Virus record (IMG/VR): IMGVR_UViG_3300010397_000015
Span: 1-52,654 of that record
Source of the DNA: a virus
DNA length: 52,654 nucleotides
Reading direction: 5' to 3' (one strand)
Part shown: piece after piece, positions 1 to 52,654 of the stretch
Numbering within the stretch: position 1 is the first letter of the stretch
Layout: every line of letters starts with the position of its first letter
Program-made: the position numbers and the translations under genes
Notes under the pieces: model-generated
Told to the model about the DNA's origin: nothing
What the model saw: only the letters and a program-made list of their open reading frames with translations
The model's database searches: none

Positions 1-123
1 GAAGACGCGCACTTCGTCGAGCAGCATCCGGCAGTTCAGTTCCGCGTAGCCGAGGCCCGCAGCGGCTCGCGGCGAACGAGGCGACCATCGTCCGCCGATG
101 CAGATGACCGACCGCGCGAGATC
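1..123. repeat. 123-bp direct terminal repeat, left copy
   Basis: The first 123 bases are identical to the last 123 (52532-52654). One reading frame continues exactly through the join, so the contig closes into a circle of 52,531 bp. An overlap of this size is most simply an assembly overlap of a circularly permuted or circular genome. A true short terminal repeat of packaged DNA is possible but not needed. Confidence 0.95.
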
Positions 124-2517
124 CCGCTTCCTGATCGTGATGTGCTGCGCGACGTAGTACGCCGGATTCACGTCATAGGTCTCGCCACCGGCCGAGAAGT
201 AAGCGAACTCCGCGTCTCCAGGATCCCCATCCGTTGGATTGATGTCCGCCTTCGGCCGCATGGCGAGATACACGTCGTACTGATCGTCCGTCCCCGTCGG
301 CTGGATCCCGATCTGAATCGTGACGGGCTTCCCAACCCAGGGCGCGTCGGTCGCGTAGCGGGTCACGTCGACCGCGCCCGAGACGTACCATGGCAGGATG
401 TCCGAGTGGACGACCGGATCCTGGTTCTCCTGGTCCGTGCGCGTCTCGACCTCGACCGACCACGGCAGAGGATTCAGGAACGGGGCCTGGTTCTCGTCGT
501 TCCGCAGCGAGCGGTAGGACAGCGCGATGATCGACCGCGGCTTGGACTTGGTGCCCGAGTCGTCCGGATCAGGCACGTCCCAGGTAATCACGTCCGGGAC
601 GAACCGCGGCCGGGATGCGTTGGTCACACCGCCGTCGGGCGGAGGCTCTCCGGTTCCAGGGATGCCGTACAGGGCCTCGGGGAAGACGCAAGTGATCTCG
701 ACCGCGAAGCCCTGAGTCGGCGAGCCCTGAGCCAGAGCGAGCACGCGCTCCGCGATCGGGTTCTCGGAGAAGTCGACCTTGAACGCCTCGCCCTCGCCCG
801 AGAGGAATAGCAGATCCTTCCCGCGCGTCCCGCCGTCGGAGACGCCGATCCCGAACGGGGCCAGGTAGCCGGCCCTGCGCCCACCGATGACGCCCTCGCG
901 CAGCACGGCGCCGCCCGCGTCGTCCGCGGCCCAGCGCGCGAGCAGCGTCTCGATGTCGGGCTCCGTGAGGTCGTCGAGCATGACCGAGGAGCGCAGGGAG
1001 AGCTTGCGCCGAGCGGCCAAGGCCGGGTCCACGTCATCGTAGGCGCGCGGCGCAGACCAGATCCGCAGCTCGCACGTCTCGATCTCGCGTTGGTGCCATC
1101 GGAACGCCTGGACGAGAGCGGGGATCGCTGCGAACGCGCCGATCGTCGCTCCGTCCGTGATCGTTACCGGGTAGCGTCCACCCGAAGGCGTGTCGTCGTA
1201 GCTCTCGATGTTGAGGACCATCCCCTTCGCATCGGGAGTCCCAGCCGTGAAGTCCGCCGTCGTCACGAGCCGGTAGTTGCGCAGCGCAGCCGGATTGAAG
1301 TATCCGCCAGCACCAGCAGCGTCGAGGCCAGCCCATTCGAGGTACGCGGAACCGCCCCAGAACCCCATCGGAGCCGTGCCGCCATTCGTGTTCGACGCCG
1401 CGAACCCGAGGTGGTTGATCGTGACGAACGTGTCGGCGAGGTTCGCCTTCGCGATCGTGAGCGTGTGAACCGCAGCGCCGTAGATGTCCGTGATCGTGTT
1501 CGCCGAGCGATCGATCATCCGGTAGCCGCCGTTCTCGGTCGGAGCGGCATCCGCACCCCACGGGATGAACGACGCCTTCTTCCAGACGTGCGGCCTGAAC
1601 CCAAGCCCCCAGAACATCGCGTCGCGAGCGGAGTAGCGCACTCCGTACTTCACGAAGTAGTCGAGCGAGTCGATCGGACCCTTGTAGACCTCGAGCCCGT
1701 CCGCTGTCGGGAATCCCTTGGACGCACCGTAGATGAACCTCTCCGGCTCGTCCCCATCCTCGGAGACCCACACCTTGAAGAAGCCGTCGTCGTTCCAGGA
1801 GGTGTTCGTTCCGGACGCACCCGGCAGACCCGAGTCGATCTGAAGCTGGACCGCGACGTTGTACCGCTTGCCCGGCTCGACGAACTTGTGGATCAGGATC
1901 GCTCGGAGCGCCTGCGTGCTGAACTGCGCGTCCATACCCGTGACGGGATCCTGGCCGGCGGTCAGGTTGTACATCATTGACAGGGGCACGTTCTGACCCC
2001 ATCCAGGCGCGTCGAACCAGATCCAGACGAGCCCGTAGTTCGAGACGCGATCGGTCGGAGCGTTCGTCTCGCCGCCCTCTCCGATGTTCACCACCGCGAG
2101 CGCCCACGACATCGGAGCGGTTCGGTCTCCGCCCTTCTGGATGATGCAGAAGCACTCGTCGAGCGCCTCGTCGTAGCCGTGCGGCGGATTGAAGGTCGAG
2201 TCCGGAGTCGCCGGAGCCCCAGATCCGAGCGTCGGCGCGGAGTAGAGCTTCTCCTCGGGAGGGATCCGGAAGCTGACGTTCAGCTCGAAGCTGCGTCCGC
2301 GCCTGCGGTGAAACTCGCCAGTGGGCGGAGGAGGGGGAGGTGGCGGTGGCGGCGCGTAGGTGTACGCGACCTCGAGATAGTTCTGGGTGTCGCGGGCGTT
2401 GCTCGCGACGACACGCTCCGTGGCCTCTACGTAGGCTTGCGTCTCACGAGCGTTGCTCGCCGTGACGTTCTCGCTGACCTCCAGCGAGTTCTGCGTGTCT
2501 CGGATGTTGTTCGCCAT
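1..2517 (-). CDS. Giant tail/virion protein (2,599 aa), N-terminal part
   Basis: Open from an ATG at 2517 to the window edge (839 codons), then continuing in frame at 52531 after closing the circle. The full product is 2,599 aa. The N-terminus has three imperfect 15-18-residue repeats (about residues 4-54) of the form N-x-R-(D/E)-T-Q-x-x-(L/V)-E, then a run of ten prolines (about 55-64). The rest is rich in Gly, Thr, Asp and aromatics, as in beta-rich tail proteins. It begins three nt after the stop of the 361-aa gene. Function is inferred from position and composition: a tail or receptor-binding component. An annotation that ignores circularity will break this gene in two. Confidence 0.8.
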   Translation of the reverse strand, partial: MANNIRDTQNSLEVSENVTASNARETQAYVEATERVVASNARDTQNYLEVAYTYAPPPPPPPPPPTGEFHRRRGRSFELNVSFRIPPEEKLYSAPTLGSGAPATPDSTFNPPHGYDEALDECFCIIQKGGDRTAPMSWALAVVNIGEGGETNAPTDRVSNYGLVWIWFDAPGWGQNVPLSMMYNLTAGQDPVTGMDAQFSTQALRAILIHKFVEPGKRYNVAVQLQIDSGLPGASGTNTSWNDDGFFKVWVSEDGDEPERFIYGASKGFPTADGLEVYKGPIDSLDYFVKYGVRYSARDAMFWGLGFRPHVWKKASFIPWGADAAPTENGGYRMIDRSANTITDIYGAAVHTLTIAKANLADTFVTINHLGFAASNTNGGTAPMGFWGGSAYLEWAGLDAAGAGGYFNPAALRNYRLVTTADFTAGTPDAKGMVLNIESYDDTPSGGRYPVTITDGATIGAFAAIPALVQAFRWHQREIETCELRIWSAPRAYDDVDPALAARRKLSLRSSVMLDDLTEPDIETLLARWAADDAGGAVLREGVIGGRRAGYLAPFGIGVSDGGTRGKDLLFLSGEGEAFKVDFSENPIAERVLALAQGSPTQGFAVEITCVFPEALYGIPGTGEPPPDGGVTNASRPRFVPDVITWDVPDPDDSGTKSKPRSIIALSYRSLRNDENQAPFLNPLPWSVEVETRTDQENQDPVVHSDILPWYVSGAVDVTRYATDAPWVGKPVTIQIGIQPTGTDDQYDVYLAMRPKADINPTDGDPGDAEFAYFSAGGETYDVNPAYYVAQHITIRKRDLARSVICIGGRWSPRSPRAAAGLGYAELNCRMLLDEVRVF

Positions 2518-2520
2518 CCC

Positions 2521-3606
2521 CTAGGCATTTCGCTGCGAGCCGAACTCCCATCCCGTCGCGATGTCCGCGGGGATCCACGAGCCGCTTCCGTCTGGGCGCA
2601 CCGCCCACGCCTTGCGAATGTCGGTGAAGGTGTCCGCGAGCGCCTGTGCCGTCCCGAGGTAGTCGGTCCCGTAGGCGCCGCCCTTGACCGTCCCGGGCTG
2701 AAGCGTGTTAGAGAACCCCGCCGTGACCCGCCGCGCCATGATGTTGAGCTGCACGCTCTTGATCGAACTGATCACGGACCCGGGCGGCCCCTGGAGAGTC
2801 CCGAAGCTCGTGTAGTGCTTGTTCCCGATGGCGGTCAGATCCACTCCGTCCGTCTCATCGTTCTGGAGCATGTGCTCGTCGATCCCGTCGAATCCGTTCG
2901 TGGCTCCGCCGTAGGGAGTGCCCTGGTTGTGGCCGGCGTCGCCGGAGATCGCGTCGGGGTAGACCGTCTCGATGACCAGATCGCCAAGGAAGTCCGTCGC
3001 GTTGTTGTAGCCGCTCGGAGCAGTCCGGTAGTAGAAGTCGTCGAAGCGCGATCCAGTCCCCGTGCTGACGAGTTCCACGGTGTCGAACTGATTCGAGGCG
3101 TTCGAGGTGGCCTTGCCCGTGAGGCCGAAGAGTCCGGTGATGTGCGCGCCGTTCACCACGACATCGGCAGAGCCGTTCGTGAGGTGGGCCAGCTCTCCGA
3201 ACTCGATGTAGTACCCCGTGGCCGGCACGAGCGATTGAAGCGGGTCGGTCGCGCTCGCGATGATCCCGAGCGTCTGCCCGTTGATGAGCTGGAGGACGCC
3301 GCCAGTCGTGTACTGGAGCGCCGTGCCGCGTCCACCGCTGAGGCTGTTGTAGAACGCGCAGATCACCGTCGTGCTCGCCGGGAGGACGTTGGGAGTCCGG
3401 AACCAGAACTGCATGATCCCGCCGTTCGTGGCCGTGACCGTGCGCCGCATCGAAGCGAACTCGCCGACCATTTGCGAGTCGGTGATGCCCGCTCGACCAG
3501 GCGTGGCCACGATGCTCGGACCTCCGACGTTCCACTTGCGCGCGACCTGAGCCGCGCTGTTGGCATCGAAGCCGTCCTTGAAGTCGGGTTCTGCGACGAT
3601 GGCCAT
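2521..3606 (-). CDS. Beta-rich virion protein (LamG-like), 361 aa
   Basis: ATG start, in the late cluster between a 108-aa protein and the giant tail protein. The composition (many Gly, Thr, Ser, Asn and aromatics, no long helices) and the opening pattern, with a D-G-F-D segment and a W near residue 25, resemble phage concanavalin/LamG-type structural proteins. No catalytic motif is visible. It probably decorates the capsid or tail or contributes to host binding. Specific function unknown. Confidence 0.7.
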   Translation of the reverse strand: MAIVAEPDFKDGFDANSAAQVARKWNVGGPSIVATPGRAGITDSQMVGEFASMRRTVTATNGGIMQFWFRTPNVLPASTTVICAFYNSLSGGRGTALQYTTGGVLQLINGQTLGIIASATDPLQSLVPATGYYIEFGELAHLTNGSADVVVNGAHITGLFGLTGKATSNASNQFDTVELVSTGTGSRFDDFYYRTAPSGYNNATDFLGDLVIETVYPDAISGDAGHNQGTPYGGATNGFDGIDEHMLQNDETDGVDLTAIGNKHYTSFGTLQGPPGSVISSIKSVQLNIMARRVTAGFSNTLQPGTVKGGAYGTDYLGTAQALADTFTDIRKAWAVRPDGSGSWIPADIATGWEFGSQRNA

Positions 3607-3609
3607 CTG

Positions 3610-3936
3610 CTAGTCCTCCGCGAAGTCTCCGCCGATGTCGTACTCGGGCTGGTAGCCGATGTACCCGTAGCCCCGAAGCTGAACCGCCTTCGCATCCTCG
3701 ATGTAGAGCGGCGAGAAGCTCTGGTCGACCTTCGTCCGGAACCCAGACCTCGGCGCGATCTGGTTGCCGAACTTGAGCGCACCCTGCGAGCTCCGCACCG
3801 TCTCGCGGTTGAAGTCCACGTTCAGCGGCGCCGGTGTCTCGCTGGGCGAGAGCAGCGTCGGGTTGTCCGTGTCGTTCATTCCCCCCGCGAGGGAGGTCAG
3901 TCGAACGGGGCGGTACGTGCGGTTCGGGTTGCTCAT
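3610..3936 (-). CDS. Small virion-cluster protein, 108 aa
   Basis: The ATG at 3936 overlaps the TGA of the upstream 205-aa gene (ATGA), which fixes the start. Residues 15-40 (S-L-A-G-G-M-N-D followed by a Pro/Ser stretch) and a Tyr-rich C-terminus resemble short leader segments of phage tail proteins, but no family is recognised. Its place between adaptor-type and tail genes suggests a minor structural or assembly role. Confidence 0.65.
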   Translation of the reverse strand: MSNPNRTYRPVRLTSLAGGMNDTDNPTLLSPSETPAPLNVDFNRETVRSSQGALKFGNQIAPRSGFRTKVDQSFSPLYIEDAKAVQLRGYGYIGYQPEYDIGGDFAED

Positions 3937-4550
3937 CTCGGGCCGTACCCGCCAGAGTCGTAGACCACCTGGATTCCGCCGGTCGTCGTGCTCATCTTGA
4001 AGCCGATCGGGTGCGGGAAGTAGATCCCGTCGCCGAAGTCGGCGAGCATCCCAGGGAGACTCGTGGTCTGGAGCGTGAGGCGGAAGTTCGACAGCGCCGT
4101 TCCGGCCGCATCGGTGATGTCCACGGTCTGGCCGGCGGACGCGATGCTGAGCAGGTTGATCCGCTTGAGCAGGACCGGACCGAATCCGGCGAGGTGGCAC
4201 GGGCTGTGGACGGTGCAGGCGACCGCAGTCGTCGGAGTCCAGAGCGCACCGCTTCCGAGCACCCCGGGCTTTCTCCAGCGGTCGACCGTGAGGACGCTGT
4301 TGTTCGCCGCGGGCGCGTAGCTCACCACGATGCCCCACATCGGATTCGCCCCGGCCGTCCCGGGCGTGAAGGCGTAGTCCCCGGGCAGTACGCCCGTGAG
4401 CGTCCAGGACGCCGCCGTGTCCGTGACGGTGTTCGGCGTGTAGGTCGTCGTTCCCGCGGCAGAGGCAGAGCCTCGGATCGCCGAGACCGCCCCCTTGCCG
4501 TCGGCCGGGAAACACTGAGTCGAGACCGTCACGTTTGCGTATTCGTTCAT
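3933..4550 (-). CDS. Beta-rich virion protein, 205 aa
   Basis: ATG start, four bases after the stop of the 340-aa adaptor candidate, and ATGA overlap with the next gene. Thr, Ala and Gly rich with alternating beta-type hydrophobicity and two Cys near residues 112 and 118 (C-T-V-H-S-P-C). No motif points to an enzyme. Likely a minor capsid or tail protein. Confidence 0.65.
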   Translation of the reverse strand: MNEYANVTVSTQCFPADGKGAVSAIRGSASAAGTTTYTPNTVTDTAASWTLTGVLPGDYAFTPGTAGANPMWGIVVSYAPAANNSVLTVDRWRKPGVLGSGALWTPTTAVACTVHSPCHLAGFGPVLLKRINLLSIASAGQTVDITDAAGTALSNFRLTLQTTSLPGMLADFGDGIYFPHPIGFKMSTTTGGIQVVYDSGGYGPR

Positions 4551-4554
4551 CTGT

Positions 4555-5577
4555 TCACCATCCGAAAGCGCCGCGTGAGAAGCGGTCTGGACTGTACACG
4601 GCCCCGAGCGTCCGCCCGCCCGAGGTCTTGAAGTAGGGACCCGAGCTGTCCCGCGGAGCCTGTGCGTAGGTTGCGAAGGACTGCATCTCCGTCTGCATCT
4701 CGGGGTAGATCGCCTTCTGCAAGTCGACGTTGAACTTCTTGATCGCGCAGGCGTTCGCGACGCGCAGGATCAGAAGCCGCGTGTGGATCTCCGGAACCGG
4801 GATCCTCGTCTGAACCGTGTCGCCGGCGGCGAACGCGCTCGAGACCGCCGACTCCAGAGTCAGCTCGTGCAGCCGCACTCCAGCCTGGACGGTCGACGGA
4901 ACTGAGTAGACCACGCGGCGAACGTTCCCGATCTTCGTGTCCGTCGCTACCGAGGTTCCCGTGACCTCGATCTCCGCGTTGACGTACCGACCCTCCTCCA
5001 TGAAGGACAGATCGCCGAGATCCTGATTCGCGACGAGCGTCGTCGGCAGGAAGAACTTCGTCGTGCTCGGAGCGGTGTGGGCAACCGTGAGCGCGACCTT
5101 GAAGACCGGCGGGGGCAGCGCGGCCACTTCCAGCAGGTAGTCGTTCGGCGTCGCGTTGACGTTCCACATGCGGAAGGTGTGATTGCCTTCCCAGCTCCAG
5201 CCGGTGCGACGCGTCGTGTCCGTCTTCGGAACCTCCTCGCGGAGCTGATTCGCCGTCGAGGTCCACATGTAGGGCGAGAACGTGCCCTCGAGCGCCGCGT
5301 CCGTGGGCTGGCGCACGTAGACCTTGACGACCTTCTCGATCCAGGTCGGGAGGCGCCACTCGTAGGTGCCGTTGAACAGAAGTCGAGCGTCCGCCGTCTT
5401 CAGCGCGACGCCCATGTTCGACCACTCCTGGTTCGAGAAGATCATCGTCCGGTACATGCCCCGGATCTGCTCGTCGACCGAGCGAATGATCTCCTGGTCC
5501 GAGTAGGTCCGAGACGCGACCGGAGCCGGGTCGTCCACCTGGTCGCGGATGCGCTGGAGGATCTGCTCGGTGTTCAC
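4555..5577 (-). CDS. Probable head-tail adaptor/connector protein, 340 aa
   Basis: GTG start at 5577, overlapping the preceding TGA (GTGA). The N-terminal ~45 residues are helical and charged (I-L-Q-R-I-R-D-Q-V-D-D, then a second helix with V-D-E-Q-I-R-G-M-Y-R), the arrangement seen in head-completion/adaptor proteins that bind under the portal. The remainder is mixed beta. Position downstream of portal, scaffold and capsid fits. Assignment to the adaptor class is inference; it could be another neck protein. Confidence 0.55.
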   Translation of the reverse strand: MNTEQILQRIRDQVDDPAPVASRTYSDQEIIRSVDEQIRGMYRTMIFSNQEWSNMGVALKTADARLLFNGTYEWRLPTWIEKVVKVYVRQPTDAALEGTFSPYMWTSTANQLREEVPKTDTTRRTGWSWEGNHTFRMWNVNATPNDYLLEVAALPPPVFKVALTVAHTAPSTTKFFLPTTLVANQDLGDLSFMEEGRYVNAEIEVTGTSVATDTKIGNVRRVVYSVPSTVQAGVRLHELTLESAVSSAFAAGDTVQTRIPVPEIHTRLLILRVANACAIKKFNVDLQKAIYPEMQTEMQSFATYAQAPRDSSGPYFKTSGGRTLGAVYSPDRFSRGAFGW

Positions 5578-6161
5578 GGACTGCTACCGCTCCACTTCTT
5601 CGCGTGATCACGCAGGAACCGCTGGTGGTTCGTGTTCTCCAGGTCGGACTGCTTCACGCGGCGCCGACGGATGTAGCCGGGGCCGAAGGTCTGCCGGATC
5701 CCGTTGTGGCGGGCCGAGAGGTCTTCGTGCAACTCGTTGCAGGCTTCGGCGAACTCTCCGTGCCGCTCCTTCTCGCGTCGCTCCGCTGCGTCCTCGGCGA
5801 TCTTGGCAGCCTCGGCGGTCGGAACGCTCGCCCTCCCGAGTCGCTGGAGGATCGGCTCGACCGGGAGCGGGTCGCGGTACTCGCCGTTCTCGCCCTCCCA
5901 GTAGAAGCATGTGAGCCAATTTCCTTGGTTCGGAGCCCACTCGACGACTCTCCAGCGTCCGGGGCGCTCGGCTGGACAGTCGCGCACGTAATCCCACGCC
6001 TTGCGGCTTGGACTCCACCAGAGCGACAGCCGAGAGTCGAAGCGCTCCAACCGGCGACGGCATTCGTCAACGGCTGAAGCTGGAGACCAGATCGGGTCGG
6101 GAGGTCTGAAATTGAACGAGCGCCACTGAGCTGTTCCCTCTTTCAGTCCGTGGATCCTCAT
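5574..6161 (-). CDS. Conserved late protein of unknown function, 195 aa
   Basis: Start chosen at ATG 6161, with GGAAG a few bases upstream; an ATG at 6221 would add 20 residues and overlap the antisense HNH gene. Trp-rich N-terminal half, including W-W-S-P-S-R-K-A-W-D-Y, resembles small DNA-associated or virion proteins. The C-terminal half is highly charged and probably helical, with an R-R-R-R-V-K basic patch. It joins the adaptor gene through a GTGA overlap. Function not recognised. Confidence 0.6.
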   Translation of the reverse strand: MRIHGLKEGTAQWRSFNFRPPDPIWSPASAVDECRRRLERFDSRLSLWWSPSRKAWDYVRDCPAERPGRWRVVEWAPNQGNWLTCFYWEGENGEYRDPLPVEPILQRLGRASVPTAEAAKIAEDAAERREKERHGEFAEACNELHEDLSARHNGIRQTFGPGYIRRRRVKQSDLENTNHQRFLRDHAKKWSGSSP

Positions 6162-6241
6162 GCGATACTTCCGGAAAGCAAGGTGCCCCCGCGACGATTG
6201 GGTCGTCCGGGAGCGTGGCACCGGAACAAGGAGCGTTCGCG

Positions 6242-6877
6242 ATGCAGACGCAGATTACCACGCCTCCCTCGAAGGAGTGCGTCCATTGTGGCTCGACCTT
6301 CTTTCGCAGGGCTACGTGTCGAGATGGGGATTGGACCAGACAACGTTTCTGCGGAAACGCCTGTGGGGCGCGCGGTCGACGCAATCATCCCAGGACGACG
6401 CTCGCAGAACGTTTTTGGAAACGTGTCCGGAAGTCCGAAGCTCAGAATGGGTGCTGGATCTGGATCGGGAGGCTGAGCGACAGCGGCTACGGAATGATCG
6501 ACAGGGGGCCAGCAGACGCCAACCAGACCGGCGCTCACCGCGCGTCCTGGGAAATCCACCGCGGCCAGATTCCAAACGGGATGTGGGTTCTTCACAATTG
6601 CCCCGGAGGGGACAACCGCGCCTGCGTTCGACCAGACCACCTCTGGCTGGGTACCGTTGCGGATAACAACGCGGATGCCGTCAGGAAGGGCGCCAACCGT
6701 GGAGCTATCGGAACGGCCAACGCGAGCGCGAAGCTCGACGAAATGAAGGTTCGCGAGATCCGCGCTGCGTATGCCGCCGGCGACGTGGCGCAGTTGACCC
6801 TTGGGAGACGCTACGGCGTCAGCCAAGAAGTCATCAGCCGCATCGTGCGTTTCCAAGCCTGGACCCACGTCCCTTAA
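6242..6877 (+). CDS. HNH homing endonuclease with C-terminal HTH, antisense in the late cluster
   Basis: Start at ATG 6242 is set by AAGGAG at 6228-6233 with ideal spacing. The protein (211 aa) has an N-terminal Cys pair ribbon (C-V-H-C; later C-G-N-A-C), then a clear HNH core (H-R-A-S-W-E-I-H, then L-H-N-C-P, C-V-R-P-D-H-L-W-L-G). The C-terminal helix-turn-helix (L-G-R-R-Y-G-V-S, S-R-I-V) is typical of target-recognition tails. It lies on the strand opposite to every neighbour and its TAA shares a TTAA with the stop of the convergent 206-aa gene, the signature of an inserted mobile gene. Confidence 0.9.
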   Translation: MQTQITTPPSKECVHCGSTFFRRATCRDGDWTRQRFCGNACGARGRRNHPRTTLAERFWKRVRKSEAQNGCWIWIGRLSDSGYGMIDRGPADANQTGAHRASWEIHRGQIPNGMWVLHNCPGGDNRACVRPDHLWLGTVADNNADAVRKGANRGAIGTANASAKLDEMKVREIRAAYAAGDVAQLTLGRRYGVSQEVISRIVRFQAWTHVP

Positions 6878-7494
6878 ACGCCTCCTGCGGACGGGTCGAT
6901 CATCGCCGTGATGTGCCCGTGGCCCGTCGTCGGGGTCACGATGTTCACCGACGCCGCGAGGATGTTGTACCGGGCCACGCCCGAAACGATGTCCGACGCG
7001 GTGAAGGTCGGCTGGGTGCCGATCTGGTTGGTGTCCGAGACGGAGAGGACCGCGCCCGCCGCGATCTTCGCCAGCATCGGCACGCGAGGGGCCACGAGGC
7101 TGTACCCGAGGCTCACCGTGTCGCCCGCCGCGGGAGTGCCCGTCATCAGGACGATCTTGCACCCGGTGATCCGCTTGTAGCAGAGCGTCGTCTGTTGCGT
7201 TCCGGTCGCCACGTAGACGAGCGTCTCGCTCACGGCCTCGTTGAACTGGTTCAGGCCCGAGATCAGCAGCGACAGGGCCGTGATCGGCGTGCCGCCCATC
7301 GTCACGGTCACGAAGAGCGACTGGCACGTCTTCATGTAGAACGCGGCGAAGCCGGTCGGGGAATCCCCCACGACCTTGCCGTTCAGCGTGCCCGCGTTCA
7401 GGTGTTCGGTTGCATCGGTCGGCTGGCACTTCAGGTCCCACCAGGAACCGCTCAGAGTCCGCAGCGCACCATCGACGTTTCGAGATCGAATCAT
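6874..7494 (-). CDS. Putative minor capsid or decoration protein, 206 aa
   Basis: First gene after the major capsid protein in transcription order. Ala, Thr and Val rich with beta-type periodicity; no enzyme motif. Genes here in related podoviruses often encode decoration or minor capsid proteins, so this role is inferred from position. Its TAA overlaps the stop of the convergent HNH gene within TTAA. Confidence 0.6.
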   Translation of the reverse strand: MIRSRNVDGALRTLSGSWWDLKCQPTDATEHLNAGTLNGKVVGDSPTGFAAFYMKTCQSLFVTVTMGGTPITALSLLISGLNQFNEAVSETLVYVATGTQQTTLCYKRITGCKIVLMTGTPAAGDTVSLGYSLVAPRVPMLAKIAAGAVLSVSDTNQIGTQPTFTASDIVSGVARYNILAASVNIVTPTTGHGHITAMIDPSAGGV

Positions 7495-7584
7495 TGGATA
7501 GTTCCCCCCGCGTCAGCACGCGGATACTGGGTTGAGTTGAGAGGAGTGAGGGGGCGAGCAACACGCCCGCCCCCTGTCGAACGA
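7495..7584. other. Intergenic gap after the capsid gene
   Basis: Ninety noncoding bases, one of the few gaps in the late cluster. It holds the hairpin described separately and a G/A-rich stretch upstream of the 206-aa gene. Confidence 0.6.
7549..7575 (-). terminator. Hairpin downstream of major capsid gene
   Basis: Perfect 8-bp inverted repeat (AGGGGGCG / CGCCCCCT) around an 11-base loop, ten bases past the capsid stop in the minus direction, followed by a C/T-rich stretch (CACTCCTCTC) rather than a clean T run. Probably a partial terminator or an mRNA 3'-end stabiliser that raises capsid expression relative to distal genes. Confidence 0.5.
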
Positions 7585-9039
7585 TCAGGCCGAGAGGTCC
7601 ACGAGGTTGAACCCGACGCGCTGGCGAACGCCACGCACGACGAATTGCTGGCTCGAGACGTGGCCCATCCAGTACGAGTCCTTGTCCTGGAGACGCTCCC
7701 AGGCTCCGACGCCCAGGTAGTTCAGCGGCTTCAGCGGCTCGGTCTCGTACACGGCCAGTTCACCGAGGTTGATCCCCTTCACGCGGTTCGCGTAGGCGAA
7801 GCGATCCTTCACCCAGCCGACGCCGTTGAACGAGAGCAGCTTGTGACCACCGCGCAGCTCCAGCGTGTCGTTGAACCGCTTATCGCCGGTCAAGAGCTTC
7901 ACGTAGGAGTTGTAGGTGGCGTACCCCGAGTAGAGCAGGTCGATCTGCGCGTTGTTGCGCTCCTCGGCATCCGAGAACGCTTGCTGGAGGAGTTCCTCCG
8001 AGAGCGCCCTCGCACCGGAACCGCCGTTGTCGAGCACGACCGCCTGGTTCCACTTGTAGCTGGCCGTCGCCGGGTTCCCCTGGAATCCCGCGGAGGCCAA
8101 GCTCGTCGTGGTCTGGTCGTAGGTGCCCGTGTGCTGGTTCCACGCCGTCGCCGTGCCGAGGCCAGCCGTTCCCAGACCGTCGAGGACACCCGAGTCCCCG
8201 AAGATTCCCTCGATGCCCATGATCTCGGATCGCCGACCCGAGGACCGCGCATCCGTGTTCGCATCGGCGCTCACCCGAACGATCCAGTCGGCCGCTGTGA
8301 GACCCGTGATGGACGCCACCGTGACGGCAGCGCCACCGGGAGTCAGAGCGATCTGGATGTCCGTCGAGTTCACGACCGACACGATGTAGAACCCGTTCGT
8401 GCCGCCCGAGTGCGCACGGAGAGCGTCCGTGCCGGGGATGGCGAAGCCGATCCGGTCTCCGACTTCCAGGTAGATCGTCGGTGCGGTGAGACAGGTCGCC
8501 GCCCCTTCGATCGACTGGTTGATCCGGAGGGTGAAGGTCGAGGCCGAGCCGCTCGCGTACTCCGCGAGGCGACCCGAACCGTCGTTCTGCACCATCCGGT
8601 TGTAGTCGACGGCGATGTCGTCCATCTGCCCTTCGACTTCCATCGGCTCGATCGGCATGAACGCCCCGCCGTTGGTCTTGCCACGGCGCAGGAGTTCGCC
8701 CGCGATCTTGATCCGGCCCATGTAGGTCCGGGTCTCGGTGAAGCACGACGCGAGGCCCTGAGAACCCGGGTCGGGCAGTTGCCCGTCGGGTCGGATGGCG
8801 CCGCGTCCGGTGTTTCGCGTGGTCCGCGTGGGCCACACGATGAAGCGCCCGCTGGTCGTCTCCTTCGCGACCTTCTCGACCATGTTCCAGAGAACGGTCG
8901 AGTTGTTGCGAGCGTCGGCGATGAACGGGAGGTAGAAGTTCGTGAGTCCGTGGTTCGCGTAGGTCGCCGCGGTGCCGAAGCCCGACGTGAAGCCGTCGAA
9001 ACCTGCACCGGGTGAGTCTGCGCTGTCGATTCCAGCCAT
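7585..9039 (-). CDS. Major capsid protein, 484 aa
   Basis: Follows the scaffold gene and precedes a terminator-like hairpin, the classic position. An N-terminal segment with A-T-Y-A-N-H-G-L-T-N-F-Y-L-P is followed by a long helix-rich region and an inserted Gly/Thr beta domain (about residues 165-260); the C-terminal third (Y-S-G-Y-A-T-Y-N, then G-V-G-W-V-K-D-R-F) matches the capsid family found in podoviruses with P22-type portals. It forms the icosahedral shell. Assignment rests on context and remembered family pattern. Confidence 0.85.
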   Translation of the reverse strand: MAGIDSADSPGAGFDGFTSGFGTAATYANHGLTNFYLPFIADARNNSTVLWNMVEKVAKETTSGRFIVWPTRTTRNTGRGAIRPDGQLPDPGSQGLASCFTETRTYMGRIKIAGELLRRGKTNGGAFMPIEPMEVEGQMDDIAVDYNRMVQNDGSGRLAEYASGSASTFTLRINQSIEGAATCLTAPTIYLEVGDRIGFAIPGTDALRAHSGGTNGFYIVSVVNSTDIQIALTPGGAAVTVASITGLTAADWIVRVSADANTDARSSGRRSEIMGIEGIFGDSGVLDGLGTAGLGTATAWNQHTGTYDQTTTSLASAGFQGNPATASYKWNQAVVLDNGGSGARALSEELLQQAFSDAEERNNAQIDLLYSGYATYNSYVKLLTGDKRFNDTLELRGGHKLLSFNGVGWVKDRFAYANRVKGINLGELAVYETEPLKPLNYLGVGAWERLQDKDSYWMGHVSSQQFVVRGVRQRVGFNLVDLSA

Positions 9040-9063
9040 GTGAGTAGCTCTGTTGTCGTGAGG

Positions 9064-9930
9064 TCAGCGAGCGCGGCCGATAACTCCCAGGAACTCCGTC
9101 ATCTTCCGTTGGAACGTGCCGTCGCGGAGGGCCTTCTTGGTCCCCCATCCGTCGGGGTTCGCGGTCGTCATTTCAGGAGTCCCGCCCGAGGTCGGGGCGA
9201 GGGGCATCTCTGCGGCACGCTGCTGTCTCGTGTCTCGAACCTGAGTGACCTGCGAGGTCAAGATCGCGGCCATTCGACCGTGAATCTCGCTCGCATGGTC
9301 GGCCACGGCCACATCCGGCTGACCGGCGTGCAGCCCCGCGATGGTGAGCTTCGCGAGTTCGCGTGCCTTCTTCCCGACCTCCGTACTCGTGTCTCGGAAG
9401 ATCGGGTAGGCGTCCAGGGCAGCTTCGATCTGACGATCGACCGACTCGACCTGTTGGGTCGCGGTCATGTTCGCCATCCTGGCTGCGAGTTCGCTGACTT
9501 GGCGCTCGAGACGCGAAGTAGTCGCGCTGGGAGCACCTTCGCCTCCGGACGGTAGGCCGGAATCACCATCATCCTGTGCGGAGTTTCCTGGCAGCTTCAC
9601 GCGCCGCCCCAGTTGCTTCTCCGCGAACTGTTGCATCTCCAGGATCGCACCCTCTGGATCCGTGGCGATCTTCGCCTTGATCCGTCGAGCGAGGTCCACG
9701 TCGGCCTTGTGCTCGGTCAGGATGCGGTTGGCATCCGCCAAGCGGTTCTCCGCAGCCGTCTGCGTCTGGTAGGACGCGCGCAGCTTGGAGAGGGGCTCCT
9801 GTCGCGGTTGCCGATCCACCACGACCTGAACCAGAGTGTCGTCGCTGATTGCCGGCGCGGGAGCAGGTTGGCTCGCCGCGACCGGAACTGTCGGGGCCGC
9901 AGTAGGCGTCCCGTTCGGTTGGTCAACCAT
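9064..9930 (-). CDS. Capsid scaffolding protein, 288 aa
   Basis: Start ATG 9930 overlaps the preceding stop by a few bases. Pro/Ala-rich N-terminus (about residues 7-28), long charged helices (about 50-115) and a second predicted coiled coil (about 140-200), low aromatic content and a basic C-terminal tail. Together with its place directly upstream of the capsid gene this is a scaffold profile. No protease motif is seen, so it is probably released rather than cleaved, as in P22. Confidence 0.8.
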   Translation of the reverse strand: MVDQPNGTPTAAPTVPVAASQPAPAPAISDDTLVQVVVDRQPRQEPLSKLRASYQTQTAAENRLADANRILTEHKADVDLARRIKAKIATDPEGAILEMQQFAEKQLGRRVKLPGNSAQDDGDSGLPSGGEGAPSATTSRLERQVSELAARMANMTATQQVESVDRQIEAALDAYPIFRDTSTEVGKKARELAKLTIAGLHAGQPDVAVADHASEIHGRMAAILTSQVTQVRDTRQQRAAEMPLAPTSGGTPEMTTANPDGWGTKKALRDGTFQRKMTEFLGVIGRAR

Positions 9931-10648
9931 TGGTCAGCACTCCTTCCTGGCGAGCCTTCGCGAGTTTGGCCTCGTTCTCGGCTCTCCAGAGATTCGACGA
10001 TTCGGTCGGAAGGTCGAAGGCGCGGGTCATGCCCTCGATCTTCAGCCGCTTCAGATCACGCGGCTGTTTCCAGATCCACCGTTTGTCGGGGATCCAGAGT
10101 CCGCGGTGCGGGTCCTGCCACTCGTAGTGCAGGCGCGCACCTTCGATGTTCATCATCAGGCAGACCTGGCAGAGAATCTCCTGACCGCGCCAGACGGTGT
10201 TGGCGTCCTTCTTGTAGCGCGCGTACCAGTCGTCATCGCCGACGACCGACCCGGGCCGCTTCGTGAAGTAGACGCCGTGCGGAGGAGCCGGCCGGCCACC
10301 GACCATGTGGATCGGCGTGCGGCACTTCAGGAAATAGATGTAAGTCGCGGAGTCGGCTTCGTCGCGCTCGGAGCGGATCTTTTCCTCAGCCAGGCGGTTG
10401 TTCTCGAACTCCGAGGCCGCGTCCCACGCATCTTGTTCGTTCACCCCTTCGATTGGAATCAGGGCGACGGCGTAGGCGTCTCCCTTGCCGGGCTCCTTCG
10501 CCCTCGTGATGGCCGCCCGCGTCGACGCCGCTTCTCGGATTGCGTCAGCCGCGGCGTTCACAAGCTCTGGACCCCTGATATCAGGGGCGTCGAGGAGCTC
10601 TTTCTTTCTCAGCTCATTCTCTTCCTTGGTCAGATCCTTCGCAGGCAT
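9923..10648 (-). CDS. Late protein of unknown function between portal and scaffold, 241 aa
   Basis: Start at ATG 10648 is backed by AAGGAG on the minus strand just upstream. Helical, charged N-terminal ~110 residues (K-E-E-N-E-L-R-K-K-E), then a region with C-Q-V-C and a Cys about 40 residues before it, which may bind zinc, followed by several W-x-W and P-D-K-R-W motifs. The capsid-proximal location suggests an assembly role. No family is recognised with confidence. Confidence 0.6.
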   Translation of the reverse strand: MPAKDLTKEENELRKKELLDAPDIRGPELVNAAADAIREAASTRAAITRAKEPGKGDAYAVALIPIEGVNEQDAWDAASEFENNRLAEEKIRSERDEADSATYIYFLKCRTPIHMVGGRPAPPHGVYFTKRPGSVVGDDDWYARYKKDANTVWRGQEILCQVCLMMNIEGARLHYEWQDPHRGLWIPDKRWIWKQPRDLKRLKIEGMTRAFDLPTESSNLWRAENEAKLAKARQEGVLTNG

Positions 10649-10650
10649 CG

Positions 10651-11070
10651 TCACTCCTTCTCCGGCGCAGTAGGGCCGGCTAAATGCTTCGATCTCGACT
10701 TCCACGCAGCCTGGTACGCCGCGCTGCACGCCCTGTGCGTGTGTATCGACGGCCTTGTGGCGCTGTGCCACATTGACTCCCGAGGACCATTCTGCTTGCA
10801 GAGTCCACACTTGGTCCAGTCGGCGTGTCCAGATGCCCTGAGGGCGTCCCCCCTCATGTGGAGCAGTCTGTGAAATGCGCGGTCCTCGCAGATCACCAGA
10901 TTCGACGGCCGGTTGTCCGACCTGTCTCCGTTGACGTGGTGGACCTCAACACCCTTTGGGATAGGACGCTGAAGCGCTCGGCTCGCAAGGAGTACGTGTT
11001 CGGCGATTCTTCCAGCGCAGTTTGCGTTTGGATGGCCCTTCGCTAGAACGCTCACGTATTCTCCGCTCAT
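10651..11070 (-). CDS. HNH endonuclease inserted after portal, 139 aa
   Basis: ATG 11070 overlaps the portal TGA as TGATG (a GTG one codon earlier is the alternative). It has the compact HNH core of phage homing enzymes: H-V-L-L-A-S-R-A-L, P-K-G-V-E-V-H-H-V-N-G-D, then N-R-P-S-N-L-V-I. A C-x-x-C (C-G-L-C) and a later Cys may hold a second zinc. It lies co-directionally between portal and the 241-aa gene, so it is transcribed late. Confidence 0.88.
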   Translation of the reverse strand: MSGEYVSVLAKGHPNANCAGRIAEHVLLASRALQRPIPKGVEVHHVNGDRSDNRPSNLVICEDRAFHRLLHMRGDALRASGHADWTKCGLCKQNGPRESMWHSATRPSIHTHRACSAAYQAAWKSRSKHLAGPTAPEKE

Positions 11071-13109
11071 CACGATGCGGGCTGGCTCGCCCTACCCTTT
11101 TGGCCCGGAGACCCTTGCGTCATGGCGGCCATCTGTAGCTGTTGAAGCTGCTCTTGCATCAGAGCCTTCTTGTGCAGCGCCCCGTGCGCGACGATGATCG
11201 CCTTGGTCATGGGATCCAAGTCCCTGAATTGCTGACTGTAAGCGAAGTCGCGCACCACCGCGTACTCCTGCGCATGATCCTCCCAATCCATGATCGGATA
11301 CCCGCCCTGCGCGTACTTCGCCGGATCGGCCATCATCTGCCGGATCTCGTTCTCCTGATTCTTCCGCGCCTTGAGCTTCGAGTTGATGAGGATCCCGTCG
11401 TCGTTGAAGTGCAGCGACGCCAGCACCAGTTCGCGGTCCTCCGGGTTCTCCACCGGGTTGACCGCGCCGATCTGGATCGCGTCCATCATCTCCTGCCGCT
11501 TGCCCGCGCTCGTCTCCATCTGTCCCGGCTCGCCGACGATGATGAGGTCGTTCGTGAGGTCCGCGCCGTGGAAGTCAATCCACTCGAAGGCTCCGTCGCG
11601 TCCGAGGAACCGAGCCGTGCGCTTCTCCGTGTAGAAGAGCTGGCCGAGTGCGAGCGCCGCGCGTCCGACATCCCGCGTCGAGCGAACCGCCTCGCGTGAA
11701 GTGACGGTCAGGGCCAGGTCGCGCATCTGCGTCATCTCCTGGATCGCGGCACCCGAGCGCATCTGTCCGGGCAGCTTCGTGCCGTCGACATCCGACTGGC
11801 TCGCGACGGCCAGGAGATCCTGCTGGCAGATCATCCCGATGTTCGTGACTTCGGGCGGGAGAACCGGAGCCGCTCCGTACACCGGAGGCCGCGACATCGG
11901 GCTGATCTCGTAGACCCCGCCCGGCGCGATCGTCATGTTCTTCACGTCGAGGCCGCTGTTCGAGTCGATGTAGGTCGGCGGTCGACCGAACACGCGCAGG
12001 AACTCGAGCACGCACGAGCGCGACTCGTTCAGGTTGTTCTGGGGACTCGTCAGATCCTCCACGAGCGAGGATCCCCAGAAGCGGCCCGGATGCGGCGTCC
12101 AATCCTGCTTCACGACGGGCAGGTGCGACGCCGCGCTCAGATCGCCGACGTGGGGGTTGTTCCCGTCGACCACGACGCGCCCGCCGCAGGACACGACGCG
12201 CCGGCCCTTGGGGTACTCGCTCGACGGTCGCTGCCAGAGCTCGACGTGCAAAGCCCGTTCGTTTCGCTTGTCCTCGGGCGTGTACCACGAGAAGGGCGAT
12301 CCGCCGTTGGACTGGCCGAAGAACGCGATGGCCTCCTCGTAGTTCTGCAGACCGATGCCCGCCTCGCTCGTCTGGATGTCCTCGATGTCGAGGTTGTAGC
12401 GGTCGGCCAGCACCGAGCGGTCCATGTAGTGCTTGAATCCGATCCACTGGCATCCGTCGATCGACTTGTCTCGGCTCGTCCAGTCGTGGTAGACGGCGAA
12501 CGGGTTCTCGACGGTGATCCGCACGTCGCCCGCGGAGATGTCTTGGAAGAGCCCCTCGCGGTCCTTCTCGCGCATGTCCGCGTCGGACAGAATGATCTCG
12601 GGCACGACGTTCTTCGTCTGCTTCGAGTCGAGGTAGAACCGATCCGGTTGGCCGGCGAGCGGATCGAACGCGATTCGGTAGAACCCGCTCCCGCAGATCG
12701 CCGACCATTCCGTGCAGAGCAGGTGCAGTCGGTAGTCCCAGTCGTTGAGCTGCCGAATGTGATCGAACACCTTCTCGCTGGTCTCCGCGATGTTACGGTG
12801 GCGCATCGAGGGCGTCTTCGGGACGGCCTTGAAGCGCGCGTTCACGTTGCAAACCTTCGCAACCGCGCGAATCACGGCGCTGCGAGTGAGGTTGACCTGG
12901 TAGATGACCTTGTGCTCGGGGATGTCGCCGCTCGCGTCCCACACTCGCCCGTCCGCGATGTAGAAGCACTGTTGGCCCGAGAAGTAGGCCATGTTCTTGA
13001 TCCAGCCTTCTTCCATCCGCATCCGCTCCATGCGGATCCCGTTGGGGTCGATCCGCTTCTGGAGCATCTCCAGCGTCGCGGACTCGCGGGTGGAGGGCGG
13101 CTTGCGCAT
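11070..13109 (-). CDS. Portal protein (P22-like), 679 aa
   Basis: A dodecameric DNA-gate protein at one capsid vertex. The length and helical C-terminal ~100 residues ending in a Gln-rich stretch match P22-type portals (barrel region). Inner motifs such as W-S-A-I-C-G-S-G-F-Y-R, P-F-A-V-Y-H-D-W-T-S and L-T-S-P-Q-N-N-L-N-E-S-R are typical of this family. It follows the terminase and two small genes, overlapping the preceding stop (TGATG). Start at ATG 13109. Confidence 0.9.
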   Translation of the reverse strand: MRKPPSTRESATLEMLQKRIDPNGIRMERMRMEEGWIKNMAYFSGQQCFYIADGRVWDASGDIPEHKVIYQVNLTRSAVIRAVAKVCNVNARFKAVPKTPSMRHRNIAETSEKVFDHIRQLNDWDYRLHLLCTEWSAICGSGFYRIAFDPLAGQPDRFYLDSKQTKNVVPEIILSDADMREKDREGLFQDISAGDVRITVENPFAVYHDWTSRDKSIDGCQWIGFKHYMDRSVLADRYNLDIEDIQTSEAGIGLQNYEEAIAFFGQSNGGSPFSWYTPEDKRNERALHVELWQRPSSEYPKGRRVVSCGGRVVVDGNNPHVGDLSAASHLPVVKQDWTPHPGRFWGSSLVEDLTSPQNNLNESRSCVLEFLRVFGRPPTYIDSNSGLDVKNMTIAPGGVYEISPMSRPPVYGAAPVLPPEVTNIGMICQQDLLAVASQSDVDGTKLPGQMRSGAAIQEMTQMRDLALTVTSREAVRSTRDVGRAALALGQLFYTEKRTARFLGRDGAFEWIDFHGADLTNDLIIVGEPGQMETSAGKRQEMMDAIQIGAVNPVENPEDRELVLASLHFNDDGILINSKLKARKNQENEIRQMMADPAKYAQGGYPIMDWEDHAQEYAVVRDFAYSQQFRDLDPMTKAIIVAHGALHKKALMQEQLQQLQMAAMTQGSPGQKGRASQPAS

Positions 13110-13387
13110 CAGGCTTCGCAGTCCTCGGGCACCGGATCGACGCCAGCCTCGGGCGAGAAGAGGTCGCTAGCAAGCGTTCCGGCCTCAGTGATGTGCAGCA
13201 CGCCACCGTTGCCGTCGGACGACTTCTCCAGGATCGTGGCCCAGCCGCGCTCGACCAACTCCTCACGGATCTGCGTCGGGATGTAGAACGTGCCGCTAGC
13301 CTCTTCGTCGTCGTAGCGCGTCGCACCGTTCAGGTTCAGCCGGAAGGCGCACAGCCACGTCAGCAGGATGTCGTCGCGGATCTTCAC
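13109..13387 (-). CDS. Small winged-helix-like protein between terminase and portal, 92 aa
   Basis: GTG start at 13387 overlaps the preceding TGA (GTGA) and fits the overlap rule of the cluster. The segment I-P-T-Q-I-R-E-E-L-V-E-R-G-W-A followed by a short beta stretch (G-G-V-L-H-I-T-E-A-G) looks like a small winged-helix fold. Too short to define a function; possibly a regulator or terminase accessory. Confidence 0.6.
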   Translation of the reverse strand: MKIRDDILLTWLCAFRLNLNGATRYDDEEASGTFYIPTQIREELVERGWATILEKSSDGNGGVLHITEAGTLASDLFSPEAGVDPVPEDCEA

Positions 13388-13677
13388 TGGGCTCGCCGCA
13401 TCGGGAACTTCGGTCCCTGTCCCGCCTCGGCCTGGAGCTTGTCCCGCTGCGCGTCGGTCGACTCCATCATCCCGGCCATCGACTGTGCCTGCGGGTTGCC
13501 CGACAGCGCCATGATGCACTTCATCTGGTCGCGGCTCTGCGTCTCCATCCGCGCCACGAGCTTCCATCCGAGCAGCCCCGCCCCGACCGCGCAGATCAGC
13601 ATCGACAGCACCGGGATCGCGCAGCAGAAGAAGAGCACGAGGATCGTCGCCCACTCGAATCCGCTCAGGTTGCTCAT
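13384..13677 (-). CDS. Small membrane protein with one TM hairpin, 97 aa
   Basis: ATG 13677 overlaps the TerL nuclease stop (ATGA). Residues 10-42 are strongly hydrophobic with a central I-P-V break, which could form one long or two short membrane helices, followed by a charged cytosol-type tail rich in Gln and Met. A holin or membrane-anchored packaging helper are both possible. The location between terminase and portal is unusual for lysis genes. Confidence 0.6.
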   Translation of the reverse strand: MSNLSGFEWATILVLFFCCAIPVLSMLICAVGAGLLGWKLVARMETQSRDQMKCIMALSGNPQAQSMAGMMESTDAQRDKLQAEAGQGPKFPMRRAQ

Positions 13678-14411
13678 GCTCGCCTCTGGAACCTCCGTCG
13701 CGTCCCTTCCTGGTTTCGCTGCATCGCCCAGTACCGCTCCGATTCGTTCGAGGGCCGGGGCTTCTCGGTCCGAAGCTGGCCGGCGACCCATGCCGTGTCG
13801 CGCGTCATCAGAGCAACCCCGTAGGCCATTACAAGGTCGTCGTGGTCGTCCGAGACCATCTTGGGAGCCCCGATCCGGCCCATGCCTGTCTTCGGCTTGT
13901 CCCACCTCTGGGCGCGCAGTTCTTCGATCAGTTCCGTCGCCGGAATGTCGCAACCGTCGTCGAGAGCTAGCTTTAGCCTGTCCAGAAGTTGCGGCTTCGT
14001 AATCGAGTTGGTGTGGAAGCCGAGGTCGTCAGTCGTGTCCCGGCTCGCCCGGTTGTACATCCGATTCCGGAATAGGTTCTGGTAGCCGGTTGCGACCGCT
14101 GCGTGCGCCGCGCTCAAGCCGTGCGCGCTCGGGAACGTCTCGAAGCTCAGGAGCGCCGTCCCGAAGTACCAGCCCAGTCGCGCGCAGCACTTCCCCCATG
14201 GAATCGCCGGGGTGTGGTCTCGCCACGTTGCGACGACGGCACAGGTTTCGGCGTCGATGACGACCGCCGCCGCGAAGTCGCCGTCCGGTCCGCCGCCGGA
14301 AGCGTCCGCGCCGATGACATAGGCGCGGCCCTGTTGCGGCTGGGTCCAGATCCGCAGCTTGCCGTCACGCGAGGGCGACAGGCGGTAGCGGTTGGGCTCC
14401 TGGAGCGGCAC
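13674..14411 (-). CDS. Terminase large subunit, nuclease domain (separate ORF)
   Basis: 245 aa, the RNase H-like packaging nuclease. Candidate metal ligands are D36 in Y-V-I-G-A-D, E91 in S-F-E-T and the D-D pair near 191-192 in the terminal H-D-D-L-V-M-A-Y motif. The GTG start at 14411 has only GGAG three bases upstream, a poor site. The frame is open upstream to a TGA at about 14445-14447, so it overlaps the end of the ATPase frame by some 17 bases. In most phages this domain is fused to the ATPase. Confidence 0.85.
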   Translation of the reverse strand: MPLQEPNRYRLSPSRDGKLRIWTQPQQGRAYVIGADASGGGPDGDFAAAVVIDAETCAVVATWRDHTPAIPWGKCCARLGWYFGTALLSFETFPSAHGLSAAHAAVATGYQNLFRNRMYNRASRDTTDDLGFHTNSITKPQLLDRLKLALDDGCDIPATELIEELRAQRWDKPKTGMGRIGAPKMVSDDHDDLVMAYGVALMTRDTAWVAGQLRTEKPRPSNESERYWAMQRNQEGTRRRFQRRA

Positions 14412-14425
14412 GGGCTCCGATGCTG

Positions 14426-15646
14426 CTACTGCGCCGACGCTCCGTCAAGCGAGGATGCCGCGGGCTCCTCAAGGGCGCCCGACCAGACCGGCTCGGATGC
14501 CCTTCTCGCGTACCTCTCCAGAATGTCCGGGGAGAACACGCGATTCCCGGTCGACATGAAGGCAACGCTCGGGCGCGACGGGTACTCCTGATTGAAAAGA
14601 TTCACGTCGTTGTGGATCTCTGGGTCGGCAATTTTCGCGCGACGCCAGGCCAGTTGATCGTATCCGACGTTGCGCCACCCGACTCCGCGCTCGAAGTACC
14701 GCTGTGTCAGGAGCCATCTCTCCTCGTCATCGAGCGTCGCCTCGATCTCAGCAATCATCGCGGCGCTTGGTTGCTGCCCGCCGCCGTAGGTTTTGGAATA
14801 GAAATACTCCTCGTGTTGTTGCCACGCGAAGAACTCCGACGCCCACTGAAACGTCCTCGACCGAAGCGGAACGTCCTTCTCGGCCCATCCCGCCCACCAG
14901 TTGTCGCGGAACAGGCCAACGTCTCCGTTCGCGGTCGACTCGTCGAAGCCGTAGGTCCACGGCTCGCTCGGTAGCGAAGCGAGGATCGACGGGTACTTGA
15001 GTTCGGCCTCGACGAAGTGCGCGGACTCCGACAGGTGAACGAACCCGCGAGTGCCGCCCATCCCGGGTCGATCGACTTCGGACGAGGTGATCTCGATCAG
15101 TCCGTCGATCGGAGCCGCCCACGCAAGCTGGTATTTGGCCTTGGACGACATCTTGAAGTCGAAAAAGTCGTCCTCGGCCGTGGTCTTCGGCATCTTCCGC
15201 CGCGCCGTGTTCGCGATGCGGAGGAGAAGTTCGGAGCGGTCCTTCGTGTCCGCGCAGATCAGACCGCGCTTGTTCTTGCCGCGGAGGATCGTCTCGAACA
15301 TCACCGCCTGGATGTAGGTCGAGAAGCCCAATTGCCTCGCCTTAAGTATGCCGATGCGAACCGGAATCCCCGCTCGTTCCGCACGCAGGATCATCGCCTC
15401 CAGTCTCCGCTGCGCGCGATTCAGCACGAGCGGTCGAAGGTTGCCCTTCTTGTCGACGATCGTGAAGTACGTCTCGATCCAGCGTCGACGCGAGAGCTTC
15501 CGGCCCGACTCGTCGCTGTAGAGACCCGTCTCGCGGTTGAACAGGCCCGAGAAGTAGTAATTCTGCGCGAGCTGCTTGTCCTCGCCCGCCTTCGTGTTCG
15601 CGTCGAGCGAGACTCGGCCGACTTCCTCTGCGGTCGGCTCAGACAC
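14426..15646 (-). CDS. terL: Terminase large subunit, ATPase domain (separate ORF)
   Basis: 406 aa, the DNA-packaging motor. Walker A variant at residues 101-110 (L-K-A-R-Q-L-G-F-S-T), Walker B with catalytic acid near 202-208 (F-V-H-L-S-E-S), adenine-binding Q in R-A-Q-R near 78. The chain ends at TAG 14426 in the linker where a normal TerL would run into its nuclease; that domain starts 14 bases on in another frame. The start overlaps the TerS candidate by 8 nt. Confidence 0.9.
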   Translation of the reverse strand: MSEPTAEEVGRVSLDANTKAGEDKQLAQNYYFSGLFNRETGLYSDESGRKLSRRRWIETYFTIVDKKGNLRPLVLNRAQRRLEAMILRAERAGIPVRIGILKARQLGFSTYIQAVMFETILRGKNKRGLICADTKDRSELLLRIANTARRKMPKTTAEDDFFDFKMSSKAKYQLAWAAPIDGLIEITSSEVDRPGMGGTRGFVHLSESAHFVEAELKYPSILASLPSEPWTYGFDESTANGDVGLFRDNWWAGWAEKDVPLRSRTFQWASEFFAWQQHEEYFYSKTYGGGQQPSAAMIAEIEATLDDEERWLLTQRYFERGVGWRNVGYDQLAWRRAKIADPEIHNDVNLFNQEYPSRPSVAFMSTGNRVFSPDILERYARRASEPVWSGALEEPAASSLDGASAQ

Positions 15647-15914
15647 TTTCCATCCACCGCTTCACGGTAGGAGTGCTGACGCCGAGCTTGCGCGCGATCT
15701 CGAGCGGAGTCTTCCCGGCCCGGTTCATCTTCACGGCGACCGGAGCGAGCTTCTCGCGCCGATCGTGGAGGCTCTCCAGGAAGTTCCCGCCCTGTCGGTG
15801 ACGCGACGCGCATCGGTTACAGCCGATTCGAGACTTGCCCTTGTAGAGCACGCGCGTCTTGGGTTCTGCTCCACAGGCGAAGCACTTGCCGCGGATGGGC
15901 TTGGTCTTGGTCAT
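15639..15914 (-). CDS. Candidate terminase small subunit / HTH zinc protein, 91 aa
   Basis: ATG 15914 overlaps the preceding TGA (ATGA). Two Cys pairs (C11, C14 and C32, C35) form a zinc ribbon; the C-terminal 35 residues hold a helix-turn-helix (P-L-E-I-A-R-K-L-G-V-S-T-P-T-V-K-R-W). Position directly upstream of TerL is where TerS sits, and TerS proteins carry HTH domains, although usually at the N-terminus and without a zinc ribbon. It could instead be a late regulator. Confidence 0.55.
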   Translation of the reverse strand: MTKTKPIRGKCFACGAEPKTRVLYKGKSRIGCNRCASRHRQGGNFLESLHDRREKLAPVAVKMNRAGKTPLEIARKLGVSTPTVKRWMESV

Positions 15915-17557
15915 GGGCTGATTTGCATCTGCGCGACGATCCCAGCGTCCTTGCGCATGTCCGTGATGGCTTCGATGAACAGAGCCGCCTGAATCCACTT
16001 CTGGCGGTTCGCGGGATCCATCTTCGCGGCGAGAGCGCAGCCTGCGTGCGAGTGCGTCGAGTCTCCCGTATTCCCCTTGCCGCCGTCGATCGTAGGACGC
16101 GGAGCTCCGCCGCGGTTCGCGACCCAAGCGTACTGAGGTGGGCCATGATTTCCGTAGTACGGCAGCATCGGCGCTTCGATGTAGAGCGCGTCCGCCCAGC
16201 GCAGCGGGTTCGCGATCGGACGGTTCCCCTGGATTCCGCACCCGATCGCTCCGTGCTTCTCAATCGGCACCTCGAAGGCGTGTGCGAGGTCGTAGGTCGG
16301 GTCGTACCAGACATCGTTCGGGTTCGGCTGACGCCAGCAGCGCGAGAGGATCCCGTTCGGCATCGAGCCGGTCTCGGAGAACTCCGCGTACATCCGGCAC
16401 CAGTTGACGTTTTCGGTCGCACCGGCTCGCTTCACGCTCTGCGCGATCAGGTACGCCGTCCACCCGAACTGCCGGCCCGTGTCCATGCCCATGAACCCGG
16501 TGTGCGGGGCGGCGGCGACCACGGCGAGGTTGTGCCGCAGCGACGGAGGCACGTAGTTCGGGTTCGTGACGTGCGGCCCGATGTCGGAGAGCTGCAAGCG
16601 CATCTGCGCGGCCACGCTCCGCAGCATCCGCTTCACCGCGGGCGAGTCCGTCATCTCCGAGAGCGGGATCAGGTCGCTCCACCCGCGAACCGAGTGGCCC
16701 GCGTCGTAGGGCATGAGGAGCGGATCGGGATGCTGCGCGACGCCGATGAACTCGGGCAGCCAGCCGTTGTTCGGATCGCCCGTCCCTTGCTGGTACATCG
16801 GACCCGGATCGCCGTAGAACTCGGCGGTGACGATCGCTCCGGTGTTTCGATCGTATGCGTGCCACCAACGCTCGTGCCCGCAGCACGCCTTGATCCAGTG
16901 GTACGCGGGCGATAGCGGCGCGTTCTCCCAGCCGTAGTAGAAGAAGACGTTCGACCCGCCCTCGGCTCCGCGGTTGGTGATCCCGTCTGGAGTCCACCCG
17001 TCGCGCGGAACGAAGATCCCCTCCTGTGAATCCTCGACCTGCCCGATCGCGCCCGGAACGGAGAGGATCTGCTGGTAGCGAGCGAGCCATCCCGCGATCT
17101 TCGACGCTTCCTGCGCGGCCTGAGTCGCCGTGAGGTTCGGCAGCGGCAGGTTGCACGGACCGTAGGCAGCTCGACCGCGGCGCCACCGAGTCGTGAAGTA
17201 CGGCATCTTCGCTTCGCGTTGCGCTTCCGCGGCTAGGTCGGGCCGATTGCTCGGGTACATCGCGACGCGGCGAATCGACTCGTGCATCGGGTACCAGACG
17301 CTCGGAAGTGCCCGGTAGCAGTCGTACACCATCGTCCAGCCGGTCGGCGGCTCGATCGTCACGGTGCAGGGGAACGCGCCTCGGGCCTTCTGTCCGCGCA
17401 CGATCCCGGCGTTGTGCAGTCCGACCTCGTGGACGACGACACCCGATGCGGTGCTCTTCGTCGCAGTCCAGCGATCCGGCTCGTTCGTTCCGCCGACGAT
17501 GATCGGCGTCTCGGACCAGGGAGCGCCGGCGGCGATGGTGGTGGGGACGTGGATCAC
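15911..17557 (-). CDS. Large protein of unknown function at the head of the late operon, 548 aa
   Basis: GTG 17557, overlapping the preceding TGA. Unusually rich in Trp, Tyr and Pro with single-copy motifs such as W-I-K-A-C-C-G-H-E-R-W-W-H-A-Y-D and F-G-W-T-A-Y-L-I-A-Q-S-V. It looks like a folded globular, possibly alpha/alpha or hydrolase-like protein rather than a fibre. No signal peptide. The place before terminase is odd for a structural protein. I do not recognise the family. Confidence 0.7.
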   Translation of the reverse strand: MIHVPTTIAAGAPWSETPIIVGGTNEPDRWTATKSTASGVVVHEVGLHNAGIVRGQKARGAFPCTVTIEPPTGWTMVYDCYRALPSVWYPMHESIRRVAMYPSNRPDLAAEAQREAKMPYFTTRWRRGRAAYGPCNLPLPNLTATQAAQEASKIAGWLARYQQILSVPGAIGQVEDSQEGIFVPRDGWTPDGITNRGAEGGSNVFFYYGWENAPLSPAYHWIKACCGHERWWHAYDRNTGAIVTAEFYGDPGPMYQQGTGDPNNGWLPEFIGVAQHPDPLLMPYDAGHSVRGWSDLIPLSEMTDSPAVKRMLRSVAAQMRLQLSDIGPHVTNPNYVPPSLRHNLAVVAAAPHTGFMGMDTGRQFGWTAYLIAQSVKRAGATENVNWCRMYAEFSETGSMPNGILSRCWRQPNPNDVWYDPTYDLAHAFEVPIEKHGAIGCGIQGNRPIANPLRWADALYIEAPMLPYYGNHGPPQYAWVANRGGAPRPTIDGGKGNTGDSTHSHAGCALAAKMDPANRQKWIQAALFIEAITDMRKDAGIVAQMQISP

Positions 17558-17739
17558 GACACGATCTCTATGCGGCCCGCTGCGGCCATCGACCAGAACC
17601 TTTTCGCGACCTTCACGGCGTCGATCTTGCGCGAGTACATCTGCTTGGTTGAGGACCAGAGGATCTTCTTCCCAGCGTAGATCGTCGAGGTCCAGAACTT
17701 CCCGGTCTTGTGGATCACGATGCGATGCGTCGGCTTCAT
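17554..17739 (-). CDS. Small basic protein, 61 aa
   Basis: ATG 17739 with AGGAG just upstream on the minus strand. Lys/Arg-rich with a beta-type N-terminal half (H-R-I-V-I-H-K-T-G-K-F-W) and a short helix (D-A-V-K-V-A-K-R-F-W). Probably nucleic-acid binding. GTGA overlap with the 548-aa gene. Confidence 0.65.
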   Translation of the reverse strand: MKPTHRIVIHKTGKFWTSTIYAGKKILWSSTKQMYSRKIDAVKVAKRFWSMAAAGRIEIVS

Positions 17740-17746
17740 GGGGCTC

Positions 17747-18025
17747 CTACGCTGCACTCGGCGTAGGCGGGAACGGAATGTCCATCTGCCCAGCGATCCG
17801 AGCGATCTCCTCGTCGAGCCGCTGCGCCGCGTGCCCGCACCACGCCGCGAGGTCACCCGACTCGTCCCGCTCGACGGCGCGCAGGATCCGCATCGCGCGT
17901 TGGAGCTTTCCGGCGAGACCACCGGCTGCCACCGCGACGCGGCGAGAGTGCGCGCCTTTCATCGCGGCGAGCTTCTTTTCCTGGAGGGCGATGCGCTGTT
18001 CGAGGGTGAGGATTGTTCGTGCCAT
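17747..18025 (-). CDS. First gene of the late operon: small helical protein, 92 aa
   Basis: ATG 18025 chosen; a GTG two codons earlier (18031) is the alternative. The N-terminal half is a basic coiled coil (L-E-Q-R-I-A-L-Q-E-K-K-L-A-A-M-K), followed by a second helical region with Asp/Glu. The gene sits next to the divergent control region, so it is the first late transcript product. Function unknown. Confidence 0.6.
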   Translation of the reverse strand: MARTILTLEQRIALQEKKLAAMKGAHSRRVAVAAGGLAGKLQRAMRILRAVERDESGDLAAWCGHAAQRLDEEIARIAGQMDIPFPPTPSAA

Positions 18026-18034
18026 GCCCACGGT

Positions 18035-18049
18035 GTAGACACCCTCTAC
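18035..18049. promoter_or_regulatory. Inverted repeat GTAGA-N5-TCTAC, copy 1
   Basis: Perfect 5-bp arms with a 5-base spacer, directly upstream of the first late gene. The same arms and spacing recur at 21978-21992, upstream of the second early block. A wider TGTAG/CTACA pair (18034-18038, 18051-18055) is nested around it. Probably a regulator-binding site. Confidence 0.5.
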
Positions 18050-18102
18050 CCTACAGTCCAGAGGAATCTGGAGAATCCCGAAGGTGGGAATCGCTGGGCT
18101 GG

Positions 18103-18138
18103 CTACTTGACTCCGGGTAGTGCGGTTGGGTCAAGTAG
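18103..18138. promoter_or_regulatory. Perfect 9-bp inverted repeat CTACTTGAC / GTCAAGTAG
   Basis: Arms at 18103-18111 and 18130-18138 with an 18-base spacer, in the noncoding divergent region. Each arm contains TTGAC, which could act as a -35 element on either strand. The arms are too far apart for a tight hairpin, so a dimer-binding operator is more likely. Confidence 0.5.
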
Positions 18139-18200
18139 GGACGGCCTCGGGGGGGACGATCCCCCGGGCGCCACCCGGTACGCAGGAGACTTCACCTCCC

Positions 18201-18605
18201 ATGCCCGAGTCAGACACGACCGTAGGAGAATCAGCCCGGCTTCGCAAGCTCGGGCTGAGAATCAAGGGCCGCAGCTACTCCGACCGGAACCGGATGCTCC
18301 TGGAGATGGGGTTCGCGTCCTACGCGGCCTATCTGCGCAGCCAGCTCTGGGCGAGCATCCGCCGCAGGGTCTACGAGATCAAAGGCGGGTGGTGCTACCT
18401 GTGCGGCCGTCAAGCAACGGAACTGCACCACAACCGCTACCACCTTGCCGACCTGGAAGGACGACGCCTCAGGTACATCAGCCCTATCTGCCGAGGCTGC
18501 CACCACGGCATCGAGTTCGACGGACACAGGAAACTCGGAGTTCGCGAGGCGTCCAAGAGATTCAGAATGCGGCGTTCCGCCGGCCGTTCCGCCAAGCCCC
18601 CGTAG
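18201..18605 (+). CDS. HNH endonuclease, first early gene, 134 aa
   Basis: ATG 18201 has an AGGAG about 12 bases upstream; a GTG at 18120 would extend the frame by 27 residues through the inverted repeat and is less likely. Core motifs: C-Y-L-C-G, T-E-L-H-H-N-R-Y-H, then C-R-G-C-H-H-G-I-E-F, the zinc-stabilised HNH of phage endonucleases. The N-terminal basic helices may bind DNA. Codes for an early DNA-cutting enzyme or homing gene. Confidence 0.82.
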   Translation: MPESDTTVGESARLRKLGLRIKGRSYSDRNRMLLEMGFASYAAYLRSQLWASIRRRVYEIKGGWCYLCGRQATELHHNRYHLADLEGRRLRYISPICRGCHHGIEFDGHRKLGVREASKRFRMRRSAGRSAKPP

Positions 18606-18930
18606 GCTCAAAATCGCGAGGGGCAAGGCCACCCGATGCCCCCGAAACAACCTTGGGTGACAGGGCCAGCCGGAAGGCCAGGGATCGAAGGTCGGAAGCG
18701 TGAGAACGTGGGAGTGGTCACGAGGCCGCTCGGGTGGCCCGACTCGAAACAATCCACCCAGGGGTCCCCTTTCCTGTCTCCCGCCTGGGGAGGAGGGAGG
18801 GGTCTGGACCAGGAACTCCTGCCGCTTCTTGAGGGCGAGCCCCTAGGCGAAGCCCGCATCCGATTCCTGATCCAGAGCGAAGCGACCCCATGTACCCAAA
18901 CCCGAGGCGAAGCCGAAGGGACTGAACCCC
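18606..18930. other. Noncoding 325-bp gap in the early region
   Basis: No frame here has a convincing start, RBS and codon pattern. A 10-base direct repeat (AGGCGAAGCC, near 18845 and 18903) and a possible 11-codon leader frame just before 18931 are the only structure noted. Could hold an early promoter or untranslated leader. Confidence 0.5.
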
Positions 18931-19122
18931 ATGACCTCCACGAAGACCGAACGCCGTGTCTGTGCCCGCCTGGCCTGTTCCAAGCTCCTGCACCGCCGCC
19001 TGGCCGAAAAGAACCGCGCTTGGGAGAAGCGCCGCTTCTGCTCGAACTTCTGCAACTCCCGCTGCAACGGCTGGGGTCGACGCGAGCCGATGCGAGAGGC
19101 TCAGCTCGGAGTCGCGCTGTGA
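18931..19122 (+). CDS. Cys-rich mini-protein A, 63 aa
   Basis: ATG 18931 with AAGGGA upstream. Five Cys arranged as V-C-A-R-L-A-C, then R-R-F-C-S-N-F-C-N-S-R-C, in a highly basic chain, which fits a small zinc finger binding nucleic acid. The following gene is a diverged copy of it in another frame, joined by a GTGA overlap. Confidence 0.7.
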   Translation: MTSTKTERRVCARLACSKLLHRRLAEKNRAWEKRRFCSNFCNSRCNGWGRREPMREAQLGVAL

Positions 19123-19292
19123 CTACCACGACCACCCAGCGCCTCTGTGCCCGAGCCGCCTGCAAGCGACCGATTGTGCGCAACTACCGCGAGTCGAGCC
19201 GAGACTTCAACCGACGCCGGTTCTGTCGCGACTCGTGCAACGTGAAGTGCCATCCCTGGAGACGAACTATGGATGCTGTGAGGACCCCATGA
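19119..19292 (+). CDS. Cys-rich mini-protein B, paralogue of A, 57 aa
   Basis: GTG 19119 overlaps the TGA of protein A. Shares C-A-R-x-A-C near the start and R-R-F-C-x-x-x-C-N-x-(R/K)-C near the end with protein A, so this is a tandem duplication followed by divergence. Basic and probably a zinc-binding nucleic-acid protein. The two may form a heterodimer or have divided their targets; that is inference. Confidence 0.7.
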   Translation: MTTTTTQRLCARAACKRPIVRNYRESSRDFNRRRFCRDSCNVKCHPWRRTMDAVRTP

Positions 19293-19831
19293 AGCACCGC
19301 GAACTCCACTGGATCGTATGCGACCCTTCCTCCGCCGGTCTCGACCCAACCGACCACCGCGTAGCCTGCGGTCGCTACTGGGTCTCGAGCGCCATGCGAA
19401 CCCACGACTGGACCGCCGTGACCTGTCGCAAGTGTCTCGTCCTGGGTGCCGAGTTCTTCACCGGCAAGAAGCGCCGCTGGAAACACCTCAGCGCGGTCGC
19501 GGCAACAGCGGTCGTGCTGCCACACTCGCACCGGGAACAACCAGCCCCGGTAGTCCATTTCCCGGAGCGGGTCGTGGTGCCATTCGCTCGGCGTGTCGTT
19601 TCGAACGAGCCCGCTCGCGCCGGTCCTCCGCGGCCATCCGCTCCTCCATCAGCACAAGTTTCGCCAACGTCCGAGTCGCGTCGGCGCGAACCTTTCCATT
19701 TCCGTGCTGCAATAGCGACGCAGAAGAAGCCTGCACCAACGCCTTCATCTCGTCCGCCGTCGCGTGCTGCCCACAACGGATCCGAGCTCGCACGCGCTCG
19801 ATCAGAGCCAGAACGATCTCATCGGGCTTGA
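19289..19831 (+). CDS. Zinc-motif protein with antisense-overlapping tail, up to 180 aa
   Basis: ATG 19289 overlaps the previous TGA (ATGA). The first ~75 residues look real: W-I-V-C-D, A-C-G-R-Y-W, T-C-R-K-C-L, a likely zinc site, then a basic patch. From about residue 68 on, the frame runs antisense to the 170-aa gene at 19488-20000 and the sequence becomes Pro/Arg-rich, as expected for a read-through tail. The true product may depend on that tail or be processed. Confidence 0.5.
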   Translation: MKHRELHWIVCDPSSAGLDPTDHRVACGRYWVSSAMRTHDWTAVTCRKCLVLGAEFFTGKKRRWKHLSAVAATAVVLPHSHREQPAPVVHFPERVVVPFARRVVSNEPARAGPPRPSAPPSAQVSPTSESRRREPFHFRAAIATQKKPAPTPSSRPPSRAAHNGSELARARSEPERSHRA

Positions 19832-20000
19832 ACGGCATCCGAGCCGGCAACCCAGCCGCGACCGCAACGTCCGAGAACTTCTTGTTCTCGAACTGCACCG
19901 GGTTCGTCACGTCCGCCACGGTCTTGTGGCGACGGTCGTTCACCCACACGAGGCGTCGATCGCTCGTGCCGGGGTAGCGGCGCTCGTAGTGGCCGGGCAT
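19488..20000 (-). CDS. Last gene of the minus-strand early cassette, 170 aa
   Basis: ATG 20000 overlaps the preceding TGA (TGATG). Mixed N-terminus with N-P-V-Q-F-E-N-K-K-F-S-D-V-A and long charged helices after residue 50; a basic K/R segment near 130-145 and a Pro-rich tail. No family recognised. It converges on, and overlaps by 344 bp, the plus-strand gene ending at 19831. Confidence 0.6.
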   Translation of the reverse strand: MPGHYERRYPGTSDRRLVWVNDRRHKTVADVTNPVQFENKKFSDVAVAAGLPARMPFKPDEIVLALIERVRARIRCGQHATADEMKALVQASSASLLQHGNGKVRADATRTLAKLVLMEERMAAEDRRERARSKRHAERMAPRPAPGNGLPGLVVPGASVAARPLLPRPR

Positions 20001-20179
20001 CAGAACGAGTCCAGATAGTCCCGGAACGCCAACTCCTGCGCAGTCCACGCCGGCTTCATCACTCCGCACCGATGGCAGGCCACGCGCAGATCCGTCACGC
20101 CGTCACTCCGGAGAGGCCGAACCCACGAGGTCGCGTGGCCGCGGACGAGGCAAATCAAGCGAGCGAAGAGGCGCTTCAC
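20000..20179 (-). CDS. Small Cys-x-x-Cys protein of the minus cassette, 59 aa
   Basis: GTG 20179 overlaps the upstream TGA; the stop overlaps the next ATG. Contains L-I-C-L-V-R-G-H and later A-C-H-R-C-G-V-M, four possible zinc ligands. Basic N-terminus, acidic C-terminal helix (E-L-A-F-R-D-Y-L-D). Function unknown; the overlap at both ends and the Cys motif support it. Confidence 0.65.
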   Translation of the reverse strand: MKRLFARLICLVRGHATSWVRPLRSDGVTDLRVACHRCGVMKPAWTAQELAFRDYLDSF

Positions 20180-20418
20180 TTCCCTTCCGGCCTCTTATCG
20201 AGACCTCGCTCCTTAAGCATCGACTCGATGTCATCAACGTGCAGGCAATCGCACAGGCACGCCGTGGTGTTCGGGATCATCGCGACGCCGCCGTTGCAGT
20301 AGTCGTTGCCCGGGACCGCGCTGTGCAGCACTCCGAAGCCCGTGACCTTGCTGTCGCTGATCCCGAGCTGGATGACCTTGTCGCCGTTCTTCGCCTCTCG
20401 CACATTTCGGTAGTGCAT
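20176..20418 (-). CDS. Small protein of the minus cassette, 80 aa
   Basis: ATG 20418 with AAGGA upstream on the minus strand. The start M-H-Y-R-N-V-R-E-A-K-N-G-D-K-V recalls a widespread family of short phage proteins that begin with Y/F-R-N-x-R-x-A-K-x-G-D. A Cys-rich stretch (A-C-L-C-D-C-L-H-V) precedes an acidic C-terminal helix. The family has no known function. Confidence 0.65.
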   Translation of the reverse strand: MHYRNVREAKNGDKVIQLGISDSKVTGFGVLHSAVPGNDYCNGGVAMIPNTTACLCDCLHVDDIESMLKERGLDKRPEGK

Positions 20419-20420
20419 GG

Positions 20421-20639
20421 CTATTTTCCTTCGTATTGGATCCTGGCTCGTAGTTCGGACTGGTACCCGCTCGTCCATCGACGATCGGGCCACAGGCATG
20501 GCGGGTAGTCCTGCCGTGGCCTGACGATGCTCTCGCTCCGCTGGGAGAGCCTCAGCAGTTCTTCGTTCGGACGAGAGAGATCAACTCCGTCGACGCGTAG
20601 TCTCGGGCGGAGATCAACGCCATCAACTTCGAGTGTCAC
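20421..20639 (-). CDS. Small protein of the minus cassette, 72 aa
   Basis: GTG 20639 with GAGGTG 8 bases upstream. The N-terminus contains a short direct repeat, V-D-G-V-D-L-R-P then V-D-G-V-D-L-S-R-P; the rest is Arg/Pro/Ser-rich. Sits between the Acb2-like gene and the 80-aa gene. Function not recognised. Confidence 0.6.
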   Translation of the reverse strand: MTLEVDGVDLRPRLRVDGVDLSRPNEELLRLSQRSESIVRPRQDYPPCLWPDRRWTSGYQSELRARIQYEGK

Positions 20640-20650
20640 GGCACGACACC

Positions 20651-20908
20651 TCAGAAGAACGTCGGCTTCGCGATCGACCGCGTGAGAGCCATCAAGCCCT
20701 CCTGCAGGTGCGTCGCTCCGATCGACACCCAACGCTGATCCGGGAACGGACCTGGGGCGTCTTTCATCTCAGGGGGCGGCTTCGAGTCACGGAGTTTCGC
20801 CACGAGCTCGCCGAGAGCGACGCCCTGCGCCTTGATCTCGTTCATCAGGTCGATCTCGCTCTGGTCCAGCTCGCGGTACCCAGCGATCTTGCGGTGCTGA
20901 TTCTCCAT
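20651..20908 (-). CDS. Acb2-like cyclic-nucleotide sponge (anti-CBASS), 85 aa
   Basis: ATG 20908 overlaps the preceding TGA (TGATG). Two helices: residues 5-35 begin H-R-K-I-A-G-Y-R-E-L-D-Q-S-E-I-D-L-M-N-E-I-K, residues ~58-85 read Q-R-W-V-S-I-G-A-T-H-L-Q-E-G-L-M-A-L-T-R and end in K-P-T-F-F. This is the helical-hairpin signature of Acb2 (T4 Vs.4, Acb2/Tad1 hairpin) proteins, which form hexamers that bind the cyclic di- and trinucleotide signals made by CBASS and related systems. The match is from memory. It is encoded on the minus strand within an otherwise plus-strand early region. Confidence 0.75.
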   Translation of the reverse strand: MENQHRKIAGYRELDQSEIDLMNEIKAQGVALGELVAKLRDSKPPPEMKDAPGPFPDQRWVSIGATHLQEGLMALTRSIAKPTFF

Positions 20909-21078
20909 CACCCGCCCCTGGATCCACTCGCCTGCGACCGCGGACCACCCTTCGGACCGCTCTTCATGCCCGCGCCCCCCTTGACCCGACCCGCACCGGC
21001 ATTCCCAGCCACCGTCCCCTTCGCAGGACCCTTCTGAGCATCGCCTGAACTGCCACTCTGCTGCGGACTCCCAGCCAT
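20908..21078 (-). CDS. Gly/Lys-rich peptide, first gene of the minus cassette, 56 aa
   Basis: ATG 21078 has a near-perfect GGAGGTG 5-6 bases upstream on the minus strand. The product is disordered and basic (G-A-G-R-V-K-G-G-A-G, K-S-G-P-K-G-G-P-R-S). Its TGA overlaps the Acb2-like ATG, so the two are translationally coupled. A nucleic-acid-binding or simple leader role is possible. Confidence 0.65.
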   Translation of the reverse strand: MAGSPQQSGSSGDAQKGPAKGTVAGNAGAGRVKGGAGMKSGPKGGPRSQASGSRGG

Positions 21079-21152
21079 CGCACACCTCCGAACCAGCCCG
21101 GACCATCCCGGACAGAGGTGAAGCTACACCCGGCACTCTGTAGGATCCAGCC
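21079..21152. promoter_or_regulatory. Divergent promoter region for the minus cassette and the plus-strand HNH gene
   Basis: Seventy-four noncoding bases between two divergent genes. It holds an inverted repeat CTACA (21125-21129) / TGTAG (21140-21144) and, on the plus strand, a TAGGAT hexamer 6 bases before ATG 21153, which would make that gene nearly leaderless. Confidence 0.4.
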
Positions 21153-21512
21153 ATGCCCGCAAGGAAGAGATCGCCCGAGGAGAAGCGTAAGGAGCGACTG
21201 CGGTGGAAGAGGACTGGAGGCCGGCGAGCGGCACAGGTCTACCGCGCCCTGAAAAACCAGCCGTGCCGGGACTGCGGAGTCCAATACCCGCCACACGTCA
21301 TGCAGTTCGACCACCTACCGGAACATCGAAAACGGCGAGACGTGAGCGACCTCAGCACTACTGGGCAGATCCTCCGCGAAGCCGCCAAGTGCGAGGTCGT
21401 CTGTGCCAACTGTCACGCCGAACGCACCTTTCAGCGCCTCGTGCGCGCGCGTACAGGTACCAGCGCCGGAGAAACTCGCCGTCCTGAGCAGGGTCTGTTC
21501 GACCTGACCTGA
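21153..21512 (+). CDS. HNH endonuclease, 119 aa
   Basis: ATG 21153. Lys/Arg-rich N-terminus, then C-R-D-C-G-V-Q-Y-P-P, V-M-Q-F-D-H-L-P-E-H-R, and a C-terminal C-E-V-V-C-A-N-C-H-A-E-R-T finger, a compact HNH found in phages and actinobacteria. Plus-strand gene divergent from the Acb2 cassette. Could be a homing enzyme or nick host DNA. Confidence 0.85.
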   Translation: MPARKRSPEEKRKERLRWKRTGGRRAAQVYRALKNQPCRDCGVQYPPHVMQFDHLPEHRKRRDVSDLSTTGQILREAAKCEVVCANCHAERTFQRLVRARTGTSAGETRRPEQGLFDLT

Positions 21513-22044
21513 TTTTTCTCGGACGAGGAGTCGATCATCTCCCTGATGGCGGGTGGCCGAGACCCCCGGTGGACCCCCCCCAGCCCCTTTGGCTCGCGAC
21601 CTGCCATAATCGCATCGGCTCGGGCAGCGTCAGCGCGTCCCGAGCATCACCGAGGCGGGCCTGGAGGATCGGGGCGAGGAGATGCGCTCGGTGGCGGGGC
21701 GGCACTGGTATATCGAGGAAGGGCGAGCGGCTGGGGAGGAGCGGGGAGCGGGGTGGGGAGGGAGGGTCAGCCCAAGCCGCAGGAGTGGGAAGCGTTCCGG
21801 GTCCAGTCCGAGCTATTCACGTGAGGGTAGCACGACGCTGCACGGGCGATCGGAAGGCGTCAAGGGTGTTCGGCCCGATTCAGAGCGCCCCGATCCTATC
21901 CCCGCGCCCCCAGTGTAAGCGTTATGTAGCTTCCTGGAAAGGGCATGACTTCCCCTTGCCGTCAGCCGTTCTAGTGTGTAGAAGCTGTCTACCGCCCGAC
22001 GCGGCTCGTTCCTGGGCTGGCGAGGGTGATTCCTGGAGGATGTG
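21513..22044. other. Long noncoding region with probable early promoter (532 bp)
   Basis: G-rich frames here lack believable starts or codon patterns. The 3' part (about 21910-22040) is relatively AT-rich and holds the candidate promoter/operator at 21956-21992 and a strong RBS (CTGGAGGA) before 22045. It separates the first early block from the long second one. Confidence 0.6.
21956..21992 (+). promoter_or_regulatory. Candidate early promoter with operator GTAGA-N5-TCTAC, copy 2
   Basis: TTGCCG (21956-21961), 17-base spacer, TAGAAG, a weak sigma-70 match. It overlaps the inverted repeat 21978-21992 that matches the one at 18035-18049 in arms and spacing. Binding of a regulator would block this promoter. 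It lies ~55 bp upstream of the long early operon. Confidence 0.4.
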
Positions 22045-22431
22045 ATGACCGACACGAAGAGGATGACGCTCGCGGATGAGCTGCGGGCGCTGAGCGCGAC
22101 GTTCCGGGACGACGAGGATGCCGTGGACCCGTTCCATGCGGCCGAGCAACTTCGCCGCGCCGCCGCCGCGCTGGAGGAGTCCGAGCGGATCCAGGCGATG
22201 GAGCCTGAGTCGTGGGCCGAGCGCGAGGGGCGCATCGCCTGGGAAGACCGACTCGAACGCGAGTACAAGGCCAGGCTAGATCGGCAGCAGATCGCCCTGG
22301 AAGCGAAGGACAAGGCGCTTACTGCTCTGCGCCAGATCGCAGAGACAACCGGCGGCAAGCCCGAGGGCCTGCGCGACATCGCTCGGCTTGCTCTGGCCGA
22401 GCATGACGATTCGATGGAGCGTGCGTCGTGA
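22045..22431 (+). CDS. Helical protein, first gene of early block 2, 128 aa
   Basis: ATG 22045 (GTG at 22042 is the alternative) behind CTGGAGGA. Almost wholly helical and Glu/Arg/Ala-rich, with a coiled coil over about residues 30-95. The end overlaps the next start as GTGA. Function unknown; could be a chaperone-like or inhibitor protein. Confidence 0.65.
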   Translation: MTDTKRMTLADELRALSATFRDDEDAVDPFHAAEQLRRAAAALEESERIQAMEPESWAEREGRIAWEDRLEREYKARLDRQQIALEAKDKALTALRQIAETTGGKPEGLRDIARLALAEHDDSMERAS

Positions 22432-22601
22432 GACATCTGTTTCGTTTCTTCTGGATGCTCTCCAAAGACCTTCTGTCGCCGAGGCTGTTCTTTCGGGCGA
22501 TCCTTCTTGGCCGACGCCATCCGCGCTTCTGGTGGACTTGGGCCGATTACTGGAGGGCGACCGCTGTCCGCGCCGCTCTCTCCGCCGGGGGTGCGTCGTG
22601 A
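22428..22601 (+). CDS. Small aromatic, basic protein, 57 aa
   Basis: GTG 22428 and stop 22601 both overlap neighbours as GTGA, which is strong evidence for a real gene. The chain is rich in Phe, Trp and Arg (H-L-F-R-F-F-W-M-L, F-W-W-T-W-A-D-Y-W) with partial membrane character. The identical 11-base junction GTGCGTCGTGA flanks it at both ends. Function unknown. Confidence 0.6.
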   Translation: MRHLFRFFWMLSKDLLSPRLFFRAILLGRRHPRFWWTWADYWRATAVRAALSAGGAS

Positions 22602-23113
22602 AGCCTGACCCCATCTTCCCCGGCGAGCGCTTCGACGAGAACGCTCTGGACATGGACGCTTGGCGAGCCGACCAGGAGCGGATCCGGGTGCTCGAGGAGT
22701 CGGCCCATTCCCGGCTCGATCGCGCGGTGCTGCGGCTGTCCGCGCCGGCTGTGCCCTACCGAAGTGTCCTGGACGTGGAGGGATCGCCGGCTCCGTTCTG
22801 CCCTGTCCCGCTCCTCGACTTCACCCAACACGGGCGGAAGTGCGCCATCTGGAACGAGGGCGAGTGTGACTGTCCGGGCGAGTACGTGGAGGATGACGAC
22901 GGCTGCCCGGTAGGCGAAGGGGTGATTCCAATGGCACACCCTAAACCCTGCCCGCACGCGACAACCTCACTCGGCCCCGTCTACGAATACTGCGAGGACT
23001 GCGGAGCGGTGCGCGTTCTGCCCGACCTGAAGCCGACCGATGCTCGCTGGCATTGGTGCGAGGCGTGTAGCCTCAATCGTCCCGCTGCTGTGCGCGCGGA
23101 GGCATCACGATGA
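22598..23113 (+). CDS. Cys-rich early protein, 171 aa
   Basis: GTG 22598 (GTGA with the previous stop). The first ~65 residues are acidic and helical; the rest contains many Cys (C-A-I-W-N-E-G-E-C-D-C, C-P-H-A, Y-C-E-D-C-G, W-C-E-A-C) in two or more zinc sites. Likely zinc-ribbon type. No enzyme signature. Confidence 0.65.
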   Translation: MKPDPIFPGERFDENALDMDAWRADQERIRVLEESAHSRLDRAVLRLSAPAVPYRSVLDVEGSPAPFCPVPLLDFTQHGRKCAIWNEGECDCPGEYVEDDDGCPVGEGVIPMAHPKPCPHATTSLGPVYEYCEDCGAVRVLPDLKPTDARWHWCEACSLNRPAAVRAEASR

Positions 23114-23352
23114 GACCCGATGATCGTCCCACCGATCCGCGCCTGTTCCCGACGGAGCCCAACTTCACCGCGGACCTGGACGCGAAGGCGCTGGACGAGA
23201 TCCTCCGCGAGCTGAACCGATTCAAGACGACAGCCGCGCAATCGCTCGACCTGATCGCCAAGGGCAAGCCCGCGATGTTGCCCGAGGACAACGCGAACCG
23301 GCTCATCAAGGCCGTGATCGTCGCCGTGCGTACCACGGGCCGCAAGGTCTGA
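23110..23352 (+). CDS. Small acidic helical protein, 80 aa
   Basis: ATG 23110 overlaps the previous TGA. Asp/Pro-rich N-terminus, then two helices (K-A-L-D-E-I-L-R-E-L-N-R-F-K and N-R-L-I-K-A-V-I-V-A-V-R). No known family. Confidence 0.6.
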   Translation: MRPDDRPTDPRLFPTEPNFTADLDAKALDEILRELNRFKTTAAQSLDLIAKGKPAMLPEDNANRLIKAVIVAVRTTGRKV

Positions 23353-23390
23353 CCTTTCTTCATCCCACCACCAACCAGAAAGCAATCACG

Positions 23391-23693
23391 ATGCCCAAGA
23401 AGAAGACCGCCCCCCACTCCAAGTTCGTCCTCGTCCGCACGTTCTCGGCTGGCGTCCATGTCGGCACGCTCGCAAAGCGCGACGGCAAAGAAGTCACGTT
23501 AACCGACGCTCGCCGAATCTGGCGCTGGTGTGGAGCAAACACGCTGCACGAGATATCGCAGAAAGGCGCTTCGGAAGACTGGACGCGGATTTCCGAGCCC
23601 GTCCCGACTATCGAGCTGACCGAGGCTATCGAGCTGATCCCCTGCTCCGCCGAGGCGCGCAAGAACCTGGAGCGTTCGCGATGGGGAGCGTAG
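23391..23693 (+). CDS. DUF6948-like protein, 100 aa
   Basis: ATG 23391. The arrangement V-R-T-(F)-S-A-G-V-H-V-G-T-L, then R-R-I-W-R-W-C-G-A-N-T-L-H-E, then I-E-L-T-E-A-I-E-L-I-P-C matches the DUF6948 family of small phage proteins as I remember it. Function is not established. The last codons overlap the start of a Gly/Tyr mini-frame. Confidence 0.65.
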   Translation: MPKKKTAPHSKFVLVRTFSAGVHVGTLAKRDGKEVTLTDARRIWRWCGANTLHEISQKGASEDWTRISEPVPTIELTEAIELIPCSAEARKNLERSRWGA

Positions 23694-23737
23694 GCGCTCT
23701 CGGCTATGGCGATGGCTCTGGCTATGGCTATGGCTGA
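23681..23737 (+). CDS. Gly/Tyr mini-frame, 18 aa
   Basis: ATG 23681 with GGAG about 8 bases upstream; product reads G-Y-G-D-G-S-G-Y-G-Y-G. Longer Gly/Tyr/Asp repeat proteins follow DUF6948 genes in related phages, so this may be a shrunken copy. It overlaps both the previous stop and the next gene. Low confidence. Confidence 0.3.
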   Translation: MGSVGALGYGDGSGYGYG

Positions 23738-23954
23738 CCCAAGTATGTACCGCTCAATCGACAAGCCGACCGCCTCTCCCTCCAGGAACACCGCTTTCCC
23801 CACAGAGAGCGCGCGAGACGAGGGGCGGTCGGCCCTTTCCCCGAACCTGGCCGGGTGGGCCTTGTGGCTCTACGTGGGCCTGATCCTGGCCACGCTCGCC
23901 GCGCTGATCGTCCCGCCCGTCGTGCATTGGCTCGCGCCGTTGGTGAAGCCGTGA
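23706..23954 (+). CDS. Small single-TM membrane protein, 82 aa
   Basis: Several in-frame ATGs at 23706-23745; 23745 may be the true start as the first ten codons arise from GGCTAT-type repeats. A membrane helix near residues 50-76 (W-A-L-W-L-Y-V-G-L-I-L-A-T-L) ends in a short basic tail. Could be an early membrane effector or holin-like. Overlaps the next start as GTGA. Confidence 0.55.
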   Translation: MAMALAMAMADPSMYRSIDKPTASPSRNTAFPTESARDEGRSALSPNLAGWALWLYVGLILATLAALIVPPVVHWLAPLVKP

Positions 23955-24550
23955 AGGCCCTTGGCGATGTTGTGTGGGTCCCGACGGCGCAGAGCGTTCC
24001 CGTCGTGGAGACGTGCCCGGACTGCCTTGGATCGGCACGCTGGCATTGTTCGCTGCCCAACGGAGAGGAGTTCGACGTTGAGTGCCCGCGCTGCTATCAC
24101 GGCGGATTCAGTCCATCCGACGGCAGGATTCAGGAGCGATACGAAGTCGTCGGGAGGGCCACGAAGGGGACCATCACGCGCATCGAAGTGCGGGAGGGTG
24201 TCGTCGAGTATGGCACGACGAGCGGATACATCTACTCCGATGAAGACCTGTGTGAAGACGAAGCGACGGCGATTGCCCGCTCTGTAGTGAAGACGCGCGC
24301 ATGGCATGACGCCGAGTTCAAGCGGATGGATGAGTACCGCCGCAGGAAGGGTCGACCGCGCAAGAATCGAGAGACCGGAGCGCGCGAGGCGAACGACATG
24401 GACTTCGGCGGAGGCTCGGCCAACTACGCGCGTGGAGAGATCCGCAGGAGCTTCAAGGAAGCCATCCGGTGGCGCGACTACGCGGAGCGCAAGGGCACGG
24501 CGATCGACCTGGCCGCGATGCTCGCCAATGCGATGGAGGGCAAGCCGTGA
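23951..24550 (+). CDS. Early protein with DnaJ-type zinc finger, 199 aa
   Basis: GTG 23951 (GTGA overlap). C-P-D-C-L-G-S-A-R-W-H-C and C-P-R-C-Y-H-G-G-F form a CxxCxG-type zinc finger near residues 18-45, then a beta-rich middle and a basic helical C-terminus with R-R-R-K-G-R-P-R-K. Probably binds DNA or protein. No family name given. Confidence 0.65.
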   Translation: MKALGDVVWVPTAQSVPVVETCPDCLGSARWHCSLPNGEEFDVECPRCYHGGFSPSDGRIQERYEVVGRATKGTITRIEVREGVVEYGTTSGYIYSDEDLCEDEATAIARSVVKTRAWHDAEFKRMDEYRRRKGRPRKNRETGAREANDMDFGGGSANYARGEIRRSFKEAIRWRDYAERKGTAIDLAAMLANAMEGKP

Positions 24551-24744
24551 GCGACCCCGACGACATCCGCCGCGGGACGCTCAAGGTCGCCTGGAGCGAT
24601 TCCGGCGCGGACCTAGGCGAGACCGTCTCCGCATCCTGCGCCCGCTGCTCGGGTGGCGTCGGGATGCTCTGCGACAAGTGCGTGCTCGAGGTCGCTGCTG
24701 CTGCGATCCGAACGCTCGAGGAGGCCCCAAGTGACCCGGCGTGA
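24547..24744 (+). CDS. Small Cys-rich protein, 65 aa
   Basis: GTG 24547 (GTGA). Central C-A-R-C-S-G-G-V-G-M-L-C-D-K-C zinc site flanked by an acidic N-terminus and a helical, Ala/Glu-rich C-terminus. Likely zinc-binding adaptor. Next gene's start lies inside the end. Confidence 0.6.
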   Translation: MSDPDDIRRGTLKVAWSDSGADLGETVSASCARCSGGVGMLCDKCVLEVAAAAIRTLEEAPSDPA

Positions 24745-24814
24745 CGCTATCGAGCTCGCCGTGGCCGTCGCCCTGATCGTCGCCGTCTACTTCCTCCTGA
24801 CTGGAGCCCCATGA
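24731..24814 (+). CDS. Single-pass membrane micropeptide, 27 aa
   Basis: GTG 24731 with GAGGAGG six bases before it; stop overlaps the exonuclease ATG as ATGA. The product is one membrane helix (E-L-A-V-A-V-A-L-I-V-A-V-Y-F-L-L) after a T-R-R-D start. The RBS and double overlap make it a real gene despite the size. Confidence 0.6.
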   Translation: MTRRDAIELAVAVALIVAVYFLLTGAP

Positions 24815-25683
24815 GCACCTTCGAGCCCGGCATCTACCACGACATGACCTTCGAGACCTACCTCGGCCTGGAGGCGTGGGGTTCGTCGTCGCTCCGAGCG
24901 ATGCGGAAAGGTCCACCGGCCCGCGTGATATGGGAAAAGGGCGCTCCGAACGTGGACACCTCCGCGCGGCTGCTCGGATCCGCGGTTCACTGTGCGCTGC
25001 TGACTCCGCACCTGTTCGCAGACACCTACGTCGGCAAGCCCGAGGGGATGCGGTTCTCGACGAAGGAAGGCAAGGCGTGGCGAGACGCACACTCAACTCG
25101 GAAGATCCTGTCGTTCGAGGACTTCGCGCGGGTCGGGAGCATCGTCGAGGCCCTGCACGCCAAGGAGTCGGTCGCGAAGTCGCTGGACGGCGCCGCGTGC
25201 GAGCACTCGATCATCTGGCGCTGCCCTGGATCGGGCGAGCTGTGCAAGGGTCGCCCCGACTGGATATCGGAGAGCGACCACGCCATCTACGATCTCAAGG
25301 TGACGCGACACGGAGGAACGCGGTTCATGGCGATTCGAGCCTACTCCGAGGGATGGATGCACCAGCTCGCGCACTACCGCACCGGCGCGATGCTGAGCGG
25401 AGCCGACGTGAAGCGCGGGCGCCTGGTCGTCGTCGAACCGGATCCGCCGCACTTCGTCTGGACGCTCGAGGTCAAGCGGGACGCGCTGGATCTCCTGGAA
25501 CTCGAGAACGGCGAGACGCTCAAGCTGATGCGGGACTGCCGGGTCGCCCACGCCTGGCCTGGAACGCCTGAGAACGAATGGACGAAGATCGAGCCGCCCG
25601 CGGGAACGCTGGACGGACTGGAGAGCGTGCAATTCATGGAGACCGCGGCAGAGCAACAAGGCGACGAACAGGGGGCATTCTGA
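24811..25683 (+). CDS. RecE-like PD-(D/E)XK exonuclease, 290 aa
   Basis: ATG 24811. Carries G-S-A-V-H (residues 56-60), the conserved start of the core helix, R-P-D (148-150) and D-L-K (161-163) as the PD...DxK catalytic triad, typical of the DUF3799/RecE 5'-3' exonucleases used for phage recombination and DNA degradation. The C-terminal half includes a Tyr/His-rich segment (H-Q-L-A-H-Y) also seen in the family. The neighbouring 162-aa protein often accompanies such nucleases. Confidence 0.85.
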   Translation: MSTFEPGIYHDMTFETYLGLEAWGSSSLRAMRKGPPARVIWEKGAPNVDTSARLLGSAVHCALLTPHLFADTYVGKPEGMRFSTKEGKAWRDAHSTRKILSFEDFARVGSIVEALHAKESVAKSLDGAACEHSIIWRCPGSGELCKGRPDWISESDHAIYDLKVTRHGGTRFMAIRAYSEGWMHQLAHYRTGAMLSGADVKRGRLVVVEPDPPHFVWTLEVKRDALDLLELENGETLKLMRDCRVAHAWPGTPENEWTKIEPPAGTLDGLESVQFMETAAEQQGDEQGAF

Positions 25684-26171
25684 TGGGACGCCAAGAAGAT
25701 GACGGCGAAGTGTTCGAGGGATCGTTCGACATGCTGCGGGACTCGACTTGGTTGTGCTCCGCAGACATTCCGTGGGACAGCGATACCGTCGTACAGGTCC
25801 AGGAGATCCGTAAGCACCGCAACCTCAAGCTGCGCGACGAGAGCAAGAGCGTCGCCGGCACGCTCCACTTCGTCGGGAAGAAGAAGTGCCTGCTGTTGAA
25901 CGCTGGACACCGCGCCGTGCTGAAACGACTGTTCGGTGATGCCAAGGGCGCGCAGGGTCAATGGGTGGCGCTGTATGTCGATCCGGAGGTCTCAGCGTTC
26001 GGCCAGACGGTATCGGCGGTACGGATCAGAGCGAAGCGCCCCCAGCCGCCCAAAGCCACAGGGTCGCCGGCCGCGAGGCCCGCATCTTTGCCCGCGGAGT
26101 CGATCGACCGCCCGCTGACCGAAGAGGAGATGGCCGCGGCCGACGCCAAGCGCGAGAAGCTGGGTGGCTGA
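25683..26171 (+). CDS. RecE-neighbour protein, conserved in phage recombination modules, 162 aa
   Basis: ATG 25683 overlaps the exonuclease TGA (TGATG). The N-terminal ~115 residues have an alternating beta pattern with L-R-D-S-T-W-L, F-V-G-K-K-K-C-L-L-L-N and G-Q-W-V-A-L-Y-V-D segments, as seen in short proteins next to RecE/RecT or ERF genes. A Pro/Ala-rich linker and an acidic helical tail follow. Role unknown; possibly binds single-stranded DNA or regulates the nuclease. Confidence 0.65.
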   Translation: MGRQEDDGEVFEGSFDMLRDSTWLCSADIPWDSDTVVQVQEIRKHRNLKLRDESKSVAGTLHFVGKKKCLLLNAGHRAVLKRLFGDAKGAQGQWVALYVDPEVSAFGQTVSAVRIRAKRPQPPKATGSPAARPASLPAESIDRPLTEEEMAAADAKREKLGG

Positions 26172-26446
26172 TGGTCGCGCGCCGGATCTCCCCGAACCGA
26201 CCGAGGCTGCTCGCGGCTGTGATGGCTGCTCGCGACCACGAGCTCGAGCGAGGCGACTCCCTGCGCCCCGACTTGCTCGAGTTCGCCACGTTCTGCCTGA
26301 TGGTCGAGCTGACCGGAGGCAGACTTCACCACCAGCCCGTGCTGGATCCGTTCTTAATCATGCTGGGCGGCATGAGCAAGAAGTACCAGACGCCCGTGAT
26401 CTGTCGTGCCTTGGCCGCTCTGGCCGAAGATGGAGTCCACCCGTGA
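26171..26446 (+). CDS. Small helical protein, 91 aa
   Basis: ATG 26171 overlaps the previous TGA (TGATG). Helical with Cys and Met (F-A-T-F-C-L-M-V-E-L) and a Gly-Gly turn; the tail (V-I-C-R-A-L-A-A-L-A) is hydrophobic. No family recognised. GTGA overlap downstream. Confidence 0.6.
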   Translation: MVARRISPNRPRLLAAVMAARDHELERGDSLRPDLLEFATFCLMVELTGGRLHHQPVLDPFLIMLGGMSKKYQTPVICRALAALAEDGVHP

Positions 26447-26769
26447 AGTGTTTCGACCCGACCTGCAAAGTTCCGCACACCGCCGAGTTCGTGAAGCTCG
26501 AGTCCGACATGGAATCGTGCGGTGCGCACCTACCCGATGGCTGCGAGAGCATCATCGAAGGCGACGCCGCTCAGGCCCAGGGCTGGGCGCACGTCGATGC
26601 CACCTGGAAGTGCTGCTACTGCGACATCTACTACAGCGACGATGAGGCGCACCTGGTCTGCGAGAACTGCTCGGAGTCGGTGTGCTACGACTGCATCGAC
26701 TACAACAACGTCTGCACGGGATGTCGCGAGAGAGCGGAGGAGCGTGCGGAAGTGAGGAGCTTGCGATGA
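26443..26769 (+). CDS. Cys-rich zinc-finger protein, 108 aa
   Basis: GTG 26443 (GTGA). Starts K-C-F-D-P-T-C-K-V-P-H; C-terminal half has C-C-Y-C, C-E-N-C, C-Y-D-C and C-T-G-C, a tandem finger cluster like RING or treble-clef modules. Acidic elsewhere. Could act through protein binding. Confidence 0.65.
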   Translation: MKCFDPTCKVPHTAEFVKLESDMESCGAHLPDGCESIIEGDAAQAQGWAHVDATWKCCYCDIYYSDDEAHLVCENCSESVCYDCIDYNNVCTGCRERAEERAEVRSLR

Positions 26770-27065
26770 CCCTCGACCCCACGACCCGCGCGCTGATCGA
26801 CGCGGCGCTGAATCTGAAAATCTACGCGCGACTCAATGGCAAGTACGAGGTCGAAGACCGTGATGATCTCAGGGAATTTTTCGGCGCACGCATGAACTAC
26901 GTCGCCGCCCACAACACGCCCGACGCCCTGGAAGCCTCCGCCGCCCGATGCGCGGCGCTGGAGAAGGCTCTGCGACGGATTGCGTTCGAGCCGCAAGGGC
27001 CGGCCGATGCGACGCACGCCGAGGTTCTTTCGCGCGTTGAGGCGATTGCCAAGGAGGCACTATGA
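26766..27065 (+). CDS. Small helical protein, 99 aa
   Basis: ATG 26766 (ATGA). Two regular helices near residues 5-25 and 55-98 with Ala/Glu/Arg; the middle contains Y-E-V-E-D-R-D-D-L-R-E-F-F-G. No known family. Confidence 0.6.
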   Translation: MTLDPTTRALIDAALNLKIYARLNGKYEVEDRDDLREFFGARMNYVAAHNTPDALEASAARCAALEKALRRIAFEPQGPADATHAEVLSRVEAIAKEAL

Positions 27066-27334
27066 GAACTGTTCGGACGATATTCAACGAAGTCGCTGTC
27101 TGGCGCACGGAGCGGTTCGCCTGTCCCGGTTGTGGCAAGCGCCGCTCGCGGCGGGTGAAGTTCTATCAGACACTCAATCCATACAACATTTGGAGGGCGT
27201 CCGAGGGCGGCGATGGGCGGCCCAAGTCGCGCGAGAGAATCAGGGCTGAGATAAAGGCCCAGGCGGCTGCGTGGAAACCCATTTGCGCCGGATGCGACGC
27301 CGACGCGAAGGCGCGGAAGGGCGGTGCGGTGTGA
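27062..27334 (+). CDS. Basic zinc-ribbon protein, 90 aa
   Basis: ATG 27062 (ATGA). F-A-C-P-G-C-G-K-R-R-S-R-R (residues 19-31) and I-C-A-G-C (74-78) give a four-Cys ribbon; highly basic linker. Likely nucleic-acid binding. Confidence 0.65.
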   Translation: MRTVRTIFNEVAVWRTERFACPGCGKRRSRRVKFYQTLNPYNIWRASEGGDGRPKSRERIRAEIKAQAAAWKPICAGCDADAKARKGGAV

Positions 27335-27771
27335 TCGACCACCCCGAAGCGGCGCGCGTGGCGGAGAATCTGCGCCACATAGGGATCAGCCTCAAGGCCA
27401 GCTGGGACGAGAACATCGTCCGCCGCCTCGACAGGCTCGAAGCCGCAGCGAATCCGAGACCGGAGCTATTCACGGACGCGCAGATTGCCAGCATCGAAGC
27501 GTTCGTCGGCGCGGGGGTTCACCGGCACCTGTCGGAGTTCCACGTCGAATCCCCCGCCCCCGCGCGGGAGAGCGCCTTCGCTTTCGATCCGAAGTCTCCA
27601 GCATTCGAGGCTGGGTACAAGGCCGGAAACGTGGTCGGTCGCGAGCGCGGGATCAGGGAGGCGCTGAAAATCGCGTGGAAGCACGCACCGACCGCAGGCA
27701 ACCTCACTACGGCGGAACTATCCGGTTTGCTCAAGGCCCTCTCCACCCCCGCCGCGAGGGTCGAGGGATGA
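27331..27771 (+). CDS. Early helical protein, 146 aa
   Basis: GTG 27331 (GTGA). Helical N-terminal third, low-complexity Pro/Ala centre, then a helix with G-Y-K-A-G-N-V-V-G-R-E-R-G-I-R. No catalytic motif found. Function unknown. Confidence 0.6.
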   Translation: MIDHPEAARVAENLRHIGISLKASWDENIVRRLDRLEAAANPRPELFTDAQIASIEAFVGAGVHRHLSEFHVESPAPARESAFAFDPKSPAFEAGYKAGNVVGRERGIREALKIAWKHAPTAGNLTTAELSGLLKALSTPAARVEG

Positions 27772-28022
27772 AGCCGCTACCCGTCGCGATCTGCAATGAT
27801 CGCCGCCCGTGCCGTGGCCTCAAGGAGACGCTCATGGACAACGGCGGGCGTGGTGGCGGTCTCCATTGCAAGACGATTCTGACCATCAAGACCGGAGTGC
27901 AACGTCCGCTCTACATTACGAGATCGCACGCGAACGATTGCGGCGTGGTCTTGAACTTCTGCCCGTTCTGTGGGCGCGCAATCAACAAGCGATGGACACG
28001 ACGCCGAAAGGAATCCAAATGA
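27768..28022 (+). CDS. Small zinc protein, 84 aa
   Basis: ATG 27768 (ATGA). Ends with F-C-P-F-C-G-R-A-I-N-K-R-W, a zinc knuckle common to phage CPFCG proteins; other Cys at about 9, 15 and 34 may add ligands. Basic. No named family. Confidence 0.65.
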   Translation: MKPLPVAICNDRRPCRGLKETLMDNGGRGGGLHCKTILTIKTGVQRPLYITRSHANDCGVVLNFCPFCGRAINKRWTRRRKESK

Positions 28023-28306
28023 ACACCACCCCGCCGCCGCGCCCGCCGGAACACCCGCGCTACATCGGAACGTGTGTAGTCTGCCGCGAGACGCAGGAGG
28101 GACCGGACTACCTCGGTGAGTTCGTGCGATGCTACGCCTGTCTGAACTGGGAGGCCCGCGAGGAGCTGCGCCAGCTAAGGCAGAGGAAGGACGACGCGGA
28201 CGACTTCTACCGAGACTTCCTGCGATGGGCCGACGAGGAGGATCCGTACCCGACGAGGAAGATGCTGGAGACGCGCGCCCGCGCCGCGCTTCGGAGGAAC
28301 GCATGA
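28019..28306 (+). CDS. Small protein with Cys pairs, 95 aa
   Basis: ATG 28019 (ATGA). Pro-rich start, then C-V-V-C (19-22) and C-Y-A-C (38-41), followed by a long charged helix with E-E-L-R-Q-L-R-Q-R-K. Zinc ribbon plus coiled coil. Function unknown. Confidence 0.65.
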   Translation: MNTTPPPRPPEHPRYIGTCVVCRETQEGPDYLGEFVRCYACLNWEAREELRQLRQRKDDADDFYRDFLRWADEEDPYPTRKMLETRARAALRRNA

Positions 28307-28542
28307 AGCCCCGCAAGGACAAGACGATGGAGGAGAAGTCGCTTGAGGAGGTGATGCGCTTGAGCGAAGCCATCGTGTTCCGGTGGTACGCACTCGCGCA
28401 GGAAGAACACGACATGATTTCGGGCGATGGCCTGGACATGCTCCACAACGCGATCCAGTCCGTGCTGATCGAGGAAGGCGCTGTGCCGATCCGCTCCGCC
28501 CTCGCCGCAGAGCGAGCGACCCGCAAGAAGGGGAGGAAGTAG
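28303..28542 (+). CDS. Small helical protein, 79 aa
   Basis: ATG 28303 (ATGA). Charged helices with E-E-V-M-R-L-S-E-A-I-V-F and a basic C-terminal tail (R-K-K-G-R-K). No family. Confidence 0.6.
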   Translation: MKPRKDKTMEEKSLEEVMRLSEAIVFRWYALAQEEHDMISGDGLDMLHNAIQSVLIEEGAVPIRSALAAERATRKKGRK

Positions 28543-28845
28543 ATGGACACGGCAGCGGATGGGTGCGCCTGCGTGGTGCTGGTGATTCTGTGCTCTGCGG
28601 GCGCGCTGATGGGCGGCTGGTGTCTCAGGGACAACAGCTTCAAGGTCGAAGCCGTCAAGCACGGAGCCGCTACATGGGTGGTGGCGGACGACGGGACGAC
28701 GACGTTTCGATGGATCGAGCACCAGCCGTGCGCGTTCGAGCTGATGCAGATGAAGTCGATCGAGGACGCGACGAAAGGCATGGCCGAGCAGGCCGTGCGA
28801 GAGTGCTTGAAGTCCGCCGACGCGGCGGGGGAAGAGGAGAAGTAG
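28543..28845 (+). CDS. Membrane-anchored protein, 100 aa
   Basis: ATG 28543 immediately after the previous TAG. N-terminal membrane segment over residues ~8-27 with several Cys (C-A-C-V-V-L-V-I-L-C-S-A-G). Remainder is soluble and mixed beta/helix, likely periplasmic or cytosolic. No lipobox. Confidence 0.6.
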   Translation: MDTAADGCACVVLVILCSAGALMGGWCLRDNSFKVEAVKHGAATWVVADDGTTTFRWIEHQPCAFELMQMKSIEDATKGMAEQAVRECLKSADAAGEEEK

Positions 28846-29157
28846 ATGGGCGAATTCGAGAGGCTCACCAACGACATGATCGAGGCCGCATACCAAACCG
28901 GACGCCGCGATGGTTGGAGCGCCGCGATGCTCGGCGAGGGCAAGGCCAGCCGTGATAAAATCGAAGCGGCTCGCCGCAAGCTCTCGTTGTCAAGTTTTGT
29001 TACAGAAAAACGCGATGGAACTGGGCGTGATCTTTTGGCGAAGGCCGCTGGCGGCTGCGAACACTCAACAGAGCTTGTGTTATGTTCAGAAGGGTGCTGG
29101 GAGAAGTTGCGGAGCGAGATTAGTTCTTTCCAAACCAGAAGCGAGGGATCGGCATGA
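28846..29157 (+). CDS. Early protein of unknown function, 103 aa
   Basis: ATG 28846, abutting the previous stop. Helical first half (F-E-R-L-T-N-D-M-I-E-A-A-Y); second half with C-E-H and C-S-E-G-C, a possible metal site. The second half lies in a compositionally different, AT-richer patch. Confidence 0.55.
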   Translation: MGEFERLTNDMIEAAYQTGRRDGWSAAMLGEGKASRDKIEAARRKLSLSSFVTEKRDGTGRDLLAKAAGGCEHSTELVLCSEGCWEKLRSEISSFQTRSEGSA

Positions 29158-29408
29158 TGCACGAGACAAGATTCTACTGGTTCGTCGAGCTGCTTGTGCA
29201 GCCGCCGAAGTACCTGCGTTACGAGACCTACGAAAGCCGGGGGATTCTCGACCCAGGCTTTGAGTTCACGTCCGATCCGCATCTGGCGATGAAGTGCAAC
29301 AAGGGACAGGCGGAGACGATCGCTAACAAATATATTCTGGCTGGTCTAAACGTGGAGGCGCGCGAGCACGGATTCGTGTGGACCAAGGATAAGTCCGATG
29401 CCCCCTAG
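29154..29408 (+). CDS. Early protein of unknown function, 84 aa
   Basis: ATG 29154 (a second ATG at 29157), overlapping the previous TGA. Aromatic beta-type N-terminus (T-R-F-Y-W-F-V-E-L-L), then A-M-K-C-N-K-G-Q-A. Lies in the AT-richer patch. No family. Confidence 0.55.
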   Translation: MMHETRFYWFVELLVQPPKYLRYETYESRGILDPGFEFTSDPHLAMKCNKGQAETIANKYILAGLNVEAREHGFVWTKDKSDAP

Positions 29409-29694
29409 CCCTCCCGACCGCCCGGAGCCGTGCCCGGGCGTGCCTGTGTTTTTCTTTTACTTCGATGATATCTTGCGACGATGGCCTGAACCAATAATCT
29501 CCGTGGCGCGGATTCGTCACGAGTTCATGGGCGACGATCGCGAACGCTGGATATACGGCCACAGAAGAAAGCCAGGAGATACAAGTATGGATGGCCCAGG
29601 CGATCAATTCTTGAACGACTCTATACTGGTAAAAACGTACGCGAACCCTGACGAAGCGCCAAGCATTTATTCACTTCCGCCTCATGGATTTTGA
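29398..29694 (+). CDS. Early protein of unknown function, 98 aa
   Basis: ATG 29398, overlapping the previous gene by 11 nt. Pro-rich start, then aromatic F-F-F-Y-F-D-D-I-L-R-R-W; ends in a Pro/His motif. Poor RBS and codon use shift within the AT-richer patch. Moderate confidence. Confidence 0.5.
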   Translation: MPPSPPDRPEPCPGVPVFFFYFDDILRRWPEPIISVARIRHEFMGDDRERWIYGHRRKPGDTSMDGPGDQFLNDSILVKTYANPDEAPSIYSLPPHGF

Positions 29695-29703
29695 CATAAC
29701 GCA

Positions 29704-30213
29704 ATGAAAGATAATGCATCAAAAGATCAGGCAACATCCTGTCCTGTGTGTGGATGCACTTCCGAAGCGGGATCATTCTCGTCTGGGTTTTTCCGCGTTG
29801 AGTGTCAGTTGGCCGATTGCTTGATCGGACCCGTTCGAGACACCGAGGCCGAAGCCATCGCCGCCTGGAACCGCGTCGCCGCGCGCCCCGCCCCGGTGGA
29901 CGCGGAGGGGCTGGACGATGACTCCGAAGCGAAGCGCCTATGGACGCGCCTCTACATGGACCTGGACCCCGGCAACGAGGACACGGACCCGTTCTGCGGC
30001 GTGTTCCCGCTCAAGCGCGCACGCGCCCTCGCCCGCCTCGTCGCCTCCGAGCGCGCTGGGGCGGTAGCGGAGTCCATCGACGAGGCATACAACCTTCGCA
30101 TCAGGCTGAGTGAGCGCGACGAGAAGATCAAGAGACAGTCCGAGGAGATCACGCGCTGCGGCCGTGCCGTGGAGAGCCTCCGGCGTGAGTTGGAGAAACG
30201 CAATGGGAAGTAG
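29704..30213 (+). CDS. Lar-like zinc protein (restriction alleviation family), 169 aa
   Basis: ATG 29704. N-terminal C-P-V-C-G-C-T-S-E-A, then V-E-C-x-x-x-x-C and D-T-E-A-E-A-I-A-A-W-N-R-V-A, the signature of Lar-family proteins, some of which modulate host type I restriction. C-terminal half has a coiled coil (I-K-R-Q-S-E-E-I and R-R-E-L-E-K). The family label is recognised; the anti-restriction role is inference. Confidence 0.65.
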   Translation: MKDNASKDQATSCPVCGCTSEAGSFSSGFFRVECQLADCLIGPVRDTEAEAIAAWNRVAARPAPVDAEGLDDDSEAKRLWTRLYMDLDPGNEDTDPFCGVFPLKRARALARLVASERAGAVAESIDEAYNLRIRLSERDEKIKRQSEEITRCGRAVESLRRELEKRNGK

Positions 30214-30463
30214 GACGCGCCGATTCAGACATCGAGCGCACAAAGCGTTCGATCGCCTATGGCAATCAGGAACGATGAGTCGCGGGAATGCCTACGCATG
30301 GATGGCGAAGTATCTTCGCGTGAAGACAGCCAACATTAGCTCTCTGGATGAAGAAGAGTGCGAGCAAGTTATAATTGCGATGGAGAAGCAATGGCCCGAG
30401 CTGTTCCCAGGTGCCGCCGCGATCCGTTCCCGTTCGCGGGCAGGGGGAGGAGGGGAAGCGTGA
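30203..30463 (+). CDS. DUF3268-like protein lacking its zinc finger, 86 aa
   Basis: ATG 30203. H-K-A-F-D-R-L-W-Q-S-G-T-M-S-R-G-N-A-Y-A-W-M-A matches the second half of DUF3268 zinc-finger proteins, where the first half would contain a Cys finger; here the start is directly at this domain, so the finger is lost or carried elsewhere. Basic C-terminus with poly-Gly. Function unknown. Confidence 0.6.
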   Translation: MGSRTRRFRHRAHKAFDRLWQSGTMSRGNAYAWMAKYLRVKTANISSLDEEECEQVIIAMEKQWPELFPGAAAIRSRSRAGGGGEA

Positions 30464-30891
30464 GCGGAATCTCGCATTGGACCTGTCCGAAGTGTCAGCG
30501 CAGCTTCGCACACATGATCTCGGGTCGCAGCTTGGGCGCTCCGAAGTGCTACCACTGCGGGCACACGATCGACGCTGATGCGGTCGCGCGCGACGAGGCG
30601 ACGATCAATGCGATCCGCGATCGACTGGAAGCGGAAAGCCAAGCCGAGTGGGACGCGCGCGCTCCCGATCAGGAGGCTGCGTGGGAAGCCGGGCGGGCTG
30701 CGCGCCGACAGTACGACGCCGATGGACAGCCGCCGCTTGTCGGCACACAGATACGGAGCGGACCGCTCGCCGCGAACGAGCGGTGCCCGTACAAGTACAT
30801 TCCGCGTGCGCCCGAGCAGCATCCGCTTCGCGACTGGTGGCATCGAGGATGGACGCACGAAGAGTTCGAGCCGAAAGAAGATCCCCGATGA
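30460..30891 (+). CDS. Zinc-ribbon protein with RMF-like tail, 143 aa
   Basis: GTG 30460 (GTGA). C-P-K-C-Q and C-Y-H-C-G-H form a zinc ribbon; C-terminal third has A-W-E-A-G-R-A-A-R-R, then C-P-Y-K-Y and W-W-H-R-G-W, the pattern of ribosome-modulation-factor-like tails that suggests a ribosome contact. That role is inference. Confidence 0.55.
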   Translation: MSGISHWTCPKCQRSFAHMISGRSLGAPKCYHCGHTIDADAVARDEATINAIRDRLEAESQAEWDARAPDQEAAWEAGRAARRQYDADGQPPLVGTQIRSGPLAANERCPYKYIPRAPEQHPLRDWWHRGWTHEEFEPKEDPR

Positions 30892-31349
30892 TGACCCCCG
30901 ACGACCTGGCCCGATTGGCGGAGGCGGCGATTGCCCCGAAGCGTCGCAAGAAGCCCAAGGCGCTCACACCCATGTCGGTGAAGGAGCTCGAGACGCGCGG
31001 CTACATCGTCGCCAAGATCGAGCAGCGCATCCCGCATTGTTTCATCACTCGCGATGCCTTCGGCGTGTTTGACCTCCTGGCCGCGAGCCGTGGCGGCGGC
31101 ATCGTGGGGGTGCAGGTTACGTCGGGAGCGAACGGAGCCGCCAGGCGCGACAAGATCCTGGCCGAACCGCAGGCGCGAACCTGGATCGAATCGGGCGGTC
31201 GGATCCTGCTCCATCTGTGGGCAAAGCGGAACGGTCGAACCGCAGGGGCTCGCAAGGCCTACTCGCTCGTCGAGGAAGAGATCGTGCTCGCTGACTTCCC
31301 TACGGCAGCAGCACACGCGACGTTCTCAGCTTCGCCAGCAGCGAGTTGA
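30888..31349 (+). CDS. Putative PD-(D/E)XK nuclease / resolvase-like protein, 153 aa
   Basis: ATG 30888 (ATGA). A basic N-terminus leads to F-G-V-F-D-L-L-A and G-I-V-G-V-Q-V-T-S, an arrangement like the D...xQVx core of small Holliday-junction resolvase or VRR-type nucleases; W-x-E-S-G and L-L-H-L-W-A-K continue the fold. The last active site residue is Q rather than E. Convergent overlap of 50 nt with the minus gene at 31300. Confidence 0.45.
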   Translation: MMTPDDLARLAEAAIAPKRRKKPKALTPMSVKELETRGYIVAKIEQRIPHCFITRDAFGVFDLLAASRGGGIVGVQVTSGANGAARRDKILAEPQARTWIESGGRILLHLWAKRNGRTAGARKAYSLVEEEIVLADFPTAAAHATFSASPAAS

Positions 31350-31929
31350 AGTCGGTCACGAGCGTCGAGAGCAGGATGGCGGTTGAGTTGGCCTGGGCCG
31401 AACCGGAGGCTAAGGCAACGTCGGTCAGGCCCTCCTGGAGCGTTCCGGCTCCCTTCGGAACGAAGCTGATGCTGACATCCGTGTCTGTTCCATCCGCCCC
31501 GAGTTGAAGTGGATCTCCAGCCCCCGATCCCGACAGATTCCAGAAGTTCACGGGCGTCGCCGACCCCGGCGAGAACGTGATGACCTTCACGTCCAGAACT
31601 CCGGTCGTGTGAATCTCCGTGATGCGCGGGGCGGATATCTGTTCCGCCCCCTGCACGACGCCTGTGGTACTCCACTCGATGCCGTCGCAGAAGATCGTGA
31701 TGGCAGAGTTGTGGGCGGACAGCACGCCGTAGGAGGTGCCTGTAGCGTCCTTGATCGTGACGGTGTTTGCCGTCGGGTCGCCCTTGATGATCGTAATCTG
31801 CGTGTTCGGCGCGGTCTTGTTCGCGTCGTCGATCGTCAAGATAATGTTGCTGGCGGTTGCGTCGACGATGTTGACGCTGGAAGAGGTTGGACTGTTAGGT
31901 CCAGAGGTTCGGAATGTGGTGACGATCAT
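31300..31929 (-). CDS. Beta-rich structural protein, 209 aa
   Basis: ATG 31929 overlaps the previous TGA (ATGA). Thr/Ser/Ile/Val-rich with repeating beta turns (I-T-I-I-K-G-D-P-T-A-N-T-V-T-I). Looks like a small phage fibre, tip or adhesin-like domain. Separated from the main late cluster by the transposase region and convergent with the early genes. Confidence 0.65.
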   Translation of the reverse strand: MIVTTFRTSGPNSPTSSSVNIVDATASNIILTIDDANKTAPNTQITIIKGDPTANTVTIKDATGTSYGVLSAHNSAITIFCDGIEWSTTGVVQGAEQISAPRITEIHTTGVLDVKVITFSPGSATPVNFWNLSGSGAGDPLQLGADGTDTDVSISFVPKGAGTLQEGLTDVALASGSAQANSTAILLSTLVTDFNSLLAKLRTSRVLLP

Positions 31930-32447
31930 CGGAGTGCCTTTCGTGTCTTGGTGATCTTCATCGGTTTATATCCGAACGCGAGCCTGCGCGTCCAGTCAGC
32001 TCCGACGAAGGCGTGTGCGAAAGCCCAGAAGCGGGAGTCGACGCCATTCTTTGTGAGCGCCGCCAACAGGTACTTACGTCGCAGGAGGCAGAATCCGCCG
32101 ACGGCGACCCAGACGATCCTCCAGCGCCACCGTGTCGCCCAGTCCTTGCCTTCCTCGGCGAGACTGGCCGCGTACTCGGCAGTCTGAGCCTTGGTTCGCC
32201 AGCGACGGAGCTCCGCGGTGAGAGCGTCCTCGCCGACGATCTCGCCCGACCGCAGCGCCGCGTTCTCCGCGACAGCGTGGACGACGAGCGCGCCGATCGC
32301 AGCTCCGACGATCGGACCGAACGGAGGGGCCAGCGTTCCGATTGCCGCGCCACCCGCAGCCCCGCCCGCAGGCGCCGCCGAGGACTTCACCGACGACCAC
32401 ATGGACGCGCACCCCGACAGTCCCCATAGGGCCAGGATTGCGAGCAC
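31926..32447 (-). CDS. Candidate lipoprotein with glycine-zipper region, 173 aa
   Basis: Start uncertain: GTG 32447 is the best in-frame codon, although the signal peptide then lacks the usual basic start. Lipobox L-S-G-C at residues 10-13, a Gly/Ala zipper (about 28-60) and a second hydrophobic segment around residues 110-122 preceded by R-W-R-W-R. Lipobox plus C-terminal membrane helix recalls unimolecular spanins, but the zipper argues for a pore or OM protein. Confidence 0.5.
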   Translation of the reverse strand: MLAILALWGLSGCASMWSSVKSSAAPAGGAAGGAAIGTLAPPFGPIVGAAIGALVVHAVAENAALRSGEIVGEDALTAELRRWRTKAQTAEYAASLAEEGKDWATRWRWRIVWVAVGGFCLLRRKYLLAALTKNGVDSRFWAFAHAFVGADWTRRLAFGYKPMKITKTRKALR

Positions 32448-32528
32448 GACAATCAGAACCGCGACCGTGAATACCTGATCGGACCTCCCGACGTCTTCGG
32501 GACCTATGACCTCGCGTGCTTCCGGCGC

Positions 32529-32726
32529 ATGGCGATCAAGCACATCCTCGGTCGAATGGGCGCGCTCCAGGCCAGCCAGATCGTGGAGCAGCTTGCTCGA
32601 TGTGATTGGCTCGCTGTCCCCAAGGACAAGGACCACGTGAAGCTCGATCTCAACGCGATGGACGACGCGAAGGAGATCAAGAAGGGCAGTTCTAGGAAGT
32701 GGGTACTTCGAGAGGAAAAGGCATGA
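32529..32726 (+). CDS. Small early-type protein, 65 aa
   Basis: ATG 32529, divergent from the lipoprotein-type gene. Mixed helix with K-H-I-L-G-R-M-G-A-L-Q-A-S-Q-I and a basic C-terminus (K-K-G-S-S-R-K-W). The frame is open 32 codons further upstream without a standard start, so an earlier non-canonical start cannot be ruled out. No RBS; moderate confidence. Confidence 0.4.
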   Translation: MAIKHILGRMGALQASQIVEQLARCDWLAVPKDKDHVKLDLNAMDDAKEIKKGSSRKWVLREEKA

Positions 32727-32744
32727 AGTGAGGTCGCCGGAACC

Positions 32745-32778
32745 CGTCGCTCTCCGGTTCAGAGAAGCGCGACGGGCC
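32745..32778. repeat. Stem-loop with 8-bp stem and nested arm
   Basis: Outer stem CCCGTCGC/GCGACGGG, inner CTCT/AGAG, giving a nested hairpin. About 15 bases past the stop of the 65-aa gene, so it could be its terminator or the start of a structured RNA. Confidence 0.5.
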
Positions 32779-32966
32779 CGGCATAGCAGCCCCTCAAGGG
32801 GCAGATCGGAGGTGGGGCCTTGATTGCCCACTACCTGCGCGGCTACCGGGACGGACTCCCGCGTGGCTGCTTGTCGTGAAAGCCGAGGGGGGCTCGCGCC
32901 TCCCTCGGCCTCCTCGGCATTCCGACGGGCGCCATTGTAGACGATTCGCGCACCCGTCCAGCAATA

Positions 32967-32992
32967 GGCTGCCGGCGCATTGACCGGCAGCC
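32967..32992. repeat. Perfect 9-bp hairpin GGCTGCCGG / CCGGCAGCC
   Basis: Eight-base loop, no T-run. GC-rich stem in a region with no gene. Terminator-like but without a U tract; could be structural RNA or a protein-binding site. Confidence 0.5.
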
Positions 32993-33058
32993 CCACGACG
33001 AGCAAGGACGGGGCGCGGATGGGTCCCTGGGCGGCCTTTACACCCTGCCTAGCGGGGA

Positions 33059-33265
33059 TCATTCCCCCGGCGCTCCACTCTTCACTCGTCGAACTCCCAG
33101 AGCTCTCAGGATGAGGGCTCGCACCCACTCCGAAGCGCCGGCCTCTCCGGCCATCGCGTCTACCTGGCCTCTCTCAGAAGCGGTCAGGCGAATCGTTAGG
33201 CGTTCCCCACGAGCCTTCCCCACCCCTAGGGGTGGCCGGCCTACGGGACGCTTCTTCGGGCGCAT
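33059..33265 (-). CDS. Ribbon-helix-helix regulator, 68 aa
   Basis: ATG 33265. Basic N-terminus with K-K-R-P-V-G-R-P-P-L, then beta strand R-L-T-I-R-L-T and two helices (A-S-E-R-G-Q-V-D-A-M, S-E-W-V-R-A-L-I-L-R), the RHH fold of MetJ/Arc-type repressors. It lies divergent from the transposase gene with a palindrome between; regulation of that promoter is likely. Confidence 0.8.
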   Translation of the reverse strand: MRPKKRPVGRPPLGVGKARGERLTIRLTASERGQVDAMAGEAGASEWVRALILRALGVRRVKSGAPGE

Positions 33266-33310
33266 GGAAGCAGCCTAGATATCGTCCGACAAAAAAGCAA
33301 CCCCCCCCCC

Positions 33311-33339
33311 TTGACGCGGGGCTATTATTGGCAGACAAT
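33311..33339 (+). promoter_or_regulatory. Promoter of the transposase gene
   Basis: TTGACG at 33311-33316, 17-base spacer, GACAAT at 33334-33339, the best sigma-70-type match in the window. It is just upstream of ATG 33347, so the transcript would have almost no leader. A 10-C tract precedes it. Confidence 0.6.
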
Positions 33340-33343
33340 AATA
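33323..33343. promoter_or_regulatory. Palindromic operator TATTATTG-N5-CAATAATA
   Basis: Perfect 8-bp arms with 5-base spacer overlapping the -10 of the transposase promoter, in an AT-rich island of a GC-rich genome. Located between the RHH regulator and the gene it could repress. Strong candidate binding site for the RHH dimer. Confidence 0.65.
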
Positions 33344-33346
33344 CCC

Positions 33347-34177
33347 ATGTACAAGCTCCAGCCCGCCCAGCAGGTCCAGGTGATCTCCGCGCTCTCCGAA
33401 GGATGCTCCGTCCGGGGCACCGAGCGCATGACCGGAGTCCACCGCGACACGATTCTCCGCCTCCTCGTCCGCGTCGGGGAGGCGTGCAACGTCCTGCTCG
33501 ATCGGACGATGCGGGACCTCCCCTGTCGCCACATCCAGCTCGACGAGATGTGGACGTACGTCGGGAAGAAGCAGCGGCACATGACGGCGCAGGATGATCC
33601 GAACCGGAACGGCGATTTCTGGATCTGGTCCGCGATCGACAACGACACGCGGCTCGTTCCGACCTTCCGCCTCGGAAAGAGAACTCATCGCGATGCCAAC
33701 CTATTCGTCCGCGACCTTGAGGATCGGCTTCGCAACCGCGTGCAACTTAGCACCGACGCCCTCCCCGCCTACGTCGATGCGATCGACCGCGTCTTCTGCC
33801 CCAACAAGGTTGACTACGGCCAGATCGTAAAGTCGTACGAGGCCGAGCCGATGGGTCCGGGTAGGTACTCGCCTCCGCGCGTTGCGAGCACGGAGCGAAG
33901 GCCGGTCTTCGGCGATGTGGAAGAACGCTCGATCTCGACGAGCTACGTCGAGCGGCTCCACCTTCACAACCGGATGCGTTGCCGCAGGCTGACGCGCCTC
34001 GTGGACAGCTTCTCGCGGAAGGTCGAGAACCTGGAAGCCGCGCTCCGTCTTCACTACGCGGTCTACAACTTCGTGAAGCCGCACAAGTCGCTCAAGGGCG
34101 CGACTCCCGCGATGGCCGCCGGCGTCGCGGACGGTCACTACGGGATCAGCGATCTTGTGGAGCTGACGGGCTGGTAG
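33347..34177 (+). CDS. IS1-type DDE transposase-like protein, 276 aa
   Basis: ATG 33347. N-terminal helix-turn-helix-like region, then Q-L-D-E-M-W-T-Y-V-G-K-K (D66), D137 in L-S-T-D-A-L-P-A-Y, and a helical segment with E near 240 in V-E-N-L-E-A-A-L, a plausible DDE triad of the IS1/IS1595 type. Terminal K-P-H-K-S-L-K-G-A-T-P-A is also typical. No inverted repeats flank it: the next gene's stop abuts it. It is not a complete IS. Confidence 0.75.
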   Translation: MYKLQPAQQVQVISALSEGCSVRGTERMTGVHRDTILRLLVRVGEACNVLLDRTMRDLPCRHIQLDEMWTYVGKKQRHMTAQDDPNRNGDFWIWSAIDNDTRLVPTFRLGKRTHRDANLFVRDLEDRLRNRVQLSTDALPAYVDAIDRVFCPNKVDYGQIVKSYEAEPMGPGRYSPPRVASTERRPVFGDVEERSISTSYVERLHLHNRMRCRRLTRLVDSFSRKVENLEAALRLHYAVYNFVKPHKSLKGATPAMAAGVADGHYGISDLVELTGW

Positions 34178-34666
34178 TCACGCCATCAGCTTGGGCAGGA
34201 CTCTCACCTGGGCCTCGCGGAAGGCGTCCTTGTCGATGAGGATCGACGAGCATTGGCCGCTAGGACATCCGCACCATAGCTGACTGCTCTTGTTCGGATT
34301 CTCCCCAACTCGAAGCTCGAACAGGTGCCCTCCCGTTTGGAAACACCGATCACAATGCGCGACAGGCTCTCCTGAGACTTGGGAGAGTGCCCATCGCATG
34401 TTGTGATGTGGAATCGTCTTCGGGCCCTTGGCGGGTTCTAGGGCTACGAGCAGGCCGGCAACCTGCTTCTCCAACGCCTCGATCCTCGCGCGGTGCCGGA
34501 ACAGGTCGATCACCGCGAGCACTCCTCGCTTGATCCCCCGTCCGATCGACCGAACCGAGCGCCAGAGCCACCGTGCCGCCGCGAAGTGGTTGTAGGCGAG
34601 CACCAGGGCGGCTCCGACGACGCCGATGAGCGTCCAGATTGCTGCGGGAGTCCATTGCGTAGGCAT
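34178..34666 (-). CDS. Membrane and coiled-coil protein, 162 aa
   Basis: ATG 34666. N-terminal membrane helix (residues ~7-25), basic segment with R-G-I-K-R-G, short coiled coil (R-I-E-A-L-E-K-Q-V-A-G-L-L), then a Cys/His-rich C-terminus with C-D-R-C and C-G-C that could bind zinc. Convergent, with no gap, to the transposase. Function unknown. Confidence 0.6.
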   Translation of the reverse strand: MPTQWTPAAIWTLIGVVGAALVLAYNHFAAARWLWRSVRSIGRGIKRGVLAVIDLFRHRARIEALEKQVAGLLVALEPAKGPKTIPHHNMRWALSQVSGEPVAHCDRCFQTGGHLFELRVGENPNKSSQLWCGCPSGQCSSILIDKDAFREAQVRVLPKLMA

Positions 34667-34776
34667 GAAGCGTGGAGGGTATCCATTGCTGCTCCACCGG
34701 CACTAAGCCGGCAAATTAGGACACCGCCGATCATCGCGAGGGCGTACTGGTTCGGGAAGTAGGGGTCGTTCGACAT
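34510..34776 (-). CDS. Overlapping small gene with strong RBS, 88 aa
   Basis: ATG 34776 sits behind GAAAGGA, a clear RBS, but the second half overlaps the 162-aa gene by 157 nt in another frame and looks like shadow sequence. The first ~30 residues contain A-L-A-M-I-G-G-V-L-I-C. Could be a short membrane peptide or a frameshift remnant. Confidence 0.4.
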   Translation of the reverse strand: MSNDPYFPNQYALAMIGGVLICRLSAGGAAMDTLHASCLRNGLPQQSGRSSASSEPPWCSPTTTSRRHGGSGARFGRSDGGSSEECSR

Positions 34777-34806
34777 GGCGATCCTTTCAGGTGTGGATGT
34801 GGCTGG

Positions 34807-36135
34807 TCACGGGACTGTAACGAACCCCGCCTTGACGTGGCGAATGAGTCCGCTGGTCGGCACGAGCTTGCGATTCCAGTTTGCCTTCGACTGGCCGCGC
34901 GCAGCCTGAATGAACTCGTCGGTGGACGGGTTCCATCCGATCGTGTTGAGGTAGCTCGGGACGCCGCGAGACGGGGAGAAGTAGACCGCCGCTGCGTCCT
35001 CGAAGTGGTTTCCAGAGTACGAGACGCCCGCCAGGTCGCCCGATGGCTCGAGCCCGGCTCCCCAGCCGTCAATCACGTTGTCGTCGACTCGGAGGTCGTG
35101 AATGCCAATTCCAACCTCGCCCTCCAGGCGCAGTCCGCTCGGCTGCATTCCGCCGTTGTGGGCGATGACGTTGCCTTCGATCGAGCCCTTGCGGATGTTC
35201 GAGACCTGCATTCCCCAGCCGCGCGGGTTGGCTGCGTCGATGTCCCGGCCCTCCAGAACCAGGTTGCCCCGCACGGTGACGCCGACGCCGAGTGGGTCAG
35301 GCTGGTCGCCTCCGCCCAGGCTGAGGCCGATCGGGTTGCGCAGGAACAGGTTGCCCGTCACGCGACCGCCCGATCTGAGCTGCAGCCCGTGGCTCGAGGA
35401 CTGCGAGATGACGCACCCTTCGATCGTCGTCGGCCCGCCGCCATTCTGGCAGTAGATCCCGTGCCGGAAGATGTCGGGGTTCCAGCCGTTGTGGTCGAAC
35501 ACGCACTCGAAGAGCGAGAGGCCAGAGATCCCGGCCGCGTAGAGCCCCTGGACGTTGCCCAGGCTGCCCCAGGAGTCGAGCACGACGCACCGACGCAGCC
35601 GCACGTTCATCAGCGACCCGTCGAACCCGTAGAGGATCAGGCCGTTCCCGTAGCCAGCCCAGCGGCAGTCCTCGAACAGCACGTTGTTGACCGGCCGGAG
35701 GAAGTTGACCCCATTCGCTTCCGCGGCGCCGTCTCGACCGACCGCCTTGAAGTCGATTCCGATGAAGGCCGCGTGCTCGAACTTGGGCGGAGCTCCACCG
35801 CCTCCCTCGAAGTGCAGGGCCGTCGTGGTCGCGCTCGTGAGCAGGTGCGCTCGCTCGAGCCCGCCGTAGGTGCGCACGACGACCGGGTTCTGCGCGGACT
35901 CGCCAGACCAGATCCACTTCCCGAGCGGCTCGCTCCAGGTGTCCCCGCTCTTGAGACAGAGGTGGTCGCCGTGCCCTTGGCGAACGTTCTTGAGCGCCTC
36001 CGTAACCGTCCGCATCGGGGTCCTCGGGGTCGACCCAGCGTTCATGTCCGATCCCAGAGCTGAGACGTGGACGAGCCTGCCGTCCCCGGAGGGCGCCACA
36101 TCGGTCCATCCGTTCGGGTCGAGCGTGACCGTCAT
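34807..36135 (-). CDS. Right-handed beta-helix protein (tailspike/depolymerase-like), 442 aa
   Basis: ATG 36135. Many N/G/V-rich turns with inward-facing residues, such as V-L-F-E-D-C-R-W, V-R-L-R-R-C-V-V and I-E-G-N-V-I-A-H-N-G, give the rungs of a pectate-lyase-like parallel beta-helix (about residues 30-390). No signal peptide. Such folds are often tailspikes that bind or cut surface polysaccharides; the active site cannot be read off. Confidence 0.8.
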   Translation of the reverse strand: MTVTLDPNGWTDVAPSGDGRLVHVSALGSDMNAGSTPRTPMRTVTEALKNVRQGHGDHLCLKSGDTWSEPLGKWIWSGESAQNPVVVRTYGGLERAHLLTSATTTALHFEGGGGAPPKFEHAAFIGIDFKAVGRDGAAEANGVNFLRPVNNVLFEDCRWAGYGNGLILYGFDGSLMNVRLRRCVVLDSWGSLGNVQGLYAAGISGLSLFECVFDHNGWNPDIFRHGIYCQNGGGPTTIEGCVISQSSSHGLQLRSGGRVTGNLFLRNPIGLSLGGGDQPDPLGVGVTVRGNLVLEGRDIDAANPRGWGMQVSNIRKGSIEGNVIAHNGGMQPSGLRLEGEVGIGIHDLRVDDNVIDGWGAGLEPSGDLAGVSYSGNHFEDAAAVYFSPSRGVPSYLNTIGWNPSTDEFIQAARGQSKANWNRKLVPTSGLIRHVKAGFVTVP

Positions 36136-36210
36136 GGGTAGTTTCCCGTAGCGGGAAGGAGTCTCTCAGAATCCTTGCGCAAGGGAATCGTCCGGGTCTA
36201 GGGTGGAGGC
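36136..36210. promoter_or_regulatory. Divergent promoter region with two palindromes
   Basis: Seventy-five bases between the beta-helix gene and the plus-strand island. TTCCCG-TAG-CGGGAA hairpin at 36143-36157 and the 12-bp palindrome CCTTGCGCAAGG at 36173-36184. A possible plus promoter is TTGCGC (36176-36181), 17 bases, TAGGGT (36199-36204); it overlaps the second palindrome. Confidence 0.5.
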
Positions 36211-36558
36211 ATGACCAGCGAATCGAAACAGGCGAAGCACGACTTCGAGTCCCATCAGTCGACCGCGCCGGGGTTGCTCTCCAAGGACACCGACGCCTCG
36301 GCTGGACGGCTCCTGGACGTGCTGATCCTGAAGCAGCTCAAGTCGCTCGAGAACTCCAGCATGGGCGATGTGGTCGCCAAGCTGATCGTGATCGAGAAGC
36401 ATCTGCACGACGAGCACCAGGTTGCCGCCGACGCCTCGGGCCGCATCGAAGCAAGCCTCGCTCGCATCGAGCAGGCAGTCACAGACCTGGCCGAGAACGG
36501 AAAGGTCGTTGGCTACGAGATGCACTTCACCAACCCTCAGCAAGAAACGAAGGAATGA
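36211..36558 (+). CDS. Helical protein of the plus-strand island, 115 aa
   Basis: ATG 36211 behind GGAGG. Helical with heptads (L-K-S-L-E-N-S-S, V-V-A-K-L-I-V-I-E-K-H-L, I-E-A-S-L-A-R-I-E-Q-A-V). Soluble, acidic. Ends with an ATGA overlap. Possibly a trimeric or regulatory coiled coil. Confidence 0.65.
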   Translation: MTSESKQAKHDFESHQSTAPGLLSKDTDASAGRLLDVLILKQLKSLENSSMGDVVAKLIVIEKHLHDEHQVAADASGRIEASLARIEQAVTDLAENGKVVGYEMHFTNPQQETKE

Positions 36559-36875
36559 CCATGGCCGACTTCAGCATGCTCGACACCGAATTCACCATCT
36601 GGGGACCGACGTTCGTGGACAAGGGCGGGAACCCCGTCACGAAGCCGCCCCAGGGCGCCTCCATCGTGTACACCACGGACAACCCCGCGATCCTCCAGCT
36701 CACTCAACAAGGGCTGGACGTGCGCGTGGGGTCCGGTTCGATCGGGACCGCGAGCATCACCGCGACCCCGGGCGGGACCATCTCGGGATTCCCGGCCGTC
36801 ACCGCGACGATCGAGATCCTCGAGACCGAACCGAACGCCCTGAACATGAGCTTCGGCACTCCTCAGCCGGAGTGA
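36555..36875 (+). CDS. Small Ig-like protein, 106 aa
   Basis: ATG 36555 (or 36561) overlaps the previous TGA. Beta-sandwich pattern with P-A-I-L-Q-L-T and T-A-S-I-T-A-T-P-G-G-T-I-S-G, like bacterial Ig-like (Big) domains in phage surface proteins. Could decorate the virion or cell. Confidence 0.65.
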   Translation: MTMADFSMLDTEFTIWGPTFVDKGGNPVTKPPQGASIVYTTDNPAILQLTQQGLDVRVGSGSIGTASITATPGGTISGFPAVTATIEILETEPNALNMSFGTPQPE

Positions 36876-36890
36876 TCTTCGCCGACGAAT

Positions 36891-36925
36891 GAGGGGGTGC
36901 CCGGGAACTGCCTGGGTACCCCCTC
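36891..36925 (+). terminator. Strong hairpin after the Ig-like gene
   Basis: Fifteen-bp stem GAGGGGGTGCCCGGG / CCTGGGTACCCCCTC with two G-U wobbles and a 5-base loop, 16 bases past the stop, followed by CCTCTTCC. A terminator or attenuator in the plus-strand island. Confidence 0.65.
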
Positions 36926-36944
36926 CCTCTTCCAAGGAACTCCC

Positions 36945-37034
36945 ATGCTGAAACTCGACATGACTCACCTGCTCTGGGGAGCCGCGGCGGTGATCGCCGT
37001 TCAGGCCGCAACGATCCTCGTCCTCGTCTGCTAG
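36945..37034 (+). CDS. Single-TM micropeptide, 29 aa
   Basis: ATG 36945 with AAGGAA upstream. One membrane helix with W-G-A-A-A-V-I-A-V-Q-A-A-T-I-L-V-L-V after a charged M-L-K-L-D start, ending in Cys. Next gene follows after nine bases, so it is likely in a lysis or membrane pair. Small size limits certainty. Confidence 0.55.
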   Translation: MLKLDMTHLLWGAAAVIAVQAATILVLVC

Positions 37035-37043
37035 GAGACGCAC

Positions 37044-37178
37044 ATGAGCTGGAACCCGGTGACGTGGCGTTGGGGGTGGCTCGGCCTCCTGGCATTCATC
37101 CTCGTGCTGTTCTTCCTGTGGGATCCGGTGCTCGACTTCTTCGAGGCCGTGATCGGCAAGCTGCACGGCGCGCGGTAG
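37044..37178 (+). CDS. Small membrane peptide, 44 aa
   Basis: ATG 37044 with GGAG upstream. Trp-rich membrane helix W-L-G-L-L-A-F-I-L-V-L-F-F-L-W (residues 12-26) then an amphipathic tail F-F-E-A-V-I-G-K-L. Candidate holin or pinholin by size; no lysin is adjacent. Confidence 0.55.
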   Translation: MSWNPVTWRWGWLGLLAFILVLFFLWDPVLDFFEAVIGKLHGAR

Positions 37179-37183
37179 TAGCT

Positions 37184-37546
37184 TCACGGACCGCCCCCGA
37201 GCTTCGAGACCAAGTACCCGACGACCGCGCCGACGATGATCATCGCAATCTGAGTCAGGCGCTCGCCGCCCTTCTCGCGGCCCTCCGCGCTGGCCCTGGA
37301 CCGTTCGAGTGTCTCGAGGCGGGCCTTGATCCCCTCCTGGGCAAGATCCACCTCGGCGCGTCTGGCGAATTCCTGGGCCTGCTCCTTCATCTGGGCGATG
37401 AGGCCGTTGGCGTGGTCGAGGCGGATCGTGAGCTGCGAACTGGCGATGGCGACGGCTGCGTCAGCCGCGGACGAACGAGCCTCGGCGGTCTTCTCCGCGT
37501 GCTGGACTCTGAGCTCGGTCCACTCCTTGAGCGGGACCGTCTCCAT
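37184..37546 (-). CDS. Coiled-coil protein with C-terminal membrane anchor, 120 aa
   Basis: ATG 37546 overlaps the previous TGA (TGATG). Long helix with Ala/Glu/Arg heptads, then a membrane helix near residues 98-115 (Q-I-A-M-I-I-V-G-A-V-V-G-Y-L-V). Tail-anchored. May be part of a lysis or virion membrane-interaction set. Confidence 0.65.
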   Translation of the reverse strand: METVPLKEWTELRVQHAEKTAEARSSAADAAVAIASSQLTIRLDHANGLIAQMKEQAQEFARRAEVDLAQEGIKARLETLERSRASAEGREKGGERLTQIAMIIVGAVVGYLVSKLGGGP

Positions 37547-37839
37547 CAGTCGGGTGTGTGCTCGACCCAGGCGGCCATGATCTGATCGACGTGCCGGCGC
37601 TCCCAGTGGATCGTCGTCTCGTTCGGGTCCTCCTCGCCCTTGGTCGTGACGACGTAGTAGGTGACTCCGCCAGACTTGAAGCTGTGGACGAGCTTCCCGT
37701 TCTCAGCGGTCGTGGGTGTGGTGGTGATAGCCATCGCGTTCGCAATCCTTTCGAGGAGACGTACCTGCTGGTACTGGACGAAGAACACCCCGGCGATCAT
37801 CACCGTCAGGAAGATCCGCCAGGCTCTTTGCTTGGTCAC
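37546..37839 (-). CDS. N-terminal membrane protein, 97 aa
   Basis: GTG 37839. Basic T-K-Q-R-A-W-R start, membrane helix to about residue 22 (I-F-L-T-V-M-I-A-G-V-F-F-V), then a beta-rich soluble domain with Y-Y-V-V-T-T-K-G. Type II membrane topology likely. Confidence 0.6.
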   Translation of the reverse strand: MTKQRAWRIFLTVMIAGVFFVQYQQVRLLERIANAMAITTTPTTAENGKLVHSFKSGGVTYYVVTTKGEEDPNETTIHWERRHVDQIMAAWVEHTPD

Positions 37840-37854
37840 GCACGGTTTCCGAAG

Positions 37855-38151
37855 CTACTTCGCTCCGCGGGTCAGGGCTTCGACAGATCTCTCCATTCTC
37901 CCGATCCGCTCGCCCTGAGCATCCAGAGTGAAGCGAAGCGCCTGGAGCTCGAGGGCCGTCTCGCGCCGCTGGTCCGCGAGCCGCCCAGCGACGTTCGAGG
38001 CGTTCTCGTTCATCATCAGGATCAGGTCGTTGTACTTGCCGCTGGCCCACCAGGTGAACAGGGCGAAGCCGACCAGGGCGCCGAGGGGTACGAGCGTGTC
38101 TTTCGAGATCCACGCTCGTCGTCCGTTGCCGTTGCTGGGTTCGTCCGCCAT
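37855..38151 (-). CDS. Membrane plus coiled-coil protein, 98 aa
   Basis: ATG 38151 overlaps the previous TGA. Charged N-terminus, membrane helix about residues 21-36 (V-P-L-G-A-L-V-G-F-A-L-F-T-W-W), then a coiled coil with R-L-A-D-Q-R-R-E-T-A-L-E-L-Q. With the two genes after it, forms a trio of short coiled-coil membrane proteins downstream of the fibre genes. Spanin-like or holin-like roles are guesses. Confidence 0.6.
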   Translation of the reverse strand: MADEPSNGNGRRAWISKDTLVPLGALVGFALFTWWASGKYNDLILMMNENASNVAGRLADQRRETALELQALRFTLDAQGERIGRMERSVEALTRGAK

Positions 38152-38369
38152 CAGGGTAGGAGGGTCAGAGACAGGGTGAGGTTCTGTCCGACAGGGTAGT
38201 CGTCCGAGTTGAGCGTCCGAACAGTGAACACGCCCGACGCCGACGTGTTCGCGGGCGGGGTCGTCCGGATCCAGTGGTACACGAACGTGAACGTTCCGGA
38301 GCTGTCGATCCCGGTCTGTTCGATTGCCGTGATCTGGATCGGGAACGTGAGCGGGTTCGGGAGTGCCAC
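38151..38369 (-). CDS. Small beta-rich protein, 72 aa
   Basis: GTG 38369, overlapping the previous TAG by one base. Short beta-sandwich pattern with F-T-F-V-Y-H-W-I-R and V-F-T-V-R-T. Likely an accessory tail or fibre protein. Confidence 0.6.
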   Translation of the reverse strand: MALPNPLTFPIQITAIEQTGIDSSGTFTFVYHWIRTTPPANTSASGVFTVRTLNSDDYPVGQNLTLSLTLLP

Positions 38370-38770
38370 TACGCGACTCCCACCTCACCCTCGATGGTGA
38401 TGTTGAGCTTGCTCGCCGTGCGCGCCCCGCCGACGAGGAAGTCCGCGGTCGTCATCAGCCTCCGCCCGTTCCAGTCCAGGTGCGAGTTGGCCGGGACCGA
38501 CTCGCCCGTGCTCGCGTCGAGCGCACCGGCCGTCGCGGTGCCGGCGAACGCGAAGCAGTTCGCGATCAGGTTGGTGCCGGTCGCTCCGAGCCAAAGCGCC
38601 ACGTCCACGGCAGCGCCCGCGTTGTTGTTCACGCGGATGTGGGTGAGGATGAAGTAGAGGTTCTGCGCGCCGTAGCCAACCCCACCCGTGGTCGTGCCGG
38701 GATTGATGATGTTGGTGGTGGTCGTCGCGGTGAGCCCGATGTTGTAGGAGAAGGTCTTGTTCTGTGCCAT
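38369..38770 (-). CDS. Beta-rich fibre-cluster protein, 133 aa
   Basis: ATG 38770. Asn/Thr/Gly rich with Y-G-A-Q-N-L-Y-F-I-L-T-H-I-R; similar in flavour to 209- and 213-aa proteins elsewhere. No motif. Likely tip domain. Confidence 0.6.
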   Translation of the reverse strand: MAQNKTFSYNIGLTATTTTNIINPGTTTGGVGYGAQNLYFILTHIRVNNNAGAAVDVALWLGATGTNLIANCFAFAGTATAGALDASTGESVPANSHLDWNGRRLMTTADFLVGGARTASKLNITIEGEVGVA

Positions 38771-38782
38771 GTGGATGAGGCC

Positions 38783-39424
38783 CTAGATTTTCACGAGTTC
38801 GATGAAGGCGTTCTTGAATGTGCTGGTGGTGGTCGTCGCGGCCGAGACGTAGGTGACTTCGAGCCAATTGGCGACGGTCGAGTCGAACGCGGACGCGGTA
38901 AGCTCCACGATCTGCCCGTCGACAGCCGAGATGCCCGTGACGCCCGTGTTCTGGAGGAACAGCCAGCCCGAGAGCGTTGCAGCGGCTCCGATGGTGCGGA
39001 CCGTCAGCACAAGTTCAGCGCGGAACGGGATATTGGTTCCCGACGCAGCGGCGACCGAGTTCGCTGCGGATCCGATCACACCGTCGGCGGTCGTCCCGGC
39101 AGTTCCGAGTCGAAACCTCCAGGTCGAAGCGTTGGCGACCGTCGAGGTGCAGGTGCCCTCGAGTGTGGCGCGGATGACCGAGCCGACCTTGAGCATGTTC
39201 GCGTAGATCCGGCAGTTGTTGAGACCGCCGACGATGATCGTCTCCGTCGTGTTGATCGCGCCCGAGTTGGCGACGATGGAGCAGAGGGCATTCGAGGCGA
39301 ACGTCCGGACCGAACCCGTGTCGTCAATGAAGCGGACGGTCTCTTCGGTCGAGTCCAGGTAGACGTGGGCCTTGTTTGCGGACGGCGTGCTGGGCGCGGC
39401 CTGCGTGTTGAGAATCAGCGGCAT
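38783..39424 (-). CDS. Tail fibre-associated beta protein, 213 aa
   Basis: ATG 39424 overlaps the collagen-like gene TGA (TGATG). N-terminal ~40 residues (A-N-K-A-H-V-Y-L-D-S-T-E-E-T-V-R-F-I-D-D) resemble the start of phage fibre heads or tips; the rest is a Thr/Ala-rich beta domain. Receptor-binding role inferred from context. Confidence 0.65.
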   Translation of the reverse strand: MPLILNTQAAPSTPSANKAHVYLDSTEETVRFIDDTGSVRTFASNALCSIVANSGAINTTETIIVGGLNNCRIYANMLKVGSVIRATLEGTCTSTVANASTWRFRLGTAGTTADGVIGSAANSVAAASGTNIPFRAELVLTVRTIGAAATLSGWLFLQNTGVTGISAVDGQIVELTASAFDSTVANWLEVTYVSAATTTTSTFKNAFIELVKI

Positions 39425-40941
39425 CAGCCAATCTCCACGAAGGAGGTCGCGGGAATGTCAACGTCGATACCTGAGCCAAGCTCCAGGAAGCTCGGGAAAT
39501 ACATGCCCACGCTGGCTTGCAGAGTGAAGCTCAGCCTCGGGACGAGACTCACCATGCCGGACACCTGCCAGTCAATCGGGCCACCCGCTCCACCGATCGC
39601 GCGACCGTACAGGACGTATTCCTGCATCGATGCGGCCGGAGCCGGAATGAGCCCGGTCTGGCCGGCGGCTCCGTTGGTGCATCCCAGTGCGCCCGGAACG
39701 TCGTCGGTGCCGTCGACGTGCGACGAACCGTGCGGCATGGGGAAGGCTTTCGCAATGAACGCCCACCGCTGCTTCTGGCCGTCGTACCGCAGGATTGCGC
39801 TGTCTCCCAGCCTTCCGCTGAGTGCGCCTTTCATCGTCGCGACGATTCCGGTGGATCCGTTTGGCAGATTGATTCGGTTGGCGGCGAGGGAAGCCGCGTC
39901 CTCGTGCGTGACCTGGAGGTCGCCGCATAGGCCCGTCCACCCGCCCATCTGGATGACCTTGATCGTGCCGTCGATGCAGCCGGTCGAGTCGATTCCGGTG
40001 AGGCTGAGTCCGCCGCCGGACGCTTCCAGCCGAATGACGGAGCATTTCGCGAGTCCCGTCGGGCTGTAGTCGTTCTGGCTGACTGTGATCGCTGCTGGCT
40101 GGATGACTCCGCGCCAGGCCCACGGACCCATCGCCCAGCGAGCGTCGTCGGGGATCGAGACTGGCCAGGAGTCGAACGACTCGCCATCCTCGCCCTGCAT
40201 CCCCTGGGACCCGGCCGGTCCGGTCGCGCCGTTCGACCCGGCTGATCCGGTTGACCCGCGCTCCCCGGGAGGCCCGATCGGACCCTCGGGACCCTCATCC
40301 CCGTCGGACCCGCGGTTGCCCTGCGGACCCGTCGCGCCCGTCTGCCCAGCAGATCCAGTCGGACCGATCGGCCCTGCAGCTCCGTCGAGCCCATCCGACC
40401 CGTCCTGCCCGTCCTGGCCCGTGTTCCCCTGCGGGCCGGTTGCCCCGGTCGCTCCGGTGGCCCCCGTAGCCCCAACAGGTCCGATCGGACCGGGCACTCC
40501 AGCCTCGCCATCTGCCCCAGGCTCGCCGGGATCACCTGGAGGTCCCATCGGGCCGGGAACCGTGCTGGCCGCTCCTGTGGCTCCGGTCGCGCCCGCAACG
40601 CCTCGATCCCCGGGAGGACCCTGAGCGCCGTCCTGGCCGTCAACACCGTCGACCCCGGGAGGACCCTGCGGCCCCGGCGTCCCCGCCACCCCCGAAATCA
40701 GGACGCTCGAGACCGCCGTGACCCTGCCCTTGGTGTCGTAGGTGATCTGCGCGACGTGGGTGGCGTCCCCGATCGGTCCGCCGCCGGGTCCGATGACGGC
40801 CAGGGTGGGAGCCGGGTAGGTTCCAGCCAGGTCGCCGCCGGCTGCGCTGTCCCCGATGTGGACCGCGTTCGGGTCGACCATGCCCCCGCCGCCGGTCATC
40901 TGCCGGGGTCGGTACGCCTTGCGCGGGAGCTTCGCTGCCAC
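39424..40941 (-). CDS. Collagen-like tail fibre, 505 aa
   Basis: GTG 40941. After a ~85-residue head, about 60 G-X-Y triplets (residues ~85-262; G-P-Q-G-P-P-G, G-A-T-G-A-T-G-A-T) form a collagen-like triple helix. Then a globular Trp/Gly-rich head of ~240 residues. Trimeric fibre that probably carries the receptor-binding tip, with the following small genes as partners. Confidence 0.85.
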   Translation of the reverse strand: MAAKLPRKAYRPRQMTGGGGMVDPNAVHIGDSAAGGDLAGTYPAPTLAVIGPGGGPIGDATHVAQITYDTKGRVTAVSSVLISGVAGTPGPQGPPGVDGVDGQDGAQGPPGDRGVAGATGATGAASTVPGPMGPPGDPGEPGADGEAGVPGPIGPVGATGATGATGATGPQGNTGQDGQDGSDGLDGAAGPIGPTGSAGQTGATGPQGNRGSDGDEGPEGPIGPPGERGSTGSAGSNGATGPAGSQGMQGEDGESFDSWPVSIPDDARWAMGPWAWRGVIQPAAITVSQNDYSPTGLAKCSVIRLEASGGGLSLTGIDSTGCIDGTIKVIQMGGWTGLCGDLQVTHEDAASLAANRINLPNGSTGIVATMKGALSGRLGDSAILRYDGQKQRWAFIAKAFPMPHGSSHVDGTDDVPGALGCTNGAAGQTGLIPAPAASMQEYVLYGRAIGGAGGPIDWQVSGMVSLVPRLSFTLQASVGMYFPSFLELGSGIDVDIPATSFVEIG

Positions 40942-41325
40942 CTAGACCGTCTCCTGTCCGTCCAGCACGCCGACCTCGACGTACACGTTGATCTTGTCGG
41001 CAGCCGAAGCCCAGGCCCGCACCTCGAGACCCCGCTTCAACCTGCCCTTGATGATCACCGGCACGCGACCCTCCCTGATCGGCAGGGTGTACATCACGAG
41101 ATCCTTCGTGGCGAGACCTCCCCAGGCGACGGTGATCGTCCGGTTCGAGGATGCGTCGATGTTGCACGCCTCGATCGTGATGACATCCCAGACCTCGCCC
41201 GAGCTCGACTCGGTGCCGCCGTGGAGGAGCGTACCGGGGCTGGCCGTGGTCGAGAGGCCGATCTGCGTCCCGTCGGCGATCTCGGACCCCACGACCTGAT
41301 CCGGCGCGATCTTGGAGTCCTTCAT
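40942..41325 (-). CDS. Small virion protein before the fibre, 127 aa
   Basis: ATG 41325 overlaps the 1,367-aa gene stop (ATGA). Beta-rich with I-T-V-A-W-G-G-L-A and V-Y-V-E-V-G-V-L-D. Probably an adaptor or fibre base. Confidence 0.6.
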   Translation of the reverse strand: MKDSKIAPDQVVGSEIADGTQIGLSTTASPGTLLHGGTESSSGEVWDVITIEACNIDASSNRTITVAWGGLATKDLVMYTLPIREGRVPVIIKGRLKRGLEVRAWASAADKINVYVEVGVLDGQETV

Positions 41326-44300
41326 TGGAAGAGGCCCTGCAGGTTCAGGCCGGGGACGCCCTGCTTGATCCCGGCCTTCTCCTGTCGCTTCGCGCTCGGG
41401 GCCATGACCCGGAACCCGACCGACCGCAGCATGGCCTCGTACCCGTCCATCTGCCCGGCCATCACGTCGATCGCGGACTGGACCTGGATCGGCAGGGACG
41501 CTTCGCCCTGCGACAGCAGGAACGAGGGCATCTGCTCGTAGCTGACAGGACCGGGAGAGGCGTCGCTCGCGTAGCTCGCGGTCTGGCCGGCGAGCTTTCC
41601 GCCCTTTTTCATGCCGGCGACGTGATCGGGAAGGTGCGTGCGCTTGTAGACGCCACGGTCGTCAACCCCGAGAAGCTCCGCCGCGGTCGTGTAGGTGCGA
41701 CCGAAGAAGTTCTCCCCTGTGAGGAGGTTGTGCGTCATGCGCGGCACGACCGCCACTTTCCGATTCAGGTAGTCGAGCGGATCGTTCATCGCCTCGAACG
41801 GCTCGCCGGCCGTCGCGATGAGGTTCACGTACAGCCGGCTCGGATTGTTGCGTCCCGCGGCGTGCAGGATCGGCGTGATGTCCCAGCCCATGAACTCGCG
41901 CAGTCCGAGGCCCCAGTTCTGGAGTGACCGCTTCTTGAAGTTCTTCACGGGGCTCTCCGGATCGTCCACCCACGCGCTCGCGAGGTTCAGCCCGGCCCAA
42001 ATCATCACGTACCGCGACGCCATGCGAGCCCAGAGAGCGCGGTGAGCCTGTCCTGTCGCGCCGGAACGGAACGCATCCGAAAAGGTCTTCAGAGTCGAGT
42101 GCGTCCAGTCGGGCGCGAAGATCGACAGCCGCGCCATGTGGGCGCCCGTCGGATTGATCCGCATCCGCTGGAAGTTCTGCCCGGCCTGGAGGTTGTTCGA
42201 GAGGCGCGACGCGGCCTGAGCGATGGCCTCGTAGGTCATCGTCCCGTTCGCGAGCGGCTTCCTGTTCACGCGAATAAGCCGGTTGTCCTCCAGCACCGCG
42301 AGGTTCGTCTTGAACGCCGGGATGAACCGCCCGTAGAGGAAGTTCACCATGTCGCGGAAGTTGTTCTCCGCGAACGTCTTGGCCGGCCCGACGATCTTCA
42401 GGTCGTCCAGGGCCTTCGAGAATCGGCCGTGCTCGTGCTCAAGGTACGGCGCCACGTCGTAGCTCGGAGCGATCTGGAGCCCACCGTCGCGAATGAGTCG
42501 CTGAACCTGTGGAGTGAGATCCTCGAGCTGCTTCCATCCGCGCCTGTAGACGCTGGCCGGGTTGAGATCCTGGATGCTCTCGATCGGCGTGCCGAGGATG
42601 TTCCTCTGCGCGGCCATGATCTGGTTGTCCTGGATCGCGACCGTCACCATCGTCTTGATCGTGCTGTTCACGCGATCGACGGCCTTCACGAACTTGCCTC
42701 CGGGTGACGGCTCTTCCGCGTACTTCGCGATGGCGCTCTCCCCGAGGATGTTGTTGAGGTCGCGCGCGATGTCCTTCGGCGCGAAGAGCGGCGTCTTGTG
42801 GAGGATCGTGATCTCTCCGTTGTTCGCCGTGATCTTCAGGTCGCGTCCGATGACGCTCGATTCCTTCCCCTCCTTCGCCCAGCCGTAGACCTTCACGGCC
42901 TCGTCGAGCGGGATGTCCTCGCCCAGCACGATGCCCATCTCCTGCGCGAGAGCCGCAGCGTCCTCGGGCATCTTGATCTTCGCGAGGATGCGGTAGTCCT
43001 TGAAGTTCGGGTGCTCGATCGGTTGCCAGTCGTCGCCCTTCTTCTCGGCCGCGGCGAGCCCGACCTTCTTCAGCGTGCGAATCAGGTTGCGGTCGTGGAT
43101 GACCTGAGAGACGACCTTCTCGTTGAAGACCGAGGCGTCGATCGCGCCCTTGATCCGAAGCTCGCGACCATTCGCCCAGCCTTCCAGGATCGACGAGTAG
43201 CTGCGCGGTAGAGCGCCGGTCGTGAACGTCTGGAAGCGAGCCTTGCCGCGCGGCTGCGGGCCTTCCTTCGACGGCTCGCCCTGCCACACGCGCTTCGTGT
43301 AGTTCTCCAGGACGTTCGTGATGACATCCGCATCGAACGCAGCCTGGGACAGCTCGCGGTTCGAGAGGATCATCTGGTCCGCGAGCGCGCGTTGTCCGGG
43401 CGAGAGCTTGGCGGCGCGGGCTAGGATCGCGCGGTGCTCGTCGGAGAGCTCGCCGCCGTACTTTCCGTACTCCTCGTCGAGCTTGCCGAGCGTGTCGATG
43501 TAGGCGTGGATCGCCTCGTCGATCTGGGATCGCTTGTGCTGACCGACCGGAAGCCGCTTCTCCGCGAGCCGCTCGAGCTTCGACTGGTTCAGCGTGGAGT
43601 CGAGGGCCTTCTTCCAGCGAGCGCCCTTCACGCGAGCGTGGATGTCGGAGAGCTGCCGGTCTCCAAGCCAGCGGTCGATGATGTCGGGCGCGTGCGGATC
43701 TCCAGGTCCGGGCAGAGCCTCGTCGGGCACGGGCGGACGAGGTGGACGCGGAGGCTCGCCGTATTTGTCGAACAGGGCCTTGCCCTCTGCCTCCAGTTCC
43801 GGTGGGATATCGGGAACGGAGGACGTTTCGGCGCCCTCCGCCCCCTTCACCGTTTCGCTAGTAGGAGCGACCCGATGCTCGACAGAACTTGTATCCAGTG
43901 CGGGGCGGGCTTCAAGGCCAAGGCCTCGCGAGTCCGAAATGGCAGGGGGCTCTACTGCGGCCGCCCCTGCTTCGCCTCCAATAGGCGCGTCGGATGGACT
44001 ACTCCCGGCGGCTACAGCAGCTTCACTATCGACGGGAGGCAGGCCCTTGAGCATCGGCTCATTGTGGAGCGACATCTCGGTAGGGCCCTGCTGCCCAGCG
44101 AGATCGTTCACCACGTCAACGGAGTTAAAACCGACAACAGGATCGAGAATCTCAGGGTTATGAGTCGATCCGCTCACTCCCGCGAACACTTCCCCCTGTC
44201 CTGGGACTTTGACAGAGCCAGACGTCTTCGAGAGACTGGTCTCAGGTGGTGCGAGATCGGCAGGGCCATTGGGATTAGGCCTGAAAACATCTTCTCCGCC

Positions 44301-45425
44301 TTCCGCAATCAAGGTCTGACGGCCCGAGGCGGCTAGATTCTGAAATTCAACGGCCAGCCGCTGCGTCTCGCCGATTAGTCTAAGGCGCTCCTGGATATCA
44401 TCGGTTGATGCGCGCCTGCCGCGGTTCTTCTCCTCCAGCCCAGCGAGTTTAGTCTGAGCCGCCTGAAGTTCCGCCGTCTTCGCCTCCAGCGATTCGGCCT
44501 GGACCGCCTTCGCGCCCTCCGTCCCAACGAGCTTCGGCTGTTCGACTCCGGGCGGCGTCTCCAGCTTCAAGGCCTGGTCGGTTGCTCTCAGCTGGACCTT
44601 CTCCGCCGCGTCACGGTATTGCGCCGAGACCTTGTGCCCGGGGAAGATCGCCGTCATCAGGAGGCCCACGGCAGCGTCGGTCGCAGCGCGGCCCTTCAAC
44701 CCGGTCAGAACCTCCACGTCCTCCTGCTTCGTGTAGCGCGTCAGGGCGTTGTGGAGCGCCTGGGTCGCCTGGCCCGTCCCGACCCCGAGCGCCGCGTTCT
44801 TCCAGAGCTTCGAGAGGATCCGTCCCGAGTTGACGTTCAGCTTCGTGGCGAGCTTCGCGGTCAGAGCAACCGAGGCCGCGTCGACTCCGCCCTGGACGAG
44901 CGCACCCTTCCATGCGTCGAGCTCGCTGCCACCGCCGGCCTTGATCTCGTCGTAGACCTGCATCCCGCCCTGGCCGCCCTGGGCGAGAGCCATCGCGGGG
45001 ATGCCGGCCGGTCCGAGAATCGGGAGCTGGGCGACGCCGCCGATGACCGTCCCGGTCTGGTACGCGCCGCTCTGACGCTGCTCGGGAGTGAGCGGGACGA
45101 TCGCCTGCGAGACATCTTGTGCCCGCGGCGGCTGCGGAATCTCGACCCCGAACAGCTTGCCGACCTGCCTCGCCGGTCCGGTCTGGAGTCGGCTGAACAG
45201 CTCCGGGAGGCGGTAGAAGCCCTCGATCGCGCCGCCGGCCGTCTCCTTCGCAGCATCGACCGTGCTGAACTGCTTCGGCGGAGCTGCGGCCGAGACGGGC
45301 TCGCGGGTCAGCGGGAAGGCGGGCTTGGTCTTTGCGGCCTGGACCTCAGCCCACGCCGAGTCGAGGGACTGGGCCTTCTCGACCTCGCCCCACGCGGCCT
45401 CGAGCGTTCCCTGCCCCTGGGCCAT
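41322..45425 (-). CDS. Large internal virion/ejection protein interrupted by antisense HNH, 1,367 aa
   Basis: ATG 45425. Starts with two W-(G/A)-E-V repeats (A-A-W-G-E-V, S-A-W-A-E-V), then long amphipathic helices, a Gly-rich hydrophobic stretch (~125-145), a coiled coil (~290-350), Pro-rich linker (~550-570) and helical C-terminal two-thirds. This is typical of podovirus ejection proteins (T7 gp16-like). Residues ~364-517 are read from the strand opposite a real HNH gene and look like disordered linker. Confidence 0.75.
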   Translation of the reverse strand: MAQGQGTLEAAWGEVEKAQSLDSAWAEVQAAKTKPAFPLTREPVSAAAPPKQFSTVDAAKETAGGAIEGFYRLPELFSRLQTGPARQVGKLFGVEIPQPPRAQDVSQAIVPLTPEQRQSGAYQTGTVIGGVAQLPILGPAGIPAMALAQGGQGGMQVYDEIKAGGGSELDAWKGALVQGGVDAASVALTAKLATKLNVNSGRILSKLWKNAALGVGTGQATQALHNALTRYTKQEDVEVLTGLKGRAATDAAVGLLMTAIFPGHKVSAQYRDAAEKVQLRATDQALKLETPPGVEQPKLVGTEGAKAVQAESLEAKTAELQAAQTKLAGLEEKNRGRRASTDDIQERLRLIGETQRLAVEFQNLAASGRQTLIAEGGEDVFRPNPNGPADLAPPETSLSKTSGSVKVPGQGEVFAGVSGSTHNPEILDPVVGFNSVDVVNDLAGQQGPTEMSLHNEPMLKGLPPVDSEAAVAAGSSPSDAPIGGEAGAAAVEPPAISDSRGLGLEARPALDTSSVEHRVAPTSETVKGAEGAETSSVPDIPPELEAEGKALFDKYGEPPRPPRPPVPDEALPGPGDPHAPDIIDRWLGDRQLSDIHARVKGARWKKALDSTLNQSKLERLAEKRLPVGQHKRSQIDEAIHAYIDTLGKLDEEYGKYGGELSDEHRAILARAAKLSPGQRALADQMILSNRELSQAAFDADVITNVLENYTKRVWQGEPSKEGPQPRGKARFQTFTTGALPRSYSSILEGWANGRELRIKGAIDASVFNEKVVSQVIHDRNLIRTLKKVGLAAAEKKGDDWQPIEHPNFKDYRILAKIKMPEDAAALAQEMGIVLGEDIPLDEAVKVYGWAKEGKESSVIGRDLKITANNGEITILHKTPLFAPKDIARDLNNILGESAIAKYAEEPSPGGKFVKAVDRVNSTIKTMVTVAIQDNQIMAAQRNILGTPIESIQDLNPASVYRRGWKQLEDLTPQVQRLIRDGGLQIAPSYDVAPYLEHEHGRFSKALDDLKIVGPAKTFAENNFRDMVNFLYGRFIPAFKTNLAVLEDNRLIRVNRKPLANGTMTYEAIAQAASRLSNNLQAGQNFQRMRINPTGAHMARLSIFAPDWTHSTLKTFSDAFRSGATGQAHRALWARMASRYVMIWAGLNLASAWVDDPESPVKNFKKRSLQNWGLGLREFMGWDITPILHAAGRNNPSRLYVNLIATAGEPFEAMNDPLDYLNRKVAVVPRMTHNLLTGENFFGRTYTTAAELLGVDDRGVYKRTHLPDHVAGMKKGGKLAGQTASYASDASPGPVSYEQMPSFLLSQGEASLPIQVQSAIDVMAGQMDGYEAMLRSVGFRVMAPSAKRQEKAGIKQGVPGLNLQGLFQ
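43875..44336 (+). CDS. HNH endonuclease wholly antisense within the internal virion gene, 153 aa
   Basis: ATG 43875 with TAGGAG 7 bases upstream. Zinc ribbon C6/C9 and C28/C32, HNH core E-H-R-L-I-V-E-R-H-L, V-H-H-V-N-G-V-K-T-D-N-R-I-E-N-L-R, then R-S-A-H-S-R-E-H; C-terminal HTH. Unmistakable by motif and RBS. It lies on the opposite strand inside a 1,367-codon open frame that stays uninterrupted, so both strands code over 462 bp. Confidence 0.85.
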   Translation: MLDRTCIQCGAGFKAKASRVRNGRGLYCGRPCFASNRRVGWTTPGGYSSFTIDGRQALEHRLIVERHLGRALLPSEIVHHVNGVKTDNRIENLRVMSRSAHSREHFPLSWDFDRARRLRETGLRWCEIGRAIGIRPENIFSAFRNQGLTARGG

Positions 45426-46679
45426 CTACTTGATCCCGGCCTTCCTGGCCTCCTCGAAGAACCGCTCCTTCGTCCAGCCCTCTGAGATGGCCTTCTGCTT
45501 CAGGGTGTCGATGGTGATCGGAGCCGCCGTCTGGTCCGCAACGGCCTGGGATCCACCGGGCTTCCACCCGTTCAGAGTCGCGATGTCGTTCCCGTACCGG
45601 ATGGAAAGGTTTTCCTGGTTCTGCTTCGCCTGGACCGGATCGACCCCTTCCACGAGCGTCATGGCCCACGCCGGGTCCTTCTGAGCCTGCTCGCGTCCGA
45701 GAGCGTAGAGCGCTTGTCGCTGCTCGCGGCTCATGTCCTCGAAGCTCCCGCCCTTGGAGAGTCCGATGCTGTCGTGGATCGGCGTGCCGCTGGGCAGCAC
45801 GATCTTGGCCTCGCCCGTCTTCCCGGCCTTCGGCGTCCCCACCCCGGCCATCTTCGCCTGGAGCTGCTTGAACTCAGCCGCGAGAGCCGGCCCGCTGGAG
45901 TGCGAACGACCGAACGACACCGCGAGCGCACGAGCTTCCAGGAAGTCCTCCGGGTCGACCTTGAGCCCAGCCTCCTCGATCCCTTTGCGCTTGTCGGTGA
46001 GCGTCTGGAGGAGCTCCTTCGGCCCCGCCTTGCGGAGATCGTCGTCGATCGCGCGTTGGTCCAGCACCTTGCTCTTGGCAACCATGCCCTGAGCAACCTG
46101 CCGCACCTGAACCGGATCGCCGCTGTCGAGCTGCATCGACGCGAGCGCGTGCTCCTGGTCGGTGAGATCGCCGCGCTGGAGCATCTCGTCGGCGAGCTTC
46201 TTCGCGGCTCCGGCCTCGGCTTCCTGGTGGAGTCGCTTGTACGCAGCCTCGTCCGAGCGCCTCCGCTGCTCCATCTCCAGTCGGCCCTGCGTGCGGGCGA
46301 ACTGCTCCTGCTGAGTCTGGTATCGCTGATCCTCCAGGTTGATCCGCTGCTGGCCCTGCGACTCCATCACGCCCTGGTGCTGCTGGGTGTCGAAGTCCCG
46401 AAGCGCCTGCATTCGAGCCTGGGATGCCTGGTGCGCCGCGATGGCCTGGTCCTTCACCTCCTGCGCGTGAGCGAGCGCCTTTCGCACCGTCATCTGGATG
46501 TCGAATTGGCGCTTCTCCTCCTGCATCTTCGCGCGTTGGATCAGCCCCGACGCGATCGACTGGCCGATGTCCGCGTAGGCGTGACCACGCACGGCGCCGG
46601 CCTGCACGGTGGGCGTGTTGTCCACTTGCTGTGGGTTGGCCCGGTAGAACAGGCCGCCGAAGTCGACCGGAGGACTCAT
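45426..46679 (-). CDS. Internal virion coiled-coil protein, 417 aa
   Basis: ATG 46679 overlaps the previous TGA (ATGA). From about residue 45 to 250 almost continuous Gln/Arg/Glu-rich helix (e.g. R-Q-F-D-I-Q-M-T-V-R-K, Q-Q-E-Q-F-A-R-T-Q-G). C-terminal part is smaller and mixed. Similar length and composition to T7 gp15 or P22 gp20-type ejection proteins; acts with neighbours inside the capsid. Confidence 0.65.
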   Translation of the reverse strand: MSPPVDFGGLFYRANPQQVDNTPTVQAGAVRGHAYADIGQSIASGLIQRAKMQEEKRQFDIQMTVRKALAHAQEVKDQAIAAHQASQARMQALRDFDTQQHQGVMESQGQQRINLEDQRYQTQQEQFARTQGRLEMEQRRRSDEAAYKRLHQEAEAGAAKKLADEMLQRGDLTDQEHALASMQLDSGDPVQVRQVAQGMVAKSKVLDQRAIDDDLRKAGPKELLQTLTDKRKGIEEAGLKVDPEDFLEARALAVSFGRSHSSGPALAAEFKQLQAKMAGVGTPKAGKTGEAKIVLPSGTPIHDSIGLSKGGSFEDMSREQRQALYALGREQAQKDPAWAMTLVEGVDPVQAKQNQENLSIRYGNDIATLNGWKPGGSQAVADQTAAPITIDTLKQKAISEGWTKERFFEEARKAGIK

Positions 46680-47239
46680 CCGAACAGCCCGCCTCCGATT
46701 GCGCCACCGAAGAGACTGCCGAGGCCCTGGTAGATCCCCGACTGCTGCATCGAGTTGGCCGAGTTCTTCGCAATCTGCTTGTTCAGCTTCATCGCGAGTT
46801 CCTCCTGCGTCAGCCCGGCGAGTTCCGTCCCGGTGCCCTTGAAGAGCTTCGCCAAGTCGAAAGCGAGACCTGAGCTGGCCTCTCCCTGCAACCCGCCCAG
46901 GTTCGCCTGAAGTTCCTGTCCCGGCGCGTACATCATCCGCTGCACGACATCGGGCGAGAGTCCCTGCGACGCGGCCTGCGCACCGTAGCGCGACTGTGCC
47001 TCACCGAACCCGCCGATCATGCCCTGTGCGCGAGACCGGAAGAGATCCTCGTAGCCCTGCCGCAGATAGTCCGCCGCGCTCGCCGTGCCGCCGCGCAAGT
47101 AGTTCTCTGCCGTGTCGAAGCCGCGCGTGATCTGGGACGCCTTGCCATCTCCCGTGCTGCTTCCTCCGCCGAAGAGGCTGTCTCCGAAGAGCCCGCCGGT
47201 CACTCCGCCGGCCGCGAATCCACCCCAGTTCCAGCCCAT
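46676..47239 (-). CDS. Glycine-rich ejection protein, 187 aa
   Basis: ATG 47239, nine bases after the giant gene's stop. N-terminal G-W-N-W-G-G-F-A-A-G-G-V-T-G-G-L-F-G and C-terminal L-F-G-G-A-I-G-G-G-L-F-G flank amphipathic helices. This resembles small ejection proteins (P22 gp7, T7 gp14-like) that form the trans-envelope channel. Role inferred. Confidence 0.7.
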   Translation of the reverse strand: MGWNWGGFAAGGVTGGLFGDSLFGGGSSTGDGKASQITRGFDTAENYLRGGTASAADYLRQGYEDLFRSRAQGMIGGFGEAQSRYGAQAASQGLSPDVVQRMMYAPGQELQANLGGLQGEASSGLAFDLAKLFKGTGTELAGLTQEELAMKLNKQIAKNSANSMQQSGIYQGLGSLFGGAIGGGLFG

Positions 47240-47248
47240 GTCAGCCTC

Positions 47249-50200
47249 CTACGTCTGCTCCACGTCTCTGATCCGCCACACGATTGCCGACAGGTCGAAC
47301 TCCGTGCCTGTCACCCCGAACGGCACGTAGAGTCGACACTTCATCCAGGTTCCGAGTACGGATCGCAGCGGATAGTTCCGATGCGTGACGCTGAGGTCGA
47401 TCGTTCCGCCGTCCACCACGGTCGTATCGTCCATGTCCGTGAGGATCTCGAACGTGAGTGAACCCGTCGTCTCCTTGCGGAACACGAAGTCGATGTACGT
47501 CGCGATCTTTTGCCGCTCGGGATTGCCCAGGTCCAACCACGGTGTCTCAAATCTGTGCTCCATCACGCCCAGGAGCACTACGCCGTCCAAGGGTACGGCG
47601 GCGTCGGCCACCTCGTCGAGCAGCAGGATTCCAGAAGCAGCCCCCAGGACGACGGCCGTTCTCTCGACCGAGGAAGCGTCGAGGTATCGAACGGTCGCGC
47701 CCCGGGGGCCTTCCAAGGTCGCGTCGATGCTTCCAGTCGTTACCACCAACGCGGTCGTGGTCGATCCGGTTCCAGCCACGAGGGACAGGTCCCCCCAGAC
47801 CTCCGGCGTGTCTCCGATCAGCATCCCCTGGGTGTCGCTCCGGTCGAGCCACACCACGAATCCGTCGTCCGTGCCGCCCACGAGCCGCTCGGAGCCGCCC
47901 GGACCGGACTGGACCTGCCCGATGGCCGAGAGGTTCGGGGTCTCGTACCGACTGAACCGGAAGCTGCCTGCCTGATTTCCCTGGAGCTCGGCGCCGGCCC
48001 GCTGGACGTAGGACTCCATCGAGATGCGGTGCTTCTGCCTGGTCTCGTCGACCTCCCTCGTCAGAAGGAGGTACTGGTCCCTGGAGCGATTGATCGTGGC
48101 CGCGAAGAGCCGCGCCTTCCGCCGGTCCATGACGTTCGCGAAGTAGTTCTCCAGCGCCGTCGAGACGAAAACCGGGCGGCCGAGATTCGTCACGCCGGAT
48201 CGCGAGACGATGTGCGCGCCGCGGTCCCCGAGGAAGTTCGCTCGGTCGTCGAGAGCCACCATCGCCCCGGGAGAGATCGCCCCGACCCCGCCCGAAACCG
48301 TCTCCACCCTCGCCAGGTCGTCAGACCCGATCGTCGCCGATGCGACAGCCAAGTCCTTCGCGATGACCATGAGTTCGTCAAGCTGGACCATCCCCGTGAT
48401 CTCGTCCCCGCGTCCGCTCGCGAGCCGGAAGAAGCCCACGGTCGGCGTGATCCGGATCGACACCGGGAACCCCGCCCTGGAGTACATCACCCCGTCGAGC
48501 TGCTTCAGCTTCGTGAGTGCCCCGAACCACAGGCGCGTCCCGGAGGAGGCCAGCACCTTGCAAGCCGGCGGCGGGAAGTTGTCGAAGCCCAGCGGCGGAC
48601 CTTCCCCGATCGTCTCTTCCGTGGCGCGGATGGCGTACTCGTTCGCGGAGGCATCGAACCGGGCGACCCGCAGCAGAGCCGCGCTGGATCCGAAGCTCGA
48701 GATCCGCAGCCGGGTCTGAGCGCGGATGGCCGCACGGGTCGCCTTGGCTCGCTCCTCGTCCTCCCGCGCCGCGGCCTTCGGGTGATTCTTCCGGCGCTTG
48801 GCGAGGGCCTTCTCGTCCAGGACCGGCTCCTCGGGATCGAACTCCCCGTCGTCACCGATCTCGAACGATCCGCCCAGGCTCTCGAACACCCAGAGCTCGT
48901 GGCCCTTCTTCTGCGGGAGGCCGGTGAGCAGGATGCGGACAGCCCCGGACGGGTTCTTCGGGTCCTCCGCCGCCGCGGCGATGGTCAGGATCGGACCCCC
49001 GTTGGACACCGCATCCTGCACCGGATCGTAGAAGGCGCACGACACGAAGCGCGTCGAGGACCAGACCGAGGGGTCCTGGATCCACTTCAGCGTCGGGTGC
49101 GCAGCCTTGCTCGCGCGCGTGTACGGGTGCGCGGTCGGATCCTTGTCGATGAAGGGCGGTCGCGTCGCGGTGCCGTTCGGCTGGCTCGAAGCGTTCCCAC
49201 CCTCGTCGTTGAACGTCCGCGCGTCGGCTGCCCAGAACGTCGCGAGCGGGGTCGCCGGCTCGTTTACCGCGGGGCGCCCGTTGTACCGAAGCTCCCCGGG
49301 CTCGCCGTTCAGGCCGTCGTAGAGCGGGTGATCCAGGATGTCCACGCCGACCTGAGCCGGGTCGAGCAGGTTGCCCGCGGCGGAACTGTCCACGTCCTCG
49401 AACACGAAGGCGCCCTCGCCGTTCGTCCCGGTGACGGTGGTCCAGCCGGGCGTCCACATCTCGCCCTCGTGCGGCGCGAAGCCGTTGACGCTCGACTCCT
49501 GGAGACCAGTCCCAAGAAACTCCACGTCGCCGTTCGTGTCCGGGCTTCGCGCCAGGTCGAAATCATCCGACTTGGTGAGCCCGATTCCCATGAAGATTCC
49601 GCCGATCAGGCCCGATGCGACCCCGAACACCTCGGCTGTCGCGGTCCCAGCGATCACGGTGTCGATCGTCGTCGTGTTGACCCGACCCGTGATCCGGTAG
49701 AGCTTCCCGGCGAACGCGCCCGCTCCGAACTGGAAGTACATGCCGACGTGATCGACCGAGAAGGCGTCCTTGCTCGACACGACGCGGCCCGCCGTAGCGT
49801 TCGTCGAGTACGTCCCGGCGATCATCCCACCGAGGCCGGTCGCATCGGTTCCAAGGGGACGGATCTGAGAGACCTCCGTGGTGAAGCCAACCATGCTCCG
49901 ACCCGAGACCGCCTCGTCCAGCTCCATGACGTTCCCAGCGGTTGGGGCCGTCGTCCGCAGCCTCTTTACGATCGCAACGTCGTGCATCGGGTTGATGATG
50001 CCGACAGGGGTGAGAGTCGTTGCCGTCGCGGCGCTCGTTCCGCCCGTCACCAGCTCCCCAGCCGTGAACGTGCCCGCCGTGTCCTCGTACTCGATGAAGC
50101 CGTTCTCCCCGGCCGTAGCCTGAGCAAAGCGCAGCACGGCTCCGGTTGCCGCGGACGTTCCACCCGTGATCGTCTCGCCGACCGTGAACGTCCCGGAGAA

Positions 50201-52654
50201 TGGAGACGTGATCGCGATGCGCCTCCGGATGATCCCGGCGTTCATGTCCACGAAGCTGTTGACCCAGTTCCCTTCGAGCAGGTCGTTCTGGGGGAACCGC
50301 TTGCGGACGTAGATGTAGTGGACGCGACCCGGAGTGAAGACGGGCGATGTCGTCTCGACGTAGACCTCCTTCTTCAGAGCGGTGTCGTACCACCCGAACA
50401 CGAGCTTCCCGTCGCGGCACTCCACGAACGGTCCGCCCGAGTCCTTCGACTGTCCGCGCCGCCAGATGGAGATGCGTCCGGAGATCGACGCCGGCTTCCA
50501 GTAGCACTTGAACGCGAAGTAGCGCCCGCTCGTCCAGTCGAGAATGTCCGCGTCGGCATCCCCGATCCTCTGCCGGAAGTAGCTGTTCCCGTAGGACTGG
50601 TAGTGGCTGATCTGCGTCGCCGCACCCCGAGTCGCTCCGTCGATCGGATCGTTCGCGGGGTTCGCCGCGCTCGTCTTGTCCCGCTCGTTCGCGACCCAGA
50701 CCGGGAACCGCTGGAGCTCGAACGACGGCTTGATCGTGGGCGGAAGAACGCCAGCGAGTCGACCCTGGCCCTTGATGATGACCGCGGGACGAGAGCCGTT
50801 CGTCGCGTAGACCTGGGTCCCGAACTGCGCCCAGGAGACCACGTTCGTCTCGCGACCGAACTCGTGGAACAGGCTGATGAGCGGATGCGACCGGATCAGG
50901 CCGTACTGGTCCGTCTCGACATCGTGGACCTTGTGGCCGACACCCTCCGCGTTCGGACCAAGGATCCAGAAGTCTGGCTGCCTCGGAAGTGTGCTGGCAA
51001 GGTAGTCGAGCGCGAACGGATCGAAGTCGGCCGGGGCAACCCCGGTGTTCGATCCAGTCCAGATGTCGTCGCGCAGCACGACCAGCTCTCCCAGCCGTCC
51101 CTGGAGGCTGTGCAGGAAGCCCTGGATGCGCTGCGGCTTGATCTGGTCCACGCCCTCGGTGAAGGTCGGCTCGTCCTGCGGCGCGCTGTAGGAATCCCTG
51201 GAGGCTCCGACGAGGATCGTCCCGGGAGTGCCGGGCGAGACCAGCTTCGAGTCGCGGATCCAGTCGATGTCGGTCAGCCCCGACACTCCCGAGTCCTGCG
51301 CGTTCAGCGTGACCTCGGAGGCGTGGCCGTTGATCTTGAGGTGCGGCTTGAGCCAGACCGTTCCCTCCGCGCGCGTTGGCAGGTACCAGCGGATGTGCGC
51401 CCAGTCCCCCGGACCGATCGCGGACGACCCCGACGTGATGTACAGGCCCTTCTCGGTCAGGGGCGTCGCCGTGGATCCGACCACGAGCTCGGGAGTCCCG
51501 TACCGCAGGCGACCGATCAGGTGGACGCGGTGCGAGCCAGCATCGAGCGCGGGGTCGGTCTCGAGATCCCCGATCCAGAACAAGGTCTGGTATTCGGCGG
51601 TCGCGTCCAGCTTCACCCAGGCGTCGATCACCGTGACCCACGCATCCGTCGCCGACGAGTTCAGCGTGAACACCGTCGCGTCGTCGAACACCACCCGGTC
51701 GTCGTGGAGCGGAGCCGCGATGCCCGTGTCCTGAATTGTTGTGGCACGGAATCTCAGACTCTTCTCGATCGAGTCCGTCGGGCCTTCGTCGACCCAGCGA
51801 TCGTCAGCTTGGAACAGAGCGCCCTGAGCCGCCGCGTAGATGTCGCCCGAGCGGCCCGTGATTCCGAGGATCGGATTCCGCCGAGGTCGGACGAGGCCCC
51901 GGCACCAGGAAGGAAGGAGGTCCTGGATCGTGCCTCGTCCGAGCGGCGAGTAGATCCGCAGCCCGCCGGTCGCGGTGATCGGAGCCACGTTCGCCCACAG
52001 GTCGTCCACGATCAGCGCGTCGTCGATCGTCGAGGTCGACGGCACATAGGCGTTGCCCGCGCCCAGCGACAGTTCCTTCTCGGAGAGGTCGTCGGCGAAC
52101 GCGGTGTAGTACAGCAGCCGGATGATGTCGCACCGCGCAGCCGATCGCGTCGCATCTCGGAACGGTTCCGCGAGCGTCAGCGAGGATCCGTCCGCCGCCA
52201 CGGAGTCGACGAGGTAGAACTCCTCCTGTTCCTTCCCGATCGTCTCGGGGTCCTCGATCTTCGTCATGTCGCCGCGAGCCATGAAGATCGTCTCGGTGAC
52301 GGCTTCCTTCGTGTCCTCCGGCGCCGAGGTGAAGAACTTGCCACCGCCCGAGGGAGTGACCACAGCCGAGCCTTCCACGACATTGGCTTGGCGCAGTCCT
52401 CTCCCGAGCGGGAGCAAGATGTCGTCGGCCGTCAGGAGTCGCGCCGGCAGACATTTTAGACCCAAGAGCTTCCCGTCGCGTTCAACGATCCCCCCGTTGA
52501 CGCTCGGCAGGGCTCCAGGGCCGATCGTGCTGAAGACGCGCACTTCGTCGAGCAGCATCCGGCAGTTCAGTTCCGCGTAGCCGAGGCCCGCAGCGGCTCG
52601 CGGCGAACGAGGCGACCATCGTCCGCCGATGCAGATGACCGACCGCGCGAGATC
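47249..52654 (-). CDS. Giant tail/virion protein (2,599 aa), C-terminal part with nozzle-like region
   Basis: Continuation of the gene starting at 2517; the frame is open to the window edge, and an internal ATG at 52558 is residue 831, not the true start. Two stretches resemble LamG/concanavalin-like sandwiches (about residues 1100-1250 and 1510-1590). Two short repeats sharing G-T-F-T-x-G-E and T-G-G-T-S-A-A-T lie near 1620-1690. A charged Lys/Arg/Glu helix lies near 2080-2110. The last ~440 residues contain a pattern seen in podovirus tail-nozzle (T7 gp12-like) proteins, which would place it at the tail tip; this match is from memory. It is followed at once by the ejection-type genes. Confidence 0.75.
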   Translation of the reverse strand, partial: DLARSVICIGGRWSPRSPRAAAGLGYAELNCRMLLDEVRVFSTIGPGALPSVNGGIVERDGKLLGLKCLPARLLTADDILLPLGRGLRQANVVEGSAVVTPSGGGKFFTSAPEDTKEAVTETIFMARGDMTKIEDPETIGKEQEEFYLVDSVAADGSSLTLAEPFRDATRSAARCDIIRLLYYTAFADDLSEKELSLGAGNAYVPSTSTIDDALIVDDLWANVAPITATGGLRIYSPLGRGTIQDLLPSWCRGLVRPRRNPILGITGRSGDIYAAAQGALFQADDRWVDEGPTDSIEKSLRFRATTIQDTGIAAPLHDDRVVFDDATVFTLNSSATDAWVTVIDAWVKLDATAEYQTLFWIGDLETDPALDAGSHRVHLIGRLRYGTPELVVGSTATPLTEKGLYITSGSSAIGPGDWAHIRWYLPTRAEGTVWLKPHLKINGHASEVTLNAQDSGVSGLTDIDWIRDSKLVSPGTPGTILVGASRDSYSAPQDEPTFTEGVDQIKPQRIQGFLHSLQGRLGELVVLRDDIWTGSNTGVAPADFDPFALDYLASTLPRQPDFWILGPNAEGVGHKVHDVETDQYGLIRSHPLISLFHEFGRETNVVSWAQFGTQVYATNGSRPAVIIKGQGRLAGVLPPTIKPSFELQRFPVWVANERDKTSAANPANDPIDGATRGAATQISHYQSYGNSYFRQRIGDADADILDWTSGRYFAFKCYWKPASISGRISIWRRGQSKDSGGPFVECRDGKLVFGWYDTALKKEVYVETTSPVFTPGRVHYIYVRKRFPQNDLLEGNWVNSFVDMNAGIIRRRIAITSPFSGTFTVGETITGGTSAATGAVLRFAQATAGENGFIEYEDTAGTFTAGELVTGGTSAATATTLTPVGIINPMHDVAIVKRLRTTAPTAGNVMELDEAVSGRSMVGFTTEVSQIRPLGTDATGLGGMIAGTYSTNATAGRVVSSKDAFSVDHVGMYFQFGAGAFAGKLYRITGRVNTTTIDTVIAGTATAEVFGVASGLIGGIFMGIGLTKSDDFDLARSPDTNGDVEFLGTGLQESSVNGFAPHEGEMWTPGWTTVTGTNGEGAFVFEDVDSSAAGNLLDPAQVGVDILDHPLYDGLNGEPGELRYNGRPAVNEPATPLATFWAADARTFNDEGGNASSQPNGTATRPPFIDKDPTAHPYTRASKAAHPTLKWIQDPSVWSSTRFVSCAFYDPVQDAVSNGGPILTIAAAAEDPKNPSGAVRILLTGLPQKKGHELWVFESLGGSFEIGDDGEFDPEEPVLDEKALAKRRKNHPKAAAREDEERAKATRAAIRAQTRLRISSFGSSAALLRVARFDASANEYAIRATEETIGEGPPLGFDNFPPPACKVLASSGTRLWFGALTKLKQLDGVMYSRAGFPVSIRITPTVGFFRLASGRGDEITGMVQLDELMVIAKDLAVASATIGSDDLARVETVSGGVGAISPGAMVALDDRANFLGDRGAHIVSRSGVTNLGRPVFVSTALENYFANVMDRRKARLFAATINRSRDQYLLLTREVDETRQKHRISMESYVQRAGAELQGNQAGSFRFSRYETPNLSAIGQVQSGPGGSERLVGGTDDGFVVWLDRSDTQGMLIGDTPEVWGDLSLVAGTGSTTTALVVTTGSIDATLEGPRGATVRYLDASSVERTAVVLGAASGILLLDEVADAAVPLDGVVLLGVMEHRFETPWLDLGNPERQKIATYIDFVFRKETTGSLTFEILTDMDDTTVVDGGTIDLSVTHRNYPLRSVLGTWMKCRLYVPFGVTGTEFDLSAIVWRIRDVEQT
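52532..52654. repeat. 123-bp direct terminal repeat, right copy
   Basis: Exact duplicate of positions 1-123. It codes for part of the giant tail protein in the same frame as the left copy and should be counted once. Confidence 0.95.

Follow-up and report, generated by a model that had tools for sequence, protein, structure and literature searches.

An Acb2-type anti-CBASS protein homologue encoded by an uncultured phage and its minus-strand gene neighbourhood

Acb2 belongs to a phage protein family whose members have already been solved and assayed, and whose hexameric assembly, binding sites for cyclic di- and trinucleotides and blocking of CBASS effectors provide the basis for reading any new member (PMC12043709; PMC10097602). 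In Vs.4, the Acb2 of bacteriophage T4, Y8 and F82 stack against cGAMP, and polar contacts to this ligand come from Y8, H11, K23 and R79 (PMC10097602); the substitution T68M lowers binding (PMC12657230). Carriage of Acb2 can come at a cost since the Panoptes system is triggered to defence by phage Acb proteins (PMC12657230).

The window analyzed here is the whole 52,654-base stretch of virus record IMGVR_UViG_3300010397_000015, which originates from an uncultured phage. An exact direct repeat of 123 bases is present at its two ends (1-123 and 52532-52654), which suggests that the record is a complete genome. On the minus strand, at 20651-20908, an open reading frame (ORF) encodes a protein of 85 residues (MENQHRKIAGYRELDQSEIDLMNEIKAQGVALGELVAKLRDSKPPPEMKDAPGPFPDQRWVSIGATHLQEGLMALTRSIAKPTFF). 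We are confident in assigning this gene as acb2 and its product most likely constitutes a hexameric sponge for cyclic nucleotides, holding CBASS signals away from their effectors. The family thereby gains a well-supported, ordinary member carried by an uncultured phage, and no view of CBASS or of its inhibitors is altered.

Identification of acb2 and predicted fold of its product

The original prediction had been made from the letters of the window and many of its elements were recovered. The coordinates and strand of the 85-residue ORF are correct, the two Acb2 motifs quoted from its translation are both present, and the announced overlap at its start corresponds to TGATG at 20906-20910, shared with the stop of the upstream ORF. 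The ribosome-binding context that had also been invoked is less convincing: a stretch precedes the ATG (AGGGGCGGGTG) but does not form a strong ribosome-binding site. With a codon score derived from long genes of this phage, the acb2 frame reaches 0.44 and the other five reading frames do not exceed 0.00. Nearly all homologues share an M-[ED]-N-Q-H start, which supports the ATG of acb2. A longer frame at 20651-21154 is consequently not the gene; its extension, moreover, crosses the upstream ORF in a different frame.

The product belongs to the Acb2/Tad1 hairpin family, as it matches Pfam PF24729 (Acb2_Tad1_hairpin) with an E-value of 7.2e-19 and 68.2 bits, above the curated cut-off of 27 bits. 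It also matches phrog_717 (E 2.1e-21) and, over its whole length, the Acb2 crystal chain 8h2j by phmmer (E 5.4e-14); the profile of the family finds 8h2j at 1.3e-29 and T4 Vs.4 (7uq2) at 1.3e-4. When a profile was built from 37 homologues with the query left out, the acb2 product scored 134.8 bits, and 1000 shuffled versions of it reached at most 14.6 bits. The resemblance to Acb2 is therefore not due to chance, and the best matches listed for this profile include none from another frame of the window. The profile comparison thus bears out the identity proposed by the original prediction. Relatives were found in 219 phage records and in at least 359 IMG/VR stretches, the best 80 of which were kept. 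The publication describing Acb4 regards Acb2 as relatively rare and confined to specific phage groups (PMC11722364); the lower-bound count in IMG/VR points to a common occurrence among environmental phages.

The structure of the acb2 product was predicted with AlphaFold as a monomer without ligand, using 38 homologues (pLDDT 88, pTM 0.72). The model consists of a short N-terminal helix (4-7) and two long helices (16-41 and 58-80), with no strand. Searched against the PDB, it retrieves Acb2/Vs.4 chains in all nine top positions, in agreement with the helical hairpin anticipated from the sequence; these are Acb2 8h2x and 8h2j (E 5e-5 to 2e-4, with moderate TM-scores of 0.67-0.69) and T4 Vs.4 7uq2 (E 0.013-0.023). 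The Acb2 of Pseudomonas phages (p26; PDB 8h2j, 8h2x, 8ixz) displays the same full-length architecture and 40% identity in the alignment, sharing the MxNQHxKIxGYR start and the RW-IG and P-F ends; the segment joining the two long helices is shorter by eight residues in the window protein. T4 Vs.4 (7uq2) also shares the helical hairpin, with an identity of 22-25% in the structural alignment. Among phage isolates, the homologues of Marinobacter phage PS6 (ATN93253.1) and Acinetobacter phage Ac42 are 54-60% identical to the window protein over all 85 residues.

Putative nucleotide pocket and alternative readings of the product

Residue correspondences with Vs.4 were made by hand from printed alignments, taking into account that the numbering of chain 7uq2 is that of the publication (PMC10097602) plus one. 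In the profile alignment to 7uq2, Y8, F82, H11, K23 and R79 of Vs.4 correspond to Y11, A80, L14, K26 and R77 of the window protein. The residues of the cyclic dinucleotide pocket, Y8, K23 and R79, thus all have an equivalent: the stacking residue Y11 (codon at 20876-20878, minus strand) and the contact residues K26 (20831-20833, minus) and R77 (20678-20680, minus), each of which is invariant in 38 of 38 sequences. T66 corresponds to T68 of Vs.4, and L32 to the hexamer residue L29; other interface positions of Vs.4 differ in the window protein (A66 to G64, A73 to G71, A77 to L75 and F33 to V36). By analogy with the solved relatives, the product would most likely assemble into a hexamer of helical hairpins in which cyclic dinucleotides would be bound between pairs of protomers and cyclic trinucleotides probably at the trimer interface. 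Signals of CBASS captured in this manner would be kept from their effectors during phage replication, and other systems using the same signals would most likely be blocked as well.

Two other readings of the protein were weighed. It could be a diverged Acb2 that has lost nucleotide binding, as might be supposed from the replacement of two T4 contact residues, H11 and F82, by L14 and A80. This is very improbable: the frame is intact with a strong codon signal, the pocket residues are invariant, and the Pseudomonas phage protein 8h2j, a functional Acb2 solved with 3',3'-cGAMP, carries residues identical to those of the window protein at the two positions where T4 deviates. Positions H11 and F82 are therefore not defining for the family. 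The chance that the product is instead a sponge of the Tad1 type (Thoeris anti-defence 1), a Thoeris inhibitor binding gcADPR, appears slimmer still. Such a reading draws on PF24729, a hairpin family that encompasses Acb2 as well as Tad1, so that the window protein and Tad1 have this Pfam domain in common, and on the 289-position phrog_717 profile being matched at positions 199-285 only. In Tad1, however, the helices are preceded by an N-terminal four-stranded sheet (PMC12043709), whereas the 85-residue window protein is predicted as a short helix followed by two long ones. No trace of this antiparallel beta-sheet domain was seen in the predicted model and, the start codon being fixed by the homologues, the window protein is classed as an Acb2 and the Tad1 identity was rejected. 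All significant PDB matches are likewise Acb2, and the NQH-K-I-GYR start is common to the window protein and to the solved Acb2 8h2j.

The minus-strand run around acb2

The original prediction had further described acb2 as part of a six-gene cassette forming a counter-defence island. Six minus-strand frames are indeed packed end to end (21078-20908, 20908-20651, 20639-20421, 20418-20176, 20179-20000 and 20000-19488), their stops and starts being adjacent or overlapping. Coding support is however very uneven, since four of the five neighbours of acb2 have weak or negative codon scores; firm coding evidence exists in the run for acb2 and for the 80-residue gene at 20176-20418 only. The upstream ORF (20908-21078, minus) encodes 56 residues of low complexity, rich in Gly, Ser and Lys; its ATG is preceded by GGAGGTG, its codon score is weak (0.08) and it matches no family. 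Between acb2 and the next gene, a possible 72-residue ORF with a GTG start (20421-20639, minus) scores -0.16 and has no relative in the viral_contigs collection according to a pattern-based scan, which can miss distant ones; it may not be a gene. Further downstream, a Cys/His-containing ORF of 59 residues (20000-20179, minus) initiates at a GTG overlapping the preceding stop, with a weak codon score (0.08) and family matches that are all below threshold. The last ORF of the run (19488-20000, minus; 170 residues) also overlaps the preceding stop with its start (TGATG), scores 0.06-0.10 and matches no family; for the 193-residue frame at 19488-20069, the same type of scan, with the same blindness to distant relatives, returned none.

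The run had been presented as a minus-strand cassette within an early plus-strand region. It does border plus-strand genes but lies on the strand of the structural block, so that this description is only partly apt, 'early' having been an inference. The structural block comprises a portal-like gene (11070-13109, minus) and a terminase-like gene (14426-15646, minus), and has a near-identical counterpart in a single 9.5-kb record (L082). Matches of both genes among phage records are distant, too remote for naming a host, and the portal query found none in genome_contigs; the window phage is without close relative in the phage collection. Genes resembling HNH endonucleases according to PHROGs flank the minus-strand run on either side (18120-18605 and 21153-21512, both plus), the latter among the plus-strand genes at its border.

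It is unlikely that the six ORFs constitute a counter-defence operon whose other members inhibit further defences. The frames do share one strand with overlapping stops and starts, and adjoin a gene whose family has proven anti-defence activity; tight packing is nevertheless usual in phage genomes, and the codon scores argue against most of the neighbours. None of the neighbour proteins recurs in the flanks (up to 6 kb) of 80 other acb2 loci, beyond which a more distant link is possible, and none reaches a curated cut-off or indicates defence in Pfam, PHROGs, NCBIfam and PADLOC. In the two isolate phages inspected, acb2 is found beside the portal gene or between the terminase and portal genes, as expected of a single inserted gene: in Marinobacter phage PS6, it directly follows the terminase gene and precedes the portal gene by one gene. 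The gene neighbours of the PS6 and Ac42 homologues are unlike those of the window. The island is thus not supported, adjacency being the sole argument that any neighbour inhibits a defence.

An 80-residue protein family and other features of the window

The gene located two frames downstream of acb2 (20176-20418, minus; 80 residues, codon score 0.41), whose product reads MHYRNGREAKNGDK...AVPGNDYCNG...DCLHVDD, belongs to a widespread family, with 26 of the 80 positions invariant among 36 aligned sequences. Relatives (labelled L084-L163 and L164-L192) occur in at least 99 viral stretches of IMG/VR (viral_contigs) and at 29 loci of bacterial genome_contigs; the latter span Proteobacteria, Acidobacteria, Planctomycetota and Verrucomicrobia among others, many being metagenome bins with unsure host labels. 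The product found no match at E 1e-5 in the phage-isolate collection and no significant one in Pfam, PHROGs, NCBIfam and PADLOC. Its predicted model (pLDDT 81) is composed mostly of strands with one helix. A fold search with this model returned nothing at E 0.001 in the PDB or among viral models; SH3-like and PWWP/Tudor barrels figure among the weak matches, which are not relied upon. An Acb2 match was present in none of the 22 records checked that hold a relative, using a family search that recovers the acb2 of the window itself, and 20176-20418 therefore looks like an independent accessory gene. A role of this conserved and unannotated phage family in host takeover or anti-defence is a rather doubtful proposition. 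Being strongly conserved in phages and in bacterial contigs of several phyla, and unannotated in the family libraries searched, the family may merit more attention than the Acb2 of the window.

Several other features of the window were recorded. A scan for promoters returned no promoter-like site. On the plus strand, a DUF6948 gene lies at 23391-23693 (E 1.9e-27), and the gene at 24811-25683 carries a PDDEXK-like domain (DUF3799, E 6.7e-15), possibly corresponding to the exonuclease of a recombination module. An ORF resembling IS1/DDE transposases (33311-34177, plus) is present in this phage genome, its match to DDE_Tnp_IS1 (E 1.3e-4) falling slightly short of the Pfam cut-off. ARAGORN identified a tRNA-Ile gene with anticodon gat at 26915-27005 (plus). 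Finally, the translation of 39424-40941 (minus) contains a long stretch of collagen-like Gly-x-y repeats, and its product is probably a fibre or an appendage.
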